In this document: piece after piece, positions 1-64,000 of the stretch
How the letters are laid out: each line of letters opens with the position of its first letter
Numbering within the stretch: position 1 is the stretch's first letter
From: Armatimonadota bacterium
Lineage (GTDB): Bacteria > Armatimonadota > Fimbriimonadia > Fimbriimonadales > Fimbriimonadaceae
DNA: 64,000 nt
Assembly: GCA_018268395.1 (NCBI GenBank)
Contig: JAFDWQ010000009.1
Span: 310,001 to 374,000, forward strand
Direction of reading: 5' to 3'
Position numbers and translations under genes: made by a program
Notes under the pieces: model-generated
The model's database searches: none
What the model saw: only the letters and a program-made list of their open reading frames with translations
What the model was told of the DNA's origin: nothing

Positions 1-926
1 GAACGGACCGAAACGCTCCGGAACGTCAGATCGGACGCCCTCTGAGACACCAGCAGGAACCTGATGATACGTACGAGTCTGCTGAGCACCTCCTCAGACC
101 AATGAACGAGATCCTTGAGCCAGTACCGGCGCCCGTCGCTACAGGAGCCTCTTGGAAGCCGTCCGATCCACCGCAACAGGGCCGAATCCGCTCGGCCCAA
201 AGCCGGTCGATTTGCAGTCGATGGATGACGGGTTCCATGGCCCCTTTTCCTCGTCGCCAGGATCCAATTCTCCGTGGAATCGAGCGCTCGTCCCCGTGTC
301 ACAGGAGTGACGACGGGGGGACGTCGAACAGGCGGGACGTCGGCGACCTCGAAGGTGCCCCGCACTACGGGCCCAAGTCAAGGCAAGGTTAGACCCGCTC
401 ATGGGGCTAAGAAGGCTCAAAGCCTTGGCGACCGACCATCCTCGAATCCCGTTGACCGGAGCCGGTGTACACGCCTCGACCCTGGACTCTCGGTAAACCG
501 GTCTGTGGGGCAGCCCCGCCCCCATATGAAGAGGGCTCTTCTTGCCTGGCACGTCGAGGGCCAAGCGGCACCTGACCCTTACGGGCTCCCAGAACCCTGC
601 ACGCCGGAACCCATGCTGGGCCACCTGCCTCCGACCCCTCACTATTGCGGGAGAGGTCACTGTCGGGAAGCGGGAAGGGCTCTTGGCCGTTCGATCGGTC
701 GGCCACTCGTCCACCTCGATCGCCCCGTGTAGGTTCTCGTGCGCTCCCTCTGCAGCCAGGTCGTTTGACCTCGAATCCAGGTTCTATGGGTGCTACCACA
801 ATCCGCAACTGACGGGGGTTAGCCCGGAACGGGTGTCACGTCCGCTCTAGACAACGGGCAAGTATCGTCCACAGCGTCCATGTCGGCCAGGGGCGTTCAA
901 GAGAGAATCCATCCCCTTATAAAGGC
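1..926. other. Stretch with no supportable gene
   Basis: Open frames on both strands here give low-complexity Arg/Pro/Ser/Gly-rich translations with no recognisable domain, no signal peptide and no good ribosome binding site. I looked for tRNA T-arms, tmRNA ends and the conserved RNase P core and found none. It may be a decayed region, the tail of an unseen gene, or an RNA I cannot recognise. GC content is similar to the rest of the window. Confidence 0.4.
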
Positions 927-956
927 GGAACCCCGCGACTTTCGTAGCGGGGTTCC
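927..956 (-). terminator. Hairpin after the PEP-CTERM gene
   Basis: GGAACCCCGC (927-936) and GCGGGGTTCC (947-956) form a perfect 10-bp stem with a 10-nt loop. On the minus strand it lies about 45 bp past the stop of the PEP-CTERM gene and is followed by GCCTTTATAA, a weak U-tract. A rho-independent terminator for that gene is the likely role. Confidence 0.7.
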
Positions 957-999
957 ATTGAGTCAGCCCGGTGGACCGACTCTGTGACCGTTTCCGGTC

Positions 1000-1725
1000 T
1001 TACTTGCGGCGGCGGCGAGCCAGCGCGACGAGACCAGCGCCGAGGGCGATCATGGTCGTCGGCTCCGGCACGACGGTGTTGACGCCGAGGGCCACGTTGT
1101 CCGGGGCGACGCTGATCAGCGAACCGCTGCCCCAGCCCTGACCCGGGTTGGCGACCATACCATTGTTCATGGTGGTGCCGTAGTTGGCGCCGGCGTTAAC
1201 CTGGTTCATGAAGAACGTCTGGTTGCCCGAGCCGAAGTCCAGGTAGGGGGTGAGCGAAGCGTAGTAGCTGGTGCCAGCGGCAACGTTGCCGAAGCCGGCA
1301 GCGTCGCGAGCGTCGATCCAGAACGCGCCGACGGTCGAACCCGAGGCGACCGAGGTAGCCACGACGTTGACCTTCTTGCTGATGACGTCACCGAACTGGC
1401 TGGCGCCAGCGGCGGCCGAGCTGCTCCAAACGGAGAGCTGCCAGCTGATGCCTTCCAGCACAGCCTTGTTGATCGAGCTGCTGTTGACCTCGACGACGAC
1501 GCCGACGGCGTTGACGATGCTGCCGCTCGCCTTGAACTCTTCGATACCGTAGGACGAAAGGCTCTCGAGGCCCGCGTCACCGAAAATCTGGTGGACGCCG
1601 AAGTTCTGCTGGGTGGTCAGGTTGGCCGCACCCGTCTGCGTCACGCAGTCCAGGTCGTTATACTGAGCATTCGCAGCGACGCCGGCGGCAACGAACGACA
1701 GACACAAAAGGGTTCTCATCTTCAT
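1000..1725 (-). CDS. PEP-CTERM sorting-domain secreted protein
   Basis: This is a 241-aa exported protein of unknown activity. Residues 1 to about 20 are a signal peptide (MKMRTLLCLSFVAAG, then AANAQ). The last ~23 residues are a typical PEP-CTERM tail: a Val-Pro-Glu-Pro motif, a hydrophobic helix and an Arg-rich end (ALARRRRK). In known systems this tail is recognised by an exosortase, which cleaves and releases or anchors the protein at the surface. No exosortase gene is in this window. The middle is Gly/Ser/Asn-rich and probably beta-structured. I chose the ATG at 1725 because GAGGA lies 11 bp upstream and the signal peptide starts there; a longer open frame to 1866 has no such support. 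The gene stands alone with its own terminator. Confidence 0.85.
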   Translation of the reverse strand: MKMRTLLCLSFVAAGVAANAQYNDLDCVTQTGAANLTTQQNFGVHQIFGDAGLESLSSYGIEEFKASGSIVNAVGVVVEVNSSSINKAVLEGISWQLSVWSSSAAAGASQFGDVISKKVNVVATSVASGSTVGAFWIDARDAAGFGNVAAGTSYYASLTPYLDFGSGNQTFFMNQVNAGANYGTTMNNGMVANPGQGWGSGSLISVAPDNVALGVNTVVPEPTTMIALGAGLVALARRRRK

Positions 1726-1912
1726 TTTGGTTGATGTCCTCACTATCCGAATAAACGCTGCCAGGCTAGTGCCGGGCAACGCACATTGCTGTGCGTGAGG
1801 AATTGTACTACGAGATTCCGGCCACGGCAACGGACCCCGCCCAAAACCCGCATTAATGCCTGTCACGGTGAGCCGTTGAACTTGAAAACGTGCCCCTTTT
1901 GTAAAAAATCCG

Positions 1913-2683
1913 TTAATTATCAGTGCGGTTTCCGGGGTCGGAGGTCCCGTCTGAAACGCTCCCTTCCAGCAACTTCCGGAGACGCTCCCGCTCTTCGCGT
2001 TCGCGCTCCTTCTCTTTGACTTTCGTCATGAACGCGTCGAACTCCTCGCCGCTTTGCGCGCGCTGCCCACGGCCCGAAACGACCGCTCTTCGACGGGGCG
2101 CGAACAAGGTCCCTGCTCCTTGGAACCATGCTGCCAGACACGGGGCGGCGACCGCGGCGCCGATCAGCGGGGACTGCGCGCCGTAACAGACGACGAGCGC
2201 GACCGCAGTCAGGAGGGCGAACCACCGTGCCTGCAGCGGAACGATCCCCATTAGCCGGATCTCTTGCGTCGGGCCCTGGCCCGCCCATAGGCACACGAGC
2301 GCGGCGATCGGGATCCACGGTCCCGTCAGAAGCAGAGGCAGGCCGACGCCCTTCGCGACAAGGCTCCCCAAGACGGCCGACGCCAGGGAGTATCCGAAGT
2401 AGACGCCGAGAAGGCCTTTGACGCCCGACGTGCGCTCGAGAGAAGTCCCCACCCCGTAAAGGAACCACAAGCCGAAGAACATCCAGAGGAACTCTCTCGG
2501 CGACCCCAAGGGAACGACAGAGTACGTCAGGAGCGTCCAAGGACGGGAGAAGTCTCCGGCGCAGTCCAACCACGGCACGAGCGACTGCCCGGTGCCCCAA
2601 TTGACGAAGAAGGCGACGGCATTGACGACGACGAGCGCCAACGTGACCGATGGCTGGACGGGAAACCTTGGGCGCACGGACAC
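1913..2683 (-). CDS. Rhomboid-fold membrane protein, probably not a protease
   Basis: This 256-aa protein has about six hydrophobic segments and the rhomboid-like stretch FLWMFFGLWFLYGVGTSLE. An active rhomboid needs a Gly-x-Ser-Gly motif in TM4 and a His in TM6. Here the TM4 position reads LLTGPWIPIAALV with no Gly-x-Ser-Gly, and no TM6 His is visible, so it is likely a pseudorhomboid. The C-terminal ~45 residues are a highly charged stretch (KVKEKEREREERERLRKLL) that should form a soluble helix or coiled coil. The start is GTG at 2683, with GGAG some distance upstream. It is divergent from the GYF_2 gene at 2742. A true active-type rhomboid is at 27404-28093. The function is unknown. Confidence 0.7.
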   Translation of the reverse strand: MSVRPRFPVQPSVTLALVVVNAVAFFVNWGTGQSLVPWLDCAGDFSRPWTLLTYSVVPLGSPREFLWMFFGLWFLYGVGTSLERTSGVKGLLGVYFGYSLASAVLGSLVAKGVGLPLLLTGPWIPIAALVCLWAGQGPTQEIRLMGIVPLQARWFALLTAVALVVCYGAQSPLIGAAVAAPCLAAWFQGAGTLFAPRRRAVVSGRGQRAQSGEEFDAFMTKVKEKEREREERERLRKLLEGSVSDGTSDPGNRTDN

Positions 2684-2741
2684 TTCTGGGACGACTCCTG
2701 TACGAAATTATGGGCGTTGGCGTGCCAAGCTTGACGACGAA

Positions 2742-3317
2742 TTGAACCGCTACTACGTGGTCCTGCCGGACGGACAACGCTACGGGCCGGCCACGCCGCC
2801 CCACTTGGCCGACTGGGTGATGGAAGGCCGCGTACTCCCGGACACCGTATTGGAGGACGCTCAGACCGGGCAGAGGCTGTACGCGAGCCAGGTCCACGGT
2901 CTCCCGTTCGGCGCGGTAGGAGGGAACCTCTATCCTCCGACCGGCTCTGGACACCCCTCGACGTTCGGAGGGCCGGCCCTTCCCTATGACCCGTACGCGC
3001 AAACGGGGCCTGCCCCTTATGCTCCGTCTCAACAGCCGTACCTGCCCCACGGAAGCCCTCAATCCCCTGTTTATCCCGACTACGGAAAGCCACCGTCGTC
3101 CGGACTCTCGGCCGTGTCGTTCGTCCTCAGCCTGATCGCCGCAGTGATGTGCTTCAACTCCGTCGGTATGGTCTTGGCCGTGGTCGCCGTCGTCCTGGCG
3201 ATCGTAGCCCGGTCGCGGAACGATCGGACGGCGGGTTGCGCCATCGCCGTTTCGATCCTGACGCTGGGCGTCACGCTCCTTTTCGCGCTGGGCCGCCAGA
3301 TCCTGGTCGGCGGGTAG
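2742..3317 (+). CDS. GYF_2-domain membrane protein (first of a tandem pair)
   Basis: The N-terminal ~50 residues (RYYVVLPDGQRYGP and on) match the bacterial GYF_2 domain, a small fold thought to bind proline-rich peptides. A Pro/Tyr/Gly-rich linker follows, then two hydrophobic segments with a short basic loop (VARSRNDRTAG), as in DUF4190-type tails. The start is uncertain. I use the TTG at 2742, which puts the domain at the N terminus as in the neighbour at 3339 (MRYFVLWPDGQRFGP). A longer frame from 2592 would overlap the divergent gene and adds unstructured sequence. The two tandem copies suggest duplication. The role is unknown; related proteins are membrane adaptors. Confidence 0.75.
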   Translation: MNRYYVVLPDGQRYGPATPPHLADWVMEGRVLPDTVLEDAQTGQRLYASQVHGLPFGAVGGNLYPPTGSGHPSTFGGPALPYDPYAQTGPAPYAPSQQPYLPHGSPQSPVYPDYGKPPSSGLSAVSFVLSLIAAVMCFNSVGMVLAVVAVVLAIVARSRNDRTAGCAIAVSILTLGVTLLFALGRQILVGG

Positions 3318-3338
3318 CATGCCTCCTTAACGGCACCG

Positions 3339-3905
3339 ATGCGTTACTTCGTACTTTGGCCGGACGGACAGCGCTTCGGGCCGGCGGACGCCCAGACCCT
3401 GACCCAGTGGGCATGGGAAGGCCGCATCACCCCGGAGACCGAGCTCGAGGAAGAGGCGACGGGCCGCAGGTTCTCTGCAGCCCTATTGACGGGCCTTGAG
3501 TTCCCGCCTCCGCCCGAACCGACGCCCGTCCAGACTCAGGTCGACTCCCCCCACACCGGGTTCGGCGTCCCTCAAGAGTTCCCCTTGACGTCGGGCAGTC
3601 CGTATCCGATCGCCACGTCGCAAGGAAAGCCCAAGTCGGACGTCAACACGGCGTGGGGACTGATCATCGGTGGTTTCGTCTCGTCGGTCTGCGCGTTCTG
3701 CTGCATCTTCCCGCTGCCTCTCGCGCTCACAGGGGCCGGGATCTACTATGCGAACCGGGCGAAAAAGGCCGATGAACCCGGTGCGCAAACCGCCCTTACG
3801 GTCGGTATCGTCGCGATCGTCCTCCAAACGCTGGTCATCGGTGCCCTGTACGCCGTCAGGTTCTTCGCGGCGACGTCAGCCTTCCGGACAGGCGGGTTCC
3901 CCTGA
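3339..3905 (+). CDS. GYF_2-domain membrane protein (second of a tandem pair)
   Basis: This 188-aa protein has the same architecture as the gene just upstream. A GYF_2 domain lies at about residues 1-50 (MRYFVLWPDGQRFGPADAQ), then a Pro/Ser-rich linker, then two membrane segments (about residues 105-135 and 145-170) with a basic connecting loop (YYANRAKKADEPG). It starts 21 bp after the upstream stop, so the two are probably co-transcribed. The 3' end overlaps the convergent DUF1801 gene by about 50 bp. A membrane-anchored peptide-binding adaptor is a reasonable guess, but no partner is visible. Confidence 0.8.
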   Translation: MRYFVLWPDGQRFGPADAQTLTQWAWEGRITPETELEEEATGRRFSAALLTGLEFPPPPEPTPVQTQVDSPHTGFGVPQEFPLTSGSPYPIATSQGKPKSDVNTAWGLIIGGFVSSVCAFCCIFPLPLALTGAGIYYANRAKKADEPGAQTALTVGIVAIVLQTLVIGALYAVRFFAATSAFRTGGFP

Positions 3906-4380
3906 CATCGCCGCCCGATCGATGCAAGGCCGGCGTCTGATCCGCCGACTCACCGTTCGCGACGGCTTCGGCACCGTACCGCACCGCCGCCTTAAGGACT
4001 TCGACGTCGATGTTCTTCAACGATCGGAACCGGATGCAGTAGCCGGTCACGTCCGCCTTGCCGATCGTCGCACCGAACCTTTGGAACAGCGCGGATTTGT
4101 CCTTAAGACCGAGGATATCGACCGAGATGCCGGTCGCGTTCGCGGCGAGGCCGGTCTGGAAGCTCTCTTTCGACGAGCCGTCGGCGTAGCGGAGAGTGTA
4201 CGTGCCATAGCCGACCGTCGGGTTCGAAACGACCTTTCCGTCGTCGTCCTTGCCGTCGAAAAACCTGGTCGCCCCGCCCGGCACGATCTCTCTAAAGGCG
4301 CCGTCCAGCTCGCGCAGTTCGCTGCGCTTCGGCTCGGGGTGGCCCGCGAGATACGCTTCGATCTGGTCGTCGAGAGACAT
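3856..4380 (-). CDS. DUF1801-domain protein
   Basis: The 174-aa product begins MSLDDQIEAYLAGHPEPKRS and carries the DUF1801 (YdhG-like) fold. Recognisable parts are the N-terminal helix, the segment VVSNPTVGYGTYTLRYADG, and the helix DKSALFQRFG. Family members are small cytoplasmic alpha/beta proteins of unknown biochemical role. I chose the ATG at 4380 because the open frame upstream of it is only a translation of a displaced tRNA fragment (4412-4457). The gene lies directly beside a tRNA-associated insertion, so the displaced tRNA piece is now its upstream region. The 3' end overlaps the GYF_2 gene on the other strand. Confidence 0.75.
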   Translation of the reverse strand: MSLDDQIEAYLAGHPEPKRSELRELDGAFREIVPGGATRFFDGKDDDGKVVSNPTVGYGTYTLRYADGSSKESFQTGLAANATGISVDILGLKDKSALFQRFGATIGKADVTGYCIRFRSLKNIDVEVLKAAVRYGAEAVANGESADQTPALHRSGGDVRGTRLSGRLTSPRRT

Positions 4381-4411
4381 GGGTTCCAAACGGCTTCCAG
4401 GAGTCCGGGCT

Positions 4412-4457
4412 TTGGCGGCCTCGGAGGGAATCGAACCCCCGACGCCCTCCTTAGGAC
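4412..4457 (-). repeat. Displaced 3' half of tRNA-Arg, att-like direct repeat (left copy)
   Basis: These 46 bp are identical to 5286-5331. They contain the encoded CCA, the 3' acceptor strand, the T-arm, the variable loop and the 3' side of the anticodon arm of tRNA-Arg(CCT). Left of 4412 and right of 4457 the two copies diverge at once. A 3' half-tRNA copy at one end and the intact tRNA at the other is the usual footprint of integrase-mediated insertion into a tRNA gene. Confidence 0.85.
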
Positions 4458-5285
4458 TGACATTTCCTACGTTCAACGAGTCTGGGGGGTCGTCCACCGT
4501 TGAACCAAATCGGCCACCGCCTTTCACCGCGTCGGAGAGACCTTGGAGAGACTAGGCCCTGCTGGTCAGACTCCCATAATTCCGACAAAATTGTATCGCG
4601 TGTCCTTGGGCCGCATGCCGTCCATCACAATGAGCTGCGGGAATGGTGTACGAAGTCAGAGCAACCCATAACGACTTTGACAGTGTCCTGCCGGATCATC
4701 GGGAATCGAAGAGTGCCGGACAAGAGAGATTCTGTGTCGGCCCCGAGATCGACTCGGACTGGGTTCCGCCAACCCTGATTTATTCCAAGGGCAAGAAGAA
4801 GATCCGACCTAACATCATGTCTTACGATCAAGACTCTGCCTTTACGGCAGATTCTGAAGCCATTCAGAGGTTGGCCTTGGATGAGGCGGACTGGTGCCGA
4901 CTGATCCGTGTGACCGCGGACGCGCTCGACCTTCGGCTCAAGCCGTTTGGACCCATTGAATTCACGTTGTGGGCCGTCACAAGACTGGTCGATGCAATCG
5001 ATCGATCGCGAACGACCTTTAAGCCCTATGGCGACGAGGTGTTGAGCGGCTCACCGGATGAGACCTGGTTCCACCGCGAGAGACTTCCGTACGAAGGGCT
5101 GTTTCATCACAAGACCGGAGCTTCCACGAGAATCCTGACCTATGATGATCAAGCCAACTCAAATCTGTCCTTTAAGCAGCGCTATGAGGGCTCCGGCGTC
5201 TCCGGTCTGACGTTCGTTCCCCTGGGAAATGTCGTGTGAGCGCGCCGGATTTGCCCCGGAGCTTCTGACAAGGGACAGACTAACC
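4458..5285. mobile_element. Small tRNA-Arg-associated insertion (828 bp)
   Basis: The segment lies between two perfect 46-bp direct repeats, one inside the intact tRNA-Arg and one a displaced 3' half. It looks less GC-rich than its neighbours, with runs such as TTCCGACAAAATTGTATCGC. It carries one plausible gene (4817-5239) and no integrase, transposase or phage gene. It could be a deletion remnant of a larger integrative element, or a minimal element mobilised in trans. The boundaries come from the repeat; the mechanism is inferred. Confidence 0.65.
4817..5239 (+). CDS. Hypothetical protein in the tRNA-Arg insertion
   Basis: I do not recognise this protein. From the ATG at 4817 it is 140 aa, beginning MSYDQDSAFTADSEAIQRLA, with AAGAAGA upstream as a possible ribosome binding site. 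The same frame is open to an ATG at 4643 (198 aa), but the added stretch looks non-coding. It has no signal peptide or membrane segment. It is acidic in the first third, has an amphipathic segment around WAVTRLVDAIDRSR, and is Tyr/Ser/Gly-rich near the end. As the only gene of the insertion it is the likely cargo. Its codon usage seems less GC-rich at third positions than the flanking genes, which fits horizontal transfer. Confidence 0.5.
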   Translation: MSYDQDSAFTADSEAIQRLALDEADWCRLIRVTADALDLRLKPFGPIEFTLWAVTRLVDAIDRSRTTFKPYGDEVLSGSPDETWFHRERLPYEGLFHHKTGASTRILTYDDQANSNLSFKQRYEGSGVSGLTFVPLGNVV

Positions 5286-5331
5286 TTGGCGGCCTCGGAG
5301 GGAATCGAACCCCCGACGCCCTCCTTAGGAC
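5286..5331 (-). repeat. att-like direct repeat inside tRNA-Arg (right copy)
   Basis: This is a perfect 46-bp match to 4412-4457 and covers the 3' half of the intact tRNA, from one base beyond CCA into the anticodon stem. It marks the other end of the inserted segment. Confidence 0.85.
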
Positions 5332-5362
5332 GGAGGCGCTCTATCCACTGAGCTACGAGGCC
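5287..5362 (-). tRNA. tRNA-Arg (anticodon CCT)
   Basis: The minus strand reads as a full cloverleaf. The acceptor stem GGCCTCG (5356-5362) pairs with CGAGGCC (5291-5297). The D-arm is GCTC/GAGC. The anticodon stem CCTCC/GGAGG holds the loop GTCCTAA, giving anticodon CCT for AGG codons. The T-arm is GGGGGTTCGATTCCCTC. The discriminator base is G and CCA is encoded (5287-5289). The 3' half is duplicated at 4412-4457. Confidence 0.95.
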
Positions 5363-5379
5363 GGAACTAGGGATTGTAC

Positions 5380-7464
5380 CTAAGGCAGTGGCTTGATCCG
5401 ACCCGGAGCACCTTGCTGGAGGCCTTCGTACGCCTTCCTCGCGTTCGGAAGCGCCTCCTCGATCGTCTTTCGCTGATCGGCAGGCAGCTTGTCCCACGTG
5501 ACCAGGCTCGACGACTCGATCTCCGGCATCAGCCGGAGCACGGCCGAATGGAACGTCTGGGGCCCGAAGCGGGACACCAACGTCAGGATCTGCATCGATC
5601 CGTTGACGAACTTGGACACGCCGGCCTCCGAGCCGACACGCTCCTGATAGGCGATGTCATAAGCCAGGTTCTGCGGCTCGACCGGATCGATCGTCGCGGA
5701 CTCGATGTCCCCGTTCCAGACCCGGGCCCGGAACAACGACGACTTGTCCTTCAACGTCAGAACGAGCTCTCCGAAGCCGGGAAGACCCTCGGGCAACCGG
5801 ATCGTCGGTTCATGGACCTCTTCGGGCGAGGGTCGGCGCCCGGTGTCGTCGACGTTCGGGACGGACGACACGGTCGGCTGGTCCTCGAACAACAGCACAC
5901 GGAGGTCTTCCCGACCTGCCGGCCCGAGCGTGCCCACCTGGATCTTGGCACCGTCGGCCTTCGCGGCGGCACGGGCCGAAGGGTCTAAGCGGGCATAGAT
6001 CCTCATGAGGCGGAAGGACTGGTTCGCGGTGAAAGCCAGGTTCCGAAGTCGCTTGTAACCAAGCTGGGCCATCATCATGCCGTAGAGGGCCTCCTCTTCG
6101 TCCTGACACCCGAGGCAATAGTCGGCGAGAGCGTCGAGGGCGGACTTCTTGGAGGACATCTCCCGACACAGTCGTGCGACGGCCTCTTTCGGCAAAGTCC
6201 GGAAGAGAGGCAGTTTATCGCCCGTCTTCGCGGTCAGGACCCCGTCTTTCACTTCGGAGTCCAAGAACCCTGTCCCGAGAAGCAAGTCCCAAGCGGCCTG
6301 AAGCTTCACAACGGAGCCGTTGCGCCGGGCTTGGGCGCCGACCATGAAGGCAAAATCCGGCACGGAAGCCACCACGTCCATTTTCTTGGCCCGCGCGCCT
6401 TGGATCAGGATGTCCGAGACCACGCACGTCATGACGTCGCTCTTCGGGAGGTCGGCCAGTTCGTTCCGGAACCAGGCCAGGGCCTTATCGGCCCCGGGTG
6501 TCTTTCCACCGAGAAACGGGCTGACCGCCGCGATCGCCAACTCCGAGTGCTCAGAAAAGGCGACGTCGCCTTCCAGCCCCGTGACGACCGACCTCGGGGT
6601 CTCGATCGACCGTTGAAGGCCCGTCGGGTCGATCGAGCATTGGGACAGGTCGTTCAGACCCGAAGGGTGCACGGTGCAGAGCGAAAACGTACCTTGGGGA
6701 GACATCGCGCTCCGGGAGTAGACGAGCAGGATGGCTGCCGGACGCTCGGCGGACACCGCCGCTTGTTGGAGCAACGGACTGTAATAACCCTCGTTCGGAC
6801 GTCGCTCCGAGACCGACTCGATCGCGTCTTTCTGAACCTGGGCTTCTTTGAGGAAGGTCGCATACGCGTCCCAAACTTGTGTCGGCAGGGCTCTCTGTAC
6901 CCGTGTCGGGTTCGTCGAGAACACCACGCGCCGGCTTTGGTAAAGGTCACCGAGAGCCCGGACACCGGTCAATGCCAAAACGCGCTTCAAGAACCTTCGC
7001 TGCGGGGTCTTGTCCGCGTCCTTCTCATACGCGTCCCACCTTTGTTCGTTGGAACCCTGCTCTCGGGCGACGACCTCTTTGACGGCCGCTTCGGCTTCCC
7101 CCGACGTCAGCGTATGGAAATCGGACGCTTCGTCCGTGAGCTTCGCGACTTCGGCCTCGAACGCCTTCCGTCGGATTCCGTCGCCGCGCTTTGCGGCGGC
7201 CCGATCCACCCGGAGGACCTTTCCGTCTCCGGTGTCGTCCCAGACACCCCCCGACACCTCGGCGATCAGCTTCAATCCTTCCTCGACCGACCGGTCCGTC
7301 AAGCGGATCAAAAGGTTCTTCGGTCGAAGCTCGCGCTCGACGTCCAACTTAAGCCTTGCGGCTTCGCCGAACTGCGCTACGACCGTTTCGATCGGTGCCG
7401 CGGGGAGTTCGACGGTGACGGTTCCCCTAGCGGCCAAAAGGAGGGCGATCGTAGATATCGACAT
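5380..7464 (-). CDS. Exported protein with an N-terminal STN-like domain
   Basis: This is a 694-aa protein of unknown function. A short hydrophobic N terminus (MSISTIALLLAARG) is probably a signal peptide. Residues of about 17-88 resemble the STN domain found at the N terminus of secretins and TonB receptors: APIETVVAQFGEAARLKL, then LLIRLTDRSVEEGLKLIAE, then DGKVLRVDR. No secretin or barrel domain follows. The remaining ~600 residues are mixed alpha/beta with several Cys (CLGCQDEEE), and I do not recognise them. The tRNA-Arg lies just downstream on the same strand. It is divergent from the GH172 gene, separated by 100 bp. A periplasmic sensory or scaffold role is possible but unproven. Confidence 0.7.
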   Translation of the reverse strand: MSISTIALLLAARGTVTVELPAAPIETVVAQFGEAARLKLDVERELRPKNLLIRLTDRSVEEGLKLIAEVSGGVWDDTGDGKVLRVDRAAAKRGDGIRRKAFEAEVAKLTDEASDFHTLTSGEAEAAVKEVVAREQGSNEQRWDAYEKDADKTPQRRFLKRVLALTGVRALGDLYQSRRVVFSTNPTRVQRALPTQVWDAYATFLKEAQVQKDAIESVSERRPNEGYYSPLLQQAAVSAERPAAILLVYSRSAMSPQGTFSLCTVHPSGLNDLSQCSIDPTGLQRSIETPRSVVTGLEGDVAFSEHSELAIAAVSPFLGGKTPGADKALAWFRNELADLPKSDVMTCVVSDILIQGARAKKMDVVASVPDFAFMVGAQARRNGSVVKLQAAWDLLLGTGFLDSEVKDGVLTAKTGDKLPLFRTLPKEAVARLCREMSSKKSALDALADYCLGCQDEEEALYGMMMAQLGYKRLRNLAFTANQSFRLMRIYARLDPSARAAAKADGAKIQVGTLGPAGREDLRVLLFEDQPTVSSVPNVDDTGRRPSPEEVHEPTIRLPEGLPGFGELVLTLKDKSSLFRARVWNGDIESATIDPVEPQNLAYDIAYQERVGSEAGVSKFVNGSMQILTLVSRFGPQTFHSAVLRLMPEIESSSLVTWDKLPADQRKTIEEALPNARKAYEGLQQGAPGRIKPLP

Positions 7465-7564
7465 GGTTAACCACTTCCAGACAGCTTCTTACACCAGTAT
7501 GACGGTCGTGGTTGCTTTTCGCGTACCACCGCATTCGCCTCGAAAGCTTGTGTAGACTCTAGGT

Positions 7565-9508
7565 ATGACGATGCTGTCGCTTGTCCTGTTGGCCCCGCAG
7601 GTGACGTTGGCCGGATTGATCCAGGACATGACCGATCCTGGGACGCTGACCCGTTACCCGGATCCCGCCTACATCACGAGACAGGCCAGCAGCTATGACC
7701 GTGCCTCTGTCAAGCCGGGCGACCCGACCTGGTTCGCCAACGCCGACGCGGGCCAGTTCATCAGGCACGAGTCCGTCGACGGCCGGATGGAGCACGTGCT
7801 GATGGACGCTTCCGGGCCCGGATGTATCGTCCGCATCTGGTCGCCGAACCCGGCAGGAGTCCTTCGGGTCTACCTCGACGGCGACCCGAAGCCGGCCTTG
7901 ATCGGCAACACGGCCGCCCTCTTGTCCGGCCAAGGAGGGTTCCCGAGCCCGCTAGCGGAAGTGACGTCGAGCGGTTGGACGCTCCATTATCCGATCACGT
8001 ACCAGAAGTCGGCGAAGGTCACCGTGGACGATTCGGACAAGGACGCAGGCGGGAAGATGTACTACCAGGTCCAATACCGGACGTACTCCGCAGGCACGTC
8101 GGTCGAGCCGTTCTCCGTGAACAGTGCGCAGGTCACGGGCGCCGCACAGAAACTGACGGCCGCCGTCGACAAGCCGCCGTCGACCCAAGACCGAGACTGG
8201 ACGACGCACGACCTCGCCATGGGAAGTTTCGGTTTCGCCAACGGTCGGGGCCCGGGCGTGATCACGGAAATCGCGTTCCAACTTCCCCCCGAACCGAAGG
8301 ACGCCGCCTGGACCGACCCTCGGAGATGGCACAACATCCTACGTAGTCAACAGATGATCGTGAAGATCGACGGGGAGAAGTGCGTCGACGCGCCACTCGG
8401 TGACTTCATGGGCGTCCCCGTCGGGGTATGGCCGCTCAAGACGCTGCCTCAAACGGCGACAAAGGACGGGCTTCTGGTCTTCAGGCTTCCGATGCCCTAT
8501 CGGGACGGGTTCAACATCGAAGTCGAATGCTCGGCCAAAGTCCGGACCGTGGTCAAAATGGCGGTCAAGACGGCCCCTTATCGTTGGGACGACCGCTCGA
8601 TGCACCTTTACGCGCAATGGAAGGCCTATAAGGGCGGAACGAGGCCCATGGCCGACCTGGAGTTCCTCCGGACGACGGGCAAAGGCGTCTATGTCGGCTG
8701 CAACGTTTCCGTCGACAACCCCGTCGCCGCGTGGTGGGGCGAGGGAGACGAGAAGATCTCGATCGACGGTGAAGGGTTCCCGAGCACGTTCGGCACCGGG
8801 ACGGAGGACTTCTTCGGCTACGGTTGGTGCGACCCGCATTTGTTCATGCACCCGTTCCGGTCTCAAGGCCGGTGCGACGGGCCAGGCAACAAAGGCCACA
8901 CCTGTGTGAGCCGGTTCCAGTACCTCGACCGGCTCCCGTTCACAAACCAGTTCCATTTCGACCTCGAGCTCTGGCATTGGGCCGACTGCCAGGTCCAATA
9001 CGGCCGGACCGTCTACTGGTACGCGATGCCCGGCTCAGCCGGACCGCAGTCCGATGAAGGCGTCGAGTTCTTGCCGCCGTTCATCGATGGACCGGTCAAG
9101 GTCAAAGGCGCGGTCGAGGGCGAGGAAGCGACGATCCTTGAAAAGTCCGGCGGCGAGACGGAAGTCCAAGGGTTCGACGGCCTCTCGGGCGGCAAGCAGA
9201 TCTGGTGGCGCGACGCCAAGCAAGGCGACAGGCTCGTCCTGGACGTCCCCGTCGCCGCGTCGGGCCGGTACAGGATCATCGGCAAATTCTGCTTCGCGCG
9301 CGACTACGGCGTGCACAAGATGACTCTTGGAGACCTGTCGTTCAAGCAGGACTTCTTCGGCGAACTCGGCTGGAAGTCGGTCGAGCTCGGCAAAGTCGAC
9401 TTGAAGCAGGGCAAGGCCCGGTTCACGGTCGAGAACACAGGGTCCAATCCGAAGGCCGAGCCCCGGCGGATGTTCGGCCTCGATTACTTGCTGCTTCTGA
9501 AGGAGTAG
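7565..9508 (+). CDS. Glycoside hydrolase family 172 (DUF2961) protein, secreted
   Basis: This 647-aa exported enzyme has a short signal peptide (MLSLVLLAPQVTLAG) and the DUF2961/GH172 core. GH172 enzymes act on fructofuranose or arabinofuranose linkages. Two conserved acidic motifs are visible: WWGEGDE (Glu393) and GTGTED (Glu414). They are 21 residues apart, the spacing I recall for the catalytic pair of the characterised difructose-anhydride enzyme. The motifs SRFQYLDRLPF and WHWADCQVQYGRTVYWYA are also typical. The last ~140 residues (from about KGAVEGEEA) look like a beta-sandwich accessory domain. The start may be the second ATG (7571), which has AGGT at a better distance. No sugar transporter is adjacent, so the substrate is unknown. 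Confidence 0.88.
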   Translation: MTMLSLVLLAPQVTLAGLIQDMTDPGTLTRYPDPAYITRQASSYDRASVKPGDPTWFANADAGQFIRHESVDGRMEHVLMDASGPGCIVRIWSPNPAGVLRVYLDGDPKPALIGNTAALLSGQGGFPSPLAEVTSSGWTLHYPITYQKSAKVTVDDSDKDAGGKMYYQVQYRTYSAGTSVEPFSVNSAQVTGAAQKLTAAVDKPPSTQDRDWTTHDLAMGSFGFANGRGPGVITEIAFQLPPEPKDAAWTDPRRWHNILRSQQMIVKIDGEKCVDAPLGDFMGVPVGVWPLKTLPQTATKDGLLVFRLPMPYRDGFNIEVECSAKVRTVVKMAVKTAPYRWDDRSMHLYAQWKAYKGGTRPMADLEFLRTTGKGVYVGCNVSVDNPVAAWWGEGDEKISIDGEGFPSTFGTGTEDFFGYGWCDPHLFMHPFRSQGRCDGPGNKGHTCVSRFQYLDRLPFTNQFHFDLELWHWADCQVQYGRTVYWYAMPGSAGPQSDEGVEFLPPFIDGPVKVKGAVEGEEATILEKSGGETEVQGFDGLSGGKQIWWRDAKQGDRLVLDVPVAASGRYRIIGKFCFARDYGVHKMTLGDLSFKQDFFGELGWKSVELGKVDLKQGKARFTVENTGSNPKAEPRRMFGLDYLLLLKE

Positions 9509-9509
9509 C

Positions 9510-9827
9510 TCACTCGGGCGCCTGGGCCGAGCCGGCCGTCGAGCCGCTCATCTTGGCGCCCGCCCTTCGTGCGGCGTCTTTGGCCGCGTCGTTCACGCCG
9601 CTGCCCGATCCTTGGAGGTTCTCGCCTCCGGTGACCGGGGTCGCGCCGCCCGCCCCGGCTCCGCCGGTCAAGACTTGGACGTCCCCGCCCGTTCCTCCGG
9701 ATGCCGGTTGCTGCGCCGTCGGTCCTGCGGGCTTTGACGCGTCCGTGTCTGCCGTGGGCGTCGACGAACATCCGGCACCGACGAGGAGGAGCGCCGCCAG
9801 CGGCCAAAGGCGTTTCATCGCCTTCAT
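9510..9827 (-). CDS. Small lipoprotein, Gly/Ala/Ser-rich
   Basis: This 105-aa protein has a lipoprotein signal: MKAMKRLWPLAALLLVGAGC, with the lipobox VGAGC and the lipidated Cys at residue 20. The mature part is low-complexity Gly/Thr/Ala/Pro sequence ending in a short basic helix (DAAKDAARRAGAKM). I see no domain. The ATG at 9827 sits 9 bp after the rpoN stop on the same strand, so it is probably translated from the rpoN message. Its stop abuts the convergent GH172 gene. A longer open frame upstream runs inside rpoN and is a shadow. Confidence 0.65.
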   Translation of the reverse strand: MKAMKRLWPLAALLLVGAGCSSTPTADTDASKPAGPTAQQPASGGTGGDVQVLTGGAGAGGATPVTGGENLQGSGSGVNDAAKDAARRAGAKMSGSTAGSAQAPE

Positions 9828-9835
9828 GATAGCCG

Positions 9836-11218
9836 CTACGCCGATTTTCTCCTGCGGCTCGAGAGCGTCCGGTTGCGGTCGCGGTACTTGTTGACCGTCC
9901 GTCGAGCGACCTTGATCCCCTGGGCGTCCAAAATCCGAGCGATCGATTCGTCGCTCAAGGGACTGTCCGGGTTTTCCGTGGCCAAGATCTCTTCGATCAG
10001 CTTCTGGACCCTCAGGGCAGGCTTGAAGAACACCTCGAAAGGTACGACTTCGCCGTTCGCGAGTTGGACGAACTTGCGGTTCGTCGCCCGGCTGACGGTG
10101 CTCTCGTGCGTCCCCAGGTCTTGGGCCATCTGACAACGCGTCAAGGGGACCAGGAATCGGTACTCGCCTGTCGAGACGAACCCGTGCTGCCGCTCGATCA
10201 GATACTGGCCGATCCGCCGCATCAGGAGCCCCCGTTGCGACAGGGCTTCGATGAACCGGTTCGCCCTTTCCAGGAACTCGCCCACGTGCCTCTTCTCGTC
10301 CTTCGGTGGTCGCGACATCGCTTCAAGCTCTTGCCGTCGCCGCTCGTAGCCACGAGCGAGCCTCAACGACCCCTGTCCGGGGCCGGTGACGTCGATCGTC
10401 CAACCGCTCTCGTCTCGGTGCAAGACCAGGTCCGGATAGGCCGTGGAAACAGGCTCACGGGACTGGACGGTCGCCGGGGCGTACCCTTCGCCCGGAAACG
10501 GGTTGAGGCCGATGATCACTTCCATGGCAGACTCGACGAGCTCCGCCGGCACGCGATAGCGCTTTCGGATCGATCGTAAGTCTTTGGCCACCAGTTCGTC
10601 CCAGTCGTTCCGGACGATGAGCCGCGCGAGTTTCTCCGCGTCGCTCTGGGCGAACCGGAGCTGAAGGTTGAGGCACTCTTTGAGATCCGCCGCACCGACC
10701 CCGAGCGGCTCGCACGTCTTGAGGGCCTCGAAAGCCTCTTGGGCTTCTTCGAGGCTGACATGGCAAGCCAGAGCCACTTCCTCGGGCTCTGACGTCACAT
10801 AGCCGCGCTCGTTGACGCTACCGACGAGGTACTCGACCAGCAGGGCGGGCGAAGAAGGAAGCTTCGCGGACAGCTGGGCCCGTAAGTGGTCGGCCAGCGA
10901 GTCCGTCATCGCCGTCAGCTCCACCCAGTCGACTTCCGACGCCGTGTCTTTGGGCAAGGACCTCCAGAGTTCGTGGCATTCGCCCGAGGGGGACAGTTCG
11001 CCCGGGGCCACGATTTTCAGGATCTCGTCCTGCGAAGGCGCCGACGGCCCGTCATCGATACGCTCTAAGGCGGGATTCTCGTTGATCTCCGATTCGACGA
11101 ACTGCTCGAGTTCGACTTGGCTGAGTTCGAGCACTTGGCTCGAGAGGATGACTTTGGGGTCGATCCGCAGGGTCGTCCCTGTCCGAAGCGTTTGTCCGAA
11201 GTCGATCCGTCGTGCCAT
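9836..11218 (-). CDS. rpoN: RNA polymerase sigma-54 factor
   Basis: This 460-aa protein directs RNA polymerase to -24/-12 promoters, where opening needs an enhancer-binding ATPase. Region I is at the N terminus (RIDPKVILSSQVLELSQVEL, then NENPALE). The core-binding region follows, and a DNA-binding C terminus with the RpoN box ARRTVNKYRDR lies close to the end. The ATG at 11218 has a strong AGGAGG 6 bp upstream, so I prefer it to the ATG at 11239, which would put that site inside the gene. It is divergent from ribE, with 122 bp between. No sigma-54 activator gene is present in the window, so its regulon cannot be read here. Confidence 0.95.
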   Translation of the reverse strand: MARRIDFGQTLRTGTTLRIDPKVILSSQVLELSQVELEQFVESEINENPALERIDDGPSAPSQDEILKIVAPGELSPSGECHELWRSLPKDTASEVDWVELTAMTDSLADHLRAQLSAKLPSSPALLVEYLVGSVNERGYVTSEPEEVALACHVSLEEAQEAFEALKTCEPLGVGAADLKECLNLQLRFAQSDAEKLARLIVRNDWDELVAKDLRSIRKRYRVPAELVESAMEVIIGLNPFPGEGYAPATVQSREPVSTAYPDLVLHRDESGWTIDVTGPGQGSLRLARGYERRRQELEAMSRPPKDEKRHVGEFLERANRFIEALSQRGLLMRRIGQYLIERQHGFVSTGEYRFLVPLTRCQMAQDLGTHESTVSRATNRKFVQLANGEVVPFEVFFKPALRVQKLIEEILATENPDSPLSDESIARILDAQGIKVARRTVNKYRDRNRTLSSRRRKSA

Positions 11219-11340
11219 GTCGTCCCTCCTGGGTGCCACTCTTGATCATTGGCTTCTGACACCGCCGACAGACCCACGAAAGTACGGGACTCCAGGTCTC
11301 GAACGACCGGCTTTGACCGTTTCCAACGTACACTTCCCGT

Positions 11341-11916
11341 ATGTTCACGGGCATCGTCCAGGCCGTGTCCGAGGTTTCCGCTTTCGAGGACGGCAGGCTC
11401 GTCGTCAACGACCCCGGCACCTGGCGCAGCGATCCTTTCCGACTTGGCGAGTCCATCGCGGTGAACGGGTGTTGTCTGACGCTGACCTGCTATTCCGAGG
11501 GCTTGGCGTTCGACCTTAGCCATGAAACGCTCCGCCGAACGGCGCTCTGCCGGTTGAGCCATGGGGGACGGGTCAATCTGGAGCGCGCGCTCCGGATGGA
11601 GGACCGACTAGGAGGTCACTTCGTCCAGGGCCACGTCGATGCGACCGGCACGTTCCTTGGCCGACGTCCGGAGGGGAACGCCTTCGTTTTCCGGTTTTCC
11701 GTACCGGATGACCGCTACATCGTCGACAAAGGTTCTGTGACGCTCGATGGGATCAGCCTCACCGTCGTCGGACCGACGGGCGGCGAGTTCGACGTCTGGG
11801 TCATCCACCACACGATGCGGCACACGACGCTCGGCGACCTCTCTCCGGGCGATCCGGTCAACGTCGAATACGACATGCTCGCCCGGTACGTCGAGCGGCT
11901 TCTTAGCCGGGAATGA
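11341..11916 (+). CDS. ribE: Riboflavin synthase alpha chain
   Basis: This 191-aa enzyme catalyses dismutation of two 6,7-dimethyl-8-ribityllumazine molecules to riboflavin. It shows the tandem lumazine-binding barrels of the family. The N-terminal signature is MFTGIVQAVSEV, followed by GESIAVNGCCLTLT. The link between repeats is LGGHFVQGHVDATG, and the second repeat has VDKGSVTLDGISLTVV and VWVIHHTM. The length is close to the usual ~200 aa. I see no FMN riboswitch in the 122-bp divergent gap with rpoN, and no other rib gene nearby. Its last 14 bp overlap the convergent glyS. Confidence 0.95.
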   Translation: MFTGIVQAVSEVSAFEDGRLVVNDPGTWRSDPFRLGESIAVNGCCLTLTCYSEGLAFDLSHETLRRTALCRLSHGGRVNLERALRMEDRLGGHFVQGHVDATGTFLGRRPEGNAFVFRFSVPDDRYIVDKGSVTLDGISLTVVGPTGGEFDVWVIHHTMRHTTLGDLSPGDPVNVEYDMLARYVERLLSRE

Positions 11917-13969
11917 CGACCTTCGTGAAGTCGCCCGCCAACTTGAACACCGCGTCGCACTCGGCCAGCATCCCAAGCCTCGCGTTCCGCACAGCGGGGT
12001 CGTCGACCATGACCATCGTCGAATCGAAGAACGCGTCGATCGGCGCGGCCAAAGGTCGGACGGCCGCGATCAGACCCTCTTTGTCCTCAGCCTGACAGGC
12101 CTGCTCCGCGAGGGGTCGTTGACGGACGACGGCGGCCCAAAGCGCCGAACCTTCGTCGGACTGAAGGCCGTCCTCGTCCCATGCCTTCGAAGAGTCGAGC
12201 GCGCCCTTCTTCACGGCGGCGGAGACGATGTTCGTCGGCCTGAGCGCTGTCCGGACGAAGTCTGCGTCCTGAGCGAATGCGGACATTACCAAGACGCGGA
12301 ACCGGACCGCCCTCGGGTCGGCCAAAGAGGCCCCCTCGAGCTTCGCGGCATCGACGACGTGGTACGGCGCTCCATCGAAGTCATAGGACGCGTAACGGTT
12401 GTCGAGAAGGTCGAGGAAAGACGAGCGGGCGGTTTCGGTGTCGAGCACTACGCCTTGACGGGCGTACCCCTCAAGGGCCGCATCGAAGGCAGGTAGGAAC
12501 GATCCTGGACGCGACGGCCAGTCGCGGAGGGCGATCTGGATCAGCATGTTCGCCGCGCGGCGCAGACCGAACGGGTCGCTCGAGCCCGAAGGGACTTTGC
12601 CGATGCCCAGGAAACCTGCGAGCTTGTCGAGCTGGTCGGCCGCCGTCAACCGAAGGGCCGTCCTCGCTCCGGCACAGTCTGCCTGCTCGTTCCGGGTCAG
12701 GTCATAGTGCGACCAAACGGCCCAGCACACGGCGTCCGGTCGACCCTCGCTGCGCGCGTACTCGCCACCGACGACGCCCTGAAGTTCGTCCAGTTCCGAC
12801 ACGAGTCCCGTGGTCAAATCCGCCTTTGCAAGGCGTCCCGCCTCGGCCGCCCACGCCGCTTCTTCCGCGTCGGCACCCGACCAAAGGGCGACTTTCGAGG
12901 TCAGCGACGACAGCCGCTCCGCCCTTTGTCGCACGTTGCCCAAGGCGTCGTGATAGCTCATTTGCGCCGTCCGCTCCAGAAAGTCCTCGAGCGTGTGCTT
13001 CCGGTCTTCCTCATAGAAGAACCGAGCGTCGTTGAACCGCGCGTTCAGGACCCAAGCGTTGCCTTCGCGGACGACGTCCTCCACGCCGCCGTTCCGCACC
13101 GCGACGAACCGGTTGGTCAGCCTGCCCTGACCGTCTCGGACGGGGAAAAACCGTTCGTGCTTGGCCATGACCGTCGTCAAGACCGGGTCAGGCAACTCTA
13201 AGAACTCCGGTTTGAACTCACCGAGATGGACTTCCGGCCATTCCGTCAGGTTCGCGTTCTCGACCACGAGCTCTTCGGGCGCCTCACCGGCGAGCTCCAA
13301 GACGCGGCTCCGAACGGCGGCCGCGCGCTGGTCTTGGTCCAGCCGGACGTTCCGGGCGGTCAGGCCTGCGTCGAGTTCGGTCAGGCACTTGGCCTCGAAC
13401 GTTCCGGTGCTCCAGAATCGGTGTCCCGTGCTCGTCGCGCCGGACGCGACCCCTTCGATCGCGAAAGGGACGGTCTGACCGTCGAAGACGGCCAAGATCC
13501 ACCGGATCGGCCGGGCGAAGCGCAGCGTCCCGTCGGCCCATCGCATCGTCTTGGGCCAGGAAACGTCCTGCACAGCGGCGGGCAGGTACTCGGCCAAGAG
13601 TTCGGCCGTCGGCCTTCCTCCGGTCCTCTTCGTGACCCACACGTACTCGGCGTCGTCCGTCACTTGGGCCAAGTCGGCGCCTTGACCCCGGCAGAACCCC
13701 TCCAGGGCCTTCGTGGCCTTGCCTTCGGAGTCATACGCCGCCTTGAGCGACGGGCCCCGGACCGTCGCCTCCTGGTCAGGCTGCCGGTCGGCGACGTCGG
13801 CGACGGACGTGACCAGCCGTCGGGGCGTGTACTTCGTCGTGACGCTTCCCATAGGCACGCCGGCTTCGGACAGACGCTTGATGACCGCCTCGGAAAGCTC
13901 TTGTGCCGCCTTCGCCACCGAGCCTGCGGGAAGCTCCTCGCAGCCAAGTTCGAAAAGCAGCTCGGGCAT
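11903..13969 (-). CDS. glyS: Glycyl-tRNA synthetase beta subunit
   Basis: This 688-aa beta subunit belongs to the heterotetrameric bacterial glycyl-tRNA synthetase. It starts MPELLFELGCEELPAGSV, the standard GlyS N terminus. TPRRLVTSVADVADRQPDQE and later RFVAVRNGG and FNDARFFYEEDRKHTLEDFL are also typical. The C-terminal part, including AANMLIQIALRDWP, forms the helical tRNA-binding region. The length is normal (~690 aa). The catalytic alpha subunit glyQ, usually adjacent, is not in the window, so the two genes are split in this genome or fused elsewhere. It is convergent with ribE (14-bp overlap) and divergent from the barrel gene at 14086. Confidence 0.95.
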   Translation of the reverse strand: MPELLFELGCEELPAGSVAKAAQELSEAVIKRLSEAGVPMGSVTTKYTPRRLVTSVADVADRQPDQEATVRGPSLKAAYDSEGKATKALEGFCRGQGADLAQVTDDAEYVWVTKRTGGRPTAELLAEYLPAAVQDVSWPKTMRWADGTLRFARPIRWILAVFDGQTVPFAIEGVASGATSTGHRFWSTGTFEAKCLTELDAGLTARNVRLDQDQRAAAVRSRVLELAGEAPEELVVENANLTEWPEVHLGEFKPEFLELPDPVLTTVMAKHERFFPVRDGQGRLTNRFVAVRNGGVEDVVREGNAWVLNARFNDARFFYEEDRKHTLEDFLERTAQMSYHDALGNVRQRAERLSSLTSKVALWSGADAEEAAWAAEAGRLAKADLTTGLVSELDELQGVVGGEYARSEGRPDAVCWAVWSHYDLTRNEQADCAGARTALRLTAADQLDKLAGFLGIGKVPSGSSDPFGLRRAANMLIQIALRDWPSRPGSFLPAFDAALEGYARQGVVLDTETARSSFLDLLDNRYASYDFDGAPYHVVDAAKLEGASLADPRAVRFRVLVMSAFAQDADFVRTALRPTNIVSAAVKKGALDSSKAWDEDGLQSDEGSALWAAVVRQRPLAEQACQAEDKEGLIAAVRPLAAPIDAFFDSTMVMVDDPAVRNARLGMLAECDAVFKLAGDFTKVVIPG

Positions 13970-14022
13970 ATCGTTCGAGTTTACCGTCGGCCCTGAGGCT
14001 CAAGCGTTTCGCCCAGGGCTTG

Positions 14023-14036
14023 ATTCTAAGTAGAAT
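14023..14036. promoter_or_regulatory. 14-bp palindrome between glyS and the barrel gene
   Basis: ATTCTA-AG-TAGAAT is a perfect inverted repeat in the 116-bp divergent gap. TAGAAT reads as a -10-like hexamer on both strands, so it could hold overlapping divergent -10 elements or be an operator. I see no convincing -35 at the right distance. Confidence 0.3.
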
Positions 14037-14085
14037 AGCCGTGCCCGATCGGATTGGGCCCGTGAGCCCCTCACGGAGGAGAAAC

Positions 14086-14595
14086 ATGAGGACACTGATC
14101 GCTCTGGCGGCTTTGAGCGCCGCTTCATTCGCATCGGCTCAGACGATTTCGACGCCGACGAACCTTGCGCTGCGCCTTGGCGCCGCGTATCCGATTGACA
14201 ACACCACGCGCGACAACATCCGCAGCTTTATCGGCGTGGGCTTCGACTATTTCTTCCAGAACAGCCTGTTGCCGGGCGGTGAGACGTACATTTCGGGCGA
14301 CTGGCTCGGCAAGACGTCCAGCGGCGACAAGGGCAACATTTTCCCCTTCATGATCAACCAGCGTTGGTACAACAAGGGTGCGGAGCTGGACTATGGTCGG
14401 AAGTCGTACTTCTTCTTGGGCGCTGGCTTGGCCGTCGTCGACGTCACGTCGACGAAGACCGTCCTCGCGGGCCGCGCAGGCTATGGCATGGAGTTCGGCG
14501 AGCACATTTTCGGCGAACTCACCTTCGTGATCAGTGACGACGCGCACGGTGCGCGCGCCAACTCGATCGGTGGCTATATCGGCTACCGCTTCTAA
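14086..14595 (+). CDS. Small outer-membrane beta-barrel-like protein
   Basis: This 169-aa exported protein has a clear signal peptide (MRTLIALAALSAASFASAQ). The mature part has alternating short hydrophobic and aromatic strands (RSFIGVGFDYFFQN, KSYFFLGAGLAVVDV, HIFGELTFVISD) and ends IGGYIGYRF. A terminal Phe after alternating hydrophobics is the usual signal for insertion by the BAM complex. The size fits an eight-stranded barrel of the OmpA/OmpW type, but I cannot assign a family. The ATG at 14086 has GGAGGAG about 5 bp upstream. A strong terminator follows the stop. The strong ribosome site and terminator suggest high expression. Confidence 0.8.
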   Translation: MRTLIALAALSAASFASAQTISTPTNLALRLGAAYPIDNTTRDNIRSFIGVGFDYFFQNSLLPGGETYISGDWLGKTSSGDKGNIFPFMINQRWYNKGAELDYGRKSYFFLGAGLAVVDVTSTKTVLAGRAGYGMEFGEHIFGELTFVISDDAHGARANSIGGYIGYRF

Positions 14596-14620
14596 GCCCG
14601 GCTCACACGGAACATCAAGA

Positions 14621-14647
14621 GGCCTCTTCGCTCTGAGCGAAGGGGCC
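14621..14647 (+). terminator. Terminator between the barrel gene and prcB
   Basis: GGCCTCTTCGC (14621-14631) pairs with GCGAAGGGGCC (14637-14647) with one wobble and a TCTGA loop, followed by TTACTCTTTTCG. It terminates the barrel gene on the plus strand. The convergent proteasome gene ends at 14648, so it could also work in the other direction. Confidence 0.8.
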
Positions 14648-15400
14648 TTACTCTTTTCGTTTGACAGCTTCGATGACGTCGTCAGCGGCCGCTCCGAGTT
14701 CCGAACCGGAAATCTCACGCACGCCTTGACGGTCGAGCACGAACGCCGACGGCAAGATTTTCCGAAAGCCTCCGGTCGCCGAATCCAAGTCGGCGGCTAT
14801 GTCCAACATGGTCAGGCCTTCCTTCAAAACATCGCCGAACGGCCGATTCGCCCATGGCCCTTTCGTCCGGATCAGATACTCGAAGACACCCCGGATCCTC
14901 TCCGACCCTGATCCGGCACACGCATAGTCCGAGCTCTGGAACCTTGCGCCCGCCGCGTCGAAGAAGTAGACGCCGAACGAGTCCGTCGACTTGTCGTAGG
15001 CGGCCGCGATCGGCAAGAACAGGCCGAGCCCCTCATTGACGGCAGGCAGGTTTCCGCGTAAGGCCCGGCTGATCTCCATCAGCTTGCCCTCGGACGAGAT
15101 CTCGACCAGGTTCAGCCTCTCGTAATACTTGAACGAGTGCCTGAGGTACCGCCCGATCTCGATCGAACGGGCATAGGCGCCGCTGATGGCGACGACGACC
15201 GTATCGTCGAGCGGGAGGATCTTCTCCGCATGTTCGTACATGATGAGGTTCCCCATCGTCGCACGCCTGTCGGCCAGCACGAGGATGCCCTCGTCATACC
15301 GGAGGGCGAGAACGGTCGTCCCGTGAACCTGGAAATCCTGGACAGGGGCCGCCTCGAATCCGACGAGTTCGGCGAAGCCCCCTTGGCCGCCTCGAGTCAT
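14648..15400 (-). CDS. prcB: 20S proteasome beta subunit
   Basis: This 250-aa protein is the proteolytic subunit of a bacterial 20S proteasome (Ntn hydrolase). A ~27-residue propeptide ends in His-Gly, and the mature protein would begin at Thr28 (TTVLALRYDEGILVLADRRA). Counting from Thr28 as Thr1, Asp17 and Lys33 are both in place, so the catalytic triad is complete. The start overlaps the UBact stop by 4 bp, so the genes are translationally coupled. In the cell it should hydrolyse unfolded tagged proteins delivered by the Mpa/ARC ATPase, whose candidate gene is at 50708-52363. No alpha subunit (prcA) is next to it, which is unusual because prcB and prcA are normally adjacent. Confidence 0.92.
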   Translation of the reverse strand: MTRGGQGGFAELVGFEAAPVQDFQVHGTTVLALRYDEGILVLADRRATMGNLIMYEHAEKILPLDDTVVVAISGAYARSIEIGRYLRHSFKYYERLNLVEISSEGKLMEISRALRGNLPAVNEGLGLFLPIAAAYDKSTDSFGVYFFDAAGARFQSSDYACAGSGSERIRGVFEYLIRTKGPWANRPFGDVLKEGLTMLDIAADLDSATGGFRKILPSAFVLDRQGVREISGSELGAAADDVIEAVKRKE

Positions 15401-15582
15401 TGACCGGATCTCTGCCTGTACTTCTTCGCTTGGTTCGGATCGATGTTCTTCATCCTTTTCAGCAGTTCGCTCGGCACTTTGGGCCGGTCGATCCCGGGCT
15501 TCGAGGGCCCGTCGTCGTCGACCGATTTGCGTTCGGGCTCCGTGAGTTCTCGCCGTTGGATCCGTTCAGTATTGACCGTCAT
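15397..15582 (-). CDS. Pup-like protein modifier (UBact type)
   Basis: This 61-aa hydrophilic, probably disordered protein is rich in Glu, Lys, Arg and Asp and ends AKKYRQRSGQ. The small size, disorder, terminal Gly-Gln and position between dop and a proteasome gene mark it as the Pup equivalent described in Gram-negative bacteria as UBact. A C-terminal Gln must be deamidated to Glu by Dop before a PafA-type ligase can attach it to target lysines. It overlaps dop by 4 bp at its start and prcB by 4 bp at its end (ATGA at both), so all three are co-translated. The internal Lys residues differ from actinobacterial Pup in position. The assignment rests on the C terminus and context. Confidence 0.88.
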   Translation of the reverse strand: MTVNTERIQRRELTEPERKSVDDDGPSKPGIDRPKVPSELLKRMKNIDPNQAKKYRQRSGQ

Positions 15583-17066
15583 CGTCGTTCCTCGAGGGCG
15601 TCCAAGAATTCGTCGAGCGAGTCTACGGACTCCAACGACTCAGGATAGCACCCGTCCGGTGCCAACGCGGCGGTCCGGACGCCCGCTTCTGTTTCAAACG
15701 TCAACCGCCCCCAGGACGCTCCCTTGAGCGATGAAGAAAAGGACCGCACGGCCTTGCCTCTTGCCCGGGCCCGGGTGCTCTCATGGCACCTTTCGAGCCG
15801 GGACGCCTTGATCTCTTGGGACACGGCCGGCTCCACCATTCCCAGTCCCGCCATGACGGCGTACAGACCGTCCACCGGGTCGACGTCGTGATAGGCTAGG
15901 TCGGTCGACCGTGCCACGGGGTCGCTCCAATCGGAATCCGACTCCTCCAGATAGGCTCCGATAGCCCGACCTTTCGCCGCCCAGTCGACCGTACGGGCGA
16001 AGTCCTCTGGTGCAGAACGGACCAGGTCTGCCGTTCCGCAGCACTCTCTTCCTTCTTGGAGGGCCTCTTCGACACCCGGGAACGACGGGTCCAAGAACCT
16101 TTCGGCGGCCTCGACGTACGATGCGATGACGGATGCGGCCGTCGTCCAGTTGCCTCCTTCGAGGGCGATCCGTCCTTCTCCCGTCAGATCGCGGCTCACG
16201 GCCTGGAACGATCCCACCGGGTCGCTCAGCCGCCAAACCGGGGCCCGCTCCACGGACTCGAGCCAGAGAGCGAGCTTGACCAGGCCGACTTTTCGGCGGA
16301 CGGCCGTGCCGATACGGTTGGCGTCTCCGCAGATGACGTGAAGCCGCATCCAACGTTCCGGATCGGCGTGAGGTTCGTCCCGGGTGTTGAAAACGGGCCG
16401 TCGGTACAGCGTGTCGACGCTCCAGACTTCGGTGAAAAAATCGGCCCGTTGCGACATCTGATAATCGCAATGGACCCCTGATTCGGAACCGACCTTCCCG
16501 GCTCCGCACAAGAGTTGCCTCGCGATGAGGACGGGAAGGACGGCGCTGCTCGTTCGGGCGAACCCGAGGTACCGCGGCACCAAGTAGTTCTCGTGGGTGC
16601 CGTACGACGCGCCGTGCCCGTCCGTGTTGTTCTTGTACAACGTGACGGCCAGACCGTGGTCCCGGGAGAATCCGGCCGCTGCGTCAAGGACGGCGCTTTC
16701 ACCCGCCGCGTCCTGACGTTCCAGTTCCAGAAGGCTCCAGCACTCGGGGGTCGAGTACTCCGGGTGGCCGTGATCGTTGTACAGCCGCGCACCGTTCGGA
16801 AGGACCACGTCGGACCGCACGTCTTCGTCCATCGTCGGGCGACGGCCCACGTCGAACTTCGCGTCCTCAGGGTCGACGGCCAGAGCCTGCTGGACGAAGC
16901 CTCTCAGGTCGGCCCTTGGGGATTCGGAACGGTAGTCCCAAACGGAACGACGCCCGTACGGAGAACTCCGTACGAGCGCCATCGCATCGTCGACCTGATC
17001 GCCCGCTCCCCGGCCCTCGACCGCCAGACCGTACTCGGTCTCCAGTCCGACCAGGATCGGCCACAT
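15579..17066 (-). CDS. dop: Pup deamidase/depupylase
   Basis: This 495-aa enzyme of the carboxylate-amine ligase fold is more like Dop than PafA. Dop-type motifs are GLETEYGL (residues 7-14), VWDYRSESPRADLRGF (about 42-57, matching the Dop-loop region), and GARLYNDHGHPEYSTPEC with the likely catalytic Asp98. LYKNNTDGHGASYGTHENYL and FNTRDEPHAD follow. Dop converts the C-terminal Gln of Pup to Glu and removes Pup from substrates. This fits the Gln-terminated modifier gene that overlaps its 3' end. I chose the ATG at 17066 because the conserved N terminus starts there and it follows the upstream lipoprotein stop in TAGGATG, which suggests coupling. No separate pafA ligase is in the window. Confidence 0.92.
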   Translation of the reverse strand: MWPILVGLETEYGLAVEGRGAGDQVDDAMALVRSSPYGRRSVWDYRSESPRADLRGFVQQALAVDPEDAKFDVGRRPTMDEDVRSDVVLPNGARLYNDHGHPEYSTPECWSLLELERQDAAGESAVLDAAAGFSRDHGLAVTLYKNNTDGHGASYGTHENYLVPRYLGFARTSSAVLPVLIARQLLCGAGKVGSESGVHCDYQMSQRADFFTEVWSVDTLYRRPVFNTRDEPHADPERWMRLHVICGDANRIGTAVRRKVGLVKLALWLESVERAPVWRLSDPVGSFQAVSRDLTGEGRIALEGGNWTTAASVIASYVEAAERFLDPSFPGVEEALQEGRECCGTADLVRSAPEDFARTVDWAAKGRAIGAYLEESDSDWSDPVARSTDLAYHDVDPVDGLYAVMAGLGMVEPAVSQEIKASRLERCHESTRARARGKAVRSFSSSLKGASWGRLTFETEAGVRTAALAPDGCYPESLESVDSLDEFLDALEERR

Positions 17067-17067
17067 C

Positions 17068-18375
17068 CTATCGGAAGACGACGAATCCGCCGGTCCTCGG
17101 GAACGGGAACGTCGCGTTGCCGACGACGTTCGAGACCGAGAAGGTGCCCGACCGCACGACGCCGCTTGACTTCGTATAGAAGACCTCGCCCGTGGCCCGA
17201 GGCTGGGCACCGGCGTCCGGAAGCTGCTCAAGGGAGTAGAGCCTCAGGACGCCCTTCGTCCCGCCCGTAAAGTCGGCCACACCCTGCCAGCACGCGGTGA
17301 TCGTCCCGTTCGAGTTGCGGTTGAACATTACGAACTGGTGCGAGGTCGTCGAACGGGTCGACGGGATCGCGACGGCGCCGAACTCACTCAGGTTGGAGAG
17401 CACTTCGGTGTAGGCCCGGTAGAACCCCTGGATGGCGTTGATCTTTTCCGTACCGAACGGATCGCGGGGATCCGGCTCCATGACGGTGAAGATGCCCGGA
17501 GCCTTGTTCGCGCCAAGCGTCACGGGCTTGGTCATGATGCCCGAGTCGATGACGATCGGGCTGAGATTGTCGTAGGCGGCTTCCTCGCGGCCGCTGACCG
17601 TGAAGAAGTGGCCCGAAATCCCGATGAGGTCGCCTGAGAAGTGGACCATTTCGGCACGCTCGCCGTTCTGGAGCAACGGTCGCTGAGCCGCCGGCAGGCT
17701 GGACACGTCGAACGCGATCATGTCGCTCAGGAAGCCGGTCAAAGCCCCGGTGACCTGAGAGTAGTTCTCAGCTTTGAACTGGGCGGCGTCGAAAGCAATG
17801 CCGTTGGTCGCGTCCCACGTGAGCATGGCGTCGTTCAACAGCACCTGCACCGACGTCTGCCGTCCCGGGAAGAGCTGCATATTGAGCTTGAAGAAGTTGT
17901 TCGCCGAATCGCCCGCGACCAAGAACGGGGGCCCGGAGTAGACCGTCACGGGTTGACCGCCCTGCTCTTCGTCCATCTGGGCGATCTCGAGCGGGAACTG
18001 CGTGTAGGTCTTGCTCGCGGAACCGACCGACATCGGAACGTCGAAGACAAAGTGGTTCAGGGTGTAGCCGTCCAACTGGACACGGATCGCCGATCCCGAT
18101 CCTTGCAGGTCCTTGGGCCAGTAGTCCGTCGGCGAGTTGAAGATGCGGATGTTGTTCATGACCGCGATCTGCGAACCCGGAGCGCGCCGGCCCTGTCCGG
18201 ACAGGTACAGGATCTGGACTTGGGCGTTCGGCTTCAAGTTGACGGTCGGGATGGTCCGATCGGTACCGCCGCCGCCACCACCGTTGTTGCCGTTATTTAT
18301 GCCGTCCAGGCCGCTTCCGCCGCCACAACCGATGACCACGGCACCAGCCGTAAATGCGATCAACCACTTCTTCAA
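17068..18375 (-). CDS. Lipoprotein of unknown function heading the dop operon
   Basis: From a TTG at 18375 this is a 435-aa lipoprotein: MKKWLIAFTAGAVVIGCGGG, with the lipobox VIGC and then a Gly/Asn linker. GAGGT is about 7 bp upstream of the TTG. The mature part is predicted to be beta-rich, with no enzymatic motif that I recognise; PRTGGFVVFR is the C terminus. An ATG-led longer frame to 18423 would place a charged stretch before the signal. Its stop is 1 bp from the dop start (TAGGATG), so it is probably the first gene of the lipoprotein-dop-UBact-prcB operon. A link to cytoplasmic pupylation is not obvious, and it may simply share a promoter. Confidence 0.75.
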   Translation of the reverse strand: MKKWLIAFTAGAVVIGCGGGSGLDGINNGNNGGGGGGTDRTIPTVNLKPNAQVQILYLSGQGRRAPGSQIAVMNNIRIFNSPTDYWPKDLQGSGSAIRVQLDGYTLNHFVFDVPMSVGSASKTYTQFPLEIAQMDEEQGGQPVTVYSGPPFLVAGDSANNFFKLNMQLFPGRQTSVQVLLNDAMLTWDATNGIAFDAAQFKAENYSQVTGALTGFLSDMIAFDVSSLPAAQRPLLQNGERAEMVHFSGDLIGISGHFFTVSGREEAAYDNLSPIVIDSGIMTKPVTLGANKAPGIFTVMEPDPRDPFGTEKINAIQGFYRAYTEVLSNLSEFGAVAIPSTRSTTSHQFVMFNRNSNGTITACWQGVADFTGGTKGVLRLYSLEQLPDAGAQPRATGEVFYTKSSGVVRSGTFSVSNVVGNATFPFPRTGGFVVFR

Positions 18376-18500
18376 GGTAGCTACCTCGTCGCCGGGCCGT
18401 GAACGGCCAAGCTCGAACGCCACCAGGATAGCAGTCCGGGCGGGGGAAAATCAAGCTGGCCGGCCTCGTCCGGGCCACTTCCACAGAGGTAGACGGACTG

Positions 18501-19373
18501 TCAGGCGCACTTGGTTCGGGCCTTTGCCAGGACCACGTCCACACGTCCTGCAGCGAGGACGGCCGCTTCTGCGATCCCGCACATTCCGGTTTCGTCCGTT
18601 CCGATATCGGACGGTTGCAGCGGTGGACAGGCGTCGCAGATCCCCATCGTGTTACCGAGTTGGTGCGCTACTGACGCCGCGACCGCCACCCGTTTGATGT
18701 CCGCGGCCATCGTCGATATGTCTCCGTGATGGGCCGAAGCTCCGTTCGAGGCCGTAGACGGGAAGGCGTATTGAGCGAGGGCCGCACCGCCGACGGCTTG
18801 ATGGTCGAAACCGAGCGACTGGACTTCGGCTTCGTGGAGCGCGAGCCCCGCCCCGGCCAGGCCGGTCAAGACCGCTCCGTAACGCCCTTGGAGCGAGCCC
18901 GCCAACAACAGGACGCCCACGTTGTGCAGAAGTCCGGCCATTCTCGCTTCGGCCGGGTCGGCCCCTTCCTGCTGCGCCAAATGGGCGGTACCCGCCGAAG
19001 TCGCGACGGCGTGGCGGACGAACGCGTCCGGATCCAGGCCCGCCTTTGCGGACGTCAGGTCTGCCAACTGGCACGCTCTGACGAACTGGGCGGCGAAGAC
19101 GACGTCGTCGCACCCGTGACAGTCGAACGCCTGCGTCAGGTTCTGATAGACGACTCCCGGTTCGCCGACGAGGCCTCCGGAGAGGACGCCGCACACCTGA
19201 CCGATGAGGCGCGCGTCCTGCGAAAGGGCGCGTTCGGCCATGGGCCGGTTCCCGTAAAGATGGGCCAAGGCGCTCAAGTTCTGAAGGCACTGCCGCGCTC
19301 CTTCGCCGATGCCCCCCAGCACCGACGGAACCGAGACGCCCTCGACGCCTTTTCCAAGCCTCGAGGAGATCAT
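18501..19373 (-). CDS. HDOD-domain protein
   Basis: This ~290-aa protein has an HDOD domain, an HD-like fold without clear hydrolase residues that occurs in signalling and motility regulators. Visible parts are the N-terminal helices (ARQCLQNLSALAHLYGN), AGTAHLAQQEGADPAEARMA, and AGLLHNVGVLLLAG, which is the HDOD core with HNVG. A C-terminal region contains several Cys (GICDACPP, MCGIAEAAV). I prefer the ATG at 19373, with GGAAG 5 bp upstream, over 19385. It is divergent from the yceD-plsX-fabH operon. No receiver or GGDEF domain is attached, so its input is unknown. Confidence 0.8.
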   Translation of the reverse strand: MISSRLGKGVEGVSVPSVLGGIGEGARQCLQNLSALAHLYGNRPMAERALSQDARLIGQVCGVLSGGLVGEPGVVYQNLTQAFDCHGCDDVVFAAQFVRACQLADLTSAKAGLDPDAFVRHAVATSAGTAHLAQQEGADPAEARMAGLLHNVGVLLLAGSLQGRYGAVLTGLAGAGLALHEAEVQSLGFDHQAVGGAALAQYAFPSTASNGASAHHGDISTMAADIKRVAVAASVAHQLGNTMGICDACPPLQPSDIGTDETGMCGIAEAAVLAAGRVDVVLAKARTKCA

Positions 19374-19456
19374 ATGAACTTCCATTTCTCATCATCGGCC
19401 CCTGGGCGGCGGACACCAGGGCCGGGGCCGAAACAGCGGTAGAATTGCAGGCGGCC

Positions 19457-19984
19457 ATGAAACGCGAGGGCCTTCTCGACCTGAACGAGGCGGTCCAGCA
19501 TCCCGGCAAAAAGCTGACCTTCGCGATCGTGACGCGCCTTGATCAGGAAGCGGACATCGACCTCCTCGACCCGGTGAGCGGCGAGTTACAGGCCGTCAGC
19601 ACCGGAAACCTGTTGTTGCTGGACTCGAAGTTCTCCACCCGCGCGGTGTCGGAGTGCGCCCGGTGCGGCGCGCCGATCGACTGCGAGGTCTCGTTCGTCA
19701 TGTCGGACCAGTTCCAAGTGGAAGGGGTTCCCGCATCGTATTCAAGGGACGGGTACGCTCGTGTCGTCACGGACGAGCCCGAACCGATGTTCAACGAGAA
19801 CGCGCTGATCGTGGACAACTATGTCCGCCAAGGGCTCCTGATCAACCTTCCGGCACAACCGCTCTGTTCGGGGAGTTGGGACGTCCCTTGCCCAGAGGGT
19901 CGTCCCGACACTGTCCAGACCGAACCCACAGTCCACCCTGCCCTCAAAGGACTCGCCTCCCTGAAGACCGAGGACGACGAATGA
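19457..19984 (+). CDS. DUF177 (YceD-family) protein
   Basis: This 175-aa protein belongs to the DUF177/YceD family, which is linked to 23S rRNA accumulation and is usually encoded upstream of rpmF. Family features are a strand-rich N-terminal half, the CxxC-like motif CARCGAPIDCEV at about residues 61-72, and the C-terminal stretch VDNYVRQGLLINLPAQPLC followed by GLASLKTEDDE. It overlaps plsX by 4 bp (ATGA). rpmF (ribosomal protein L32), which normally lies between yceD and plsX, is absent here. I chose the ATG at 19457 with AGGCGG just upstream; an in-frame TTG at 19445 is an alternative. Confidence 0.88.
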   Translation: MKREGLLDLNEAVQHPGKKLTFAIVTRLDQEADIDLLDPVSGELQAVSTGNLLLLDSKFSTRAVSECARCGAPIDCEVSFVMSDQFQVEGVPASYSRDGYARVVTDEPEPMFNENALIVDNYVRQGLLINLPAQPLCSGSWDVPCPEGRPDTVQTEPTVHPALKGLASLKTEDDE

Positions 19985-20973
19985 AGATCGCCGTCGACGC
20001 CATGGGGGGAGACCACGCCCCGAAGGAGATCGTCCAAGGCGTCATCGAAGCTTCGCCGCTCGTCGGGCACGAACTCTTGCTCGTCGGTCGGCCGGACGCG
20101 GTGCGCGCCGTTTCTCCGGACGGCCTGCCCGAAAACGTGACGATCGTCTCGGCTTCGGAGGTCATCGAGATGGACGAGAAGCCGATCGAGGCGATCCGGA
20201 AGAAGAAGGATTCGTCGTTGGTCTTGGCGGCGAACCTCGTCAAATCGGGCGAGGCCCAAGCGCTCGTCTCGGCAGGCAACACAGGTGCGGCGACAGCCGC
20301 GTCGCTTCTGGCTTGGCGACAGATCGAAGGCGTCCACCGTCCAGCCATCGCCAGCGTCCTACCGAACGCGTTCGGACACTTTCTCTTGCTCGACGCCGGG
20401 GCGTCCCCCGACGTCGACCCCGTCCACTTGCTCGAGTTCGGCCAAATGGGGCGCGCCTATGCCGAGAAGGTCATGGGCAAACCGTCGCCCAAAGTCCACT
20501 TGCTCAACATCGGCGAAGAGCCCGGCAAAGGCAACGCGTTCGCCAAGGAGGCCTATGACCTGATGGCCAAGCACGACTGGTTCGTCGGCAACATCGAAGG
20601 TCAAGACATGTTCCACTCAAGGTGCGACGTGGTGGTCTGCGACGCCTTCGTCGGTAACATCGTTCTCAAGACGGCCGAAGGCGTGGCAGAATTCATCGTC
20701 GATGAAATCCGGTCGCAGGTCCCGACGGGCCTGCCGCGGCTCCTGTACTTGCCCATGAAGCGCGTCATGGCGCCTTTGAAAAAGAAGATGGACTATGCCG
20801 AATACGGCGGCTCCCCCTTGCTCGGATTGAACGGGATCTGTGTCATCGGGCACGGACGGAGCAACGCCAAAGCGATCAAGAACGCGATCCTGATCGCGGT
20901 GAAGGCGGCCGAGAACGACCTGGTCGGGACGATCCGAGGGTACATGTCCGAGGAAAAGGTGGCCTGCCCGTGA
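19981..20973 (+). CDS. plsX: Phosphate acyltransferase PlsX
   Basis: This 330-aa enzyme makes acyl-phosphate from acyl-ACP, the first step of bacterial phospholipid synthesis through PlsY. The N terminus MKIAVDAMGGDHAP is the family signature. ALVSAGNTGAATAASL and the C-terminal GGSPLLGLNGICVIGHGRS are also typical. The length is normal. It is a cytoplasmic protein associated with the membrane. It overlaps the upstream yceD gene by 4 bp and fabH by 4 bp (GTGA), so all three are translationally coupled. Confidence 0.97.
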   Translation: MKIAVDAMGGDHAPKEIVQGVIEASPLVGHELLLVGRPDAVRAVSPDGLPENVTIVSASEVIEMDEKPIEAIRKKKDSSLVLAANLVKSGEAQALVSAGNTGAATAASLLAWRQIEGVHRPAIASVLPNAFGHFLLLDAGASPDVDPVHLLEFGQMGRAYAEKVMGKPSPKVHLLNIGEEPGKGNAFAKEAYDLMAKHDWFVGNIEGQDMFHSRCDVVVCDAFVGNIVLKTAEGVAEFIVDEIRSQVPTGLPRLLYLPMKRVMAPLKKKMDYAEYGGSPLLGLNGICVIGHGRSNAKAIKNAILIAVKAAENDLVGTIRGYMSEEKVACP

Positions 20974-21953
20974 CGCGCGCCGTCGTCGACTCGATCGGTC
21001 ACGCGGTTCCGGACAGGGTTCTGACCAACGCCGACCTTGAAAAGATGGTCGAAACGTCGGACGAGTGGATCGTCCAGCGGACAGGCATCAAAGAACGCCG
21101 GGTCTGCGGGCCGGACGAGACCGCGGCCACGCTGGGAACGACGGCAGCCCTCGAGGCTCTGGAACGGGCCGGGACGCGCCCCGACGAGGTCGATCTGGTC
21201 GTCTGCGGGACGGTCACGGGCGACTATCATTTTCCGTCCACCTCATGCCTGATTCAAGACGCGATCGGCGCCTCGAGGGCAGGGGCTATGGACGTCGGCG
21301 CCGCGTGCGCAGGCTTCATTTATGCGCTCGACGTCGCGGCGTCGATGATCGAGTCGGGCCGATTGAAGACTGCGGTCGTCGTCGGGGTCGACGTCCTTAC
21401 GAAGTACGTCGATTGGACGGACCGCTCGACTTGTGTCCTCTTCGGCGACGGAGCCGGCGCCGTCGTCATGAAGGCCCACGAGGACTCCGACCGCGGGCTG
21501 CTGCAGACCGTCCTTCTTTCGGACGGGTCCGGAGCCAAACACATCGTGTGCGAACTTGGCGGCTCCCGCTACCCGGTCGGCGCACCGTGGTCAGAAGGCA
21601 AGCAGTGCAAGATCGACATGAACGGAGCCGAGGTCTACCGGTTCGCGGTCAACGCCATGGGCGACGCCTGTTGCCGGGCCCTCGACCTTGCGGGAATGGA
21701 AACGTCGGACATCGACCTGTTCGTCCCGCACCAGGCCAACCTTCGGATCATCCAGTCCGCACAGAAGCGGCTCGGACTTCCCGACGAGAAAGTCTTCGTG
21801 AACGTCCAGAAGTTCGGGAACACGAGCGGAGGTTCGATCCCTCTGGGCCTCTATGAAGCCGAGCAGGAAGGGCGTTTGAAGCGGGGAGACGTCGTGATGA
21901 CGGTCGGGTTCGGTGCCGGTCTGGTCTGGGGCGCCAACCTGATCAAGTGGTGA
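20970..21953 (+). CDS. fabH: Beta-ketoacyl-ACP synthase III
   Basis: This 327-aa enzyme condenses acetyl-CoA (or a branched acyl-CoA) with malonyl-ACP to start fatty-acid synthesis. The catalytic triad is visible: Cys113 in GAACAGFIYAL, His in VPHQANLRI, and Asn in GNTSGGSIPLGL. The N-terminal TSDEWIVQRTGIKERR is a family hallmark. The GTG start overlaps the plsX stop. The stop codon is part of a 12-bp palindrome (TGAGCCGGCTCA, 21951-21962) that also supplies the stop of the convergent small gene. The plsX-fabH order is common in bacteria. Confidence 0.97.
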   Translation: MTRAVVDSIGHAVPDRVLTNADLEKMVETSDEWIVQRTGIKERRVCGPDETAATLGTTAALEALERAGTRPDEVDLVVCGTVTGDYHFPSTSCLIQDAIGASRAGAMDVGAACAGFIYALDVAASMIESGRLKTAVVVGVDVLTKYVDWTDRSTCVLFGDGAGAVVMKAHEDSDRGLLQTVLLSDGSGAKHIVCELGGSRYPVGAPWSEGKQCKIDMNGAEVYRFAVNAMGDACCRALDLAGMETSDIDLFVPHQANLRIIQSAQKRLGLPDEKVFVNVQKFGNTSGGSIPLGLYEAEQEGRLKRGDVVMTVGFGAGLVWGANLIKW

Positions 21954-21959
21954 GCCGGC

Positions 21960-22169
21960 TCAAGCGGCGACGACAGGACGCTCTTCGAGGCTGACCGTCA
22001 ACTCCCGGGCCAGCAAGCCTCGGCAGAGATCGGTCACATGGACCTTGTCCAGGTCCTCCCGTTCCAACATCCTTCTCAAGTAGACGGCCAGTTCTTCCGC
22101 CTCCCCTCGCGTCAGTTCCAGACCGACGTCGACGAGGTTCCGGCCCGCTTCATAGTCCCAGATACGCAT
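21960..22169 (-). CDS. Small hypothetical protein
   Basis: This 69-aa protein begins MRIWDYEAGRNLVDVGLELT. It looks like a compact helical protein with acidic and basic patches (ELAVYLRRMLEREDLDKVHV) and no signal peptide. I do not recognise a family. It sits between fabH (convergent) and the dehydrogenase gene (same strand, 95 bp upstream) and could be a small regulator. The predicted amphipathic helices and a sensible start favour a real gene. Confidence 0.5.
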   Translation of the reverse strand: MRIWDYEAGRNLVDVGLELTRGEAEELAVYLRRMLEREDLDKVHVTDLCRGLLARELTVSLEERPVVAA

Positions 22170-22220
22170 GACGTTCTCCCTGGAACCCTTTCGGACACCA
22201 GCCCCAAAGGATTGTCGGTC

Positions 22221-22251
22221 GTCCCAGGCCCGCTCTCAACGGGCCCGGGAC
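22221..22251 (-). terminator. Hairpin downstream of the dehydrogenase gene
   Basis: GTCCC-A-GGCCCG (22221-22232) pairs with CGGGCC-C-GGGAC, with one A/C mismatch and a CTCTCAA loop. It lies just past the minus-strand dehydrogenase stop (22265). There is no U-tract, so it is a strong hairpin with possible but unproven terminator function. Confidence 0.5.
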
Positions 22252-22264
22252 GAATCTGGGCCGA

Positions 22265-23191
22265 TCAGGCTTGAACCTGGGCCCAAGTATCCTTCAGGCT
22301 CTGGGCGCTCTTGACCAGTCCTTCGCGTTCTGCGTCGCTGACGGCCGGCTCCCAGATTTGGACCGCGCCCTTGCGACCGACGACCGTCGGCATCGAGTAG
22401 GACACGTCGTTGACCCCGAGCGCGCCCGTCTGCAAGGCGGAAACGGTCAGGACGCGACCGTTGTCCAAGGCCATCGCGTTCACGACCTCAGCGATCGACA
22501 TCCCCACGGCCCGACCGGCGCCGCCCTTCTGGCGGATCACTTCGGCACCACTGGTCTTCGTCGCGGCGAAAACCTCTTCGCCGAACGACTGCGAGTAACC
22601 GGGGACGGTCGCGATGGCAGCCCCTCCGACCGTCGCGGAGGACCAGATCGGGACCATCGAGTCGCCGTGCTCGCCAAGGATCAAAGCCTTGACGTCCATC
22701 GCGTTCACTTTCATCCTGTCGGCAAGCAACGCCCGGAAGCGGGCGGTGTCGAGGACCGTGCCGAGACCGATGACTTGGTGCTTCGGAAGGATCCCTGCCT
22801 GGATAGCGAGGTAGGTCAAGATGTCGACCGGGTTGCTGACGACCAAGACCGTGGCCGAGTCCGGCAACTTGACTTTCTTGAGCTCTTCGACGATCCCCTT
22901 GAAGAGTCCCACGTTGCGGTTGATCAGGTCCAAGCGGCTCTCGTCCGGTTTGCGCCTCAGGCCCGCCGTGATGACGACGCAGTCGCTGCCGTCGACGACA
23001 CCGTAGTCCCCGCTCGTGAACGTCTGACCGCCGACCAGCGACGCGCCGTGCCGCAGGTCGAGGGCTTCGCCGGCCGCCATGTCGGCGTTCGCGTCGACGA
23101 GTGCGATTTCCCGGACGATTCCTGTGATCTGAAGGGCGAAAGCGGCGTCGGAACCGACCCTGCCGCCACCGCCGACAATGCTGACTTTCAT
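22265..23191 (-). CDS. mdh: LDH-like malate dehydrogenase
   Basis: This 308-aa NAD-dependent dehydrogenase of the lactate/malate family has the Rossmann motif GGGGRVGS at residues 7-14. The substrate-specificity loop reads AGLRRKPDESRLDL. Where lactate dehydrogenases have Gln (AGANQKPGETR), this protein has Arg, the residue that favours malate/oxaloacetate. The proton-relay His is in GEHGDSMVP and the conserved NPVD motif is present. Overall similarity is to the LDH-like tetrameric MDH group, so malate dehydrogenase in the TCA cycle is the better guess, with lactate dehydrogenase as the alternative. No other TCA gene is nearby. Confidence 0.85.
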   Translation of the reverse strand: MKVSIVGGGGRVGSDAAFALQITGIVREIALVDANADMAAGEALDLRHGASLVGGQTFTSGDYGVVDGSDCVVITAGLRRKPDESRLDLINRNVGLFKGIVEELKKVKLPDSATVLVVSNPVDILTYLAIQAGILPKHQVIGLGTVLDTARFRALLADRMKVNAMDVKALILGEHGDSMVPIWSSATVGGAAIATVPGYSQSFGEEVFAATKTSGAEVIRQKGGAGRAVGMSIAEVVNAMALDNGRVLTVSALQTGALGVNDVSYSMPTVVGRKGAVQIWEPAVSDAEREGLVKSAQSLKDTWAQVQA

Positions 23192-23240
23192 GGTGTACGG
23201 GATCGATTATGCCGACGCGGGCGGCTTCAAGTTGGGCCTG

Positions 23241-24104
23241 CTAGCGCAGGTCCCAAAGGTACTTTCCGGTCTCCATGATCTGGCCGCCCCAGTTCGGGCG
23301 CACGTCGCAGCCTTCGGCGATCTGCGTCAGCGTCCGAGTCTTCGCGCTTCCGTCGGCCATGATCGTGGTCAAGCGGCCACCGTGCCAGGGAAAGAGCCCG
23401 CCGTGCTGCAACCTGCGAGGCGGCTGCGGGTCGCCCCAGCCTCGGGACACGGCATAGACACGGTTGTTCTCGTAACCCGATAGGTTGAAGCTGTCCGACC
23501 GGTCGAAGGCGACGTAGCGGCAGGGTGGGACGATAAGATAGCTTCCACCACCGGACGGACGACCGTCGGCGGAAACCTGCCACACGCTGTCCCCGAAAAC
23601 CAAAGTCCGGGACAGGTCGCCGATTTCGGACGTCAACCGTGGCCGGGCGGTCCAAGTGCCGTTGCGTTCGCGGACGATCGGAGACAGATAGATGCTGTTA
23701 AAGCCCGTATTGGCGCGCGTCGAGACAGTGTAGTAGCGCTCGACGCTGTTCCCGACCATGATGTCCCCGTCGAAAACGGGATCGAGGCCGGGCCGGATCC
23801 CGGTGTCGGACGGGCATCGGACGACGTCGAGCCCACGCATGTACGGGTAGACGAGCTGCACCCAAGTCCGGTCTTTTTCGGGGTTCTCTTCGGTCCCGGC
23901 GTACTTGGAAACGAAGTACTTGTCCTCGTAATCGACTTGGTACAGGTTCGAAGCAAAGCTGGTCTGCTTGAAGTTGCTGACGCAGACCGTCGCCCGGGCT
24001 TCTTCCTTCGCTGCGGCGAACACGGGAAGCACAAGGGCGGACAGCACAACGACGATCGCCATTGCGACTAGCAGTTCCGTCAGCGTGTACCCGCCTCTTT
24101 TCAC
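23241..24104 (-). CDS. Prepilin-type cleavage/methylation domain protein
   Basis: This 287-aa pseudopilin-like protein has a type IV prepilin leader: MKRGGYTLTELLVAMAIVVV. Cleavage would be after Gly5, unusually followed by Tyr where most have Phe. TLTELLVAMAIVVVLSALVLPVF is the N-terminal helix. The C-terminal domain is beta-rich and resembles the large DUF1559-like families of Planctomycetes and Armatimonadota (CVSNFKQTSFASNLYQVDYE, WGGQIMETGKYLWDLR). Such proteins are exported by a type II/IV system and assembled into or near a pseudopilus. No secretion ATPase or peptidase gene is in the window. Confidence 0.85.
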   Translation of the reverse strand: MKRGGYTLTELLVAMAIVVVLSALVLPVFAAAKEEARATVCVSNFKQTSFASNLYQVDYEDKYFVSKYAGTEENPEKDRTWVQLVYPYMRGLDVVRCPSDTGIRPGLDPVFDGDIMVGNSVERYYTVSTRANTGFNSIYLSPIVRERNGTWTARPRLTSEIGDLSRTLVFGDSVWQVSADGRPSGGGSYLIVPPCRYVAFDRSDSFNLSGYENNRVYAVSRGWGDPQPPRRLQHGGLFPWHGGRLTTIMADGSAKTRTLTQIAEGCDVRPNWGGQIMETGKYLWDLR

Positions 24105-24171
24105 CTGGCAGTCACCCTCTTGTCTGCGATTATATCACCGACCTTGGTCCCAACTTCAACGATCTCCGCAC

Positions 24172-24189
24172 GTTTTGACGCCTCAAAAC
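24172..24189. promoter_or_regulatory. Short palindrome GTTTTGA-CGCC-TCAAAAC
   Basis: This is a perfect 7-bp inverted repeat with a 4-nt loop in the 105-bp gap between the hydrolase stop and the prepilin start (both minus strand). It could be an operator for the prepilin gene or the stem of a weak terminator for the hydrolase. There is no U-run. Confidence 0.3.
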
Positions 24190-24209
24190 CGTCAAGGGTG
24201 CCCGCCAGG

Positions 24210-25409
24210 TTAGAACGCGATCCTCCAAGACAACCCGACGGACGTCCGGCGAGGCGTGAAGACCGCACCCGCGGCAAGGCCCTGGGAGACCTTCGTGCCG
24301 AAAAACCCTTGGGGGCCCTGCGGCGTCAGCGAGACGGCCGCGAACAAGTCGCCTCGGCTGTTCGACCTCCAAACATCGAGAGAAGTCGCGACCTGGAGGC
24401 CTTTGTCGGTCGACAGCAAGAGGCCAAAGTACAAGGTCGGCGGATTGATCGTCGCAGGCACGTAAGTCGTCCCGTTGAACTTGGACGTCAAGAAGCGTGC
24501 CACGCTGCGGACGATCCTTCCTCTTGCGAGCGCGCCCCCGAAGTGACCGGTCTGGAGCCACTGGACCGTCGGCGACCCTAGGGAGTCGATCAGCGTCTGC
24601 GCGTTCTTCGGCGGAACCACGGTGTCCAAACTCGCCGCGATCACAAGGGAAGCGCGCGGGTCCGCCTTCCTGAGGTAAGTCGTCGGCTCGATCACTTCGA
24701 GTTCGGCCCGCAGTCGGTTCTCGTTATAGCCCTGTCGACGAAGGGCTTCGCGTTGGGAGACGACCCTGGAACTTGTCCAAAGGAGGCCGGCGATATCGGC
24801 GCCCGCCAAAACGAACGCACCGGATCGGAACCGGTCTTCGGTCGCGAACGCGAGCGAAGCGACGATGCCCCCCAGGCTCGTCCCTGAGATCGCGACTTTC
24901 GCATTGTCGAACTCCGAACGGGATTCGATCCAGTCGATCGTCCTGCGGACGTCTTGGACGCTCTGCGTCATCGAAGCGATAAGCGACGCAGGATCGGCCT
25001 GGAGCATGAGTTCACCGGAGCGGTAGCCCCTCGGGGTCCGCTTCAAGTGGTAGGGCAGCGTCATGACCACCGCCGCTACGCCGGTCGCGTTGAGTTCCCG
25101 GGCCATCCGGGATTCGAGAGAGAGGTCGGTCGCCCCCCAGTAGTGGAGGATCAGGACGACGGGCGTCGGTTTCGACTCGTCGGCAGGCAAGAACGCACGG
25201 ACGTAGACGGTCGCGTTCTCGGGCCGGTCCGTCGCATAGGGGCTCGGGAAGGAGGTGTCGTACGTCCGGGAAAAGTCGTCCCTGTCCACTTCCCGCCAGG
25301 CTTGAAACGGGACGGCCGGAGGACGTACCAGCAGCGCGCGTCTCTGGGCATCGGCGTCGGCTTGGGCCAGAATCGACGGTGCTGCGACCAGAGCGCACAC
25401 GACCGACAT
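24210..25409 (-). CDS. Secreted alpha/beta hydrolase
   Basis: This ~400-aa exported hydrolase has a signal peptide MSVVCALVAAPSILAQ, so I use the ATG at 25409. The alpha/beta-hydrolase core has the oxyanion-region motif VVLILHYWGATD, the nucleophile elbow SGTSLGGIVAS with its Ser, an acid loop around ASLDTVVPP, and a late His in LQTGHFGG. Together these give a plausible Ser-Asp-His triad. The C-terminal ~80 residues (NPPTLYFGLLLSTDKG to LSWRIAF) are strand-rich and end in Phe, which is odd for a plain hydrolase and could be a small barrel-like or membrane-associated tail. The substrate is unknown. The start codon shares CATG with the divergent gene. Confidence 0.78.
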   Translation of the reverse strand: MSVVCALVAAPSILAQADADAQRRALLVRPPAVPFQAWREVDRDDFSRTYDTSFPSPYATDRPENATVYVRAFLPADESKPTPVVLILHYWGATDLSLESRMARELNATGVAAVVMTLPYHLKRTPRGYRSGELMLQADPASLIASMTQSVQDVRRTIDWIESRSEFDNAKVAISGTSLGGIVASLAFATEDRFRSGAFVLAGADIAGLLWTSSRVVSQREALRRQGYNENRLRAELEVIEPTTYLRKADPRASLVIAASLDTVVPPKNAQTLIDSLGSPTVQWLQTGHFGGALARGRIVRSVARFLTSKFNGTTYVPATINPPTLYFGLLLSTDKGLQVATSLDVWRSNSRGDLFAAVSLTPQGPQGFFGTKVSQGLAAGAVFTPRRTSVGLSWRIAF

Positions 25410-27390
25410 GACGACCTTGACCGCCGCCCTCGTCCTGACCGCCCTCGCCTCACCGGGCTTCGAACGAGACTTCGACATCGCCCTCGGGCAGGCGGGCCTT
25501 TCCACGGCGACGGCTCGGTGGGACGACGGCATCCTCGGATTCTATCGTCAAAGCGACAAGCCGACCGCGCTCTACGGTCCGTGCTACCAAGACCCGTGGC
25601 GGACACCGTTCTACTTGGAAATGCTGCGCAAACAGGCCATGACGTCTTCGGGGCGGCCCGCCTCGGTTTTCGAGATCGCGTCGCGCAGCATCGGCCAAGG
25701 GACGCGTCGTTCGCTGCTCGGAGACCCCGCAAGCGTCTATGCCGACAGATCGAAGGCTGCCGATTCGCTGGGCGACGTGCTCCGGCGCATGAAAGAAGCC
25801 GGCTTGATCAAGGGCGCCGTCCCTTCGTTGGCGAAAGTGCCCGACACCGTCAAGAAATCGGCGGCCGCCCTCCTGGAGGCCGGGACGGCGATGGTCGCTT
25901 ACCGGCGTGCCGCGTTTGCCGGAGTGCCCGACCTGCCCGCAGCCTACGCTTCCGTCCGTGGGGACGGTCTTGAACCGAGCGGGCCGTTGGAAGAACGGCG
26001 TCAATTGACGTTGCGCGACCAGTGCGCGATGAGCTACCTCTATGCGGCCGCGCAAGACCTCGGTGCGACGGTCAACTGGGCCGAAGGGCAGTTGCGGCTC
26101 GTCCCGGCCACGTTGGCTTACGACGTACGGATCGACACGGACTGGGGCAAGATCGTCCTCACCGGTGGATCGGCGTCCGTCCACGACGGCGAAGCGACCC
26201 TGCTCCTGATCGACACGGGCGGAGACGACACGTATGTCAACGTCCCCGCCAATGCCAGCGCCGCGAACTGGCTCAGTGTCGTCGTCGACACGACGGGTAA
26301 GGACAAATACCTTTCGGATCCGGCCTTGGCGAAGTCCACCGTGGCCGACTGGCCCCAGCGCGGTAAGTCCCGGCGGCAGAACGGTCCGGGCTCGGCTCTG
26401 TTCGGGCTCACGTTCCTCGTCGACCTGGAAGGCGACGACTTGTACCGCTCGGCAAGGCCGTCCTTCGGCAGCGGGACGTTCGGGGCGGCCTACGTCGGCG
26501 ACCGGGCGGGGGACGACACGTACGATTCGTATGCCGATTCCGAGGGTTTCGGTCTCCAAGGGATCGGGGTCTTGGACGACTCGAAGGGCAAGGACACGTA
26601 CCGCGGTTTCACGCAGGTCCAAGGTGCAGGACTGCCCGGAGGGTTCGGAGCGGTCATCGACGCGGACGGCGACGACACGTACGACGCCAACGACACGGTC
26701 CTCGATTTCCCGTCAGCCCAGACGTCCGACCACAACAACAGCATGGCCCAGGGGGCCGGATACGGGTTCAGGGCCGATTACCTCACGGGCCGAAGTCAAA
26801 GCGGGGGCATCGGCTTGCTGTACGACATGGCAGGGAACGACCGCTACGCCTGCGGCGTCTTCGGCCAGGCGTGCGGATATTGGGAAGGCACCGGCATCCT
26901 CTGGGACGACGCAGGTAACGATACGTACGGCGGACAATGGTACGTGCAAGGTGCCGCCGCCCATTTCGGAATCGGCTACCTCGAAGATTCCGACGGAACG
27001 GACAGCTATACCGCGGGAATGAACATGGCCCAAGGAGCGGGGCACGACTTCAGTCTCGGGATGTTGATCGACAGGGCCGGAGACGACCGGTACCAAGCTC
27101 CGAACCTCAGCCTCGGTGCCGGCAACGCGAACGGCATCGGCGCGTTCCTGGACCTTGGCGGTAGCGACACGTACGCCAGTGTCGGCATCACTCTAGGGAC
27201 GTCGGCAGAAGCCCAGAAGTCCTCGATGCGGGAACGGGCCCTTTCCCTCGGCGCGTTCCTCGATCTTGGCGGTACGGACACGTACCCGGAGGGCTCGACC
27301 TGGGCAAGGAACGGAAACCGGACGGTGAACTGGAACCAGAAGAACGACAAACCGTCCGAGAGCCAAGTCGGCGTGTTCCTCGACCGGTAG
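25408..27390 (+). CDS. Exported protein with D-x-x-G-x-D-x-Y repeats
   Basis: This 660-aa protein is one I do not recognise as a whole. It has a short N-terminal signal (MTTLTAALVLTALASPG) and a helical segment to about residue 260. From about residue 265 to 630 there are roughly twelve copies of a 20-40-residue repeat centred on D-x-x-G-(D/N/K/T/S)-D-(T/R/K/L/S)-Y. Examples are IDTGGDDTYV, VDLEGDDLYR, LDDSKGKDTYR, IDADGDDTYD, YDMAGNDRYA and LDLGGTDTYP. The Asp/Gly spacing resembles calcium-binding beta-roll or beta-helix repeats (RTX-like), but the consensus is not the RTX nonapeptide. A calcium-bound beta-solenoid on the cell surface is inference. It is divergent from the hydrolase and 13 bp upstream of the rhomboid gene. 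Confidence 0.75.
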   Translation: MTTLTAALVLTALASPGFERDFDIALGQAGLSTATARWDDGILGFYRQSDKPTALYGPCYQDPWRTPFYLEMLRKQAMTSSGRPASVFEIASRSIGQGTRRSLLGDPASVYADRSKAADSLGDVLRRMKEAGLIKGAVPSLAKVPDTVKKSAAALLEAGTAMVAYRRAAFAGVPDLPAAYASVRGDGLEPSGPLEERRQLTLRDQCAMSYLYAAAQDLGATVNWAEGQLRLVPATLAYDVRIDTDWGKIVLTGGSASVHDGEATLLLIDTGGDDTYVNVPANASAANWLSVVVDTTGKDKYLSDPALAKSTVADWPQRGKSRRQNGPGSALFGLTFLVDLEGDDLYRSARPSFGSGTFGAAYVGDRAGDDTYDSYADSEGFGLQGIGVLDDSKGKDTYRGFTQVQGAGLPGGFGAVIDADGDDTYDANDTVLDFPSAQTSDHNNSMAQGAGYGFRADYLTGRSQSGGIGLLYDMAGNDRYACGVFGQACGYWEGTGILWDDAGNDTYGGQWYVQGAAAHFGIGYLEDSDGTDSYTAGMNMAQGAGHDFSLGMLIDRAGDDRYQAPNLSLGAGNANGIGAFLDLGGSDTYASVGITLGTSAEAQKSSMRERALSLGAFLDLGGTDTYPEGSTWARNGNRTVNWNQKNDKPSESQVGVFLDR

Positions 27391-27403
27391 ACTGCGTGCG
27401 CCC

Positions 27404-28093
27404 ATGATCCCGATCCGTGACAGCACCTTCTCGAAGGAGGCCCCGATCGTCACATGGACCGTCTTGGGACTGAACGCCCTCATCTTCCTGTGGGACAGGG
27501 GCGGCAGGTTGCTCGGGGCCAGCCAGGCGTTCTCGGACTTGGCGATGCACCCTCGCGAAGTCGTGCTCGCCGTCCTCGGACGGGGCGACCCGGCCGAACT
27601 CGGAAAGATCTTCACAGCGATGTTCCTGCACGGGAACCTCGCCCACTTGATCGGGAACATCCTGTTCCTCTTGGCGTTCGGACCGAACGTCGAGGCGGCG
27701 CTGGGCGGCGCCCGTTACGCGCTGTACTACGTGTTCTGGGGCGTCTGCGCTTTTGCCGCCCAAATTTTCGTCGACCCCTCGGCCGAGATGTCCGTCTTAG
27801 GGGCTTCCGGAGCGATCGGCGGCGTTTTGGGCGCTTACTTCCTGTTGTTCCCCGGCAACAAGGTCCGGATCATCGTCCCGCCGTTCTTCTGGTGGACGTT
27901 CGACGTTTCGGCGTTCCTGTTGCTCGGCGCCTGGTTCCTCTGGCAGATCCTCTTGCCTCAGGACGGCGTCGCGACGTGGGCGCACGCGGGCGGCTTCGTC
28001 GCAGGCATGGCAACGGTCCTCGTCCTGGGGGGCCGCCACAAGGTGCTGGCGGGGGCGAAGTTCGAGGAGGACACGGATTTTTACGAGCGGTAA
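27404..28093 (+). CDS. Rhomboid family intramembrane serine protease
   Basis: This 229-aa protein has six predicted membrane segments and cuts membrane proteins within the bilayer. The catalytic pair is visible: Ser in LGASGAIGGVLGAYF (GASG motif, TM4) and His in WAHAGGFVAGM (TM6). The first-loop motif FLHGNLAHLIGN, with HGN, is also typical. It starts 13 bp after the repeat protein, and the DUF5693 gene begins about 13 bp after its stop, so it is probably part of the plus-strand operon. The second rhomboid-fold gene at 1913-2683 lacks these catalytic motifs. Substrates are unknown. Confidence 0.92.
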   Translation: MIPIRDSTFSKEAPIVTWTVLGLNALIFLWDRGGRLLGASQAFSDLAMHPREVVLAVLGRGDPAELGKIFTAMFLHGNLAHLIGNILFLLAFGPNVEAALGGARYALYYVFWGVCAFAAQIFVDPSAEMSVLGASGAIGGVLGAYFLLFPGNKVRIIVPPFFWWTFDVSAFLLLGAWFLWQILLPQDGVATWAHAGGFVAGMATVLVLGGRHKVLAGAKFEEDTDFYER

Positions 28094-28106
28094 GGCGCCG
28101 TGGTGG

Positions 28107-29897
28107 GTGGCCGCCTCGCTCGTCTTGACGGCCGTCCTGTCCGGACTCGCCTTGATTCCGAGGTTCAAGGTCGAACGCTCGAACCGTGCCGCCGGAATCG
28201 TGATGGAGGGGCAGAACGTCCACGACATCGCGGCCGCAGGCGGCTCCGACTTCCGCACGACGTTGACCCTGCTGAAGCGGGAAGGACTGACGGGAGTGGC
28301 CCTTTCCGAGGAGACCGTCGGCGACCTCCTCGGCCGCCGCGAGGTCGAAAGCCTTCCGAACACGCAAGGGGGCACCTCTTACGCAGGCACTCCTGAGACT
28401 TTGGCCCGATTGGCGAGAGGCATCGCCCGCAGGTCCGGTCTTGGCGGACCGCCCGCGCCCGCGCCCGAAGGCGGGTTGGCCTTCACGGGCGACGTCAAGG
28501 CCCTTCGGTCGACACCGGTCGGGATCGACCCCGACGACGCCAGGGACGTCACGGCGGCAGGTCTCGTCCTCATCGCCCGCCACGGCAATCCTATCGGCTC
28601 GGGGCCTTCGTACATCCGGGACGTCCTTGAAGAGTCCAAGGCCCTCGGGGCCCAAGCCTTCCTCGCCCTGGGTGAGCAGGTCCTTGGACAGCGCGACTGC
28701 ATCGAAGACACCCGGTACGCGTTGAAAGACCTCGGACTCGTCTATCTCTCTCCGGAGTTCGCCAAGATCGCGGGCGACGCGAAACTCGTCGCCCTGATGC
28801 CTGATTCGACCCTTCGGATCCACGCCGTCCAGCAGGCGGAGGTCGACAAGTTGATGCCTGCCGATCTGCTGGAGCGCTTCGGGAAGGCGTTCCGAGAGCG
28901 GAACGTCCGATGGTTGTTGGTCCGACCGTTGTCGTTCGCCGGTGAAGACCCGATCGCCCAAACGGGACGGTTCCTAAGCGCCCTGCGCGGGGCCGTCGTC
29001 GCCGAAGGTGGCGGGGTCAAACCGCCGAAGCCTTTCGCAGACCCGGCGCCTTCGACCGCGATGATCGTGGCGGCGGCCGTCTCCTGTGTCCCCTGGCTCG
29101 TTTGGACCTTTTCCTTTTTGCTCGGCGGCGCCCGGACGGCCGTCGCCTCCATCGTCCTGGGAGCCCTGCCACTGGCTGCCGTTTTCGAACAGGCCCGGCC
29201 GTTCGTCGCCTTGGAAGTCGGCGTCATGGCTCCGGTCTTCGCTTATGCGTCGGCCCTTTCGAACCTTAGGAAAGCTCCGGCCTGGTCCGTGTTCCTGGCC
29301 GTTTCGTCGATCAGCCTCGTGGGCGGGTTCGCCGTGGCCGCCCTTGCGACGAACCTCCCGACGATGCTCGGGGCCAAGCAAGTCTTCGGTATCAAGGCGA
29401 TCCTGATGGGCCCGGTCGTCATCGTCGCGTGGATGATGCTCCGCGATCGGACGACGTTCGCCGATTTGGCGAAGCAGACGATCCGGTGGGGGCCTGCCCT
29501 CCTTGGGCTCGCGTTGCTGGCCGCGGTCGCCGTGCTTCTCGTCCGGTCCGGCAACGACGCACCCGGCGCGGTCAGTGAGACCGAACTGAAGATCCGGGCC
29601 CTGCTCGACCGCTTCCTGTACACGCGTCCACGGACGAAGGAAATCCTCCTCGGGCATCCGGCGCTGTTGCTCGGGCTGCTCCTCCAAAGGGCAGGTCGTG
29701 ACGACTGGGCGTCCCTGGCCCTCGTCCTCGGTTCGATCGGTTCCGCCGACATCGTGGACACGTTGTGCCACATCCATACGCCGTTGGACATCGGCGTGGC
29801 CCGGGTACTGATCGGCATGGCGGTCGGCGGTATGATCGGGCTCGTGCTCTGGTGGGCGGTCCGGGCACGAACGGGGATCCGCAAGGTGGGCGTTTGA
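28107..29897 (+). CDS. DUF5693 multi-pass membrane protein
   Basis: This 596-aa protein has one N-terminal membrane segment, a ~300-residue extracytoplasmic domain (VMEGQNVHDIAAAGG onward), and a C-terminal half with about seven membrane helices. This matches DUF5693, a family of unknown function found beside csaB in Firmicutes and Armatimonadota. A role in polymer pyruvylation or surface assembly is inferred from that linkage. It ends 4 bp before the csaB start. The listed start is a GTG at 28107. A frame extended to an ATT preceded by GAGGAGG within the rhomboid gene would add a positively charged N terminus (FTSGKAPWW) and is worth considering. Confidence 0.85.
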   Translation: MAASLVLTAVLSGLALIPRFKVERSNRAAGIVMEGQNVHDIAAAGGSDFRTTLTLLKREGLTGVALSEETVGDLLGRREVESLPNTQGGTSYAGTPETLARLARGIARRSGLGGPPAPAPEGGLAFTGDVKALRSTPVGIDPDDARDVTAAGLVLIARHGNPIGSGPSYIRDVLEESKALGAQAFLALGEQVLGQRDCIEDTRYALKDLGLVYLSPEFAKIAGDAKLVALMPDSTLRIHAVQQAEVDKLMPADLLERFGKAFRERNVRWLLVRPLSFAGEDPIAQTGRFLSALRGAVVAEGGGVKPPKPFADPAPSTAMIVAAAVSCVPWLVWTFSFLLGGARTAVASIVLGALPLAAVFEQARPFVALEVGVMAPVFAYASALSNLRKAPAWSVFLAVSSISLVGGFAVAALATNLPTMLGAKQVFGIKAILMGPVVIVAWMMLRDRTTFADLAKQTIRWGPALLGLALLAAVAVLLVRSGNDAPGAVSETELKIRALLDRFLYTRPRTKEILLGHPALLLGLLLQRAGRDDWASLALVLGSIGSADIVDTLCHIHTPLDIGVARVLIGMAVGGMIGLVLWWAVRARTGIRKVGV

Positions 29898-29901
29898 ACG
29901 G

Positions 29902-30972
29902 ATGAGGTTGCTTCTGGCCGGCTACATGGGCTGTGGAAACCTTGGTGACGACGCCATCATGCTCGGGTTTCTCAAGGGGATCGAAGGAAAGGGTCACGAG
30001 GTCAAGGTCCTGTGCGACAGCGTCGAGTCGCTCATGCGCAACAACGGACTGATCGGCGTCCAGCGCCGGGACGGTAAGAGCGTCGCCGCGGCTATCGGCG
30101 AATCGGACGCGCTCGTGTTCCCCGGGGGCAGCATCTTCCAGGACGTGACCAGCACGCGCTCCGTGGCGTATTACGCCAAGCTTGTCGGCGACGCGAAGAA
30201 GGCCGGGAAGAAGGTCGCGATCTTGGCCCAAGGAGTCGGACCGTTGAACAGTTACATCGGAAAGCGATTGGCTGCCGGCGCGTTCCATCAGGCCGACGTG
30301 GTCACGGTCCGAGACCCTTCGTCCGTGTCGACGTTGAGGGACATCGGATACAAGGGCCAGCCCCGCGTGACCGCAGACATGGCCTGGCTCATGACGCCGC
30401 CCGCATCGAGCGAGGACGCGCAAGCGTTCGGAGTCGCAGGGACGAAGAGCGTCGGTATTTCGGTCCGGCCGTGGGGCAAAGACCGGAACAAGACCGTCAT
30501 CCAGGTTTTCGGGGAGCTCGCCAAGCTGTTGACACGGGGCGGGTTCATCCCGACCTTCATCGAGATGGATACGAACGAAGACGGCCCGTTAATCCTTGAA
30601 ATCGCCAAGTCTCAAGGTGGCAAAGTTCCTGATATGAGAGGGCTCACGTCGCCAAAGCAAGTTCAGCAGAGATTGTCGAGGATGGAGGGCGTGATCGCGA
30701 TGCGGCTCCATGCCGGAATCCTTGCGGCGACCGTGGGCGTGCCCTCGTACATGGTGGCTTACGACCCAAAAGTCAGCGCCTTTGCGAACGCAATCGGCTC
30801 CCCGACCCCTCTTACGATGCAAGGCCTCACGGCACAGCGCCTGATGGACGGGTTCCTGGCGTTCATCAAGGACCGCGACCGCGCGTCTCAAGCCTTGTTG
30901 AAACGTCGGGACGAACTGGCCGCCGAAGCCGTGCAGAACATCGATGCATTGGAAGCTGCGCTCGCTCGTTAG
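29902..30972 (+). CDS. csaB: Polysaccharide pyruvyl transferase CsaB
   Basis: This 356-aa enzyme adds pyruvate ketals to cell-wall polysaccharide, creating the ligand for SLH-domain proteins. The N terminus MRLLLAGYMGCGNLGDDAIM is the family hallmark. LVFPGGSIFQDVTS, ILAQGVGPLNS, DPSSVSTLRDIG and AMRLHAGILAATVGVPS are conserved too. It is cytoplasmic. In this window there is no SLH-domain protein, so the ligand may serve genes elsewhere. It lies 4 bp after DUF5693, and its last 29 bp overlap the barrel gene at 30944. Confidence 0.95.
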   Translation: MRLLLAGYMGCGNLGDDAIMLGFLKGIEGKGHEVKVLCDSVESLMRNNGLIGVQRRDGKSVAAAIGESDALVFPGGSIFQDVTSTRSVAYYAKLVGDAKKAGKKVAILAQGVGPLNSYIGKRLAAGAFHQADVVTVRDPSSVSTLRDIGYKGQPRVTADMAWLMTPPASSEDAQAFGVAGTKSVGISVRPWGKDRNKTVIQVFGELAKLLTRGGFIPTFIEMDTNEDGPLILEIAKSQGGKVPDMRGLTSPKQVQQRLSRMEGVIAMRLHAGILAATVGVPSYMVAYDPKVSAFANAIGSPTPLTMQGLTAQRLMDGFLAFIKDRDRASQALLKRRDELAAEAVQNIDALEAALAR

Positions 30973-33499
30973 CGCCCTAGCCCTCTTGACCGTTCCCGGC
31001 GCCTCGGCGCAATGGACGGTGTTCGGCAAGAGGTTCGAAGAGTCCGTGATCAAACGGATCGAGATCATCGGCTCGCGGCGGTTGGCTTACCATACGCGCT
31101 CCGTGTCGGGTGACCGCGAATCTTACGACGCGGCGGAATACGGCGGGCGCGGGCTGAGCTCCTTCACCGACTTCGGACAGGTCCGGATCACGGGCACCAA
31201 CGTCTTGGACGTTTTCAACTTCGACCTCAACATCCAAGACAGCCGCTTTGCCGACCCTCAGGCCAACCGCGCGTCCCTCGACGTCGACAAAGGGAACTGG
31301 AAGGTCAATCTCGGGGACATCCGCGGGAGCTTGGGCCAGCGCAACGCGTTCGCCCGGTTCCAGAAGACGTTGTCCGGCGGACAGGTCGCCTACAAGTCGA
31401 GAGGACTCGAGATGAGGGGCCTGTACAGCGAAGTCCGAGGTGAGGCGCGCACCGTCAGCGTCCAAGGCAACAACACGCCCGGACCGTACTACTTGCAGAG
31501 CAGCCAGATCGTCCGGGGCTCCGAGCAGATCAAGGTCGACGGCGTCCTCCTGAACTTCGGGGAGGACTACTCGATGGACTACGACCTCGGGTCGGTGACG
31601 TTCGTGAACCGGATGACCAATCAGGCACGGATCATCCCGCCGACGAGCACGATCGTCGCGACCTACGAAGTCTTCGGCTTCAACGGCACGAAGGGACGTC
31701 TCGAAGGTGCGGAGATCGGCCTCGACCTTGGAAAAGCCGGGCGGTTGGGCGTGACGGGGATGCGGCAGGTCCAAGGGGTCTCCAACCGCAACTCCACGTA
31801 CGAAGAGCAGATCCTCACGCCGATCGCGGCGAACGAAATCCGGCCGCTCCGGTTCGAGCCGCTCGACATCTTGACGGTGCAGGTCTATATCGGGTCGAAG
31901 AAGCAGACGCTTGGGATCGGATACGACTTTCCGACCGCGAACAAAAGCCTGATCCGCTTCCTCGTCGACGTCCCACCGAACACCTTCGTCCAGGTGATCT
32001 ACACGCCGAGACCGGTCGACACCGTCCAGGGCGACCGTAGCGTCGTAGGGCTCGACTATACGTTCCCGCTCGGAAAGAACGGGTCGCTGCTTTACAGCCA
32101 GGCACTCGGCAGGCTCACGAACACGAGTGCGCCGTCGAGCGGTACCGCCCGCGGCGTCAACGTCAACTATCGTTTCGGTAAGGCCCGGTTGACCGGATCG
32201 TTCGTCGACGTTCCGACGACCTTCGTGGGCATCGAGACCGCGGGGTTCGCACGAAACGAACGGACGACCGACGCCCGGATCGCGGTCAATCCGAGCGAGC
32301 GGGTCGAATACGGGTTCGGCGCGCGGAACTCGGCGGTCTCGAACTACAGCGGGACGGGCACGGTCCGTCCGACGCGCTTCACGAGCGTGGACGCCTTCTA
32401 CCAATTCAGCCCGAACGGCAAAGGCTCGCCGTGGCGGTTGTCGCAACAGAGGACGACCGCAAAGAGCTTGGACAGCGATTCCAAGATCGACCAAACGACC
32501 TTTGGGACGTCCGGAGCGACGGGCCGCGCCCAGTGGCGTTTCGACCTGTCCAACCAGTTCGCGAGCGGGTTCACCACTGTGGACAACGACCGTCAGAAGT
32601 CGAACTTCGACATCCAGTCCCTTTCTTACAACCTGGGTTATACGGCGTCGAGGGCGTGGACGCTCAATATGAATTCCAGTCTCAGCCGGATCCATGCGCG
32701 CGGCGAGACAGGAATCGGTCGGGACATCGTCCTGGGCGCCGCGTTCCGTCCGAGCGACAAGTTCAGCGTCTCCGCACAGTTCGCAGACAGTGACGCGGGC
32801 CGAATCGCCACATTGGGTTTCGATTCGGGCTACGGCCTCGGCTACGGGGGCAACGGATTCAGTTCGGGCGCCGACTCGACGTTTTTGACGGGCGCTTCGA
32901 ACGCCCGGACAGCGGCCCTTTCGATGACCTACTCGCCGACCGACGCCATGACACTCTCTTCGAGCGTCAACTATTACCGTTCGGAAGGTGGCGTCAGTTC
33001 GAACACGGAGTCCATCGGTTTCGGACTTGGCGCCAACATGAAACTGGGCCGTTACACCGACTTCGACGCCTTCTTCGACGCCAACCGGATGAAGGTCATC
33101 GACTCGGACCTGACGACGACGTCCTCGAACATCAGCTTTTTCGTGAACCACACGCCGAAGGGCCGCTTCAGCGCCCGGGGTGGTCTCAACGTCCTGCTCT
33201 CGGGCGGCAACGGACAGTTCAACCAGGACTCTGTCAACTACGAAGCGAGCCTCGCTTATAAGCTCGCGGCACGGCACGCGCTCGTCTTCAGCACCGATAA
33301 CGGCCGTTTCTCCGGATACCAGCCCCAGGACACCCGTACGATCGCTTTGACGTACCAGTACCAGATCTGGCGCTCCCTCGCGCTGAACGTCGGCTACCGC
33401 ATCATCGACGTGACGAACCGGGATTCCAGCGCCACGAGCGGCGCCTACAGTTCCCGGGGCCTGGACATCGAACTTCAGTTCAATTTCGGGCGTTACTGA
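30944..33499 (+). CDS. Large outer-membrane beta-barrel protein
   Basis: This 851-aa protein has a signal peptide (MHWKLRSLVSALALLTVPGASAQ) and is strand-rich throughout. It ends GLDIELQFNFGRY, an outer-membrane insertion signal with terminal aromatic Tyr. The central part (RIIPPTSTIVATYEVFGF, QTLGIGYDFPTANKSLIRFL) resembles large porin-like or translocation barrels of Armatimonadota, but no TonB plug or named domain is clear. The start overlaps csaB by 29 bp, suggesting coupling. It may export or assemble a surface component together with the neighbouring lipoproteins and secreted proteins. Confidence 0.75.
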   Translation: MHWKLRSLVSALALLTVPGASAQWTVFGKRFEESVIKRIEIIGSRRLAYHTRSVSGDRESYDAAEYGGRGLSSFTDFGQVRITGTNVLDVFNFDLNIQDSRFADPQANRASLDVDKGNWKVNLGDIRGSLGQRNAFARFQKTLSGGQVAYKSRGLEMRGLYSEVRGEARTVSVQGNNTPGPYYLQSSQIVRGSEQIKVDGVLLNFGEDYSMDYDLGSVTFVNRMTNQARIIPPTSTIVATYEVFGFNGTKGRLEGAEIGLDLGKAGRLGVTGMRQVQGVSNRNSTYEEQILTPIAANEIRPLRFEPLDILTVQVYIGSKKQTLGIGYDFPTANKSLIRFLVDVPPNTFVQVIYTPRPVDTVQGDRSVVGLDYTFPLGKNGSLLYSQALGRLTNTSAPSSGTARGVNVNYRFGKARLTGSFVDVPTTFVGIETAGFARNERTTDARIAVNPSERVEYGFGARNSAVSNYSGTGTVRPTRFTSVDAFYQFSPNGKGSPWRLSQQRTTAKSLDSDSKIDQTTFGTSGATGRAQWRFDLSNQFASGFTTVDNDRQKSNFDIQSLSYNLGYTASRAWTLNMNSSLSRIHARGETGIGRDIVLGAAFRPSDKFSVSAQFADSDAGRIATLGFDSGYGLGYGGNGFSSGADSTFLTGASNARTAALSMTYSPTDAMTLSSSVNYYRSEGGVSSNTESIGFGLGANMKLGRYTDFDAFFDANRMKVIDSDLTTTSSNISFFVNHTPKGRFSARGGLNVLLSGGNGQFNQDSVNYEASLAYKLAARHALVFSTDNGRFSGYQPQDTRTIALTYQYQIWRSLALNVGYRIIDVTNRDSSATSGAYSSRGLDIELQFNFGRY

Positions 33500-33590
33500 G
33501 GGTTAGGTATCGTCAAAGGACGGATTCGGGCCGGCTGCAGGACCGGGACGGCCGTAACCGGTACCGCCGATGAGACGTTTTCCCATCACC

Positions 33591-34883
33591 ATGAAGCGAT
33601 TCCTTCCCGCCCTGACCGTTCTCGCGTTGCTCGCCTCTGGTTGTGGCGGCGACAAGGGGTCTCGAACGTCCGTGATCAACGGGACGGTCCTCGACATCGA
33701 CAACAACCCGGTGCGGGACGCCGTCGTCTCGACGGGTGCGGGAAGCGCACGGACGTCTGCGACCGGCGCCTATACGTTGCCGAAGCAGCCTGCCGGCGCC
33801 GTCGAGATCACCGCCGAAATTGTTCGGAACGGCGTCCGTTACCGTGGATCGTCGACGTGTTTCAACTACGATAACGAACGGACGCAGAACGTCAACATCA
33901 TCGTCGGGCCGGAAAACGAGCTCGGTTCGATCTACGGGACCGTACGGGACAGGAACGGCTTTCCTTTAGACGGCGCTTCTGTCTTCGCTTACAACGGGGC
34001 GGGATCGAGCACCAGGGTCTTCAGCGACGCGAACGGCCGGTACGAGTTCCGCGACCTGGTCGGAGGCGTGACGTACGCGGTCTTGGCCGGTGGTCAAGGC
34101 TACAGTTCCGACAGTACTCAGGTCAACCTCGGCACCTCGGACTCCCGGAGCCTCGACTTCGTGCTCGACGACCCAGCCGAGCCCGACCTTGACCCGCCGC
34201 AAGACTTGACGGCCGTCACATGGGTGTCTCCGAACGACGCGACGAAAGGCAAAGGCGGAGATCCCTACGAAGCCGTCAAGTCGCTCTTGGACCCGAAGCG
34301 CAAGTCCGGTGCCCGCACGCACCGGTCCAAGGCGCCGAACGGCGTCCTGGCCGAAGTCGACCTGGAATGGACCGGTCAGCAGTTCGTCGACCTCCTCGGC
34401 TATGGCGTCTACAAAGCGAATTCAGGCACGGGGACGTTAAGCGGCGTCGATTTTATTCCTGACCCGTTGGCGGCGTTCTACGTCGACCTCGACCTCAACA
34501 CGTCCTCGACCTATTCGTACGCCTTGACGACGATCTCGTCCTTGTTCCCCGAGGATCCGGAGCAGACCGAGAGCACGCTCAGTACCCGTGTCGTCGCGAA
34601 GACTCTCGGCGTGTTGAAGACGAACCCGGTCACGTTCAGCCCGTTGACGTTCCGCTGGCAAGCCGGATCCGGGGCGCAGAACTATGCGGTGTTCGTTTTC
34701 GAAGAATTCCCTGGTGTCGGCGTTCCGGTCCTGTGGTCTTCGAACAGAACGAGCGCGACGTCCGTCCCCTATACGGGCGGCCCGCTCGCTTCGGGCCTGA
34801 CCTATTACTATCTCGTCGTCGGATTCGCCAACGGAGACGCGAGCCGCACGATCAGTCAGATCGACTCGTTCAAAGCGCCGTAA
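33591..34883 (+). CDS. Lipoprotein with carboxypeptidase-regulatory-like domains
   Basis: This 430-aa lipoprotein begins MKRFLPALTVLALLASGC, with the lipobox LASGC and Cys at residue 18. Two CarboxypepD_reg/Cna-B-like domains follow (VINGTVLDIDNNPVRDAVV, SIYGTVRDRNGFPLDGASV), then a longer beta-rich region. These domains are small Ig-like folds that act as spacers in surface proteins. I chose the ATG at 33591 for the signal peptide; an ATG at 33570 in frame adds seven residues. The stop overlaps a short reading frame (TAATG) that leads to the CTG start of the next gene. It is part of the csaB-barrel-lipoprotein run. Confidence 0.78.
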   Translation: MKRFLPALTVLALLASGCGGDKGSRTSVINGTVLDIDNNPVRDAVVSTGAGSARTSATGAYTLPKQPAGAVEITAEIVRNGVRYRGSSTCFNYDNERTQNVNIIVGPENELGSIYGTVRDRNGFPLDGASVFAYNGAGSSTRVFSDANGRYEFRDLVGGVTYAVLAGGQGYSSDSTQVNLGTSDSRSLDFVLDDPAEPDLDPPQDLTAVTWVSPNDATKGKGGDPYEAVKSLLDPKRKSGARTHRSKAPNGVLAEVDLEWTGQQFVDLLGYGVYKANSGTGTLSGVDFIPDPLAAFYVDLDLNTSSTYSYALTTISSLFPEDPEQTESTLSTRVVAKTLGVLKTNPVTFSPLTFRWQAGSGAQNYAVFVFEEFPGVGVPVLWSSNRTSATSVPYTGGPLASGLTYYYLVVGFANGDASRTISQIDSFKAP

Positions 34884-34917
34884 TGCGCGGTCAGCACTCA
34901 ACTCGGAAGGGAACGAA

Positions 34918-37620
34918 CTGAAAACACGATACGCTTCACCGTCTTCGGCCGTCCGTGCGACGGCCCTGGTTTTCCTCGGCGTTTGGGCCGTCGCGTCGTC
35001 CGCGACCGACGTCAAAGTCGAAATCGGATCGTCTCGGGCACCCCAGTCCTGGGAGCCGAAAGCCGACTCCGGAGCCCGTTTCTTCGTCAAGCGCACGACC
35101 GCCCTGAGTACGGGCCTGCGGACGCGGTTGATCCGGGCCGGGCGCTTCAAGTCGAAGTACACGATGCCCGTCCGTTTGTCGTTGCAGGACCACGGCTCGA
35201 ACCTCCCATTCAAAGGGCGCGGGGGCGGCGACATCGTCCCGACGTTCGACGCGTCGGGAAGCCGCGCGTTCCCTACGGATTACAAGACGTACCTTCAGGA
35301 CGTCTTCACGGCTGCGAAACCGGCGATGAACGCCGTGTTCGGCCTGCCAGCGGTCGGAGGCACCGTCCGTGTCCGGAACTACGACGCCGACATCCAAGAC
35401 CGGTACGCCGTCGGCGGCGGATACTACATCTGGAACGGCCCGAACGGCCCCGAAGTCCGCTTCCCGGTCTACAACAACCGCGTCTCGACCGCGATCAATT
35501 ACATCCACACGCTCTTGCTCGCCTATATGGCCGACAAGCAGTACCCGTGGGACGCTTACAACGAAGGCCTTGTCCGAGCCGCTACGATCGCGGTCTGCCG
35601 GACGCCGGGAAGCATCCCCGGCAACCCCGATAAGGCTCAGATCGAGGATTCGTTGAGCGCCCTCTACGACGTGGGCCCGCTTTACGACTGGTACAACCGC
35701 CCGTCCCTCGGGGGCCCGAAGTTCATCGCCGGCAACCTTCTCGACGAAGACCTGCCGATCGGCGGAAGCACGGGCGGAGTCTTCCTCCTGAGGTACCTCA
35801 TGGCAGGGACCGCGTGGTCGAAGGTGGCGATCCGGTACCCGGGTTTCATCGCCGAGTTCAACAAACGCTTCTATGCGAATCCTGCGGCGTATCAGACGAC
35901 CCTGGCTTTGGAAACGCTCGGGCAGACGGTCTTGGACTTCCTGACGGGCACCTCCGGGACGACGATCGAAGGCCTGACCTTTGCGAAGTGGGCGGCCAAG
36001 CAAGCGATTTTGGACACGCGGATCAGTCCAGGTCTTAAAGTCCAACCCAGCCCGATCCCGATCCCTGCCGAAGCCGGTAGCCCCGACTTCGGCGTGTTCG
36101 ACATCGTCGTCAACGTGTTCGAGACGAAGGCGAGCGGCGACGAGATCCTGCTCGCAGGAACGGCTTATCCTGTCTATTGGAGGCCGGACTTCTCCCGGTT
36201 CTTCGGCTCGGTGCAGGACGACACGATCCGGATCGCGGGCGCCTACGGGTCCGTCACGCCGAACTTCTCGAAAGAGACGTTTCAAGGGGCCGTGTACAGG
36301 GTCGTCGTGGACGTCCCGTTCTTCGGCAAGACGGCTCGAAGTTTCCTGCCTGCTGGCGCCTATTCGACGGGCACCCAGACCGAACCCAACACCTTCTACG
36401 GGACCTTAGCGGGGTTCGCGGCGAACACGTATACGGTGAACGTCGCGTGGACGGGCGGGTCCAAGAACGCGATCGCCGTCTCCAACAACGCGTTCGGCGT
36501 GAACATCCAAGACGACGGGTTCCTCAAGTCGGGCCCGGTCACCGTCCGCGTCCAGCAAGGCGCGACGGAGGTGCTCCGCCGTGAGGTCGTGAAGAGCGAA
36601 GGCCCGTTGGCGCTCGAACTCGTTCCTGCGTCTTCGGACCAGAACTACACGTTGGTCCGTCCCGGCCGTCTCGACATGGTCTCGCTCCCCATCGAACCGT
36701 TCCGCCTCAACGCCGCCGACATCTTGGGCTTGGCCGACGGGCAAACCCTGTTCGGCAGATGGAACTCGAACGTCGCGAAGTACGCGATGTACCCGGCGGA
36801 AGGCGAGTTCCGACAAGGTTTGGGCTATTGGGTCCGCCCGCCTTCGGCGGCCAACCAGGTCGTGTTCGGACGGTCGATCCCGGGGGTGCCCGTCGCCGTC
36901 TCGTTAAGCCCCGGTTGGAACCAGGTCTCGGTTCCGTTTACGACCGCGATGTCGACGTCGAACGTGCTCGTCACGGTCGCCGACGAAGCGGTAGGGACGT
37001 ACGACGATGCTGTCGCTGACGGCACGCTCGGGACGACGATCTACCGGTTCGAGCCGGACACGGTCGACAAAGACGCGGGTTCGATGATCCCGGCGACGAC
37101 GTTCACACCGGGCAAGGCGTACTTTGTCCGGGCCAACCGGCCCGAAGGGGCCGTCCTCGTGTTCGCGCCGTCGGGCAGCACCCGGGACGGGCAACACCGG
37201 TCCGGCGACAGGCCGCAGTACCGGATCGCCTGGGAGACAGAGATCAAGCTCATCGACGAACGGCAGAAGACCTGCCGGATCGCGATCGGACAGGCCGCAG
37301 GCGCCCGAAGGATCTTCGACCGTGCGCTCGATTCGGACTTGCCGCCGTTGGTCGGCGGCTATCAACTCGCCGTCGTCAACGGGATGTACCTCGACCGGGA
37401 CATGAGGCCGACCGGAACGACGGAACGGTACAGTCTTCTCGTGAGCGGACTTGTACCGGGTCGCAAATATGTCCTCCGGTTCCGCCCTTCGACGCAGTCT
37501 CCGAACCTCAGGCTGACGGACGGCTACCGTACGATGCTCGTCTCAAGCAACCAGGACTACCTCTTTACGGCTGACGCCAAGTCCAAGCGCATCACCTTGG
37601 ACACAGGAGGCGGTTGGTGA
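34918..37620 (+). CDS. Large secreted protein, probable CTG start
   Basis: I do not recognise this protein. The frame is open back to a CTG at 34918, preceded by GGAAGGGA about 6 bp upstream. Starting there it is 900 aa, with a convincing signal peptide (KTRYASPSSAVRATALVFLG then VWAVASSAT). A TTG at 35128 would remove the signal and leave 830 aa. The mature part is beta-rich, with a repeated surface-type motif (SLSPGWNQVSVPF, VRPGRLDMVSLPI). A 12-codon frame (34883-34921) lies between the upstream lipoprotein stop (TAATG) and this CTG (CTGA), as if translation were passed along. The GTG start of the next lipoprotein overlaps its stop. An envelope role is inferred from context. Confidence 0.65.
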   Translation: MKTRYASPSSAVRATALVFLGVWAVASSATDVKVEIGSSRAPQSWEPKADSGARFFVKRTTALSTGLRTRLIRAGRFKSKYTMPVRLSLQDHGSNLPFKGRGGGDIVPTFDASGSRAFPTDYKTYLQDVFTAAKPAMNAVFGLPAVGGTVRVRNYDADIQDRYAVGGGYYIWNGPNGPEVRFPVYNNRVSTAINYIHTLLLAYMADKQYPWDAYNEGLVRAATIAVCRTPGSIPGNPDKAQIEDSLSALYDVGPLYDWYNRPSLGGPKFIAGNLLDEDLPIGGSTGGVFLLRYLMAGTAWSKVAIRYPGFIAEFNKRFYANPAAYQTTLALETLGQTVLDFLTGTSGTTIEGLTFAKWAAKQAILDTRISPGLKVQPSPIPIPAEAGSPDFGVFDIVVNVFETKASGDEILLAGTAYPVYWRPDFSRFFGSVQDDTIRIAGAYGSVTPNFSKETFQGAVYRVVVDVPFFGKTARSFLPAGAYSTGTQTEPNTFYGTLAGFAANTYTVNVAWTGGSKNAIAVSNNAFGVNIQDDGFLKSGPVTVRVQQGATEVLRREVVKSEGPLALELVPASSDQNYTLVRPGRLDMVSLPIEPFRLNAADILGLADGQTLFGRWNSNVAKYAMYPAEGEFRQGLGYWVRPPSAANQVVFGRSIPGVPVAVSLSPGWNQVSVPFTTAMSTSNVLVTVADEAVGTYDDAVADGTLGTTIYRFEPDTVDKDAGSMIPATTFTPGKAYFVRANRPEGAVLVFAPSGSTRDGQHRSGDRPQYRIAWETEIKLIDERQKTCRIAIGQAAGARRIFDRALDSDLPPLVGGYQLAVVNGMYLDRDMRPTGTTERYSLLVSGLVPGRKYVLRFRPSTQSPNLRLTDGYRTMLVSSNQDYLFTADAKSKRITLDTGGGW

Positions 37621-38474
37621 AGCGGCTCCTCCTCGGTCTGCTCTTGACGCTCGCAGTCTTCGGGTGTGGAGGCGGTGGCGGTGGCGGTGGCGGAGGCGGT
37701 TCGACCACCTTCACCCTCCAGGGCCGCATCATCTGGATCGAGACCGGGTCTGCGACAAGTCCGGCCTCCACCGTGCAGGTGGGTTCGCAGACGACCCCGA
37801 CCGACGACCAGGGTTACTTCAGCCTCGAAGTCCCGGCGGGCACGTCCTCGTTGACCGTGACCTATCAGAGCATCGTCCGTACGTTCTCGTTCGTGACGGG
37901 CACGGACACCGTCGATGTCGGCGACCTCTATATCGGTCCCGAACAGGTCACGGTCCAAGGTCGAGTGACGGACGCTTCGTCAGGGTCGCCCGTCAGCGCT
38001 GCGAAAGTCGCGATCGGTGGCCGGCAAGCGACGACCGCGGCCAACGGCACGTTTTCGGTTCTGAACGTCGCCTACTCGAGCGCCAATACGACCGTCTTCC
38101 TTGGACTTGACGGCACCGTTTCCGCAAGCGCCTATTTCGAGCGACACTTCAACCCCGAGTCGCTTGCGACGGGAGGCGTCGTCCAAGTCGGGACGATCTC
38201 ATTGACCCCGCTCGGATCGGACACGCCTCCTCCTCCGCCCTATGACGTCCAAGGGACGGTGCTCCCGTCCGACAAGGGGCCCGGTTCGGTCGTCGAAGCC
38301 CTTCAAGGGGCCGTCGTCTTGAGGCGGGTCGTCGCGGACAGTCAGGGTAAGTTCACGTTCTGGCTGCCTCAAGGGACGTTTACGATCAGGGCCACACAAG
38401 GTGCGGACACAGGTCAAGCGAGCGTCACAGTGACCGACACGAGCGTCATAAAGAACGTCAATGTCACCCTCTAG
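37617..38474 (+). CDS. Lipoprotein with repeated beta domains
   Basis: This 285-aa lipoprotein starts at a GTG (37617) with a perfect AGGAGG 6 bp upstream, and overlaps the previous stop by 4 bp. The signal is KRLLLGLLLTLAVFGC with Cys in FGC, then a polyglycine linker of eleven Gly. Three CarboxypepD_reg-like domains follow (FTLQGRIIWIETG, VTVQGRVTDASSGSPV, YDVQGTVLPSDKG), which are spacers common in surface proteins. The 3' end overlaps the OstA-like gene by 14 bp. It is probably a structural or anchoring partner of the large secreted protein. Confidence 0.8.
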   Translation: MKRLLLGLLLTLAVFGCGGGGGGGGGGGSTTFTLQGRIIWIETGSATSPASTVQVGSQTTPTDDQGYFSLEVPAGTSSLTVTYQSIVRTFSFVTGTDTVDVGDLYIGPEQVTVQGRVTDASSGSPVSAAKVAIGGRQATTAANGTFSVLNVAYSSANTTVFLGLDGTVSASAYFERHFNPESLATGGVVQVGTISLTPLGSDTPPPPPYDVQGTVLPSDKGPGSVVEALQGAVVLRRVVADSQGKFTFWLPQGTFTIRATQGADTGQASVTVTDTSVIKNVNVTL

Positions 38475-39888
38475 CCGCAAGTGGGCCTGGCGCGGCGCGG
38501 CGGTCGCAGCCGGAGGAGCGGCCCTGTACGCCGTCCTTCCCTCGTTCGTTCAGACCGTGAAGTCCGACCCGTTGCGGCCTTATCGGGACGCCACGCGAAA
38601 ACCAGACGACGCGGGCGTGGAAATGCGGGACTTCGATTGGAAGGTCTATAAAGGCGACGCCCTCGTCGCGACGGCACACGTCGCTGAAGCCAAGATCGGC
38701 AGAGACCGGGACAGCGTCCATTTAGCGACGGTCTCGGACGGCGTCTATTTCGACGCCAAGAAGCCCGTGTTCCGGTTTCAAGCCGAAAACGCGGTCTATT
38801 GGAGCGACCGTGGCAGTTTGAGCGGCAACGGCAAGACCCGCGTGTTCAACGACCGCATGGACCTCATGTCCCTGGAGTTCAAATACGATCCGGGAACGAA
38901 GACGCTCAAAGTCCCGAAGAACGTCGTTGGAAAACTCAACGGCGGAGACGTGAAAGCCGAGTGGATCGCCTATAAAGTGGCCGATAAGTCCTTCGAGATC
39001 GGCCCGTTCAAGTGGTCCGGCGCGGTCGAGCAGGACGGACAGCGCAAGCGGTGGAACATCGTGTCCGTGGATCCGAAGGGCAAGGCGACCCTGCGCGGCG
39101 ACGAGTGGACGTATCCCAAGATGAAAGCGACCGACGGTGAGATCATCGTGATCGCCGACTCCTGTGTCTACAACCAGAAGACCGAGGTCATGACGGCCAA
39201 GGGCCACGTCCAATATTTCGGATCGGACGCCAATTCGACGTGCGACCAGATCGTGGTCTACCGAAAGGAAGGCCGCGCCGTCTTGACCGGGAACGTCGAC
39301 CTGCTCGTCAAGCCGAAAAACGGCGGCAAGCCCGAAGAGGTCAAAATCCCGCCGTTCGAGCCCGTCGTTCCCGACGACATCAAGAAGACGAGACCTGAGG
39401 CGCCGCCGAACGACGACGCCCGATCCGACCAGGAAAAGCAGTTGCGGAACGGGGACAACCTCCGCGACTATCCGATCGCGATCACGGCCGCTAAGATCGA
39501 ATATTGGTACAAAAAGGGGCAGCGCCGCGCCTTGATCACAGGCAATCCTCAAGCCCGGCAGGAACTCTCCGCCGGAGCATGGCGGATGGTCTGGGCGACG
39601 AGCGCCGTCTATGACGGTGAGGCCGAGACGTTGGACCTCAAGAGCGCGGGCGATCAGCAAGACGTCCGGATGCTCAACTCTCTCGGCGACGACGGGCACG
39701 CGGTTTCGATCCTGGTCTCGACGAAAGAAGGCGAGAACATGATGGACACGGTCGGCCTGACGTTGGACATGGCCATCGATGAGGGGTCCGAAGGCGTCGA
39801 CCGGAACACGGGCGGCGGAAAGTCCACGGGCGGAGGCACCGGTGGCGGCAAGCCGAACATTTTCGGCCCGATCAAGAAGAGGGGTTAA
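38461..39888 (+). CDS. OstA/LptA-like periplasmic protein
   Basis: This 475-aa protein has an N-terminal membrane anchor (WAWRGAAVAAGGAALYAVLP) and then strand-rich repeats of the OstA/LptC/LptA type: YKGDALVATAHVAEAKIG, FRFQAENAVYWSD, KATDGEIIVIADSCVYNQK, MTAKGHVQYFGSD and GRAVLTGNVDLLVK. These beta-jellyroll proteins form the periplasmic bridge that carries lipid-linked glycan to the outer membrane. The size fits a fusion of an LptC-like and LptA-like part, but I cannot place a boundary. A Pro-rich segment lies in the middle and a Gly-rich C terminus ends PIKKRG. It supports a diderm cell. It is convergent with the HD gene (4-bp overlap). Confidence 0.82.
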   Translation: MSPSSRKWAWRGAAVAAGGAALYAVLPSFVQTVKSDPLRPYRDATRKPDDAGVEMRDFDWKVYKGDALVATAHVAEAKIGRDRDSVHLATVSDGVYFDAKKPVFRFQAENAVYWSDRGSLSGNGKTRVFNDRMDLMSLEFKYDPGTKTLKVPKNVVGKLNGGDVKAEWIAYKVADKSFEIGPFKWSGAVEQDGQRKRWNIVSVDPKGKATLRGDEWTYPKMKATDGEIIVIADSCVYNQKTEVMTAKGHVQYFGSDANSTCDQIVVYRKEGRAVLTGNVDLLVKPKNGGKPEEVKIPPFEPVVPDDIKKTRPEAPPNDDARSDQEKQLRNGDNLRDYPIAITAAKIEYWYKKGQRRALITGNPQARQELSAGAWRMVWATSAVYDGEAETLDLKSAGDQQDVRMLNSLGDDGHAVSILVSTKEGENMMDTVGLTLDMAIDEGSEGVDRNTGGGKSTGGGTGGGKPNIFGPIKKRG

Positions 39889-40451
39889 GCGACGTTTCCA
39901 CCACCGAGGCCCAACGGCCCGGCGTTCGCCTTCATGGCTTCGAGCATGTTGCCGATATGGATGTCGAGCTCGACACCGATCCTCTCGGCCCCGTTCACCA
40001 CGTCGTCACGGTCGACGCCTGCAGCGAACGACGGTTCCTTGAGCTTCTTCCTGACGCTTTTGACTTCGACGTCGGCGATGTCTTTGCTCGGTCGGACGTA
40101 CGTCACGGCCGTGATCAAACCCGCCAATTCGTCGCAGGCGAACAAATGGCGCTCCATAGGGGTTTGCGGAGCGACCCCGGTCTTCGCCTCATAGTGGCTG
40201 GCGATCGCCTTGAGGATCCGCTCGTCGACGCCCCTATCCTCTAAGAGCCTCAGGCCCCAGAGCGGATGTTCGTCGGGATGTTGCTCATAGTCGAAATCGT
40301 GCAAGAGTCCAGCCAGGCCCCACGCGTCGGGATCCTCGCCTAGACGTTCCGCGTACCACCGCATGCACGTTTCTACCGCGAGCATATGTCGCCGCAACGA
40401 GTCGCTCGGCGTGTGCTCGCAGACGAGGTGCCAGGCATCTTCCCGGGTCAT
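39885..40451 (-). CDS. HD-domain hydrolase
   Basis: This 188-aa protein has an HD phosphohydrolase domain. Visible residues are His in SDSLRRHMLAVETCM, the HD pair in GLLHDFDYEQHPDEHPLWG, His in ASHYEAKTG, and Asp in FACDELAGLITAV. The pattern H...HD...H...D matches metal-dependent HD hydrolases of the YedJ/PgpH-like small type. It probably cleaves nucleotides or a signal nucleotide; the substrate cannot be read. It lies downstream of secA on the same strand with a hairpin between, so it may have its own promoter. Confidence 0.88.
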   Translation of the reverse strand: MTREDAWHLVCEHTPSDSLRRHMLAVETCMRWYAERLGEDPDAWGLAGLLHDFDYEQHPDEHPLWGLRLLEDRGVDERILKAIASHYEAKTGVAPQTPMERHLFACDELAGLITAVTYVRPSKDIADVEVKSVRKKLKEPSFAAGVDRDDVVNGAERIGVELDIHIGNMLEAMKANAGPLGLGGGNVA

Positions 40452-40467
40452 GTCCCAGATGTTAGCA

Positions 40468-40493
40468 GTCGGCGGGACGGACGCCCCGCCGAC
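40468..40493 (-). terminator. Hairpin between secA and the HD gene
   Basis: GTCGGCGGG (40468-40476) and CCCGCCGAC (40485-40493) form a perfect 9-bp stem. It lies past the secA stop on the minus strand. The following bases (TGCTAACATC) are not U-rich, so termination is plausible but unproven. Confidence 0.5.
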
Positions 40494-40511
40494 CGTCGAG
40501 TCACCGCCTCC

Positions 40512-43500
40512 TCAGATGACGCCCTTGGCCCGAAGCTCCGGATAGTGGCAGGACTTGAACTTCTTGCCGCTGCCGCAAGGGCAGACGTCGTTCCGACCGA
40601 CCCGGCTCCAGTCGATCTCTCCTGTGTCCATCGGCTCCATCAGGGCCACGCTCGACGGACTCGGGGCCGCCTCCGGTTCCGTAGCAAAGCCCTCGGGCAG
40701 GTCTTCGAGCCTCATCATCTGCGGGACGGGCTCGACCTGTTGCGGTTCCACCTGGACCTGCGCCATGTAGATCATGCGCACGGCCTGTTCGCGGATCGCG
40801 GCCTGAGTGTGCTTGAAGAGGTCGAACGTCTCGCGCTTGTAGGCGACGAGCGGATCCGTCTGGCCGTAGCCGCGAAGCCCGATGCCTTCGCGGATGTAGT
40901 CGATCATCTGCAAGTGGTCCATCCACTTGTCATTGACCGCCCGGAGCATGACGTGGCGTTCGATCTCGGACATGATGTCGCTGCCCATGCCGGACGTTTT
41001 CTGTTCGAAGACGTCCATGGCGAGGCCGACCATCTCGTCGGTCAGTTCGGGCCCTGGTTCGACCGCTTCGAAATGGGCCAACGACATGTGGTCGATCAGC
41101 GGGAACATCTCGTTCAGGCTTTCGTACACCTTGGCGTGGTCGTAGATCGGGTTGCCCGTTTCCAGGTCGATCGTGTGCCCGGTCTGACAAATGGCCGTGA
41201 CGACGCTTTGGATCGCGCCGCGGATGTCGCCGTCACAGTCCCGACCGAGCAGGATTTCGCGCCGCATGCCATAGACGGTCTCGCGTTGGGCATTGAGGAC
41301 GTCGTCGTATTCGAGGACGTGCTTTCGGGCCTCGAAGAAGTGGTTCTCGATCCGCTCCTGTGTCTTCAGGATCATGCCCGTGATGAATTTGGCCCGAACC
41401 TCCTCCATGGGCGGCCAGGCCTTGAGAACGGGGTTCTCCATCATCTTCGCATTGAAGATCTTCCACAGATGGTCTTCGAGGCTTACGAAGAACCGGCTCT
41501 CACCCGGATCGCCTTGACGGCCCGCGCGCCCTCTGAGCTGGTTGTCGATGCGGCGGCTTTCATGGCGTTCCGTGCCGAGGATGTAAAGGCCGCCTAGGGC
41601 CCGGACGTCTTCGGCGAGCTCGCGGCGTTCGGTGTCGTCCAAAGGCAACGGAGGGGCGGCCCTTTCCTTGCCGCCTCGGCGGAAGCTCAGGAACGTGTCG
41701 GCGTATTCCGAAGCGACGCCGCCGTCCTCGACCTCCTGTTGCCGGGCGAGCTTGACGGTCTCGTCGGCGACGCGCCCGCCAAGAAGGATGTCGACGCCGC
41801 GTCCGGCCATGTTCGTCGCGATCGTGATCGCGCCTTTCCGACCGGCCTCGCTGATGATGGCGGCCTCCTTTTCGTGGTATTTCGCGTTGAGGACGTTGTG
41901 GGGGATGCCGTGTTTCAGGGCCTCTTCCAGGTACTCGCGATTGTCCGACGGAAGGTTGTGGGTCTTGAGGAACCACTCGAGGACTTCGTCGTTCAGAGCG
42001 TTCTGCGGCATCTCGGCGACCTGCATGACGCTCTGGATCATTTGCATCGACAGTTCGTCGAGCGTGGTCTCGTAGAGCGGGTCCGCCTCTTTCTTCGCCG
42101 ACTTGTTCGCCTGCTTGGACTGGATCTTCTCGAAGAGCATGTCGGTCAGGATCAGCTTCTGGAGCATGTCCGGTGTCAACCGGGCGGACACCTGTTCGGA
42201 CATTTCGATCGACCGTGTGCCGACGAGCACGGGCTGCTGCTTCGTGAAGAGGCGGAGGATCTCCCGGGCGATGCCGCGGAACTTCGCGTCCATCGTCTTG
42301 TAGACCACGTCTTCTTGGTCCGTCCGGACCATCGGCCGGTTGGTGGGGATGCTGACGACGTCGAGGCCGTAGATCTTTCGGAACTCGTCCTCTTCCGTCT
42401 TCGCCGTGCCCGTCATTCCGCCGAGCTTGTTGTACATGCGGAAGAGGTTCTGGAACGTGATGACGGCGATCGTCTGGCTCTCCCGCTGGACGGGCACGCC
42501 TTCTTTCGCTTCGATCGCCTGATGGAGGCCATCGGAGTAGCGCCGACCGAACATGGGTCGGCCCGTGTTCTCGTCGATGATGACGACTTCTTGTCCTCGG
42601 ACGACGTAGTCCACGTTCTTTTCGAAGATGGCGTACGCCTTGACGGCGGCGTTCACGTGGTGCATCAAACGTGGGTCGCTCGCCATATTGTCGATACCCA
42701 TCTGTTCTTCCACGAAGTCCATGCCGTCCTCGGTCAGGCTCGCGCTATGGTTCTTCTTGTCCGACGTGTAGTGCGCCTCCGGCTCCATCTTCTTCACGAT
42801 CGCGTCGACGATCCGGTACACGCTCGTGTCTTCCATGCTCGGTCCGCTGATGATGTGCGGGGTGCGGGCCTCGTCGATCAAGATCGAGTCGACTTCGTCC
42901 ACGATCGCATAGTTCAGCTCGCGCATCGAAAGGTCTTCAAGGGCGAAGGCCATGTTGTCCCGGAGATAGTCGAACCCGAACTCGTGGTTCGTCCCATAGG
43001 TGATGTCACAGAGATAGGCTTCTCGGCGGGTGCACGGCCGGCAGTGGAGGTACCGGGGGTCTTCGTGCTGATAGTCGGGGTCGAACACGTAGCTGCCGCC
43101 GAGTTCCTCGGTGTCCTCGCCTTGACCTTGAATGATGCCGAGCGAAAGGCCAAGGAAGTGGTAGATCGGCCCCATCCAGACGGCGTCGCGACGGGCCAGA
43201 TAGTCGTTGACGGTGACGAGGTGGGCGCCCTTGCCGCTCAGGGCGTTCAAGTACATGGGGGCGACCGCGACGAGGGTCTTTCCTTCACCCGTCTTCATTT
43301 CGCTGATGCGGCCGTTGTGCAGGACGACGCCGCCGATCAGTTGGACGTCGAACTGGCGCATTCCGAGCGTCCGGCGACTGACTTCCCGGACGACGGCGTA
43401 GGCTTCAGGCAGGACCTGGTCCAGGGACTGGCCCTGGGACAGCCGTTGCTTGAACTCGTCGGTTTTGGCCCGGAGGGCTTCATCGGACAATGATTGGATT

Positions 43501-43595
43501 TCGGGCTCCAACGCCGAGATCTGCTCGACGGTGGGCATGATGTTCTGCACGTCCTTCTCGGACGTGTCAAAGAGTTTTCTTAAAAGCTGGAGCAT
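40512..43595 (-). CDS. secA: Preprotein translocase ATPase SecA
   Basis: This 1027-aa motor drives preproteins through SecYEG. The Walker A box is KTGEGKT (residues 101-107). [57 protein letters not shown] and the late [20 protein letters not shown] match the nucleotide-binding domains. The C-terminal zinc motif [16 protein letters not shown] is intact. I chose the ATG at 43595 with GAGGA about 5 bp upstream; the longer frame to 43685 has no support. At 1027 aa it is longer than the ~900 aa of E. coli SecA, as in several other phyla. Confidence 0.97.
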   Translation of the reverse strand: [1027 protein letters not shown]

Positions 43596-43699
43596 GGGGT
43601 TCCTCGGAACGGTCGTACGGGCGTGGCGCGTATCAGGGAGCGCTGACAAACCCGGAGGACAAAGCGCGACGGTCGGTGCCGTCACGGATCAGAGGCAGG

Positions 43700-43999
43700 T
43701 CAAAGGGGGCCGTCGCGAGTGCGGCCGGGGCTCAAGAAGCCCTTTGCGGTCTGGGACACGGAACGGGACGGTTTGGAAGCGTCACGGTCGTCCTGACCCG
43801 AATCCGGAGCGATAGGGGGCCGCTCCGACTCGTCGCGGGAGGCCAGTCGGCTGAAAGCCAACCTGAGCAGGGCGGTCTGAGCGTCAGGGCCGGCCTGCCT
43901 TTGGACGGATACCGACGTCCCGAGCAACCCGTTATCGGACAGCGGGGCGACGGGCCCGTTGACCAATAGCAGTATCAATGCCGGGATCAGGTTCAGCAC
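43700..43999 (-). CDS. Possible small exported protein
   Basis: This 99-aa frame is 104 bp upstream of secA on the same strand. The N terminus MLNLIPALILLLVNGPVAPL is a plausible signal peptide or membrane anchor. The rest is hydrophilic and Ser/Arg/Asp-rich (RDESERPPIAPDSGQDDRD). I do not recognise a family. It could be a real small secretion-linked gene or a chance frame. The hydrophobic N terminus and its position favour a weak call. Confidence 0.35.
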   Translation of the reverse strand: MLNLIPALILLLVNGPVAPLSDNGLLGTSVSVQRQAGPDAQTALLRLAFSRLASRDESERPPIAPDSGQDDRDASKPSRSVSQTAKGFLSPGRTRDGPL

Positions 44000-44074
44000 T
44001 GTCCAGTGGATTATGGGACTGACGGCCGCGCCTCGGTAGGGACGAAACTGTTCCGTTCAGAATGGCGTATTCCG

Positions 44075-46057
44075 ATGGTGCCGTCCTTCACCCCGGCGAG
44101 TCTTGTCTTCGCGGCTCTCTTGACTCCTTCCAACGTCCCGGACCCTAGCCCGGTTCCAGGGGGCCTGGTACCCACCTTGCCCGGGGTCAAAGTGGTCCGG
44201 CCTCCTGTCCTCGACGGCGTCCTCGATGCCGCCGAATGGGACCGGACGGCCCTTGGCGAGGGGTTTACGGACAAGGACACGGGCCTCGTCAGTGATGAAA
44301 AGGGCGAGTTCTGGCTCGCCTACGACGAGAAGTTCGTCTATTTCGCGGCCCGGGCGACCACCGACCCGAAAAAGGTCGTGGCAGACGAATATCGGCAGAA
44401 CGTCAGTCTCGAGGGCAACGACGCCTTCATCTTAATGGTCGACGGCCAACGGAGCGGCCAGGACTCGGACCGGTTCTCGATGAACGCGCAGGGAGCGACC
44501 AGCCTCGATCTTTCCGGAGGACGGGCCGCCAAGACCGAGTGGCTCGGCGAGTTCGAAGCCGTCGGAAAGAGGACGGAGACAGGATGGCAGGTCGAAGCCA
44601 GGATCCCTTGGAGCCTGATCCGGATTCCGCCGGCGGGCCGTCACGACCTCGTCTTCAACGTCCTGTGGTTCCGTACGAACAAAAGCAACACGTACGAATG
44701 GACGTACACCAAATCCGACTTCAAGAACTTTCCATTGTGGACGGGGATCGACGTCCCGACCGTGAAGAACGACCGGGCCGTTCAAGTGCTACCGTATTTT
44801 TACGGGGGAATCGACCACGACCGAACGGTCGTCGGGAACGCGGGTGTCGACCTCAAGACCGAGCTGAACGACGACCTGACCCTCGTCGGGACGGTGAACC
44901 CGGACTTCCGCAACATCGAGAACAACGTCCTTTCGCTCGATCACAGCTACTTCGAACGCCTCGCGGACGACGCTCGGCCCTTCTTCCAAGAAGGGAGCGG
45001 CTTCCGTTCGTTCGGGTTCGACCAGCGGATCTTCGCCAGCCAGCGGATCCGGGACTTCGACACCGGCGTGAACCTCTATGGGAAGCTGTCGCCCGCGACG
45101 CAGCTCGCCGTCCTTTCGACCCTCGACTTCGGTAACCAATTGGCCTTTGCCACCAGTATCGGTCACCGGTTCGACGCCACGAAGACCTTTAACTTCGGCT
45201 ACGTACGCAACGAACAGCCAGGCGCCCGGAACGATTCTGTGAACCTCTTTTACGACCAGAGGTCTGGGGACTACGACTTTTATGCGTCGCTCCAAGGAAC
45301 GGACGACGCCGTTTTCAAATCCGGAACACGGTTCAACACCGGCGTCTTTCGTCAAAACGGCGGGGTGTCCGCGTCATTCGAGTACTTCGAGGTCAGCCCC
45401 GACTTCCATCCCCGGCTCGGGTTCTCGCCGGAACAGGACTTGCGCGGCGTCTATGGAAACTACGGACAAGAGGTCCAACGTCCCCTAGGTTTCCTCAGCG
45501 AGTACTCGTTCGAACTCAATGGAAACTACGTCACGCGAATGGACGGCCGCCGGTACCGCAACGAGGTCGGGGGCGAGTTCGTCGGTAAGATCGGGCAAAA
45601 GTTGGCCATGGGCCTATCGGGTTCTGTTTCCGAGTTCGAAGGCTCACACGACCATGTCGTCACTTTCGAGGCGGTCAGCCCATCCAACAACCCCTATCGG
45701 AACGCGGCCGTCGGCGTCACGGTCGGTCGGTTCGACGGCGACCCTTACCGATCGTACGCGCTCCGCGTCAACTATAAGCCGACGGCCCGCATGCAGGTCG
45801 GGTCGCGGATGCAGTGGGTCGATTACAGGGGGTTCGACCGGCAATGGGTCCTGAGCGCGAACTACGATATTGGGCGATACGAGGCTTTCGGAGGGCGGTT
45901 GGTGCGTCAAGGCGACGACTGGAACTGGTACCTCAGCTACCGTTTGAGCGGTCGGCGAGGGAGCGAGTTCTTCGTGATCCTCGGCGACCCTAATGCGCCG
46001 GAGTTCCGACGCTCCTTGATCATCAAGGCGATCGTTCCGGTCACGTTGAAGCTTTGA
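44075..46057 (+). CDS. CBM9-like plus DUF5916 outer-membrane protein
   Basis: This 660-aa protein has a signal-like N terminus (MVPSFTPASLVFAALLTPSN). A family-9 carbohydrate-binding-like domain follows at about residues 25-220 (VVRPPVLDGVLDAAEWDRT, LAYDEKFVYFAARATTDP, WQVEARIPWSLIRIPPAG). The rest is a DUF5916 barrel (DFRNIENNVLSLDHSYFER, ARPFFQEGSGFRSFG). This architecture is common in Bacteroidetes and related diderms and is assumed to bind glycans at the surface; substrate and activity are unknown. I chose the ATG at 44075; a longer frame from 44006 has no signal peptide. A possible TTGA overlap with the next gene suggests co-transcription. Confidence 0.8.
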   Translation: MVPSFTPASLVFAALLTPSNVPDPSPVPGGLVPTLPGVKVVRPPVLDGVLDAAEWDRTALGEGFTDKDTGLVSDEKGEFWLAYDEKFVYFAARATTDPKKVVADEYRQNVSLEGNDAFILMVDGQRSGQDSDRFSMNAQGATSLDLSGGRAAKTEWLGEFEAVGKRTETGWQVEARIPWSLIRIPPAGRHDLVFNVLWFRTNKSNTYEWTYTKSDFKNFPLWTGIDVPTVKNDRAVQVLPYFYGGIDHDRTVVGNAGVDLKTELNDDLTLVGTVNPDFRNIENNVLSLDHSYFERLADDARPFFQEGSGFRSFGFDQRIFASQRIRDFDTGVNLYGKLSPATQLAVLSTLDFGNQLAFATSIGHRFDATKTFNFGYVRNEQPGARNDSVNLFYDQRSGDYDFYASLQGTDDAVFKSGTRFNTGVFRQNGGVSASFEYFEVSPDFHPRLGFSPEQDLRGVYGNYGQEVQRPLGFLSEYSFELNGNYVTRMDGRRYRNEVGGEFVGKIGQKLAMGLSGSVSEFEGSHDHVVTFEAVSPSNNPYRNAAVGVTVGRFDGDPYRSYALRVNYKPTARMQVGSRMQWVDYRGFDRQWVLSANYDIGRYEAFGGRLVRQGDDWNWYLSYRLSGRRGSEFFVILGDPNAPEFRRSLIIKAIVPVTLKL

Positions 46058-46101
46058 GCGCGGACAGCAGCGCTACGACGTCGTATCCTTATCGGTCCAG
46101 G

Positions 46102-46845
46102 ATGCACTCAGGTCTCTATTGGGGAAGAAAGCAGGAGGGCGCCGAATCGTTGGTCGCTTGGATCGACAGCGAGCAACAGCGGGCCACGAACCCGCGTTGG
46201 GGACTCTGGGGCGGCCTGATCGGCGGCCTCGGAGGGCTCACGGGCGGTGCGATGGGGGTGCTCGGCAGCGTCGCAGGCATCGGGCCTGACCGTCCGCTCT
46301 TCTATCTTCCTCTGACCCTGTTCTTCGTCGCGTCGGCAGGCGTGACGGTCTGGGTCGTCAAAAAGGACCGTGAACAGAGCGAGACGTGGGGACGGGAGGC
46401 CAGAAACCAAATGAAGCGCCTCTTGGTCGCCAGATGGCACGGCGATCTCCGAGGCCTGCTCGGTGACGAGGGCCTTCGGACCCTCGACCGCGCCGCAAGC
46501 CTCGTCCTCCAATGTAAGGCGAGCCTGAACGCACCGGCTTGGCGCGCCGCAGGAGGAAGCCTGTGGAGCGAACTCCGTGAGAAGTCGCTCCGAGGGCTGG
46601 ACTCCGCGATGGCCCGGTTGCTGATCGTCGTGACGTCCAGCGGCCCGAACCCGGAATCGGAAGCGATCCTTCAGGACTTGGAAGAAATGTCGGACGAAGT
46701 CGCGAAAGCTGCGAAGCGCCACGCCTTGGCGACGGGTCGACCGTCCGGAGGCGCGGAAGGCCTTCGGGACGCGCTCCGAGAGCTCAAAGAAGTGTCGGCG
46801 GCCGACGAAGAGTTCTTCGAACAACGGACCGATCGTTCGGTCTAG
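46102..46845 (+). CDS. Membrane protein of unknown function
   Basis: This ~250-aa protein has two hydrophobic segments near the N terminus (GLIGGLGGLTGGAMGVLGSV and PLFYLPLTLFFVASAG) and then a ~150-residue hydrophilic helical domain with regular acidic and basic helices (SEAILQDLEEMSDEVAKAAK). I do not recognise a family. The start may be a TTG at 46054 that overlaps the previous stop (TTGA), or the ATG at 46102 that I use. The stop overlaps the convergent methyltransferase gene by 4 bp. A cytoplasmic helical domain on a two-helix anchor suggests a scaffold or regulator. Confidence 0.65.
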   Translation: MHSGLYWGRKQEGAESLVAWIDSEQQRATNPRWGLWGGLIGGLGGLTGGAMGVLGSVAGIGPDRPLFYLPLTLFFVASAGVTVWVVKKDREQSETWGREARNQMKRLLVARWHGDLRGLLGDEGLRTLDRAASLVLQCKASLNAPAWRAAGGSLWSELREKSLRGLDSAMARLLIVVTSSGPNPESEAILQDLEEMSDEVAKAAKRHALATGRPSGGAEGLRDALRELKEVSAADEEFFEQRTDRSV

Positions 46846-47498
46846 AGTTTCAAAGCGACGAAAAGTCCGTCACGGATCGGCACCGTCGTGCAGGCCCAGC
46901 GAGGATCCTTGGTCATCCGGTCGCAGAAGTCCCGGATGGCGACCGTCGACTCTTCCTGAGACCCTGCGTCGTACACCCGGCCTCCCCAGACCACGTTGTC
47001 GGTGATGAAGAACCCTCCCGGCCTCAGCCGGGGATAGACGACTTCGATCGTCTCCGGATAGGCGGTCTTGTCGATATCGTTGAACACGATGTCGTACGTC
47101 CCTTCGTCCGCTCGGAGCACTCCGACAGCCTCGGCCACGCTGTACTCGATCTCCGTCCGGGCCCCGCTCCCTTTTGGCAGGTAGCCGAGGGAGGTCAAGT
47201 GCCGTTGCGCCCTTGCCGACAGGTCTTCGTCCCATACCGTGTGACGTACGGTGCCTCCCCCGTTTTCGTCCACGGCCCGTGCGAACCAGGCCGTCGAATA
47301 GCCGAAACCAGACCCCAGTTCGAACACCGACCTTGCCCCGATCGCCTTCGCAAGGACGTAGCAACACTGGCACGAGGCCGGGCCAAGGATCGGAAATCCC
47401 CGGTCCTTGGCGTAAGACTCCATCGAGACGAGTTCAGCGGGCCGCGGAGGGACTTGGGCTTCCAAGTGGACTTGCAGGCGGAGGAAGTCGACGGGCAT
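46842..47498 (-). CDS. Class I SAM-dependent O-methyltransferase
   Basis: This 218-aa protein resembles bacterial O-methyltransferases of the Methyltransf_3 (catechol/caffeoyl-CoA) family. The SAM motif is SVFELGSGFGYSTAWFARA. The acidic motif is YDIVFNDIDKTAYPETIE, with the metal-ligand type Asp. RPGGFFITDNVVWGGRVYD is the typical post-motif strand. Known relatives methylate small catechol-like molecules with a divalent metal. The target here cannot be read. It is upstream of nothing on its strand and convergent with the membrane protein. Confidence 0.88.
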   Translation of the reverse strand: MPVDFLRLQVHLEAQVPPRPAELVSMESYAKDRGFPILGPASCQCCYVLAKAIGARSVFELGSGFGYSTAWFARAVDENGGGTVRHTVWDEDLSARAQRHLTSLGYLPKGSGARTEIEYSVAEAVGVLRADEGTYDIVFNDIDKTAYPETIEVVYPRLRPGGFFITDNVVWGGRVYDAGSQEESTVAIRDFCDRMTKDPRWACTTVPIRDGLFVALKL

Positions 47499-47520
47499 GA
47501 GGACGATCGTACCGGGCCTG

Positions 47521-50109
47521 TCAGAGTCCTGTCATTTCCAGCCAGTTCGGTCCAAGCTTGCCGTCGACTTCGACCGGGACCTGCAACGGAAGCGCCTCTT
47601 CCATATGGCTCTTGAGCCGACCGAGCAACGGGTCGCCCGCACCGATCGGCTCCGCGACTTCGAAGACGAGTTCGTCGTGGACTTGGAGCAGCATGCGGTG
47701 GGGCGATCCGGCGAGGTCTCGATGGACCTGGATCATCGCGAGCTTGATCATGTCGGCGGCGGTCCCTTGGAGCGGGGCGTTCATCGCTTGCCGTTCGGCG
47801 TACAGACGGACGCCCCTGTTGGCCGAATGGATGTCCGGGAAAAGCCTTCTGCGTCCGCACAGTGTCGAAGTGAACCCTTTGGCACGCGCGTCCTCGATGA
47901 CTCCTTGCGTGAACGCGCGGACGGCGGGGAACCGGTCGTAGTACTGCTTGATCAACTCCGCAGCTTCGGTCCGAGAGAACCCCTCGCCGAGCTGATTGGC
48001 GAGTCCGAAGTCGGTCACACCGTAAAGGACGGCGTAGTTGAGCAGTTTCGCTAATCGGCGATGGTCCTTGGTCACGTCCTTTTCGTCCACCTTGAACATC
48101 AAGGCGGCTGTGACCGTGTGGACGTCGACGCGCTTTTGGAAGGCTTCGACGAGGTTCGGGTCAAGAGACATGTGGGCGAGGACGCGCAGTTCGATCTGGC
48201 TGTAGTCGAACGAAGCGAGCCGCGTTCCTGGAGCGGATTCGAAGGCGCGCCGGATCTGGCGCCCTAGTTCGGTCCGGACAGGGATGTTCTGGAGGTTCGG
48301 GTCGATGCTCGAGAGGCGTCCGGTCGCAGCGACCGTTTGGTTGAACGTCGTGTGCACCCGGCCGTCAGCTCCGATCATCCTGGGAAGCGCGTCGGCATAG
48401 GTGCTTTTCAGTTTCGTGAGCTCACGGTAGTTGACGACCTCCTGGGCGATCGGATGGTCGATCTCGACCAAAATCTCGGCCCCTGTCGCCCAACCCGTCT
48501 TCGTCTTCTTCCCGCCTTGGATCCCCATTTTTTCGAAGAGGACTTCGCCGAGTTGCTTCGGCGATCCGATGTTGAACTCCGTTCCCGCCAGCTCGTACAC
48601 CGTTCGTCGGGACTGGTCGATCGAGACGTCGAGGGATTTACTGAAGTCCTCGAGATACGTCCGGTTGACGGTGATCCCTGCCAGCTCCATGTCGGCCAGG
48701 ATCGGGATCAAGGGTAGCTCGATACCATCAAGGACTTCGGTCTGCCCCTCTGCAGCGATCTTCTGCCGCATCGCCCTTTCCAAGTGAAGAAGGCCGACCG
48801 CCCGTTGTTCAGGCGTCCTTGGGCGGGTGTCCAGATATCCGCCGCACAGGTCGTCCAGATCGTAGTGCGTCCGCCCGGACTGAAGGACGTATCCCGCAAG
48901 CATCGAATCGAAACCGGGAGCGGCTTCGGGCCGTCCTGCAGCCGTTTTGTAGAGCGGCTTGAGGTCGTGGCCCCGTGCCTGGCCCGGCGCCCGAAGGAGG
49001 AGCCGGACGGCGTCCTCGAACTTCGCCTTCCTGACCTCCCCGCCGACAGCCACGTAAGCCTCGCGGCCTGCGGCCTCTTCGAACATCGAGGGCTGGTCAT
49101 TCCCGTCTGCGAACGTCAGGGCGAACGGTTGCGACCCCACCCAGGCATTGAGGACGGTGAAGCCGGCTTCGCCGAGGAGGGTCGCCTCGATGGTATCGGG
49201 CCCCATCACGACCAGATCCTTGGCTCCGTCCGTCATGTACGGCTGGAGGGCCGCTTCGAGCCTCTTCGCCTGCGACTTGAACTCGAGCGATTCGACCATC
49301 GCACGGACCTGGTGGACGTGCTCGACATCAATGTGGAAGGGAGCGAAATCCCATTCGACGGGGACGTTCCGGTCGATCGTCGCCAGCATCTTGCACAGCA
49401 TCATCTGGTCGACCGACGGTTCGATCTTCTTCCTGTACTTCTCTTCGACTTCCGACAGTCGGTCGCGGAGCTCTTCGACCGGTCCGAAGCGTTGGACGAG
49501 GAGCGTCGCGGTCTTGTCGCCGATTCCGGCGACCCCAGGGATGTTGTCGCTACTGTCGCCGGCGAGGGCCTTATAATCGATGAGGCGTACGGGCTCGAAC
49601 CCGTACTTTTCCTTCACCGCTTCCGGAGTGTAGAACGTGGCTTCGGCCCCTCTGATGCCCGGCATCATGACGGTGACGCAATGGTCGACGAGTTGAAGGT
49701 TGTCGCGGTCGCCCGTGACGATCGTCGTGTCGTAACCGTTCTCCTCGGCAAGTCGGCTGACGGTTCCGACGATGTCGTCGGCCTCGTATCCCACGATCTC
49801 CATGACCGGGATGTTGAGGGCGGAGATCATCTCGCGGCTGGTCTCCAACTGGCTGATCAGTTCTGGCGGCGTCTCGCGGCGGGTGCCCTTGTACTCTGGA
49901 AACTCGGCATGGCGAAAGGTCTTGCCCGGCGCGTCCAGAGCGACGACGACCGCGTCGGGTTTCAGTTCTCCGAACAGTTGGAGAAGGGTGTTCACGAAGC
50001 CGAAGAGGGCGTTCGTCGGTCGGCCGTCGCTCGTACTCAGGAAGCGGGTGCCATAAAAAGCCCGGAACAAAAGGCTGTACCCGTCGATGACCACGAGCCG
50101 CTTCGGCAT
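47521..50109 (-). CDS. polA: DNA polymerase I
   Basis: This 862-aa enzyme removes RNA primers and fills gaps. The 5'-3' exonuclease domain at about residues 1-290 shows KRLVVIDGYSLLFRAFY, VVALDAPGKTFRH and DSSDNIPGVAGIGDKTA. The polymerase domain has motif A DYSQIELRVLAHMS, motif B AKLLNYAVLYG and motif C LQVHDELVFEV. The middle region shows no Asp-x-Glu proofreading motif (VLNAWVGSQPFALTFADG is at the expected place), so the 3'-5' exonuclease is probably inactive, as in Taq polymerase. I use the ATG at 50109; the longer frame adds 23 unconserved residues. It is divergent from the TfoX-N gene. Confidence 0.95.
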   Translation of the reverse strand: MPKRLVVIDGYSLLFRAFYGTRFLSTSDGRPTNALFGFVNTLLQLFGELKPDAVVVALDAPGKTFRHAEFPEYKGTRRETPPELISQLETSREMISALNIPVMEIVGYEADDIVGTVSRLAEENGYDTTIVTGDRDNLQLVDHCVTVMMPGIRGAEATFYTPEAVKEKYGFEPVRLIDYKALAGDSSDNIPGVAGIGDKTATLLVQRFGPVEELRDRLSEVEEKYRKKIEPSVDQMMLCKMLATIDRNVPVEWDFAPFHIDVEHVHQVRAMVESLEFKSQAKRLEAALQPYMTDGAKDLVVMGPDTIEATLLGEAGFTVLNAWVGSQPFALTFADGNDQPSMFEEAAGREAYVAVGGEVRKAKFEDAVRLLLRAPGQARGHDLKPLYKTAAGRPEAAPGFDSMLAGYVLQSGRTHYDLDDLCGGYLDTRPRTPEQRAVGLLHLERAMRQKIAAEGQTEVLDGIELPLIPILADMELAGITVNRTYLEDFSKSLDVSIDQSRRTVYELAGTEFNIGSPKQLGEVLFEKMGIQGGKKTKTGWATGAEILVEIDHPIAQEVVNYRELTKLKSTYADALPRMIGADGRVHTTFNQTVAATGRLSSIDPNLQNIPVRTELGRQIRRAFESAPGTRLASFDYSQIELRVLAHMSLDPNLVEAFQKRVDVHTVTAALMFKVDEKDVTKDHRRLAKLLNYAVLYGVTDFGLANQLGEGFSRTEAAELIKQYYDRFPAVRAFTQGVIEDARAKGFTSTLCGRRRLFPDIHSANRGVRLYAERQAMNAPLQGTAADMIKLAMIQVHRDLAGSPHRMLLQVHDELVFEVAEPIGAGDPLLGRLKSHMEEALPLQVPVEVDGKLGPNWLEMTGL

Positions 50110-50313
50110 GGGCTCGAGGGTACCCGCCGCCTGGCCTGCGGCCGGCTCGACGGGATCACGGCCCGCGGTAAGGGCCAAGGCCGGGCTCCTGAAGTTGACG
50201 ACAAGGTATCATCAGAGTGTCTCGTCTCTTGCACGTGGAGAAGGAACCGACGGTCGATCTCAAGGAAAGGCCGTTCTTTTCGATCCGAAACGTACAATTA
50301 CGGGGGCAGAAAC

Positions 50314-50646
50314 ATGGTTTACCGGCCGATTCGCTACGAGCAGATGATGAAGGCCGCCGAAGGACTGGATGTCCGGGCACGGCGGATGTTCAACGGAATG
50401 GCGATCTACTCCGGGGAAAAGATGTTCGCCTACCTCGTCGACGAAGACATCGGACTCAAGCTCAGCCCTGAAGACTACGAGGAAGCGCTCCAGATCAAGG
50501 GAGCGGAACCGCTCCGGGCCGACCCCCAGTCCGAGCCGATGCGCGAGTACGTGCGGATGCCCAAAGCGGTCCTTGACGATTACGACGGATTCTGTGACTG
50601 GGTGCAGAAGAGCGCGGCGTACGCCAACAAGCACACTGTCCACTGA
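50314..50646 (+). CDS. TfoX N-terminal domain protein
   Basis: This 110-aa protein has the TfoX_N fold (YRPIRYEQMMKAAEGLDVRA, RRMFNGMAIYSGEKMFAYLV, LKLSPEDYEEAL). In some bacteria TfoX activates competence genes with CRP. Stand-alone N-domain proteins are widespread, and their roles are mostly unknown. It starts at the ATG at 50314, with a TACAAT-like -10 about 20 bp upstream and no clear -35. A perfect terminator follows. It is divergent from polA and convergent with the proteasome ATPase gene. Confidence 0.9.
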   Translation: MVYRPIRYEQMMKAAEGLDVRARRMFNGMAIYSGEKMFAYLVDEDIGLKLSPEDYEEALQIKGAEPLRADPQSEPMREYVRMPKAVLDDYDGFCDWVQKSAAYANKHTVH

Positions 50647-50668
50647 GACTTGAGATCCCAGAGAAAGG

Positions 50669-50700
50669 GAAGGCCCGACCGGATCTCCGGTCGGGCCTTC
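50669..50700. terminator. Bidirectional terminator between the TfoX-N and mpa genes
   Basis: GAAGGCCCGACCGG (50669-50682) and CCGGTCGGGCCTTC (50687-50700) form a perfect 14-bp stem with an ATCT loop, followed by TTCGTCG. It sits between two convergent genes and could serve both. Confidence 0.85.
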
Positions 50701-50707
50701 TTCGTCG

Positions 50708-52363
50708 TCAGACGACGGTCTTGCGGACGAACGTGTCACCGGATTCCGTGCGGACGGTCTTCACGTTGACGACGGTCTCCGGTTCGAAGTCGAGCAGTTT
50801 GAGCCAATCTTCGACCGCGTCCGACTTCGGGAAAATCTCGTTCTCCCGGTATTCAGCGGCCACGGCTTCGTGCAGGTCCTCTTCTCGGAGACCGGTCTGG
50901 TCGTCCGCACCCTCGGCGGAAACCGCCCTTCGGATCGCGGCGTCTTTAGCCCGGTCGACGATGGACTTTAACAGGGCTCCGCTGACCATGTCACGCCAAT
51001 GGAGCGTCTTCGTCGTCCCGTTCCTCATTTGAACGCGCATGAACTCGGTGTCTCTGTCCGAACGCCATAGGAAAGCAAGGGTCGACTCGATCAGGGCCAG
51101 ACGGGCGCATTCCGGTTCGACGTGCTCTTTGACGAGTGCAGGTTCGAGGGGGAGCCTGTCGTGCAGGTAGATGCCCAGGATGTCGCGCGACGCCTCTTTG
51201 TCGGGCCGATTGACCTTCACCTTACGGTCGATCCTCTCAGGCCTCAGGATCGCCGGGTCGATGTAGTCCGGGCGGTTCGACGTCAGGATCAAGACGACGT
51301 TGTCGGCCCCGACCATGCCGTCCATCTCGGCGCAGAACTGTGGCACGACGGTGTTGCTGATGTTCAGCCACCGGCCGCTGGACCGCGTGCGCAGGATCGA
51401 TTCCGCCTCGTCGATGAAGAGCACGACGAGCCGGCCGTCTTTCGCCTGCTCACGGGCTGACGCAAAGATCTCGCGGACCATCCGTTCTGTCTCGCCCAGC
51501 CACATGTTGAGGACTTTAGGGCCGCTGATATGGAGGAAACACTCCTTGACCTCTTGTCCCGACCGTTCGGAGTACTCCTTGGCCAAGTTGTGGGCGACGG
51601 CCTTCCCGAGCAACGTCTTGCCGCAACCCGGAGGCCCGTAGAGAAGGATGCCTTTGATCGGCTTCTTGTCGAACTTCCTGTACAGGTCGGGATAGAGCAA
51701 CGGATGTTCGATCGTTTCGCGGATCAGCGCGATGGCTTCGTCCTGCCCGCCGACTTGGTCCCACGCGATCGGAGGCACCTCCTCCATGAAGTACTCGCGG
51801 GTCTCTTGGTGGGCGAAATGCTCGACGGCGACGCGACCCGAACTGTCGGTCCGGACCTCGTCGCCTGGCTTGATCTTCGCTTCCTTCAGGCCTTCGCTGC
51901 GGAACAGCAGCCGCCCTTGCTGGTTTTGAGGATCGGTTCCGACCCGGATGCGACCGTCGTCCAAGGCCTCGGCGACCTTCGTGACATGGCCCGTCTCGCC
52001 AGCGGGCAGGACTCCCGTCACGGCATAGGCGTCGTTCAGGCGCACCCGCACCCCGGTCTGGAGTTCTCTGCGGTCGATCTTAGGATCGACGTTGGCGACG
52101 TACTCGGTGTCTCCCAAGACGACGAGCGCGAAGGCGTCGTCGACGGTCTTCAGGAACACGCCGATCTTGTTGGCGGGCGCCGTCAACTTTTCGTAGGCCT
52201 CTTCAAAAGCTTTTAGGGCTTCTTCTGCTTCCGCATGAGCGTGGGCGTCGGTCTCTAAGGTGCGACGAAGCTCGGCTAAGTAGGCATGGGCCTTCGCCTC
52301 CTCCTTGGGAACTGATGTTTCCAGGCGTCCGAGAAGTTCAAGGGCCGCCGATGCTGGAGTCAT
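50708..52363 (-). CDS. mpa: Proteasome-associated AAA+ ATPase (Mpa/ARC)
   Basis: This 551-aa hexameric unfoldase recognises pupylated substrates and feeds them to the 20S proteasome. Residues 1 to about 65 are a predicted coiled coil that in Mpa binds Pup. An interdomain OB-like region (about 70-195) follows, then the AAA domain with Walker A GPPGCGKT (243-250) and Walker B LFIDEAES (about 315-322), and SNRPDYIDPAILRPERIDRK as sensor/arginine-finger region. The protein ends TFVRKTVV rather than the Gly-Gln-Tyr-Leu tail that docks actinobacterial Mpa into the proteasome. The gene is ~33 kb from prcB, UBact and dop. The shared system is inferred from family and coiled coil, not proximity. Confidence 0.9.
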   Translation of the reverse strand: MTPASAALELLGRLETSVPKEEAKAHAYLAELRRTLETDAHAHAEAEEALKAFEEAYEKLTAPANKIGVFLKTVDDAFALVVLGDTEYVANVDPKIDRRELQTGVRVRLNDAYAVTGVLPAGETGHVTKVAEALDDGRIRVGTDPQNQQGRLLFRSEGLKEAKIKPGDEVRTDSSGRVAVEHFAHQETREYFMEEVPPIAWDQVGGQDEAIALIRETIEHPLLYPDLYRKFDKKPIKGILLYGPPGCGKTLLGKAVAHNLAKEYSERSGQEVKECFLHISGPKVLNMWLGETERMVREIFASAREQAKDGRLVVLFIDEAESILRTRSSGRWLNISNTVVPQFCAEMDGMVGADNVVLILTSNRPDYIDPAILRPERIDRKVKVNRPDKEASRDILGIYLHDRLPLEPALVKEHVEPECARLALIESTLAFLWRSDRDTEFMRVQMRNGTTKTLHWRDMVSGALLKSIVDRAKDAAIRRAVSAEGADDQTGLREEDLHEAVAAEYRENEIFPKSDAVEDWLKLLDFEPETVVNVKTVRTESGDTFVRKTVV

Positions 52364-52401
52364 AGATTCATTCTACGGCGAAACGACCGAGAACGATGGA
52401 C

Positions 52402-53634
52402 TTACATCAGACCCGAGCGGACAAGGTCCTGAGCACCTTTGAGGAGGCAGTCGGTCAACGCGTCGCCCAGGGCCGAGTAGACGCCGTCCGGAGACGACGC
52501 GCTGGACCGGACCTTGACGGAGCCTTGCCTCATCGAGACCACGGCGTCGACGATGGCGACCGGCCGCCCGTCCCACCGACGGTAGACCACGGCGTCTTCC
52601 AACTCGGCCTGGATCTCAGGCCGGATCTTGTTCAGCGCCCGGGACACGGCACGGGCCGCTAGCCCCAACAGGTCGTCGCTATCTCCCGTGACGGCCGCCA
52701 TCGCGCTCGTCCCGCTCAGAGAGACCGAAGCCATCGCGGTGCACGTGCCGTTGTCCCGTTCGACCTCGACGATGCACGTCCGTTCGACGGGTTGCCCCGT
52801 CTCGGGACGTCCTGAAGGCGAGGAACGGAGGGGCTTGTTCGCCATGCAGTCCCGGCTGGCCAGGTTGATCAGGTTGTCGACGGTCGACGCGTAATGGATC
52901 CGCTCTCTTTCCCGCGTCCGCTTTCCACCGGAGACGCCGACGCTGTAGGTCACGTCTTCGGCCACCCCTTCGACCCGCAAGGAACCCGTCAGATCGTGGG
53001 TCACGCTGGCCTCGACCTCGATCCGGGGCCGTACGGACCCCAGGACGAACTCGTCACCACCGTACCGGACGAGGATGTCACGGTCCGAGTCGGCGATGCG
53101 TGTGAGCGACTGGGCCATCGCCTTGATGATGCGGTCGCCCACGATGTGCCCGTGCCGCTTGTTGTAGGCGCCGAACCCGTCAAGGTCGAAGAACACGAGC
53201 GTGATCTCTTTCCCGGCATCGAGCGCGTCCGAGCCCCAATCGCGTAAGCGGTCGCTCCAGGAAAGGCCCGTCATGGGGTCCCACGAACGTCCGAGTTCGA
53301 CGAGCAGTTGTGTCGCGGTCAGGAGACCGACGAAATCGTCGCCCCTCATGACCGGGACGAAGTCAAGGCCGTTTTCCACGAAAAGCCGCGCTGCGTACCG
53401 CACCGGGCTCGATTCGGGCATGTCGAGGACGAGGGTGGCGATGATGTCCCGCACGGGAGCGTCCGGTGCGGACAGGAGGGCCCTCTCCCTCGTGACGACT
53501 CCTCGGAAAGCGCCGTCGTCGATCACGGGCATGACCCGGACGCCGTGCTCGTTCATCAAGCGGACGGCCAAGGAGACCGTCGCCAGCGAGGAGACGGATT
53601 CCTTGATCAGCGCGAGATCGCCGATAGTCCTCAT
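52402..53634 (-). CDS. CBS-pair plus GGDEF protein (probable diguanylate cyclase)
   Basis: This 410-aa cytoplasmic signalling protein has an N-terminal CBS pair at about residues 8-120 (SLAVRLMNEHGVRVMPVI, YAARLFVENGLDFVPVM), which usually binds adenine nucleotides. A GGDEF domain follows (TLVFFDLDGFGAYNKRHGHI, LVRYGGDEFVLGS), with an intact GGDEF that fits c-di-GMP synthesis. A ~150-residue C-terminal extension (VERTCIVEVERDNGTCTAMA to DLVRSGLM) is not part of either domain, and I do not recognise it. The longer frame to 53754 is not needed. It lies 88 bp downstream of the DnaA-like gene on the same strand and may share its transcript. Confidence 0.85.
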   Translation of the reverse strand: MRTIGDLALIKESVSSLATVSLAVRLMNEHGVRVMPVIDDGAFRGVVTRERALLSAPDAPVRDIIATLVLDMPESSPVRYAARLFVENGLDFVPVMRGDDFVGLLTATQLLVELGRSWDPMTGLSWSDRLRDWGSDALDAGKEITLVFFDLDGFGAYNKRHGHIVGDRIIKAMAQSLTRIADSDRDILVRYGGDEFVLGSVRPRIEVEASVTHDLTGSLRVEGVAEDVTYSVGVSGGKRTRERERIHYASTVDNLINLASRDCMANKPLRSSPSGRPETGQPVERTCIVEVERDNGTCTAMASVSLSGTSAMAAVTGDSDDLLGLAARAVSRALNKIRPEIQAELEDAVVYRRWDGRPVAIVDAVVSMRQGSVKVRSSASSPDGVYSALGDALTDCLLKGAQDLVRSGLM

Positions 53635-53722
53635 GATGATCGTCGTCAGGGGCCGCCACGAGCTCCTTGCCCCTTGGGCCTCTGACGAACGATCTTCTGC
53701 AACTACCTCGCCAAGTACGGCC

Positions 53723-54706
53723 TTAGTCCTCCTCAAAGCCCAGAAGTACCGCACTTCTACAGGCGTCGACGAGGCGTGCCGCCTCAGGCTCGGAGAGCCG
53801 CCGTCTGACCATCAGGGCCTGGCCGTAGACCGTGCTCGGCGACACTCCCATGAACGCCGCGACCTCTCCTTCGCTCAAACCCATATCGTCCAACATCAAG
53901 AAGCAAGCGACTTCGCTTGCATTGAAGACGGTCGTCACCGGGCCTATCGTCCGAACGACCGCTTCAAAAACATGGTCACGAGGGTCCCATCCTTCGTGCC
54001 CCATCAAGTATGGACTCAGGACGCCACAAGCAGGGATGACGTCCTCAGGCCGGCTCCAGTCAGAGCGGTCGAGCCTGAGGCGTTGAAGAGCGCCTGCGAT
54101 CGACCGACCGTTACCGTGGAGGTGCCTCGCGATGAGCTTGACCGTCGTCCAAGACAGTTGCAGGCCGACCCTCTGGGCGATCTGGATGACGACCTGTGCC
54201 CGGTCTCCGACGCCGGGTTCACGGAGTTGGGACATGACCCAGGCTCCCGGACACGGCAGCATCGCGCTCAACTGGCTGGACCCGCCCACCATGCTACAAG
54301 CGAGCAACGTGGGCTTGCCCGTGCGGAGCCGGAACTCGACGAGCTGCTTAAAGTGGTGCCTAGAACGCGGATGGGACAAGACGTCTTGGATGTCGTCCAA
54401 GATGATCGGGCCTTGGTCGGGGCCGCGCTTGGCCTGTTTCAGCCAAGCGAAGGCGGACTGGACGGGGACGCCCATGGTCTCGCTCACGGCGATCAAAAGG
54501 TGGGACTTGCCCCAACCGGACGGGCCGTATACGGCGACGAACGGTTCGGTCCCGCCGGCAAAACGCATGCCGGCCTCGATCGATTCGATGTTCGAGGAGA
54601 GGGTCGTCAGGGAGTGCAGACTGGCCGCCGTCCGCCCTGAGACGGCTTCCGACAAACGAGGACGCTTGTCGACCGGTCGTGAATGCTCCAGCAAAGATTG
54701 CAGCAT
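53723..54706 (-). CDS. DnaA-like AAA+ ATPase with C-terminal helix-turn-helix
   Basis: This 327-aa protein has a DnaA-like AAA+ core: Walker A YGPSGWGKSHLLIAVSE and Walker B ILDDIQDVL. It ends in a helix-turn-helix of the sigma-region-4 or LuxR type (LSEGEVAAFMGVSPSTVYGQ, RRRLSEPEAARL) instead of DnaA domain IV with its DHTTV-type signature. It is therefore a DnaA/Hda paralogue rather than the main replication initiator. A regulator of replication or transcription is possible. It stands with the CBS-GGDEF gene downstream. The 214-bp region upstream has an AT-rich patch and one TTTTCCACA (54912-54920) near the end of the cytochrome gene. Confidence 0.75.
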   Translation of the reverse strand: MLQSLLEHSRPVDKRPRLSEAVSGRTAASLHSLTTLSSNIESIEAGMRFAGGTEPFVAVYGPSGWGKSHLLIAVSETMGVPVQSAFAWLKQAKRGPDQGPIILDDIQDVLSHPRSRHHFKQLVEFRLRTGKPTLLACSMVGGSSQLSAMLPCPGAWVMSQLREPGVGDRAQVVIQIAQRVGLQLSWTTVKLIARHLHGNGRSIAGALQRLRLDRSDWSRPEDVIPACGVLSPYLMGHEGWDPRDHVFEAVVRTIGPVTTVFNASEVACFLMLDDMGLSEGEVAAFMGVSPSTVYGQALMVRRRLSEPEAARLVDACRSAVLLGFEED

Positions 54707-54920
54707 GGCTATCGCTCGAAGTCCGGTCGGCCCCCCGCGCCGCCGGCTCCTGCCGTTAGCATTCTCCTAGGAGTCGGAGCCCGCGGTCAAGGCCCAGAGA
54801 GTCCCGCCGCAGTGGAGAGTTGGTGCTCAAGCCTTGTACATATCCCCGTGAATTCGCTGATAATGATGAACTTCGCGTTAAAGGACTGGACTTTCAGCGG
54901 CTTTCCGCAAGTTTTCCACA

Positions 54921-56180
54921 CTAGTGCCTGATCTGGGGCCAGTAGGTGTCGAATTCGAACTTAGGGCTATGGTCGCCGACATGGCAGCCTTGGCAGGACT
55001 TTGGCCCGACCGTCCCCATCTTCGCGCCGCCAGGATCCTTGGCGTGGGCCGCCCCTGGTCCATGACACGACTCGCAACCGACGTCCGCCAGGCGCGGCGT
55101 CGTCGCGCGGTCCATGAAACCCTTTGTCGATCCCAGCCCCACGACGTGACAGTGCACGCAGTCCGGATCCCGGTCGTGATGGACGTCTTCGAGGGTTTTC
55201 AGGGCCTTCGCATGTCCGGACGCCTTCCAAACCTTCATCGCGTCGCTGTGGCAGTCGCCGCACGCTTCGCTGCCGGCAAAGTCTGGACCGTCGGCACGGG
55301 GGATCCGCTCGAGCAGCTTCTCCTCGGTCACGCGGTCAAGGTATCGAAGGTTGGCCCGTGCCGCGTCGTCATCGTCTTTGAACTCGGGGCCTAGCAACAA
55401 GACTCTGTAGTCGCGGAACGATCGGCCGTCCCAGGACACGGACACGAGCACCCGCCCCTTTTCCCCCGGCGTCAACAAGACCGTCGAGCCTTCGGTTTCA
55501 GCTTTAGCGCTCGGCGGCGACGACCCTTGGTAGACGATGGCGGCCAAGCCGGGCCGCGACTTGGCGACAGCCCTCGCCATGTCTTCGTCCCCGGCGAAAA
55601 GCAAGACAGGGGCAAGCCCCTTGGCCTGAGCTTCGGAAAGCAGCTCGGAGACCGCCTTGTCCGGATCGACCTTCGATTCGCCGAGCTTCGCAGCCAGGGC
55701 GTCCGGATTCGTCTCGACGGCACCGATCAGAAAGGGTCCCGACTCTATGAACCGCCGGTATTCGAACGTCGGGGATTCGGCGATCGACGACGTGACCAGT
55801 GCGTTTCCCGAGAGCCTGTCGATCGAACCGAGCTGTCCGAGACCAAGGCGGGCTTCCCGACCTGTCAGGTGGACAGCGTCGGCCCCGGCCAGCTTAAAGG
55901 TTTCGGCCAAGGTTTCGGCCTTCAGTTCGTCTTGGCGTTCGACGGCGTCGACCAGCCCGCCGTTGACGACGACGACGGTCTCGCCCTGCTCCCTTAGGGC
56001 CTTGACGGCGGACGCCCAACGGGCGACCCCTCCGGCCATCGGTTTTGTACAGCCACAAGGGGCCAGATATCCGAAAAGGTCTCCGGCGACGACCAAGGTC
56101 GTCCCCTGACTCTCCGGGGACTTCGCGAACATCCCGAAAGCCAGGCTGCAGACGCCTGCGGCCAGGACGAGCAGCTTCAT
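54921..56180 (-). CDS. Multiheme cytochrome with UshA-like N-terminal domain
   Basis: This 419-aa exported protein has a signal peptide (MKLLVLAAGVCSLAFGMFA). The N-terminal ~280 residues resemble 5'-nucleotidase (UshA-like) proteins carrying the YLAPCGCTKPMAGGVARWAS motif. Four C-x-x-C-H heme motifs follow in the C-terminal part: CGDCH, CVHCH, CESCH and CQGCH. The heme region resembles cytochrome c554-type proteins. Such fusions are common in Planctomycetes and relatives and are assumed to carry electrons in the periplasm. It overlaps the DUF1573 gene by 4 bp (ATGA), so the two are coupled. The electron donor and acceptor cannot be read here. Confidence 0.85.
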   Translation of the reverse strand: MKLLVLAAGVCSLAFGMFAKSPESQGTTLVVAGDLFGYLAPCGCTKPMAGGVARWASAVKALREQGETVVVVNGGLVDAVERQDELKAETLAETFKLAGADAVHLTGREARLGLGQLGSIDRLSGNALVTSSIAESPTFEYRRFIESGPFLIGAVETNPDALAAKLGESKVDPDKAVSELLSEAQAKGLAPVLLFAGDEDMARAVAKSRPGLAAIVYQGSSPPSAKAETEGSTVLLTPGEKGRVLVSVSWDGRSFRDYRVLLLGPEFKDDDDAARANLRYLDRVTEEKLLERIPRADGPDFAGSEACGDCHSDAMKVWKASGHAKALKTLEDVHHDRDPDCVHCHVVGLGSTKGFMDRATTPRLADVGCESCHGPGAAHAKDPGGAKMGTVGPKSCQGCHVGDHSPKFEFDTYWPQIRH

Positions 56181-57790
56181 TTGAAGACGGCCCGGACCGG
56201 TACGACGAGCACAGGTTGTTTGGGATCGTCGGTCTTAAGGGTCACGTTCCCGGTCAACTCTCCGAACGGCGCCTTCTCGGACAGCAGGACGGTCACCTTG
56301 TAGCCGCCGCCCCGTCCGATGTCGTAGGACGCCGAAATGAACTCGTTGTCGGACGAAACCGACGTGATCTTGAACGGCTTGCCCGGCCTGTTCACCACGA
56401 AGTAAGCCGCATAGTCCTTCTTCGGGATCTCACCGAAGTAGATCCGCTCGGGCTCGACAAGGATGCCCCATTGGACGGAGAAGGTCGCGATGAGAGACGG
56501 GTTCTCCGGCGAATCGGTCTCGACGACGACGCCGGCCGGGATCCTGCCTTTCTGTTGGGTCGGGCTCAGGAGGAACGAAATCTTGTACCCCTTTCGAGGC
56601 AGGGCGTCCTCGCCCTTCATCGGGTCGGCCATGACGCCTTCCCACGGGGCGAACTCGGCGGCGCCCGGGATGCCGGTCACTTTGACCGACTTGACCTTGA
56701 ACGGTTTGGACGGGTTGATCGCGAGGAAGACGTCTTGCTTGGACCCGACGTCGTCCATCACGATGAAGTTGCCGCCGGCCGGCGAGATGAACTGGTACGC
56801 CGGGACGAACCGGGACACGATCGGAATCCGACGGTTGGGCGTATCGGGATCGTTCGTGAACACTTCAAAGGCCTTGTTGAACGCACCGGGGAACAGCGAC
56901 GTGTCGACGTCGACGTAGATCACGCCCACTTGGCCCGGCATGACCTTGGGCGGGCACGTCAAGTGGATGCACCCGCACTCAGGGACGGCCTTCAGAAGCA
57001 ACGGGCTGTTGCCCCGGTTCGACACCTCGACCGTGAACTGGAGCGGGTCTCCGGCGTTCATGTCGGCGTGCTTCAAGACCGTCGGGCTGATCATGGCCGT
57101 CGGCTTCGTGGCCTTTAACTTGACTTTGTTCTTGGCCGCGTCCCGAAGGGTGTCGGCAAAGGCGAGAAGCTCTTCGGCCAGTCTGCCGTCGTTCAGGTTG
57201 CCGTGAAGACGGGCGTCGGCCAGAGTGTCGATCCGGCCCATATAGCCTGCGACCCGAGGGTTCCGAGCCAGGCCCAGGTAGGCGCCGATCGCGTAGCCGA
57301 CCTCGTTCTGCACCTGACGTGGCCCGATCGCCACAGGCGGCGTGTCGCGTTTCAGGGCGATCACGGCTTCGATGCGGGGCTCGCTCTCCGAATCGGAGGT
57401 GAAAAAGGCGGCTCCGGCGGGAAAGACCCCGTCAGGCGGGGGCGGGAGCGTCTCTTTGAACCCGACCTTGACCTCGCCCTTGTCCGAGATCCGGACTTGA
57501 AGGCCTTTGACGAACTTGCCCCAGTCCTGAATGGCTTCGTTGCAGGCCGTCAGGTACACCGACTTCATCCGGGCCGGGATCGCGTTCGAGTCCCAGTGCA
57601 ACGTGAACTGTCGCTTCGGCAGACGGTCGGCGAGCTTCGCGGCTTCGGCGAACTTGCCCTGTTCGAGCAAGGTCTCGACCTTATAAGCGGTCGCCTGGAA
57701 CTCGCCCGAACTCCCAAGGGGCAGACCGGGAGCGGCGTCTTGCGCCCCCGTTCGGGCGATCAAGAGTCCTGCAAGGAAGAGAGTGCTCAT
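56177..57790 (-). CDS. DUF1573-domain exported protein
   Basis: This 537-aa protein has a signal peptide (MSTLFLAGLLIARTGAQ). An N-terminal domain of about residues 30-220 contains QVQNEVGYAIGAYLGLA, which resembles the zinc-site helix of matrixin-type proteases but with Asn-Glu-x-x-Tyr in place of His-Glu-x-x-His, so it is probably inactive. The C-terminal half has DUF1573-like Ig domains with VPECGCIHLTCPP and VSNRGNSPLLLKAV. These are periplasmic Ig-like domains. It is upstream of and overlapping the multiheme cytochrome gene, and likely works with it. The exact role is unknown. Confidence 0.8.
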   Translation of the reverse strand: MSTLFLAGLLIARTGAQDAAPGLPLGSSGEFQATAYKVETLLEQGKFAEAAKLADRLPKRQFTLHWDSNAIPARMKSVYLTACNEAIQDWGKFVKGLQVRISDKGEVKVGFKETLPPPPDGVFPAGAAFFTSDSESEPRIEAVIALKRDTPPVAIGPRQVQNEVGYAIGAYLGLARNPRVAGYMGRIDTLADARLHGNLNDGRLAEELLAFADTLRDAAKNKVKLKATKPTAMISPTVLKHADMNAGDPLQFTVEVSNRGNSPLLLKAVPECGCIHLTCPPKVMPGQVGVIYVDVDTSLFPGAFNKAFEVFTNDPDTPNRRIPIVSRFVPAYQFISPAGGNFIVMDDVGSKQDVFLAINPSKPFKVKSVKVTGIPGAAEFAPWEGVMADPMKGEDALPRKGYKISFLLSPTQQKGRIPAGVVVETDSPENPSLIATFSVQWGILVEPERIYFGEIPKKDYAAYFVVNRPGKPFKITSVSSDNEFISASYDIGRGGGYKVTVLLSEKAPFGELTGNVTLKTDDPKQPVLVVPVRAVFK

Positions 57791-57827
57791 ATGTGGTCCT
57801 GGATTAGACGGGCCGACGGGGCCCCGA

Positions 57828-58944
57828 TTACTCGATAAAGGTGTCGCCTGAGGGCGGTCGTCTCAGGAAGGCGTCCATGAAACCCGTCAGATCACCGTCC
57901 AACACGGCCGTGGTGTTCCCGGTTTCATGACCTGTCCGATGGTCCTTCACCATAGTATAAGGTTGAAGGACGTAACTCCGGATCTGCCTGCCCCATTCGG
58001 CAGGACCTGTGTCCCCGCGGATCGCGGCCATCTTGGCCGAGTCGGCGTCACGTTGGATCTCGGCCAAGCGGGCGGCCAGGATCTTCATGGCGCTCGCGCG
58101 GTTCTTGTGCTGGCTCCGCTCGTTCTGGCAGAAGGCCACGAGGCCTGTCGGCACGTGCGTGATCCGGACGGCGCTTTCGGTCTTGTTGACATGCTGACCG
58201 CCCGCACCCCCGGCCCGGAGGGTCTCGACCTTCAGGTCGTCGGGGTCGATGTCGACTTCCGAATCCTCGATTTCAGGCAAGGCCTCGACCTTGCAGAACG
58301 ACGTGTGACGACGGTTCGCGGCGTCGAACGGCGAGATCCGGACGAGTCGGTGGACGCCGTGCTCGCTCTTGAGGTAGCCGTAAGCGTTAGGCCCGGAGAC
58401 TTCGAAGCTGACGTTCCGGAACCCGGTGACGTCGCCCGGAGTCTCGCTCAGCATTTCGACTTTGTAGCCTCGCTCCTCGCCCCAACGGGTGTACATCCGG
58501 AAAAGCATCGAAGCCCAGTCACAGGCCTCGCTTCCCCCTGCGCCCGCGCTGATCTCGACGAGCGCGTTGCGGTCGTCGTGCTCTCCACTGAGTAAGGTCT
58601 CTAGCTCGTACTTATCCAGATCCTTGAGAAACTGGACCGTGTTCCGGTCGGCTTCCTTCTCGAGGTCGACGTCCGGGTCTTCCGCCAGCATCTCGTAGAA
58701 CTCGACGATGTCCGATCGGCGCTTCTCGAGTTCGAGCATCGGGTTGGCGCGACCCCGCAGCCGCGACAGCTGGCGTAGGGCCGCTTGTGCGGATTTCGGA
58801 TCGTTCCAAAACTCGGGTGAAGACGACTCTTCTTCGAGCTTCGCTATCGTGCGCTGTAAGCCGGGGACGTCAAAGATGCCCCCTGATAGCGTCCAGTCTC
58901 TCGCGAGCACCGGACAGCGCTTCATGCTGCTCTGGGGTCAACAT
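57828..58944 (-). CDS. prfB: Peptide chain release factor 2, with programmed +1 frameshift
   Basis: RF2 ends translation at UGA and UAA. The first 24 codons run from an ATG at 58944 ([20 protein letters not shown], then RGHL) to a TGA at 58870-58872. Shifting +1 at CTT-TGA-C joins this to the long frame starting [20 protein letters not shown] and gives a 371-aa protein. The GGQ motif is in [17 protein letters not shown] and the stop-codon-reading part near SSPEFW and further. The 24-codon lead matches the RF2 N terminus (ALxxLRGxL). A frame starting at the ATG at 58925 would avoid the shift but gives [12 protein letters not shown], which does not match the family. The site is described separately. 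Confidence 0.95.
58869..58884 (-). promoter_or_regulatory. prfB programmed +1 frameshift site
   Basis: On the minus strand the bases are AGGGGG-CAT-CTT-TGA-C. This is the same layout as E. coli prfB (AGGGGG-TAT-CTT-TGA-C): an internal Shine-Dalgarno-like AGGGGG three bases before the slip codon CTT and an in-frame UGA. Low RF2 slows UGA decoding and favours the shift, which is autoregulation. This is known for the family and is inferred here from the sequence. Confidence 0.95.
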
Positions 58945-59019
58945 GCGGCGAGGTATACCAGCCGCTGGCGTCCGGTATGAGCCGCATGGCGCGGGCCGGA
59001 CGTCTAGGACAGGAAAGCC

Positions 59020-60543
59020 ATGACTCTTTTCGGCCGCCTATCGGCCTTTCTCGTTTGCACCGCGTTCACGGCCGTGCCGTCGTTCGCCCAAGTTCAAGAA
59101 AAAGCTGTCGCTCCCGAGGGGGACGGATACCTGACCGGCCCGTTCGTCGACACGACGACACGGTTTTTCCCTCAGATCGACACGTCCGTGCGGCTCTGGC
59201 CGGTGACGCCGAGAAACCCCAAGCGGAGCCCCGCAGTCCCGGGCGACGTGCCGAACGCCCTTCCGATTTCGAGCGCACCGTCCAAGATCGGACCGGACAC
59301 GGGAGCAAAGTTCCCCGGCATGGGGGCGACCGTTTACAACCCGCCCGACCCGTGTATCGCGGTCGGTTACTCCTATATCGTCCAAGTCGTCAATTCGGAC
59401 GTCGCGTTCTTCAACAAATCGGGAACGAAACTTTTTCAGCAGCACCTCGACGGGAACGGCTTTTTCAGCGGGGTCGCCCAGACCGACTTCATCTTCGACC
59501 CGCGGGTCATTTTCGACCAAACGAGCGGCCGGTTCATCGTCCTGGCGATCGAGCAGGACGACGCCACCCAGAACAGCGGGATCCTACTCGCCGTTTCGGC
59601 CACGAGCAATCCGAACGGGAACTGGACAAAGTACCGGATCAACGCTAAGATCTCCCGCAATTCGAAGACCTATTGGTTCGACTATCCTGGGCTGGGTTAC
59701 AACAAAGACGCCCTCATCGTGACGGGCAACATGTTTTCGTTCGGCGGCAACGCCTACGGGTTCGTGACGTCCTATTCGATCAAGAAAGCGGGCCTGCTCT
59801 CGGGCGGCACCGCGTCGTACAACTATTGGTTCCACGACAACCTGTTCACGATCCAGCCGGGCAAGTGTCTGGAAGGCGTGACGGCCACGGCTTATGGCAT
59901 TTCGCTCAAGACCACGTCCTCGGTCGCGGTCTCGGCGTGGCGCAACCTGACGGGGACGCCGTCTTACGTCGAGACGACGGTCACCGTTCCATCGTACTTG
60001 AACTTCTTCGGCTACTGTACGAGCAGCGGCGGTGGGACCTTGGACGCCCTTTCCGACCGGATGATGGACTGCACGTTCCGGAGCGGCTACCTCTTGGCTG
60101 CCCACACGGTCAAGGTCGCGAGCAACGACAACCGCGCGATGGTCCGTTGGTACGAATTCTCGGTGGGTTCATGGCCGACGTCCGGTTCCGTGACCCGCCG
60201 TCAAAGCGGGAACATCGCCTTGGCCGCGCCGAACAACCTCTTCATGCCCGCCATTTGTCGTAACGGCGTCGGCGGGATCTCGATCATTCTGACGCGGTGC
60301 AACCCGACGCGCCCTGCGGACCTCTATGGGGTCTCCCACCGTTCGACCGACGCGTTGAACACGATGGGGCCATTGAGTTTCATCGCGTCGAGCGGCCACA
60401 ACCCCGGCTTCAACAGCCGCTGGGGAGACTATCAATCGATCGTCATGGACCCGTCCGACGCCAAGCGTTTCTGGGCGTGCGGAGAAGTCCTCGAAACCAA
60501 TGGAAAGTGGGGGACGAGGATCACGAACTGGATGGTCCCGTAA
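59020..60543 (+). CDS. Secreted protein, first of two paralogues
   Basis: This 507-aa exported protein has a signal peptide (MTLFGRLSAFLVCTAFTAVP, then SFAQ). The mature part shows regular strand pairs and shares several blocks with the gene at 60672: PNGNWTKYRI, YNKDALIVTGNMFSF, and WYEFSVGSWPTSGSV. A beta-propeller fold is likely, but I do not recognise a catalytic domain. It has conserved Cys pairs (for example MMDCTFRSGYL). An in-frame stop is followed by a hairpin terminator. The region upstream is a 75-bp gap to the divergent prfB gene. A surface or extracellular role is inferred from the signal peptide. Confidence 0.75.
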   Translation: MTLFGRLSAFLVCTAFTAVPSFAQVQEKAVAPEGDGYLTGPFVDTTTRFFPQIDTSVRLWPVTPRNPKRSPAVPGDVPNALPISSAPSKIGPDTGAKFPGMGATVYNPPDPCIAVGYSYIVQVVNSDVAFFNKSGTKLFQQHLDGNGFFSGVAQTDFIFDPRVIFDQTSGRFIVLAIEQDDATQNSGILLAVSATSNPNGNWTKYRINAKISRNSKTYWFDYPGLGYNKDALIVTGNMFSFGGNAYGFVTSYSIKKAGLLSGGTASYNYWFHDNLFTIQPGKCLEGVTATAYGISLKTTSSVAVSAWRNLTGTPSYVETTVTVPSYLNFFGYCTSSGGGTLDALSDRMMDCTFRSGYLLAAHTVKVASNDNRAMVRWYEFSVGSWPTSGSVTRRQSGNIALAAPNNLFMPAICRNGVGGISIILTRCNPTRPADLYGVSHRSTDALNTMGPLSFIASSGHNPGFNSRWGDYQSIVMDPSDAKRFWACGEVLETNGKWGTRITNWMVP

Positions 60544-60570
60544 GGACTTTCTAAAGAAAAGACCTCGTTC

Positions 60571-60605
60571 CGGGGCCAGAGGTTTTGTTCCGGCCCCGTT
60601 GTTCT
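60571..60605 (+). terminator. Hairpin between the two paralogues
   Basis: CGGGGCC (60571-60577) pairs with GGCCCCG (60592-60598) around a 14-nt loop, followed by TTGTTCT. This is a modest terminator after the first paralogue. Confidence 0.55.
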
Positions 60606-60671
60606 GCTAAAGTACAGACAGGCCCCACGCGTCCCGCGGAGGAATGGCCGTCAGGACAGGTGAACAACTTC

Positions 60672-62687
60672 ATGATCGGATACTCGGACGCGCTCCGAGG
60701 GCTGGCGGTTTGGTCCGCGGCCTTTGCATTGACGAGCGCTGGATTCGCCGCGGACACCCACGTCGTCCCTAAGGTCAAGTCCTTCAAGGGTCCCGTCGGG
60801 ATCAAACACGACACGACCAAGGACTTCCCCCAGATCAGTGAAACGGTATCCACCCCGTGGAAGTCGCCGAACAACCCCAGCTTCATGACGCGCCCGAAGC
60901 AGGGGGGATCGAACTCGTTGACGGCCGGATCGGCGACGTTGACCACGGGCAACGACCTCGGTCCGAAGTTTCCGGGGATCTCGTTCGGGAACTCGTACCC
61001 GGCCGACCCTCAGATCGCGGTCAGCACGAGCCACATCGTTCAGGTCGTCAACACGACGATCGCGTTCTTCACGAAAGCGGGCAGCAAGACGTACCAGATC
61101 GATATCGGCGCGAACGGTTTCTTCTCAGGTCTGAACGCGACCTCGTTCTGCTTCGACCCGAAGGTCTTCTTCGACACGTCGACGAACCGGTTCTTCGTGG
61201 TCTGCCTCGAAGCGGACAATTCGACCAGCCACTTCTTGATCGCGGTCTCGGACGACGCGAACCCGAACGGCAACTGGTTCAAGTACCGCATCGACAACCA
61301 TGGTGTGGACGGCTCCAACGAGTTCTGGCTGGACTATCCGGGCTGGGGCTTCAACAAGGACGCCATCGTGGCCACGGGCAACATGTTCCCGTTCGCGGCG
61401 GGCAACAGCTTCGTGCAAGCGTTCGTCATCAAGAAGGCCGAGCTCCTCACGGGCGGCCAGCCTGTCGTGACGGCGTTCAAAGACACGTCCACGTTCACGA
61501 TCCAAGTGGCGAAGAGCACGGACAAAACGACGTCCCTCGTTTACGGCTGTAGCCTCGACTCGACCTCCAGCCTCCATGTCTACGCCTGGCGGAACCTGAC
61601 GACGACTCCGGAAATGGTGTACACGACCCTTGCCGTGCCGTCGTTCAACTTCATCGGTTCGCCTCCGAGCAAAGGCGGCGTCTTCCTGGACAGCCTCAGT
61701 GGACGTCTCATCGACGCCGTCCACCAGAGCGGAAGCCTTCTGACGACCCACACGACCGCGGCCAAGGGTAACCAGAAGAGCCAAGTCACGTGGTACGACA
61801 TCAAACCGGGCAACTGGCCGACCTCCGGGAACCCGACGTTGGCCCAGACCGGGAACGTCGCTTTCTCGACGGACGCCTGGGCCTTTCTCGCCGGCATCAA
61901 CAAGAACTCGTTGGGCGATATCTCGGTGATGTTCACGCGCAGCGGCTCGAGCATCGTCTCCGACGTCATGATCGCCTCGAGGAAGCAGTCCGACCCGGCC
62001 GGCTCGATGGGTGCGCCCGTCCAGGTCGCGACCTCGTCGACGACCTACCGCCTCGGCGGTCGCTGGGGCGATTACGGCGCCGTGTGCATCGATCCGACGG
62101 ATAACGCGACGTTCTGGGGGACCAACATGGTCGGGAACAACAACGGGACCTGGACGGCCGAGATCGCGAGCTGGAAGGTCAGCACGGGCAGCGGCGGCAA
62201 CGGCGGGACGAAATACAGTCCGGACGGGGTCAGCACCCTTGAAGGCACGTTCGTGTCCGGGAACTTGAACTCCGTCAAGGCGTTCGACAACTCGACGTAC
62301 GACACGGACGCGGTCAAGAAACCAGACGGAAGCTACGCGACCGCCGTCCAGACGACGTTCACGGTCGGAACGGCCAAGAACAACGTGGCGGGCATCGAGC
62401 TCAATTACAAGGGCTACGTCGCGCAGAACAAGGCTCCGACGTGCTTCCTGTTCCTGTGGAACTACTCGACGAACAGGTGGGACAACATCAAGACCTACAC
62501 GTTCTCGAACACGAACAAGGTCTACGTGGCCAAGGTCGACGTGAACGCCGGGAACTACGTCAGCACGACGCGGCAGGTCAAGACGATGACCCGTATCCTG
62601 GATCCGATCCGGAACAACGGGCAGGCGCCGACCACCTTCCGCGCGAAGTCCGACGGTGCCTTGGTCTACATCCTTCCGAAGGGTTAG
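60672..62687 (+). CDS. Secreted protein, second of two paralogues
   Basis: This 671-aa exported protein has a signal peptide (MIGYSDALRGLAVWSAAFAL, then TSAGFAAD). It shares blocks with the upstream gene (PNGNWFKYRI, FNKDAIVATGNMFPF, WYDIKPGNWPTSGN) and so is a duplicate. It carries an extra ~160-residue C-terminal domain after a Gly-rich linker (TGSGGNGGTKYSPDGVS), which ends LVYILPKG and might bind a surface ligand. The fold is probably a beta-propeller; the function is unknown. I chose the ATG at 60672 for the signal peptide; a GTG at 60660 is an alternative. A strong terminator follows. Confidence 0.75.
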   Translation: MIGYSDALRGLAVWSAAFALTSAGFAADTHVVPKVKSFKGPVGIKHDTTKDFPQISETVSTPWKSPNNPSFMTRPKQGGSNSLTAGSATLTTGNDLGPKFPGISFGNSYPADPQIAVSTSHIVQVVNTTIAFFTKAGSKTYQIDIGANGFFSGLNATSFCFDPKVFFDTSTNRFFVVCLEADNSTSHFLIAVSDDANPNGNWFKYRIDNHGVDGSNEFWLDYPGWGFNKDAIVATGNMFPFAAGNSFVQAFVIKKAELLTGGQPVVTAFKDTSTFTIQVAKSTDKTTSLVYGCSLDSTSSLHVYAWRNLTTTPEMVYTTLAVPSFNFIGSPPSKGGVFLDSLSGRLIDAVHQSGSLLTTHTTAAKGNQKSQVTWYDIKPGNWPTSGNPTLAQTGNVAFSTDAWAFLAGINKNSLGDISVMFTRSGSSIVSDVMIASRKQSDPAGSMGAPVQVATSSTTYRLGGRWGDYGAVCIDPTDNATFWGTNMVGNNNGTWTAEIASWKVSTGSGGNGGTKYSPDGVSTLEGTFVSGNLNSVKAFDNSTYDTDAVKKPDGSYATAVQTTFTVGTAKNNVAGIELNYKGYVAQNKAPTCFLFLWNYSTNRWDNIKTYTFSNTNKVYVAKVDVNAGNYVSTTRQVKTMTRILDPIRNNGQAPTTFRAKSDGALVYILPKG

Positions 62688-62708
62688 AAGCCCTTCGTCG
62701 GAAGCGGT

Positions 62709-62741
62709 ACAGGGGCCTTGCCGACACGGCAGGGCCCCTGT
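62709..62741. terminator. Terminator after the second paralogue
   Basis: ACAGGGGCC-TTGCCG (62709-62723) pairs with CGGCAG-GGCCCCTGT (62727-62741), one wobble, with a 3-nt loop. It lies 22 bp past the plus-strand stop and 7 bp from the stop of the convergent FliT-like gene, so it can serve both. Confidence 0.8.
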
Positions 62742-62747
62742 CGCATC

Positions 62748-63059
62748 TTAGCGGGCGGCTTCGTGCCGCTTATACGCGGAGATCGCCCGTTTCGTCTGCC
62801 GGGAGGCGTGCATTTGGCCTTGCATGGATTTCAGTCCGAGTTCCCAACGCTGGACAAGGGACTCTTCCAGTTCTTTCGAATCTTCGATCCACCGTCGGGC
62901 TTCGGGATCCAGTTCCAGGGAAGCCAATCGGTCCAGGACTTGTTGCCTCTCGACCAGGGTCGCCCCGGTTTCCTCGGCGTCGGGTTCGGATTCGGCCAGA
63001 AGGCTCGTCAAGACATGAAGCCGTCTGGCTAGGCCCGCCGGAGTGTCAGGCTGCGACAT
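62748..63059 (-). CDS. FliT-like flagellar protein
   Basis: This 103-aa helical protein is rich in charged residues (EETGATLVERQQVLDRLASL, DSKELEESLVQRWELGLKSM). It directly follows fliS, with its start overlapping the fliS stop by 14 bp. FliT-like chaperones are small helical proteins usually encoded after fliS. The identification is by position and shape, not a clear motif. The start is the ATG at 63059; the longer frame is a fliS shadow. Confidence 0.55.
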   Translation of the reverse strand: MSQPDTPAGLARRLHVLTSLLAESEPDAEETGATLVERQQVLDRLASLELDPEARRWIEDSKELEESLVQRWELGLKSMQGQMHASRQTKRAISAYKRHEAAR

Positions 63060-63456
63060 CGGCGCTCTGGACCCTGAGGTTGCGTTCGAGCTCGACCCAG
63101 CCTGAACGGAGGTCTTTGAGGACTTCAGACGCTTGGTCGAGCCCGTCGGTCGCGTCCCCGATGTTGGCCTCGACAAGCTTGTTGTAGCAGAAGCTGTACA
63201 AGGCGAGGAGGTTTTGGGCGATTTCGCCCCCTTTGTCCATGTCCAGGCACGAGATCAGTTCTGCGATGATCTTCTGAGCCTTCAACAGGGCTTCGTTCTG
63301 TTTGAACGTGTCCTTTCGCTCCATCGCGGCTTTGCCGGCAGCGATGTTCTTCAAGGCGCCATCGTAGAGCATGACGACCAACTGGAGCGGGGAGGCACTC
63401 GCCACCGCGCTCTTCCGGTATTGGTCGATCTTTGAGTTCGGTGCTGTCACGGCCAC
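63046..63456 (-). CDS. fliS: Flagellar export chaperone FliS
   Basis: This 136-aa chaperone keeps flagellin soluble until export. It shows the family pattern QYRKSAVASASPLQLVVMLY, GALKNIAAGKAAMERKDTF, and a C-terminal helix with LLALYSFCYNKLVEANIGD. The length is normal (~130 aa). It overlaps the FliT-like gene. Flagellin genes are not in the window, but fliS indicates a flagellum. Confidence 0.95.
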   Translation of the reverse strand: MAVTAPNSKIDQYRKSAVASASPLQLVVMLYDGALKNIAAGKAAMERKDTFKQNEALLKAQKIIAELISCLDMDKGGEIAQNLLALYSFCYNKLVEANIGDATDGLDQASEVLKDLRSGWVELERNLRVQSADVAA

Positions 63457-63509
63457 AAGGCGAGCGCGCAGGCTCTATGGCACATTGTCGGTCGAAACCC
63501 GGACGTGTC

Positions 63510-63971
63510 TTATCCCTGGGAGGGCTCTCTGCGGCAAAAAACGAGTGCGACCAAGCCCGAAAGGAGGAACCAGCCCACGGGCACGGCGTAGGCGACAAGG
63601 TCGGGATACTCCGGTGCGGGAAGATCCTTGGTGTAGCGGCCCAGCATCGTTTGTTGGAGCCTGAGATGCATGAAGACCGCTCCGGCCATGGCGCCCCCGA
63701 AGAACCCTGTCGCCCCGGCTAAGGCCAGCCTCCGCCCGGCGACGGCTCCGAAGACACAGGCGGCCAAAGGCCCGGCTGCCAGGATCGTGAGCAGGCCGTT
63801 CAGCGAATATTCTTGGAAGACCGCGAACGGCCAGATCACGAGCCCATAGGTGATGATGCTGATGACGCCGATCGACATGCAACCGGCCATCAACTGCGCC
63901 TCGAAGTCTTTGCGCTTTTGCTTGGCGGGCTCGCTTAAGGGTTCGTCCGTCAGGATCGGATCGAACGGCAT
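63510..63971 (-). CDS. Four-helix membrane protein of unknown function
   Basis: This 153-aa protein starts MPFDPILTDEPLSEPAKQKR and then has about four hydrophobic segments: CMSIGVISIITYGLVIWPFA, LLTILAAGPLAACVFGAVAG, LAGATGFFGGAMAGAVFMHL and AVPVGWFLLSGLVALVFC. A basic N-terminal stretch precedes the first. I do not recognise a family. It is 53 bp upstream of fliS on the same strand and may be co-transcribed with it. Confidence 0.65.
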   Translation of the reverse strand: MPFDPILTDEPLSEPAKQKRKDFEAQLMAGCMSIGVISIITYGLVIWPFAVFQEYSLNGLLTILAAGPLAACVFGAVAGRRLALAGATGFFGGAMAGAVFMHLRLQQTMLGRYTKDLPAPEYPDLVAYAVPVGWFLLSGLVALVFCRREPSQG

Positions 63972-64000
63972 GGCCTAGTCTAGCCCGGACGGACGTTCCG

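Follow-up and report, generated by a model that had tools for sequence, protein, structure and literature searches.

The dop, UBact and prcB genes of this Fimbriimonadales bacterium (Armatimonadota) very probably form the core of a UBact-proteasome pathway, one that is complete when judged by the Pup system. All six components (dop, UBact, prcB, prcA, pafA and mpa) are encoded in the genome searched (3.72 Mb in 15 contigs, 99.8% complete), with their catalytic residues and domain features intact, and prcA, pafA and mpa lie outside the three-gene operon. In the window, that is, the whole stretch of 64,000 nucleotides that was analysed, the operon is on the minus strand and consists of dop (15579..17066), with an ATG start and a product of 495 amino acids that is by family a UBact deamidase/deconjugase; UBact (15397..15582), encoding a protein modifier of 61 amino acids with the C-terminus ...KKYRQRSGQ; and prcB (14648..15400), encoding a 20S proteasome beta subunit of 250 amino acids. 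The three genes had been predicted to overlap by ATGA at both junctions, and this proved exact in the coordinates and in the junctions read directly, which are CGACGATGACGG for dop/UBact and GTCAATGACTCG for UBact/prcB. Since each ATGA recurs in more than half of the relatives (dop/UBact in 57 and UBact/prcB in 53 of about 95 loci of the class Fimbriimonadia) and the order dop-UBact-prcB is kept in the great majority of the class neighbourhoods compared, neither the overlaps nor the gene order can be ascribed to chance. The two overlaps would couple the translation of an enzyme, a tag and a protease subunit.

The assignment of the 61-residue protein (MTVNTERIQRRELTEPERKSVDDDGPSKPGIDRPKVPSELLKRMKNIDPNQAKKYRQRSGQ, ending RQRSGQ) to UBact, as originally predicted, is borne out by scores far above the curated cut-offs of both family models, PF20513 (E value 4e-20, 71.7 bits, cut-off 27.8) and NF033388 (66.2 bits, cut-off 35). 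It matches these two models only; the Pup family model gives no match to it, and its C-terminus is RSGQ, not GGE or GGQ. This end has the form R-[ST]-G-[EQ], and among the relatives found the C-terminus YRQ-R-[ST]-G-[QE] is invariant save for the last residue and the Ser/Thr position. The genome-wide family search returned one UBact above cut-off. The dop product matches Pup_ligase (PF03136), a family with a glutamine-synthetase-like fold, with an E value of 1.5e-122 (410 bits) and scores higher with the Dop model TIGR03688 (330 bits) than with the PafA model TIGR03686 (271 bits). The former value is below the NCBIfam equivalog cut-off of 492.3 bits, and every Dop of the UBact type is remote from the actinobacterial seed of TIGR03688; in total four pathway proteins fall under their NCBIfam equivalog cut-offs, for which Actinobacteria had served as the basis. 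The solved structures nearest to the dop product are those of Dop from Acidothermus and M. tuberculosis, with 4b0r and 5lrt as the best matches; its catalytic Asp is Asp98, aligned to Asp94 of Acidothermus Dop (4b0r), and it clusters with Dop sequences in trees. Moreover, it carries the Dop loop, WDYRSESPRADLRG, with the motif WDY...E.P..D.RG, which is absent from pafA and has been studied as WDYEV in M. tuberculosis (PMC9556782).

The prcB product matches the proteasome family PF00227 (E value 1e-20), TIGR03690 with 124 bits (cut-off 191.9) and, in the PDB, PrcB 2jay. A propeptide of 27 residues is followed by TTVLAL, and the mature subunit has Thr1, Asp17 and Lys33 together with the equivalents of Ser129, Asp166 and Thr169. 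The full Thr1-Asp17-Lys33 triad noted originally is thus present, and all these active-site residues are invariant in 216 related sequences. The original prediction had left prcA and pafA to be sought in the genome, and both were found, each on another contig. The gene prcA (contig C1, 806440-807120) encodes a very divergent alpha subunit, with 24 bits only to PF00227, 75 bits to TIGR03691 (20S_bact_alpha) and PDB matches to M. tuberculosis PrcA; HslV was considered for this PF00227 match and ruled out, as the protein scores as 20S_bact_alpha and is without the N-terminal Thr. The gene pafA (contig C10, 142055-143506) is the second PF03136 gene (407 bits, no Dop loop) and scores higher with TIGR03686 (287.6 bits) than with TIGR03688 (269.7 bits), both below cut-off. 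It groups with the PafA proteins of complete UBact clusters on one side of a branch with a support of 100/100. A genome with no ligase anywhere would speak against the pathway, and this case is excluded by pafA.

A first Dop/PafA tree left out the Pup-type PafA and was insufficient for the question of where the ligase came from. When 46 sequences of Dop and PafA were placed in one tree, those of the Pup type, Dop and PafA alike, fell together (97/98), apart from the UBact PafA, which is not as predicted by a single old Dop/PafA duplication. This topology would fit separate origins of the UBact and the Pup ligase, both of which may descend independently from Dop-like enzymes that carried the loop. 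Forcing one PafA clade costs 26.6 log-likelihood units in the 46-sequence tree, but the AU test does not reject it (p 0.06 with 46 sequences, p 0.11 with 69 sequences). Thus the independent origin, favoured by the tree and not significant in the AU test, counts here as no more than a hint. A published tree of Actinobacteria and Nitrospirae, in which UBact ligases were not set apart, has two clean clusters and one duplication (PMC7947786).

Within the class Fimbriimonadia, the system is close to universal: among 113 genomes, UBact was found in 100, Pup_ligase in 109 (mostly in two copies), mpa in 104 and prcA in 97. Two genomes of the same family (G067 and G068; 1.5 Mb, 97% complete) are without UBact, both ligase-family genes, mpa and the proteasome subunits, and have lost the whole system together. 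Outside the class, in other Armatimonadota, Poribacteria, Latescibacterota, Gemmatimonadota and Nitrospirota, the usual arrangement is one cluster, mpa-dop-UBact-prcB-prcA-pafA. In the class, families f3 and f4 have dop-UBact-prcB-prcA, with pafA adjoining in some, family f2 keeps dop-UBact, and family f1, to which the present genome belongs, keeps dop-UBact-prcB. From this distribution we infer that the ancestor had a larger, six-gene cluster, of which the three-gene operon is what remains. In Verrucomicrobiota, dop (with or without mpa) lies apart from UBact at four loci (L232, L239, L247 and L261). Verrucomicrobiota dop loci without an adjoining UBact were considered as tag-less systems and rejected, as UBact was found elsewhere in every genome.

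The three-gene operon predicted originally is therefore real but incomplete, being a remnant of the six-gene cluster and having a further gene coupled to it at the 5' side of dop. This gene (17068..18423, minus strand) encodes a predicted secreted, conserved lipoprotein with the lipobox AGAVVIGC and lies 1 nt upstream of dop. A homologue is found directly upstream of dop and on the same strand in 43 of the 69 class genomes with sequence there, at a median distance of about 2 nt. Searches of the lipoprotein against Pfam, NCBIfam and the PDB gave no match, and its single-sequence structure model (mean pLDDT 35.5) is worthless. The operon may begin with this gene, which, being conserved and coupled to dop, is a candidate for connecting tagging with the envelope. 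On the other side, beyond prcB, a convergent gene (14088-14595, plus strand) encodes a small predicted envelope protein with a signal peptide, and homologues of it are found in more than 30 of the class neighbourhoods fetched around dop-UBact-prcB.

By analogy with the Pup system, Dop would turn the Gln at the C-terminus of UBact into Glu by deamidation, PafA, encoded on the other contig, would phosphorylate this Glu and join the tag to lysines of the targets, and an Mpa/ARC hexamer would bind the tag, unfold the target and pass it to a 20S core built from PrcA and PrcB; Dop would also take the tag off again, which is probably its conserved role. The ATPase gene mpa/ARC is located in the same 64-kb window (50708..52363, minus strand) and encodes a proteasomal AAA ATPase of 551 amino acids with OB and AAA domains (PF17758, PF16450 and PF00004), which scores 460 bits with TIGR03689 over residues 38-537 (cut-off 504.75); an N-terminal coiled coil may be assigned to it by analogy. 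Its nearest solved relative is Mpa of M. tuberculosis (5kwa). M. tuberculosis Mpa docks on the 20S core via a C-terminal GQYL, and the proteasomal ATPases of eukaryotes and bacteria have been described as sharing a penultimate Tyr (PMC8755798; PMC12288473). The Mpa/ARC of the present genome ends in RKTVV, with neither GQYL nor a penultimate Tyr, and a tail without Tyr and with two hydrophobic end residues, rather than GQYL, would make its contact with the core.

Nearly all UBact-type ATPases have a tail of this kind, with two small hydrophobic residues, mostly Val or Ile, at the end. Among 96 distinct UBact-type ATPases, drawn from the Fimbriimonadia, other phyla and the Nitrospirota, Tyr at position -2 occurs in none and Val or Ile in 94, and the last residue is mostly Ile or Val, the exceptions being Thr, Ser, Met, Leu and Glu; two of the ATPase sequences (L055 and L328) look like broken or misread frames. 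The entropy is 1.1 and 1.4 at the final two positions versus about 3 bits in the preceding dozen, a pattern to be expected of a docking tail that is attached by a flexible linker. Two mpa genes are present in 65 of 96 positive genomes of Nitrospirota, and in 20 Nitrospirota ATPase pairs the actinobacterial type ends in GHY[LF] in 20/20 and the UBact type in 0/20, with UBact-type tails of VI or II in 16, AIE in three and KN in one; two actinobacterial reference ATPases end in GQYL. Furthermore, the pocket Lys of the alpha subunit that binds the carboxylate of the tail is present in all 149 sequences, and the residue two positions after it is Tyr or Phe in 130/130 UBact-type alpha subunits and Ser in 19/19 of the other type, likewise in M. 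tuberculosis. The UBact-type and the other alpha subunits and ATPases are two lineages, so that the association of tail and alpha residue is not a set of independent events. From strand alternation we infer that this residue faces the pocket. The Tyr-less tails together with the K-x-[YF] of the alpha subunit suggest a different docking code. We see an even chance that UBact proteasomes use a code of their own, in which a [VI]-[VI]-COOH tail would place its carboxylate on the pocket Lys with the alpha aromatic residue two positions on, and that this would keep the two proteasomes of Nitrospirota from exchanging ATPases. Contrary to the statement in reviews, a whole set of bacterial phyla is without the penultimate-Tyr tail, and in the Nitrospirota with both types it could be tested directly whether the tails keep the two proteasomes apart.

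The same tail bears on an alternative, namely that UBact tagging is mainly a reversible regulatory modification whose degradative branch is minor or lost. Such a role would be consistent with a Mpa/ARC that is without the known 20S-docking Tyr, with the arrangement in family f1, where dop, UBact and prcB have stayed side by side and mpa and prcA have relocated, and with the escape of some modified proteins from degradation in Actinobacteria (PMC12288473). However, the partner kept in the operon is prcB itself, with its active site intact, almost all genomes of the class still have mpa and prcA, and the pocket Lys of PrcA is invariant (149/149), which makes a mainly regulatory system improbable.

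Of the original prediction, the UBact system stands, with the ligase, prcA and Mpa/ARC all encoded in the genome, and what falls is the claim that the terminal Gln is the reason for dop. That deamidation of UBact-Gln is the main job of Dop, and hence the need for dop, would agree with the Gln at the end of UBact (15397-15582) and with the deamidation of Pup-Gln by M. tuberculosis Dop (PMC12288473). The class as a whole speaks against it. All 100 class UBacts have YRQRSG, which is followed by Gln in 67 and by Glu in 33; the last codons are CAA in 55, GAA in 21, CAG in 12 and GAG in 12, so that Gln and Glu are one base apart. On the Dop tree of 95 genomes, at least 20 changes between the two states are needed, and shuffling of the labels gave a mean of 25.9 changes, with 20 or fewer in 4 of 1000 shuffles; the terminal state is thus only weakly inherited. 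The tags of two genomes, one with Glu (G017) and the other with Gln (G024), are otherwise identical across the last 50 residues. Nevertheless dop is kept: at least two Pup_ligase genes are present in 30 of the 33 genomes with UBact-Glu, the core motif G[AG]R[LF]Y.DH.HPE is kept in 28 of 30 Dops from these genomes, and in the Poribacteria examined every UBact ends in Glu and dop is likewise retained. Because relatives encoding Glu retain dop, the Gln does not explain it, and deamidation as its main purpose is very unlikely. The same argument, that dop is not kept for the Gln, was made earlier for Actinobacteria with Pup-Glu (PMC12288473). Deamidation can be one of the jobs of Dop in the present genome, as in the Pup system, and its conserved role is more likely to take the tag off or to recycle it, as the Glu-encoding relatives retain dop. 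With its frequent swaps of Gln and Glu, also between near-identical tags, the class is a natural experiment on the purpose of Dop.

Decay or silencing of the operon, as a mere relic, might be read from the dispersal of the pathway genes and from a scan for promoters and terminators around the operon, which stayed at background level with no sigma-70-type match upstream and says little for Armatimonadota, but with all ORFs intact, invariant catalytic residues, near-universal presence in the class and joint loss in reduced genomes only, it is extremely improbable.

The system of the present genome is a further example of the UBact systems known since 2017. UBact systems of Gram-negative phyla were reportedly described in that year by Lehmann, Udasin, Livneh and Ciechanover, in BBRC 483:946 (doi 10.1016/j.bbrc.2017.01.037). 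PMC5751360 cites this 2017 UBact paper. The tag family, the enzymes, the proteasome and the neighbour order dop-UBact-prcB are the same as in the published UBact systems, whereas here prcA, pafA and mpa are elsewhere and a lipoprotein gene precedes dop. In the searchable literature, which leaves out the original 2017 UBact description, no mention was found of the tail without Tyr, of the lability between Gln and Glu or of the lipoprotein gene coupled to dop. Compared with the actinobacterial Pup-proteasome of M. tuberculosis (PMC12288473; PMC8755798), the present system is alike in a Dop with the WDY loop, a PafA without it, a GE/GQ C-terminus of the tag, the Thr1/Asp17/Lys33 of the 20S core and an Mpa-type ATPase with OB and AAA domains. 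It differs in that UBact is another tag family, the UBact-type Mpa tail is [VI][VI] instead of GQYL, and the alpha subunit has K-x-[YF] where the Pup type has K-x-S. In Nonomuraea gerenzanensis (L268, L356 and L357), no prcB or prcA was seen around dop on a record of 11.85 Mb, filed as a plasmid and chromosome-sized, which carries arc, dop, pup and two nearly identical pafA genes. Many Nitrospirota genomes (L316-L355) have two complete proteasome gene sets, one of the UBact type and one of the actinobacterial type. Their UBact clusters are the same system as the Armatimonadota operon; the second cluster in these dual genomes has an ATPase ending in GHYL, whereas the Armatimonadota genome has the UBact type only. 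In about half of the actinobacterial-type clusters of Nitrospirota (L339, L340, L342-L347 and L349-L351), the search for a Pup gene between dop and prcB found none, and in those examined the two genes follow each other almost without a gap.
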